A stretch of DNA of 5,695 bases, taken from positions 1 through 5,695 of the forward strand of contig JALQWD010000015.1 of assembly GCA_023260175.1 (NCBI GenBank), written 5' to 3'. A program made the translations under genes and the position numbers. Positions 1 through 5,695 of this stretch are shown piece by piece; the first letter of the stretch is position 1; every line of letters begins with the position of its first letter. The DNA comes from Candidatus Nanopelagicaceae bacterium (lineage in GTDB: Bacteria > Actinomycetota > Actinomycetes > Nanopelagicales > Nanopelagicaceae). The notes under the pieces are model-generated. The model was not told where the DNA came from. It saw only the letters and a program-made list of their open reading frames with translations, and made no database searches.

Positions 1-2
1 AG

Positions 3-506
3 AAAGTTGTGCTAAACGCCGAATTTCTGATGCCGGGGGATCCAGAAGATCAAAAGATGCTTGATGTGTGCGAAGAATCAATGTGGCGCGGAATTGCAGC
101 AGGAAAGAAGGGCGCCAAACTTTCCGATATCGGCCATGCAATCGAAGAGTATGTAAATTCTCAAGGTAGTTACGGAATATTGCGTGAATATGGTGGACAT
201 GGAATTGGCACTTCCATGCATATGGAACCGCATGTTCTAAATTATGGAAAACCTGGCCATGGACCTGATTTAGTTGAAGGTATTTGTCTTGCAATCGAAC
301 CTATGATCACCAGAGGAACACATAAGACCAAAGTCCTTAGTGACGATTGGACTGTTGTAAGCCAAGATAAATCTCGGGGCTCGCACTTTGAAAATTCATA
401 TTGCATCGCCCCCGATGGCAAGCCATTTGTTTTAACTGCGCTAGATGGAGGCAAGGCGGAACTTGCACGTTTAGGCGTAGAAATTTCAGATATTTTCGAT
501 AAGTAA
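3..506 (+). CDS. map: Methionine aminopeptidase type I, 3' part
   Basis: This is the C-terminal part of a cytosolic metalloprotease that removes the initiator methionine from new proteins. The reading frame is open to the left edge, so the gene starts outside the window; the GTG at position 9 is only an in-frame valine codon. Numbering from that codon, the visible family motifs are YGGHGIG (metal ligand His64), MHMEPHV (substrate-binding His71), AIEPM (metal ligand Glu97) and SHFEN (metal ligand Glu128). The two aspartate ligands expected nearer the N-terminus lie before the window. The C-terminus ends with a short charged tail after the FVLT strand, as in other actinobacterial copies. In actinobacteria map usually follows secY and adk. 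It ends in TAA, followed by a 117-nt spacer before the transporter genes. The identification is secure from the motifs; only the N-terminal extent is unknown. Confidence 0.95.
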   Translation, partial: KVVLNAEFLMPGDPEDQKMLDVCEESMWRGIAAGKKGAKLSDIGHAIEEYVNSQGSYGILREYGGHGIGTSMHMEPHVLNYGKPGHGPDLVEGICLAIEPMITRGTHKTKVLSDDWTVVSQDKSRGSHFENSYCIAPDGKPFVLTALDGGKAELARLGVEISDIFDK

Positions 507-523
507 TAGAAAAGTTACTTAAT

Positions 524-554
524 TTCATTCAATTTGGCTCACTAAGCCTATAAA
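524..554 (+). promoter_or_regulatory. Weak candidate promoter for the tct operon
   Basis: TATAAA at 549-554 resembles a -10 box. The best upstream hexamer, TTCATT at 524-529, is a poor -35 box at 19 bp spacing. If used, transcription would begin near 561 and leave a leader of about 60 nt containing the C-rich tract. A separate promoter is expected because the tct genes are functionally unrelated to map, but the sequence support is weak. Confidence 0.25.
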
Positions 555-590
555 TTCTCCCCATTCCCGCCTCATCCCCGCTTTTTAGGC
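553..590 (+). terminator. C-rich, G-poor tract after map (possible Rho-dependent termination site)
   Basis: Positions 541-590 contain 20 C and only 5 G, in a region otherwise AT-rich. A 6-bp inverted repeat (AGCCTA at 545-550, TAGGCT at 586-591) flanks the C-rich run. No stable GC hairpin followed by a T run is present, so a classical intrinsic terminator is not supported. A C-over-G bubble just after a stop codon is typical of Rho loading regions, so this could end the upstream secY–adk–map transcript. Other readings are an untranslated leader of tctC or a protein-binding site. Confidence 0.25.
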
Positions 591-623
591 TGGAAATTAA
601 ATTTAAAAAAGAGAGAAGAGCTA

Positions 624-1763
624 ATGAAAACAAAGAAGTTTTTTGGCGCGATTGCAGTTGCTGCAACTTCAGCATTGGTACTTAGTGGAACTGCAACTTC
701 TTATGCAGCTCCAAAGCCAGCATCGAAGGCAACTGTTGGAGCTGATTGCACAGAAGCCGCAGCCGCAAAAGGAACTACCGCGCCAGGCAAAGGCGTTGAT
801 GGCACTGACCTAACATGCATGGTTGTCACAACCGGAACTCTAAAAGGTCAAACAAAGTGGTGGTATAAAGATGTTAAGCCAATTTCTAAGCTCGAATGGG
901 TAGCTTCTTCAGGTGTTGGTGGTGGCTATGGCACAACTGCAATTGCATTTGCTGATGCCATGAAAGCTGAAGGCATGCTTAGTGATTACACCGTTTCATA
1001 CAAGTCTGGTGGTTCAGGAACTGTAGGTCTTGGCTACTTCCAAGATCAGAAGAATCGTTCAGATGTTGCATTTATTAATGGCTTTGCGATGGTCGCAGGT
1101 GTTGCATCAACAAAGTCAAAGTTAAAGCTTGGCGATAACACACAAATTTCAGGCTTGATGCGTGAATGGGAAGCAATTGTGGTTCCTGCTTCATCTAAGT
1201 ACCGCACCATTAATCAACTATTAGATGACATCAAGGCAGATCCAAAGAGCATGCCAATTGCTGGTGGTTCAAAGGGAACTGTTGACCATGTATTCATGGG
1301 TCTATTAGTTGAGAAAGTTGGAGTTGAAGCAACTGCGATGAATTATGTTCCTTATGCAGGTGGCGGAGAAGTTACAACTTCTGTACTTTCAAAGCAAACT
1401 GTTGCTGGCGTTTCAGGAACCTCTGAATTTGCATCATATGTAAAGGCTGGAAAGCTACGAGTTCTTGCGCTTTCATCAGCCAAGCCACTTGCTTCAATCA
1501 AGGGTAAGACTTTGATTCAGCAGGGAATTGATATGACCTTCGGTAACTGGCGTGGTTTTGATACATCTGGCTCAATGTCGCCAGCTGATCGCCTTAACTT
1601 CGCAAAGGTTGCAGATGTTGTACGTGCAGGTAATGCATGGAAAGCAACTTTGAAGGCAAAAGATTGGACAGATCTTGAGTTCCGTGGAAATGACTTCAAG
1701 TCATTTATCACAGAGCAGACAACTTCAATCACCAAGCTACTTGTAAGCCTTGGTCTTGCTTAA
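624..1763 (+). CDS. tctC: Tripartite tricarboxylate transporter substrate-binding protein (TctC family)
   Basis: This 379-residue secreted protein should capture a carboxylate-type solute outside the membrane and deliver it to the TctA/TctB channel. Residues 1-28 form a signal peptide: basic MKTKK, a hydrophobic stretch, then a likely cleavage site after SYA. There is no lipobox cysteine, so lipid anchoring is not indicated. Residues about 40-82 form an extra small module with the protein's only two cysteines (Cys42, Cys65) and a WW pair at 79-80, probably joined by a disulfide. The TctC fold follows from about residue 88, with GVGGGYGTTA (97-106) where the family has its glycine-rich ligand loop, the segment VVPASSKYRTINQLL and the GGSKGTVDH and NYVPYAGGGEV motifs. 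The ATG start has a weak purine-rich ribosome site (611-620). It leads the operon, with tctB starting directly after its stop. The ligand cannot be told; citrate is only the founding example of the family. Confidence 0.9.
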   Translation: MKTKKFFGAIAVAATSALVLSGTATSYAAPKPASKATVGADCTEAAAAKGTTAPGKGVDGTDLTCMVVTTGTLKGQTKWWYKDVKPISKLEWVASSGVGGGYGTTAIAFADAMKAEGMLSDYTVSYKSGGSGTVGLGYFQDQKNRSDVAFINGFAMVAGVASTKSKLKLGDNTQISGLMREWEAIVVPASSKYRTINQLLDDIKADPKSMPIAGGSKGTVDHVFMGLLVEKVGVEATAMNYVPYAGGGEVTTSVLSKQTVAGVSGTSEFASYVKAGKLRVLALSSAKPLASIKGKTLIQQGIDMTFGNWRGFDTSGSMSPADRLNFAKVADVVRAGNAWKATLKAKDWTDLEFRGNDFKSFITEQTTSITKLLVSLGLA

Positions 1764-2258
1764 TTGAAAAAAATCTCTAAAGAGGCAGTGGGAGAGCTCG
1801 CATTTGCGGGCTCTCTTCTGCTGCTTGGCTTAATAGTATTAATTGATACCAAGAACATGGAAGTGCCGCCAGGATCTGGCAGCGTGGGACCTCAAGTTTT
1901 CCCAACCATTATCGGAATCTTTATTGTTTTAGTTTCATTATTTTTGGCAACTGAAGTTTTACGTGGAAACTATGGCCAACCTGAAGGTACCGAATTCGGT
2001 GAAATCAAATCAGAGACTGATTTCAAAACTTTAGGAACGGTGAGTGCATCCATTCTTACCTACCCATTCTTAATTGAACGTGCCGGTTTCGTAATCGCAT
2101 CTACCGTAGTTTTCTTCGGCGTTGGATTTGCATATGGTGCTCGCAAATTAATTAAGAATTTAGCTATTGCACTAATTTTCGCCCTGGTGGTCTATTTAAC
2201 TTTCACAAAGTTATTGAGCGTTGAATTGCCAGCCGGAATTTTGAAGGGGATTCTATGA
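1764..2258 (+). CDS. tctB: Tripartite tricarboxylate transporter small membrane subunit (TctB family)
   Basis: This 164-residue membrane protein is the small, poorly conserved partner of TctA in a secondary solute transporter driven by an ion gradient. It starts with a short basic segment (MKKISKE). Hydrophobic segments lie near residues 11-27, 44-64, 88-105, 107-124 and 129-150. Family marks are GSVGPQVFPTIIG (39-51) after the first helix, the RAGF motif (106-109), and the C-terminal FTKLLSVELPAGIL. The start is a TTG that directly follows the TAA of tctC (TAATTG) with no clear Shine-Dalgarno sequence, so translation probably depends on ribosomes finishing tctC. The alternative GTG at 1788 would cut into the first helix and has a badly spaced purine run. 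The gene overlaps tctA by 4 nt (ATGA). Size, motifs and position between tctC and tctA agree. Confidence 0.88.
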   Translation: MKKISKEAVGELAFAGSLLLLGLIVLIDTKNMEVPPGSGSVGPQVFPTIIGIFIVLVSLFLATEVLRGNYGQPEGTEFGEIKSETDFKTLGTVSASILTYPFLIERAGFVIASTVVFFGVGFAYGARKLIKNLAIALIFALVVYLTFTKLLSVELPAGILKGIL

Positions 2259-3763
2259 ACAACGTAGAGTCGCTATTACAAGGTTTTGCAAGCGCGCTAA
2301 CTTTGACCAACTTAATGTTTGGTCTATTGGGTACATTTTTAGGAACTCTAGTTGGAGTTCTACCAGGTATTGGTCCGGCGCTAGCAATTGCGCTGCTGCT
2401 ACCGATTACTTATTCCATTAATCCTGCATCTGCTCTGATTATGTTCGCCGCTATTTATTACGGTGCAATGTATGGCGGATCAACAACCTCAATTTTATTA
2501 AACACTCCTGGCGAATCCGGTTCAGTTATTACTGCGCTTGAAGGCCATCAGATGGCAAAACGTGGTCGCGCTGGCGCTGCACTTGCAACAGCTGCGATAG
2601 GTTCATTCGTAGCCGGAACAATTGCTACGGCGGTATTAGCTTTCGCAGCACCATCGCTGGCAAACGTGGCAATTTCAGTGACAGCCGCTGATTATTTCGC
2701 GCTGATGCTGGTTGCTTTTATGACAGTCGGATCCCTACTTGGCTCATCAATGATTCGTGGCATGGTTTCACTTTCTGTCGGTTTAGCACTTGGTTTAGTT
2801 GGTTCCGATCTTCAATCAGGCGCAGTTCGTTTAACATTCGGTAATTTGCACGCAATCGATGGCATCGAAACAGTTACGGTAATCGTTTCTATCTTTGCTC
2901 TTGGTGAAGCTTTATACATTGCAGGTCGTGCAAAGGAGAGCGGTTGGTCGCTTATCCAAATGCAAGGTAAAGCACTAATGACTCGCGAAGATTGGAAGCG
3001 ATCATGGAAGCCATGGTTACGTGGCACCGGTATCGGTTTCCCTCTTGGCATCATGCCGGCAGGCGGATCAGAAGTTCCGACATTCTTAAGTTATTCAGTT
3101 GAGAAGAATTTATCTAAGAATAAAGATGAATTCGGTAAAGGTGCAATCGAAGGCGTTGCTGGTCCAGAAGCAGCAAATAATGCGAATGCTGCCGGTGCGC
3201 TAGTTCCGCTACTTGCACTTGGTCTGCCAACTTCCGCAACCGCTGCCGTTATCTTGGTTGCATTCCAAACTTACAACATTCAGACAGGTCCATTGCTATT
3301 TGCAACAAATCCAGATGTAGTTTGGACTTTAATTGCCGCGCTATTTGTGGGTAATACTTTGCTTCTTATTCTCAATCTTCCATTTGTGAAGATTTGGGTT
3401 AAGTTATTAAAGATTCCTAAACCTTATCTCTTTGCAGGTATTACAACATTTGCGCTTATGGGCGCATATGTTGCTAATAATGCGATCTTTGATTTATGGA
3501 TTGCCCTTGGCGTTGCAGTGGTTGGTTATTTCTTCCGTCGATTTGGTGTGCCAATTACGCCACTAATTATCGGTTTGATTCTTGGACCAATGGCTGAACT
3601 TCAGATGCGACGTGCACTGCAAATTAGCGGTGGTGATCCTGCTGCGCTCTTTGCAACACCGCTTTCTAAAGTGCTTTACGCAGTGCTTGCGATAGTGGTT
3701 TTTGCGCCATTTGTATGGCGTGCGATCAAAAAACGCAGTATTAAGTACCCGAAACAGAGTTAA
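2255..3763 (+). CDS. tctA: Tripartite tricarboxylate transporter large membrane subunit (TctA family)
   Basis: This 502-residue polytopic protein is the transport channel of the system and has the usual family length. The N-terminal half carries [17 protein letters not shown] (34-50), [20 protein letters not shown] (68-87) and [15 protein letters not shown] (96-110). The C-terminal half carries the related [16 protein letters not shown] (265-280), then [24 protein letters not shown] (293-310) and [12 protein letters not shown] (320-331). The two PGIGP/PAGGSE motifs reflect the internal two-fold repeat of the family. [15 protein letters not shown] (441-455) is the conserved C-terminal motif, and the protein ends in a basic cytoplasmic tail. 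The ATG overlaps the tctB stop, and AAGGGGA at 2244-2250 gives a good ribosome site 4 nt before it. The PAGGSE and GLPTS versions of the motifs are, from memory, a common TctA subfamily. The family call is secure; the substrate is unknown. Confidence 0.96.
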
Positions 3764-3766
3764 TTA

Positions 3767-4927
3767 ATGGCAGTTGAAGTTTGGGCTAGACGATTATTAA
3801 TTAGCTCTACCTTCACGCAAGCCACGATGTATGTCGTGCGCCCGTTTATCACTTATCGAGCGATCGAAATAGATGCGGGCGCAACGGCAATCGGTTTAAT
3901 TGGTGCAATCTATGCGCTCTTTCCTGTTTTACTTGCACTTAAATTTGGAAGCTGGGTTGGAAAATATGGCGAAGGCAAGTTCTTAGTAGTCGGCACCTTT
4001 TCGTTAATTGCTTCTTGTACCTCTTTGGTATTCACAAATAGCGTTCCAACTTTGGCGATGGCAACTGCCTTTGCTGGCCTTTCGCATCTGGCATTAATGG
4101 TTGGCGGTCAAACCATGGTTGCCTTACGTGCACCAAAATCGGATTACAACAGATTGTTTGGTTACTACACTTTTAGCGCTTCGCTTGGGCATACCTTTGG
4201 TCCGGTGATTGCTGGTCTACTAGCTGGATCACTTGCAAACGGAATGCCTAAACATTCGAACTATGCTTTCTTCTTTGCAATTGCGCTATCAACTATTGCG
4301 CTGATTCCTACTTTTAAGTGGCGCAATAGCGCTCCGACAGTTAAAGCTGCGGAAGAGCAGAGCAATACTTGGGCAGCTGCAAAATCTATGTTGTCACGTA
4401 AAGAGATTTCGCTAGCAGTATTTATCTCAATGGCAATCTCTTCTACTTTAGATTTATTAGTTATCTTCTTGCCATTACTAGGTAAAGAGCGCGCGATTGA
4501 TCCAGCGCTAATTGGATTAATTATCTCTTTACGAGCAGTTGGTTCTATGGGTTCTCGTTTAATTTTAGGAAAAGTTAGCCAGCACATAAGCGATAAGACT
4601 TTGCTTTTATCTACAACCACAGTTTCAATGCTCGCTTGCGTTGGAATGGTTTATACAGATAACGCCGCAATCCTCGGAGCTCTCGTCTTTATCGCCGGTT
4701 TCTCATCAGGATTTGGCCAACCACTCACGATGGCGCTGATTTCTCTGCGCACCAAGGCAGATGAACGAGCACTTGCAGTATCTGCCAGATTGACCGGCAA
4801 TCGCTTGGGCCAATTTGTCCTTCCGGTAGCTGCTGGATTTCTAGCGAATGGAGCCGGAGTTGGGGCGGTTTTCTGGTCGATGGCCGCCCTTTTAGGCGCC
4901 AGCTTGGTCGCATCTGCGGCGGAATGA
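3767..4927 (+). CDS. Major facilitator superfamily permease
   Basis: This 386-residue protein is almost entirely hydrophobic and has about twelve predicted membrane helices in two halves. A charged cytoplasmic loop (about residues 185-213) separates the halves. The helix 2-3 loop carries a degenerate MFS motif A (GSWVGKYGEGKF, 61-72), and its counterpart in the second half is MGSRLILGKVSQHISDK (261-277). GHTFGPVIAGLLAG (141-154) resembles motif C of helix 5, which is typical of antiporters. A basic and polar RLTGNRLGQF segment (341-350) begins helix 11. The ATG lies 3 nt after the tctA stop with no strong Shine-Dalgarno sequence, so it is probably translated by coupling and belongs to the same operon. 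It could export a product or counter-substrate of the compound taken up by TctCBA, or act independently. The sequence gives no substrate. The protein ends right after its last helix, which is short but not clearly truncated. Confidence 0.85.
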   Translation: MAVEVWARRLLISSTFTQATMYVVRPFITYRAIEIDAGATAIGLIGAIYALFPVLLALKFGSWVGKYGEGKFLVVGTFSLIASCTSLVFTNSVPTLAMATAFAGLSHLALMVGGQTMVALRAPKSDYNRLFGYYTFSASLGHTFGPVIAGLLAGSLANGMPKHSNYAFFFAIALSTIALIPTFKWRNSAPTVKAAEEQSNTWAAAKSMLSRKEISLAVFISMAISSTLDLLVIFLPLLGKERAIDPALIGLIISLRAVGSMGSRLILGKVSQHISDKTLLLSTTTVSMLACVGMVYTDNAAILGALVFIAGFSSGFGQPLTMALISLRTKADERALAVSARLTGNRLGQFVLPVAAGFLANGAGVGAVFWSMAALLGASLVASAAE

Positions 4928-4944
4928 CCTCGATTTGCCCCGAT

Positions 4945-4973
4945 TTGTTCATATCCACGAGCGTAAATAGAAT
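4945..4973 (+). promoter_or_regulatory. Candidate promoter of infA–rpmJ
   Basis: TTGTTC (4945-4950) and TAGAAT (4968-4973) match -35 and -10 boxes of the main sigma factor at the ideal 17-bp spacing. Transcription would begin near 4980, leaving a leader of about 45 nt before infA. The site lies in the only sizeable gap between the MFS gene and infA, where a promoter is needed if the translation genes are not to depend on the transporter operon. A short direct repeat (CGATTTG at 4931-4937 and 4941-4947) overlaps its upstream edge. Confidence 0.5.
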
Positions 4974-5025
4974 TACTCTTCGCGCCTCAAAGCGGGGCGG
5001 TTCGATTTAGGGACAGGCAGGGGAC

Positions 5026-5247
5026 TTGGCTAAAGAGGGTAGCGCCATCGAAATGGAAGGCGTTGTTGCTGAAGCTTTGCCTAATGCAATGTTCCGAGTT
5101 GAATTATCAAACGGACATAAAGTTCTTGCGCACATCAGTGGCAAGATGCGAAAAAATTATATTCGCATTCTTCCTGCAGACCGTGTGATTGTTGAAATGA
5201 GTCCGTACGACCTAACAAAAGGTCGAATTATTTATCGTTATAAATAA
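5026..5247 (+). CDS. infA: Translation initiation factor IF-1
   Basis: IF-1 binds the A site of the 30S subunit during initiation and works with IF-2 and IF-3. The 73-residue product is a single OB-fold (S1-like) domain of normal length, with the nearly invariant stretch [20 protein letters not shown], then [30 protein letters not shown] and the C-terminal YRYK. The start is a TTG, chosen because it gives the conserved MAK N-terminus; the next in-frame ATG (5053) would remove the first nine residues. The ribosome site is AGGCAGGGGA at 5015-5024, where AGG at 5015-5017 has workable spacing and the GGGG run sits very close to the start. A candidate promoter lies 50-80 nt upstream. rpmJ follows after 39 nt, as in other actinobacteria. 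The identification is certain. Confidence 0.98.
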
Positions 5248-5257
5248 TTAAGAATTA

Positions 5258-5275
5258 TTTATTTCGAGAAATAAG
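5258..5275 (+). promoter_or_regulatory. Small hairpin before the rpmJ ribosome site
   Basis: TTATTT (5259-5264) and AAATAA (5269-5274) form a 6-bp stem closed by a CGAG loop, with a possible extra T·G pair at 5258/5275. It ends exactly where the rpmJ Shine-Dalgarno sequence GAAGGAG (5275-5281) begins. An A/T-only stem is weak. It could tune ribosome access or protect the transcript, but chance is also likely in such an AT-rich spacer. Confidence 0.3.
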
Positions 5276-5286
5276 AAGGAGAACAA

Positions 5287-5400
5287 ATGAAGGTGCAACC
5301 AAGCGTTAAGAAGATCTGCGATAAGTGCAAGGTCATTCGACGCAAAGGACGCGTTATGGTCATTTGCGAAAACCTTCGCCATAAGCAGCGCCAAGGTTAA
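5287..5400 (+). CDS. rpmJ: 50S ribosomal protein L36 (bL36), zinc-binding form
   Basis: This 37-residue protein is a small late-assembling component of the large ribosomal subunit. The translation opens with [14 protein letters not shown] and closes with [11 protein letters not shown], matching the standard L36 over its full length. Cys11, Cys14, Cys27 and His32 are the complete zinc ribbon, so this is the zinc-containing form rather than the cysteine-free paralogue made by some bacteria under zinc shortage. The ATG is preceded by a strong ribosome site GAAGGAG (5275-5281) with a 5-nt spacer. It lies between infA and rpsM in the expected order and is followed by an unusually long 164-nt structured spacer. 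Confidence 0.98.
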
Positions 5401-5421
5401 TTAAATAAATAAAAGTAAATA

Positions 5422-5547
5422 ACGCGAAAAAAAGTACGCGTGATGCGACTTATTAGTTAGATGCAAATCTAATTAGTAAGACCTCTGGTCCGATAGGCCG
5501 GAGATAATGTTGAGAAACATTATGAGCATCGCGGAGGACCTATCGGA
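5422..5547 (+). promoter_or_regulatory. Structured leader RNA upstream of rpsM (four-way junction with loop–tail pairing)
   Basis: The rpmJ–rpsM spacer can fold as follows. P1 is 5442-5446 with 5526-5530 (GATGC/GCATC). P2 is 5449-5462 with 5467-5480, 14 bp with two G·U pairs and a GCAA loop. P3 is 5483-5488 with 5498-5503 (CTCTGG/CCGGAG). P4 is 5504-5511 with 5516-5523, 8 perfect bp and a GAGA loop. The 9-nt P3 loop (5489-5497, TCCGATAGG) is fully complementary to 5539-5547 (CCTATCGGA), six nt before the rpsM ribosome site. The junction linkers are short, and GA (5447-5448) facing GA (5524-5525) could form tandem sheared G·A pairs on P1. A weaker hairpin (5422-5426/5437-5441) abuts P1. G·U pairs and two GNRA loops point to selection on RNA. 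The position suggests control of rpsM translation, possibly by S4 as in the E. coli alpha operon; that ligand is inference. Confidence 0.75.
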
Positions 5548-5552
5548 AACTT

Positions 5553-5558
5553 AAAGGA
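5553..5558 (+). promoter_or_regulatory. rpsM ribosome binding site
   Basis: AAAGGA with a 6-nt spacer to the ATG at 5565 is the functional ribosome site by spacing. A stronger GGAGG at 5533-5537 lies 27 nt before the start with no usable start codon after it. That copy sits between P1 and the pseudoknot strand of the leader RNA, and its GAGG can pair with CCTC at 5482-5485. Confidence 0.7.
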
Positions 5559-5564
5559 ATATAG

Positions 5565-5695
5565 ATGGCACGTCTTGTCGGTGTTGATCTTCCACGCGAA
5601 AAGCGTTTAGAGATCGCACTTACTTATATCTTTGGAATGGGTTTAACGGCGCACCGAAGAAGGACGATAAAAAGAAAGGCGCGGAAGTCGAGGAG
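5565..5695 (+). CDS. rpsM: 30S ribosomal protein S13 (uS13), 5' end only
   Basis: S13 sits in the head of the small subunit and contacts S19, the P-site tRNA and 50S protein L5. The first 26 residues, beginning [14 protein letters not shown] and ending TYIFGMG, match the conserved N-terminus of the family, so the ATG start and identity are firm. After the GMG (codon ending at 5642) the frame stays open to the window edge, but the residues [17 protein letters not shown] bear no likeness to S13, which should continue with a GxGRTRA-type sequence. The gene is therefore genuine to about 5642, and the remaining 53 bases probably come from elsewhere. In the usual actinobacterial order rpsK, rpsD, rpoA and rplQ would follow. 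Expression is probably controlled by the structured leader directly upstream. Confidence 0.9.
5643..5695 (+). other. Non-S13 tail, probable chimeric contig end
   Basis: From about 5642 to the window edge no frame continues S13. A different frame (codons from 5642) reads [18 protein letters not shown], a lysine/acid-rich stretch like the disordered tail of some unrelated protein. Positions 5646-5695 are about 56% GC, clearly above the surrounding genes. A misjoin at the contig edge is the simplest explanation; a real rearrangement inside an essential gene is very unlikely. Confidence 0.7.

What the first reader, a model, noticed from the sequence alone, without database searches (positions are those of the whole stretch)
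5422..5547. Pseudoknotted four-way-junction leader RNA in front of rpsM
The sequence shows four mutually compatible helices packed with 0-2 nt linkers: P1 5442-5446/5526-5530, P2 5449-5462/5467-5480, P3 5483-5488/5498-5503 and P4 5504-5511/5516-5523. Two arms end in GNRA tetraloops (GCAA, GAGA). The complete 9-nt P3 loop is perfectly complementary to 5539-5547, close to the rpsM ribosome site. Established knowledge: in E. coli, S4 represses the alpha operon by binding a pseudoknot at the rpsM start. Inference: this is an autoregulatory r-protein leader of similar role but apparently different architecture. It may be a described or undescribed class.
Basis: partly seen in the sequence, partly recalled or inferred. 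Interest (0 to 1): 0.85.

Follow-up and report, generated by a model that had tools for sequence, protein, structure and literature searches.

The report
Actinomycete rpsM pseudoknot leader RNA
In front of the ribosomal protein gene rpsM lies a folded, pseudoknotted RNA that is conserved in nearly all actinomycetes examined, from tiny freshwater cells to Streptomyces, and that probably lets a ribosomal protein switch off its own production.

Summary
In detail: P1-P4 and the 9-bp loop-tail pseudoknot lie where stated (P1 is longer, 8 bp). Comparative support is strong. On 38 aligned relatives 91% of cells pair, against 75% shuffled and about 41% slid by one column. Loop-tail complementarity, not used in choosing or aligning, beats 1000 of 1000 permutations. 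A constrained scan finds P3 plus pseudoknot before rpsM in 223 of 241 actinomycete sequences, 10 of 241 shuffles and 0 of 39 genomes from the wider phylum. The tail starts 28 nt (sd 2.6) before the start codon while spacer length varies widely. No Rfam 15 match falls on the leader, and the searched open literature describes no actinobacterial rpsM leader. Most likely it is a translational, autoregulatory r-protein leader of a new class. The ligand is open. S4 has precedent, but in 47 operons without rpsD the leader stays at rpsM, and no copy was found at 34 relocated or second rpsD genes. That leans towards S13 or S11, or S4 acting in trans. No binding or regulation was tested.

The parts
5439..5446 (+). 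P1 5' arm (CGTGATGC), pairs with 5526-5533
   Evidence: sequence; centroid fold; 8 pairs, 7 with both-side changes, 98% paired in 38 relatives. Note that the 5' arm was located by its complementarity to the 3' arm, which inflates this figure
5449..5480 (+). P2 hairpin, 14 bp, GCAA loop
   Evidence: outer pairs covary (helix 2; helix 2); length varies between relatives
5481..5482 (+). Conserved unpaired AC just 5' of P3
   Evidence: AC precedes P3 in 212 of the 223 sequences that pass the constrained scan
5483..5503 (+). P3 hairpin, 6 bp, with 9-nt loop 5489-5497 (TCCGATAGG)
   Evidence: 96.5% paired, 5 of 6 pairs with both-side changes
5504..5523 (+). P4 hairpin, 8 bp, GAGA loop (absent in the Microbacterium-type variant)
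   Evidence: helix 5, all 5 counted pairs with both-side changes; missing in the printed spacers of L041, L048 and similar loci
5526..5533 (+). P1 3' arm (GCATCGCG)
   Evidence: as for the P1 5' arm
5537..5538 (+). GA directly before the pseudoknot tail
   Evidence: GA in 169 and CA in 41 of the 223 sequences that pass the constrained scan; the scan itself required the A
5539..5547 (+). Pseudoknot tail (CCTATCGGA), pairs with the whole P3 loop 5489-5497
   Evidence: exact reverse complement; loop-tail coevolution, 0 of 1000 permutations as good in A1 and in A4
5555..5560 (+). Probable Shine-Dalgarno site (AAAGGA) of rpsM
   Evidence: sequence; inference from position before the ATG
5565..5645 (+). 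rpsM (S13) start; the reading frame resembles relatives up to about 5645 only
5287..5400 (+). rpmJ (L36), upstream gene
   Evidence: ORF; same order in relatives by motif
5026..5247 (+). infA (IF-1), upstream gene used to find relatives
   Evidence: ORF; 75-88% identity in the best segment to the 80 loci kept

Best explanation
The element is an autoregulatory ribosomal-protein leader of a class found, so far, only in the Actinomycetes. Shown by comparison: a junction of P1 to P4 (P4 may be missing) presents the P3 loop, which pairs with a tail just 3' of P1, and this pseudoknot sits at a nearly fixed distance, about 28 nt, upstream of the rpsM start codon. Inferred: excess of one r-protein encoded in or with the operon binds the junction and stabilises the pseudoknot. 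The folded RNA at the 5' edge of the ribosome footprint then blocks or stalls 30S loading at rpsM, and so lowers translation of the operon. Ligand ranking (inference): S13 or S11 together about 0.45, S4 about 0.4, something else 0.15.
For: (1) Structure: covariation in P1-P4 and the pseudoknot. (2) Position: R2 has exactly one match (E up to 0.1) in 30 of 40 genomes, each 20-30 nt before the rpsM match, and none in the other 10. R2 was trained on some of these loci, so the telling point is that no second match was listed. (3) Breadth: 223 of 241 rpsM upstreams against 10 of 241 shuffles; outside the window's own order 156 of 167. (4) Coupling to initiation: tail start to ATG 28 nt median, sd 2.6, n=208, while the rpmJ-rpsM spacer has sd 36.8, n=145. 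The finder searched about 14-62 nt and this count kept 18-40 nt; the observed range is 20-35. (5) In the wider phylum 0 of 39 upstreams carry the motif and 33 of the 39 have a spacer of 1-47 nt. (6) Precedent: predicted r-leaders in front of rpsM in Clostridia and Fusobacteriales (PMC7247131 Table 1) and the E. coli S4 pseudoknot (PMC10931766 passage).
Against: No binding, reporter or probing data exist here. No rRNA mimicry was seen: R2 lists nothing else in 40 genomes, though the tool scored only its best candidates (about 103 per genome) and drafts may lack 16S. The leader is absent in a few members (L071 with a 42-nt spacer, L225, L248; L224 looks degenerate), so it is dispensable. A tail that switches between the loop and the Shine-Dalgarno site is not supported: tail-SD pairing is no better than permuted. 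In the broad alignment A4 one measure is modest: pairs with a change on both sides 18 against 15.8, reached by 7 of 500 shuffles.
Confidence: 0.8

Rival explanations
1. S4-specific leader: the RNA is the actinomycete counterpart of the alpha-operon S4 site, and S4 (in cis or in trans) is the only repressor.
For: S4 is the ligand given for both rpsM-operon leaders in Table 1 of PMC7247131 and for the E. coli leader. An rpsD-sized gap lies between rpsK and rpoA in 117 of the 164 loci in which both motifs were found.
Against: In 47 of those 164 operons there is no room for rpsD, yet the leader is there. 42 of 47 pass the constrained scan with the canonical P3. L006, L017 and L040 pass it through another hairpin, but the canonical motif is in the printed spacer. 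L004 is found by model R1 (E 1.2e-7) and L005 by eye with one mismatch in P3. R2 gives only two fragments, E 0.97 and 1.6, upstream of 34 rpsD genes that are relocated (22) or second copies (12). The GUAA noted for S4 leaders is not an evident part of the core.
Confidence: 0.4
2. mRNA-processing or stability element: the fold marks a cleavage or 5'-protection site between infA-rpmJ and rpsM and sets the ratio of the two mRNA parts, without an r-protein ligand.
For: It lies between genes that look like one operon. Compact junction RNAs can shield 5' ends (general knowledge). No sigma-70-type promoter match on the coding strand in window 4900-5695.
Against: A pure stability element need not hold a nearly fixed 28-nt distance to the start codon, nor keep AC before P3 in 212 of 223.
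Confidence: 0.1
3. Anti-Shine-Dalgarno switch: the tail pairs either with the P3 loop (on) or with the rpsM Shine-Dalgarno site (off).
For: Common tails (CCTCC) are complementary to GGAGG; in L003 the tail CTTTC could pair with GAAAG of the SD region.
Against: Tail-SD pairing energy equals permuted controls: -3.38 against -3.53 kcal/mol in 50 distinct close relatives (173 of 200 permutations at least as good) and -5.49 against -5.54 in 130 others (145 of 200). Tail-loop beats all 200 in the same call, but there loop and tail had been picked by complementarity; one search is the unbiased test.
Confidence: 0.07
4. Chance or composition artefact.
For: A 9-nt complement and hairpins can arise in AT-rich spacers.
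Confidence: 0.01

Closest known systems
Alpha operon ribosome binding site of Gammaproteobacteria (S4 leader; Rfam Alpha_RBS, name and accession RF00140 recalled)
   Same: Same gene (rpsM), pseudoknot, presumed translational r-protein feedback
   Different: There the pseudoknot comprises the rpsM ribosome binding site (PMC10931766 passage); here it closes 17 nt before the ATG and leaves SD and start codon outside. Junction of hairpins; no Rfam match on the leader
Clostridia and Fusobacteriales S4 r-leaders (Eckert and Weinberg 2020, PMC7247131; abstract, outline, first part with Table 1, sections 9 and 10 read)
   Same: Upstream of rpsM-rpsK-rpsD-rpoA-rplQ; predicted by covariation
   Different: Other phyla; conserved GUAA or GAAA. 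Table 1 lists no actinobacterial rpsM leader. Their structures are in figures and supplements that I did not see, so the folds were not compared
Mycobacterial rpsO (S15) leader (PMC8470358 and PMC10931766, passages)
   Same: Actinobacterial r-protein mRNA whose pseudoknot, upstream of the start site, is needed for translational autoregulation
   Different: Different gene and ligand; its fold was not compared
Bacillus rpsD S4 leader (PMC10931766 passage)
   Same: r-protein leader for S4
   Different: Sits at rpsD and forms no pseudoknot

Membership tests
Ribosomal leader (r-leader) as a functional kind | Structured RNA in the 5' UTR of an r-protein gene, consistently at that gene | tested here: met
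   position just before rpsM; the transcript itself was not tested
Ribosomal leader (r-leader) as a functional kind | Secondary structure supported by covariation | tested here: met
Ribosomal leader (r-leader) as a functional kind | Binds an r-protein and represses the downstream genes | not testable with these tools
   needs binding and reporter experiments
Gammaproteobacterial alpha-operon leader (Rfam Alpha_RBS) | Reaches the Rfam model of the family | tested here: not met
   no Rfam match on the leader at E up to 5 in the window, up to 0.5 in 8 relatives and up to 1 in 20 relatives. The four listed matches (two in the window, one each in L010 and L228) lie elsewhere, below gathering scores
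Gammaproteobacterial alpha-operon leader (Rfam Alpha_RBS) | Pseudoknot that comprises the rpsM ribosome site | tested here: not met
   tail 5539-5547 ends before AAAGGA 5555-5560 and ATG 5565; tail starts 20-35 nt before ATG in the 208 sequences counted
Gammaproteobacterial alpha-operon leader (Rfam Alpha_RBS) | Ligand S4 | not testable with these tools
   indirect evidence only
S4 r-leaders of Clostridia / Fusobacteriales (Eckert and Weinberg) | Match to their published alignments and structures | not tested
   alignments not held here; no Rfam match on the leader

The most novel reading that the evidence does not exclude
A class-wide, previously undescribed r-leader of Actinomycetes whose ligand is S13 or S11 rather than S4. 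If so, these would be proteins not so far established as the sensor of this operon, and the feedback loop stayed with rpsM-rpsK when rpsD left the operon and a divergent S4 gene elsewhere took over.
Probability: 0.4. Interest if true: 0.85.

Novelty: new variant of a known kind. Interest (0 to 1): 0.74.

Why it matters
PMC8470358 (passage) states that almost no information on r-protein regulation is available for Actinobacteria. If it works as proposed, this RNA controls the S13-S11-(S4)-alpha-L17 operon, RNA polymerase alpha included, in most of a class that holds Streptomyces, mycobacteria and small freshwater actinobacteria. It gives a ready set of natural variants: junctions without P4, pseudoknots from GGAGG/CCTCC to GATAGG/CCTATC, and operons with and without rpsD. 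With them the question of which protein senses ribosome balance can be put to a direct test.

Tried and rejected
Rejected: the anti-Shine-Dalgarno switch; chance. An intrinsic terminator is unlikely: the two terminator-like hits in 4900-5695 are at 4983 and 5208, none in or after the leader. A copy at relocated rpsD was not found. rRNA mimicry was not seen (with the limits told above).

Led nowhere or limited. The viral-contig scan gave 22 loci that entered no analysis. The free hairpin searches have a high background, 88 of 241 shuffles reaching 10; I therefore rely on the constrained scan (shuffles there are of the last 200 nt). Of its 223 passes at least 3 (L006, L017, L040) rest on another hairpin than the canonical one. 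The 73 distinct 24-mers were chosen by complementarity (195 of 241 sequences kept, 46 dropped), so their pairing rates are inflated and are not used as proof. The tests that never used the pseudoknot are helix 4. P1 in A1 is inflated too, because located its 5' arm by complementarity; the structure columns of A1 were picked after looking at pairing; A4 was fitted to the model's structure. The pseudoknot helix scores only 78.6% paired in A1, because loops of 8 and 9 nt are out of register. R2 gave 63 matches in 66 rpsM upstreams at E up to 1: 60 full-length at the expected place, 2 fragments (L255, L277), and 1 elsewhere (L225); L224, L226 and L248 had none. 28 of these 66 had served to build R2. 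R1 found 20 of 197 class genomes with strict filters, being tuned to close relatives.

Literature: ten searches ran. They cover open-licence papers only, so 'undescribed' means not found there and not in Rfam 15. Table S1 of PMC7247131 (35 earlier r-leaders) was not seen. PMC7247131: abstract, outline, first of six parts with Table 1, sections 9 and 10. PMC11109978, PMC10931766, PMC8470358, PMC2965389: passages only. All other papers: search listing only.

Full report
What is in the window. The window carries infA (5026-5247), rpmJ (5287-5400) and the start of rpsM (5565) with a 164-nt spacer. The free energy of 5410-5580 is -52.2 kcal/mol, z -5.6, and none of 200 shuffles reaches it. Loop 5489-5497 and tail 5539-5547 are exact reverse complements; two matches of that 9-mer occur in 1 of 200 shuffles of the window.

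Close relatives. infA as a probe brought 80 loci from named genomes (589 candidates, the best 80 kept). The whole genomes behind some of them led to an order of mostly small-genome actinobacteria. It is probably the freshwater Nanopelagicales group; that name is my inference, since the tool gives none. I read 74 rpsM upstreams: the window, L001, L003, L012, L020 and 69 of the 70 loci L103-L172 (L108 was dropped: its contig starts 66 nt before the rpsM match). L133-L172 were 40 that I picked from the listed matches. 74 of 74 contain the AGGACYT tail motif and a 7-position P1 with at most one mismatch; 63 are distinct. 38 of the 63 were aligned with MAFFT (A1). On A1 91.0% of the cells of P1-P4 plus pseudoknot form standard pairs, against 74.9% after shuffling; 208 cells show changes on both sides against 69.4; 0 of 500 shuffles reach any of the five measures. 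Sliding the partners by one column drops pairing to 41.5-41.7%. P1 is favoured by the way the sequences were cut; P2, P3, P4 and the pseudoknot were not used for that.

The pseudoknot. In A1 the loop was taken from P3 columns and the tail from the AGGAC column, so complementarity was not used to choose them. The own loop-tail duplex averages -10.96 kcal/mol against -6.88 when tails are permuted, with 0 of 1000 permutations as good (23 distinct pairs). In A4, aligned by a model without the pseudoknot (60 of 63 rows used; L225, L255, L277 dropped), it is -11.18 against -8.09 (45 distinct pairs). For the 14 distinct pairs without the common GGAGG end it is -9.69 against -5.06; each has 0 of 1000. 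Examples: GATAGG/CCTATC (window), GACAGG/CCTGTC, GAAAGG/CCTTTC, TGAAAG/CTTTCA, CGGAGG/CCTCCG, CAGAGG/CCTCTG, CGAAGG/CCTTCG, CAACGG/CCGTTG, ACCGGG/CCCGGT, GGCGGG/CCCGCC. Some relatives have one mismatch or one bulged base in this helix.

Breadth. A scan that asks for a 6-bp P3, a loop of 6-11 nt and a pairing tail that follows an A and starts 20-36 nt before the start codon succeeds in 223 of 241 actinomycete rpsM upstreams (74 from the window's order, 167 from outside it, of which 156 pass). It succeeds in 10 of 241 shuffled ones and in 0 of 39 drawn across the phylum. For the last set, one search found rpsM in 148 of 149 genomes; 40 upstreams were fetched from handles not met in my class and order draws, and 39 were readable. 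Of the 18 misses several are faults of extraction or mismatches in P3 (L062 with a wrong start, L151, L156), as the printed spacers show. Apparent real absences are L225 and L248, with L224 degenerate; L071 (42-nt spacer) was too short to scan. In the phylum set 33 of 39 spacers are 1-47 nt, four are 87-197 nt, and two were not measured. R2 finds one weak match, E 0.36, in the 40. The tool does not name classes, so 'Actinomycetes only' rests on how the draws were made. Carriers named and seen include Streptomyces, Kitasatospora, Micromonospora, Mycolicibacterium, Nocardia, Rhodococcus, Corynebacterium, Microbacterium, Cellulomonas, Arthrobacter, Brevibacterium, Nocardioides, Propionibacterium and Glycomyces. 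Microbacterium-type leaders lack P4, giving a three-way junction.

Position and mode of action. The tail starts a median of 28 nt before the ATG (range 20-35, sd 2.6, n=208), while the spacer itself ranges from 42 to 284 nt (sd 36.8, n=145). The 5' part is free to vary; the distance to the start codon is not. This points to translation initiation as the affected step. Pairing of the tail with the Shine-Dalgarno region is no better than in permuted sequences, so I do not propose a tail switch. AC before P3 (212 of 223) and GA or CA before the tail (169 and 41 of 223, the A being required by the scan) are the most constant unpaired positions. They are first candidates for protein contacts; that is inference.

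Which protein. S4 is the ligand by precedent (PMC7247131 and PMC10931766). A natural experiment speaks against the simple form of that idea. The gap between the rpsK and rpoA motifs is bimodal: 292-436 nt in 47 loci and 888-1208 nt in 117, of 164 measured; 12 more could not be measured, the window among them. The loci are related, so these are not independent events. The short gaps leave no room for rpsD. The leader is present in all 47 as far as I can see: 42 by the constrained scan with the canonical P3, three (L006, L017, L040) by eye because the scan preferred another hairpin, L004 by model R1, L005 by eye with one mismatch in P3. Searches give 22 class genomes whose rpsD lies away from rpsM (in one, G257, rpsM was not found; contig breaks were not excluded for every one). 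Upstreams of those 22 and of 12 second rpsD copies give no R2 match beyond two fragments, E 0.97 and 1.6. If S4 were the only sensor, its own gene would have escaped control while its former partners kept it. S13 or S11 fits better; S4 in trans remains possible. I put S13 or S11 at about 0.45 together and S4 at 0.4.

Known or new. No Rfam 15 match falls on the leader in the window or in 28 relatives. Among the 20 new motifs in Table 1 of PMC7247131, leaders before rpsM are given for Clostridia and Fusobacteriales, and for Actinobacteria only L17 and L31 leaders. The ten searches found no report of an actinobacterial rpsM leader. Subscription papers, supplements and preprints were not searched. 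As a kind it is an r-leader; as a structure it is, on this evidence, a new class with its own architecture and an unusually wide spread.

Noticed in passing
window 5646-5695: The rpsM frame resembles relatives to about residue 28 (YIFGMGLT) and then departs; another frame reads [16 protein letters not shown]. The end of the record looks chimeric or misassembled.
   Followed up: partly
L041, L048, L200, L218, L226 and similar loci: P4 is missing: P3 is followed by CACC and directly by the P1 3' arm, giving a three-way-junction variant of the leader (Microbacterium-type; L048 is named Microbacterium).
   Followed up: partly
L284, L287, L288, L289, L307 (upstream of relocated or second rpsD genes): Palindromic AGGCnnnCCTTACCT-like sequences resembling actinobacterial iron boxes (motif recalled) lie before these rpsD genes.
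   Followed up: no
(22 class genomes): Relocated rpsD genes score about 199-218 bits against TIGR01017, operon copies mostly 216-275, as if a divergent S4 paralogue had replaced the operon copy; the ranges touch.
   Followed up: partly
L071, L225, L248; L224 degenerate: Rare actinomycete rpsM genes without a recognisable leader; L071 still has an rpsD-sized gap in the operon.
   Followed up: partly
window 624-3763: Three ORFs in a row look like a tripartite tricarboxylate transporter (binding protein, small and large membrane subunits), followed by an MFS-like ORF 3767-4927; named by eye, not searched.
   Followed up: no
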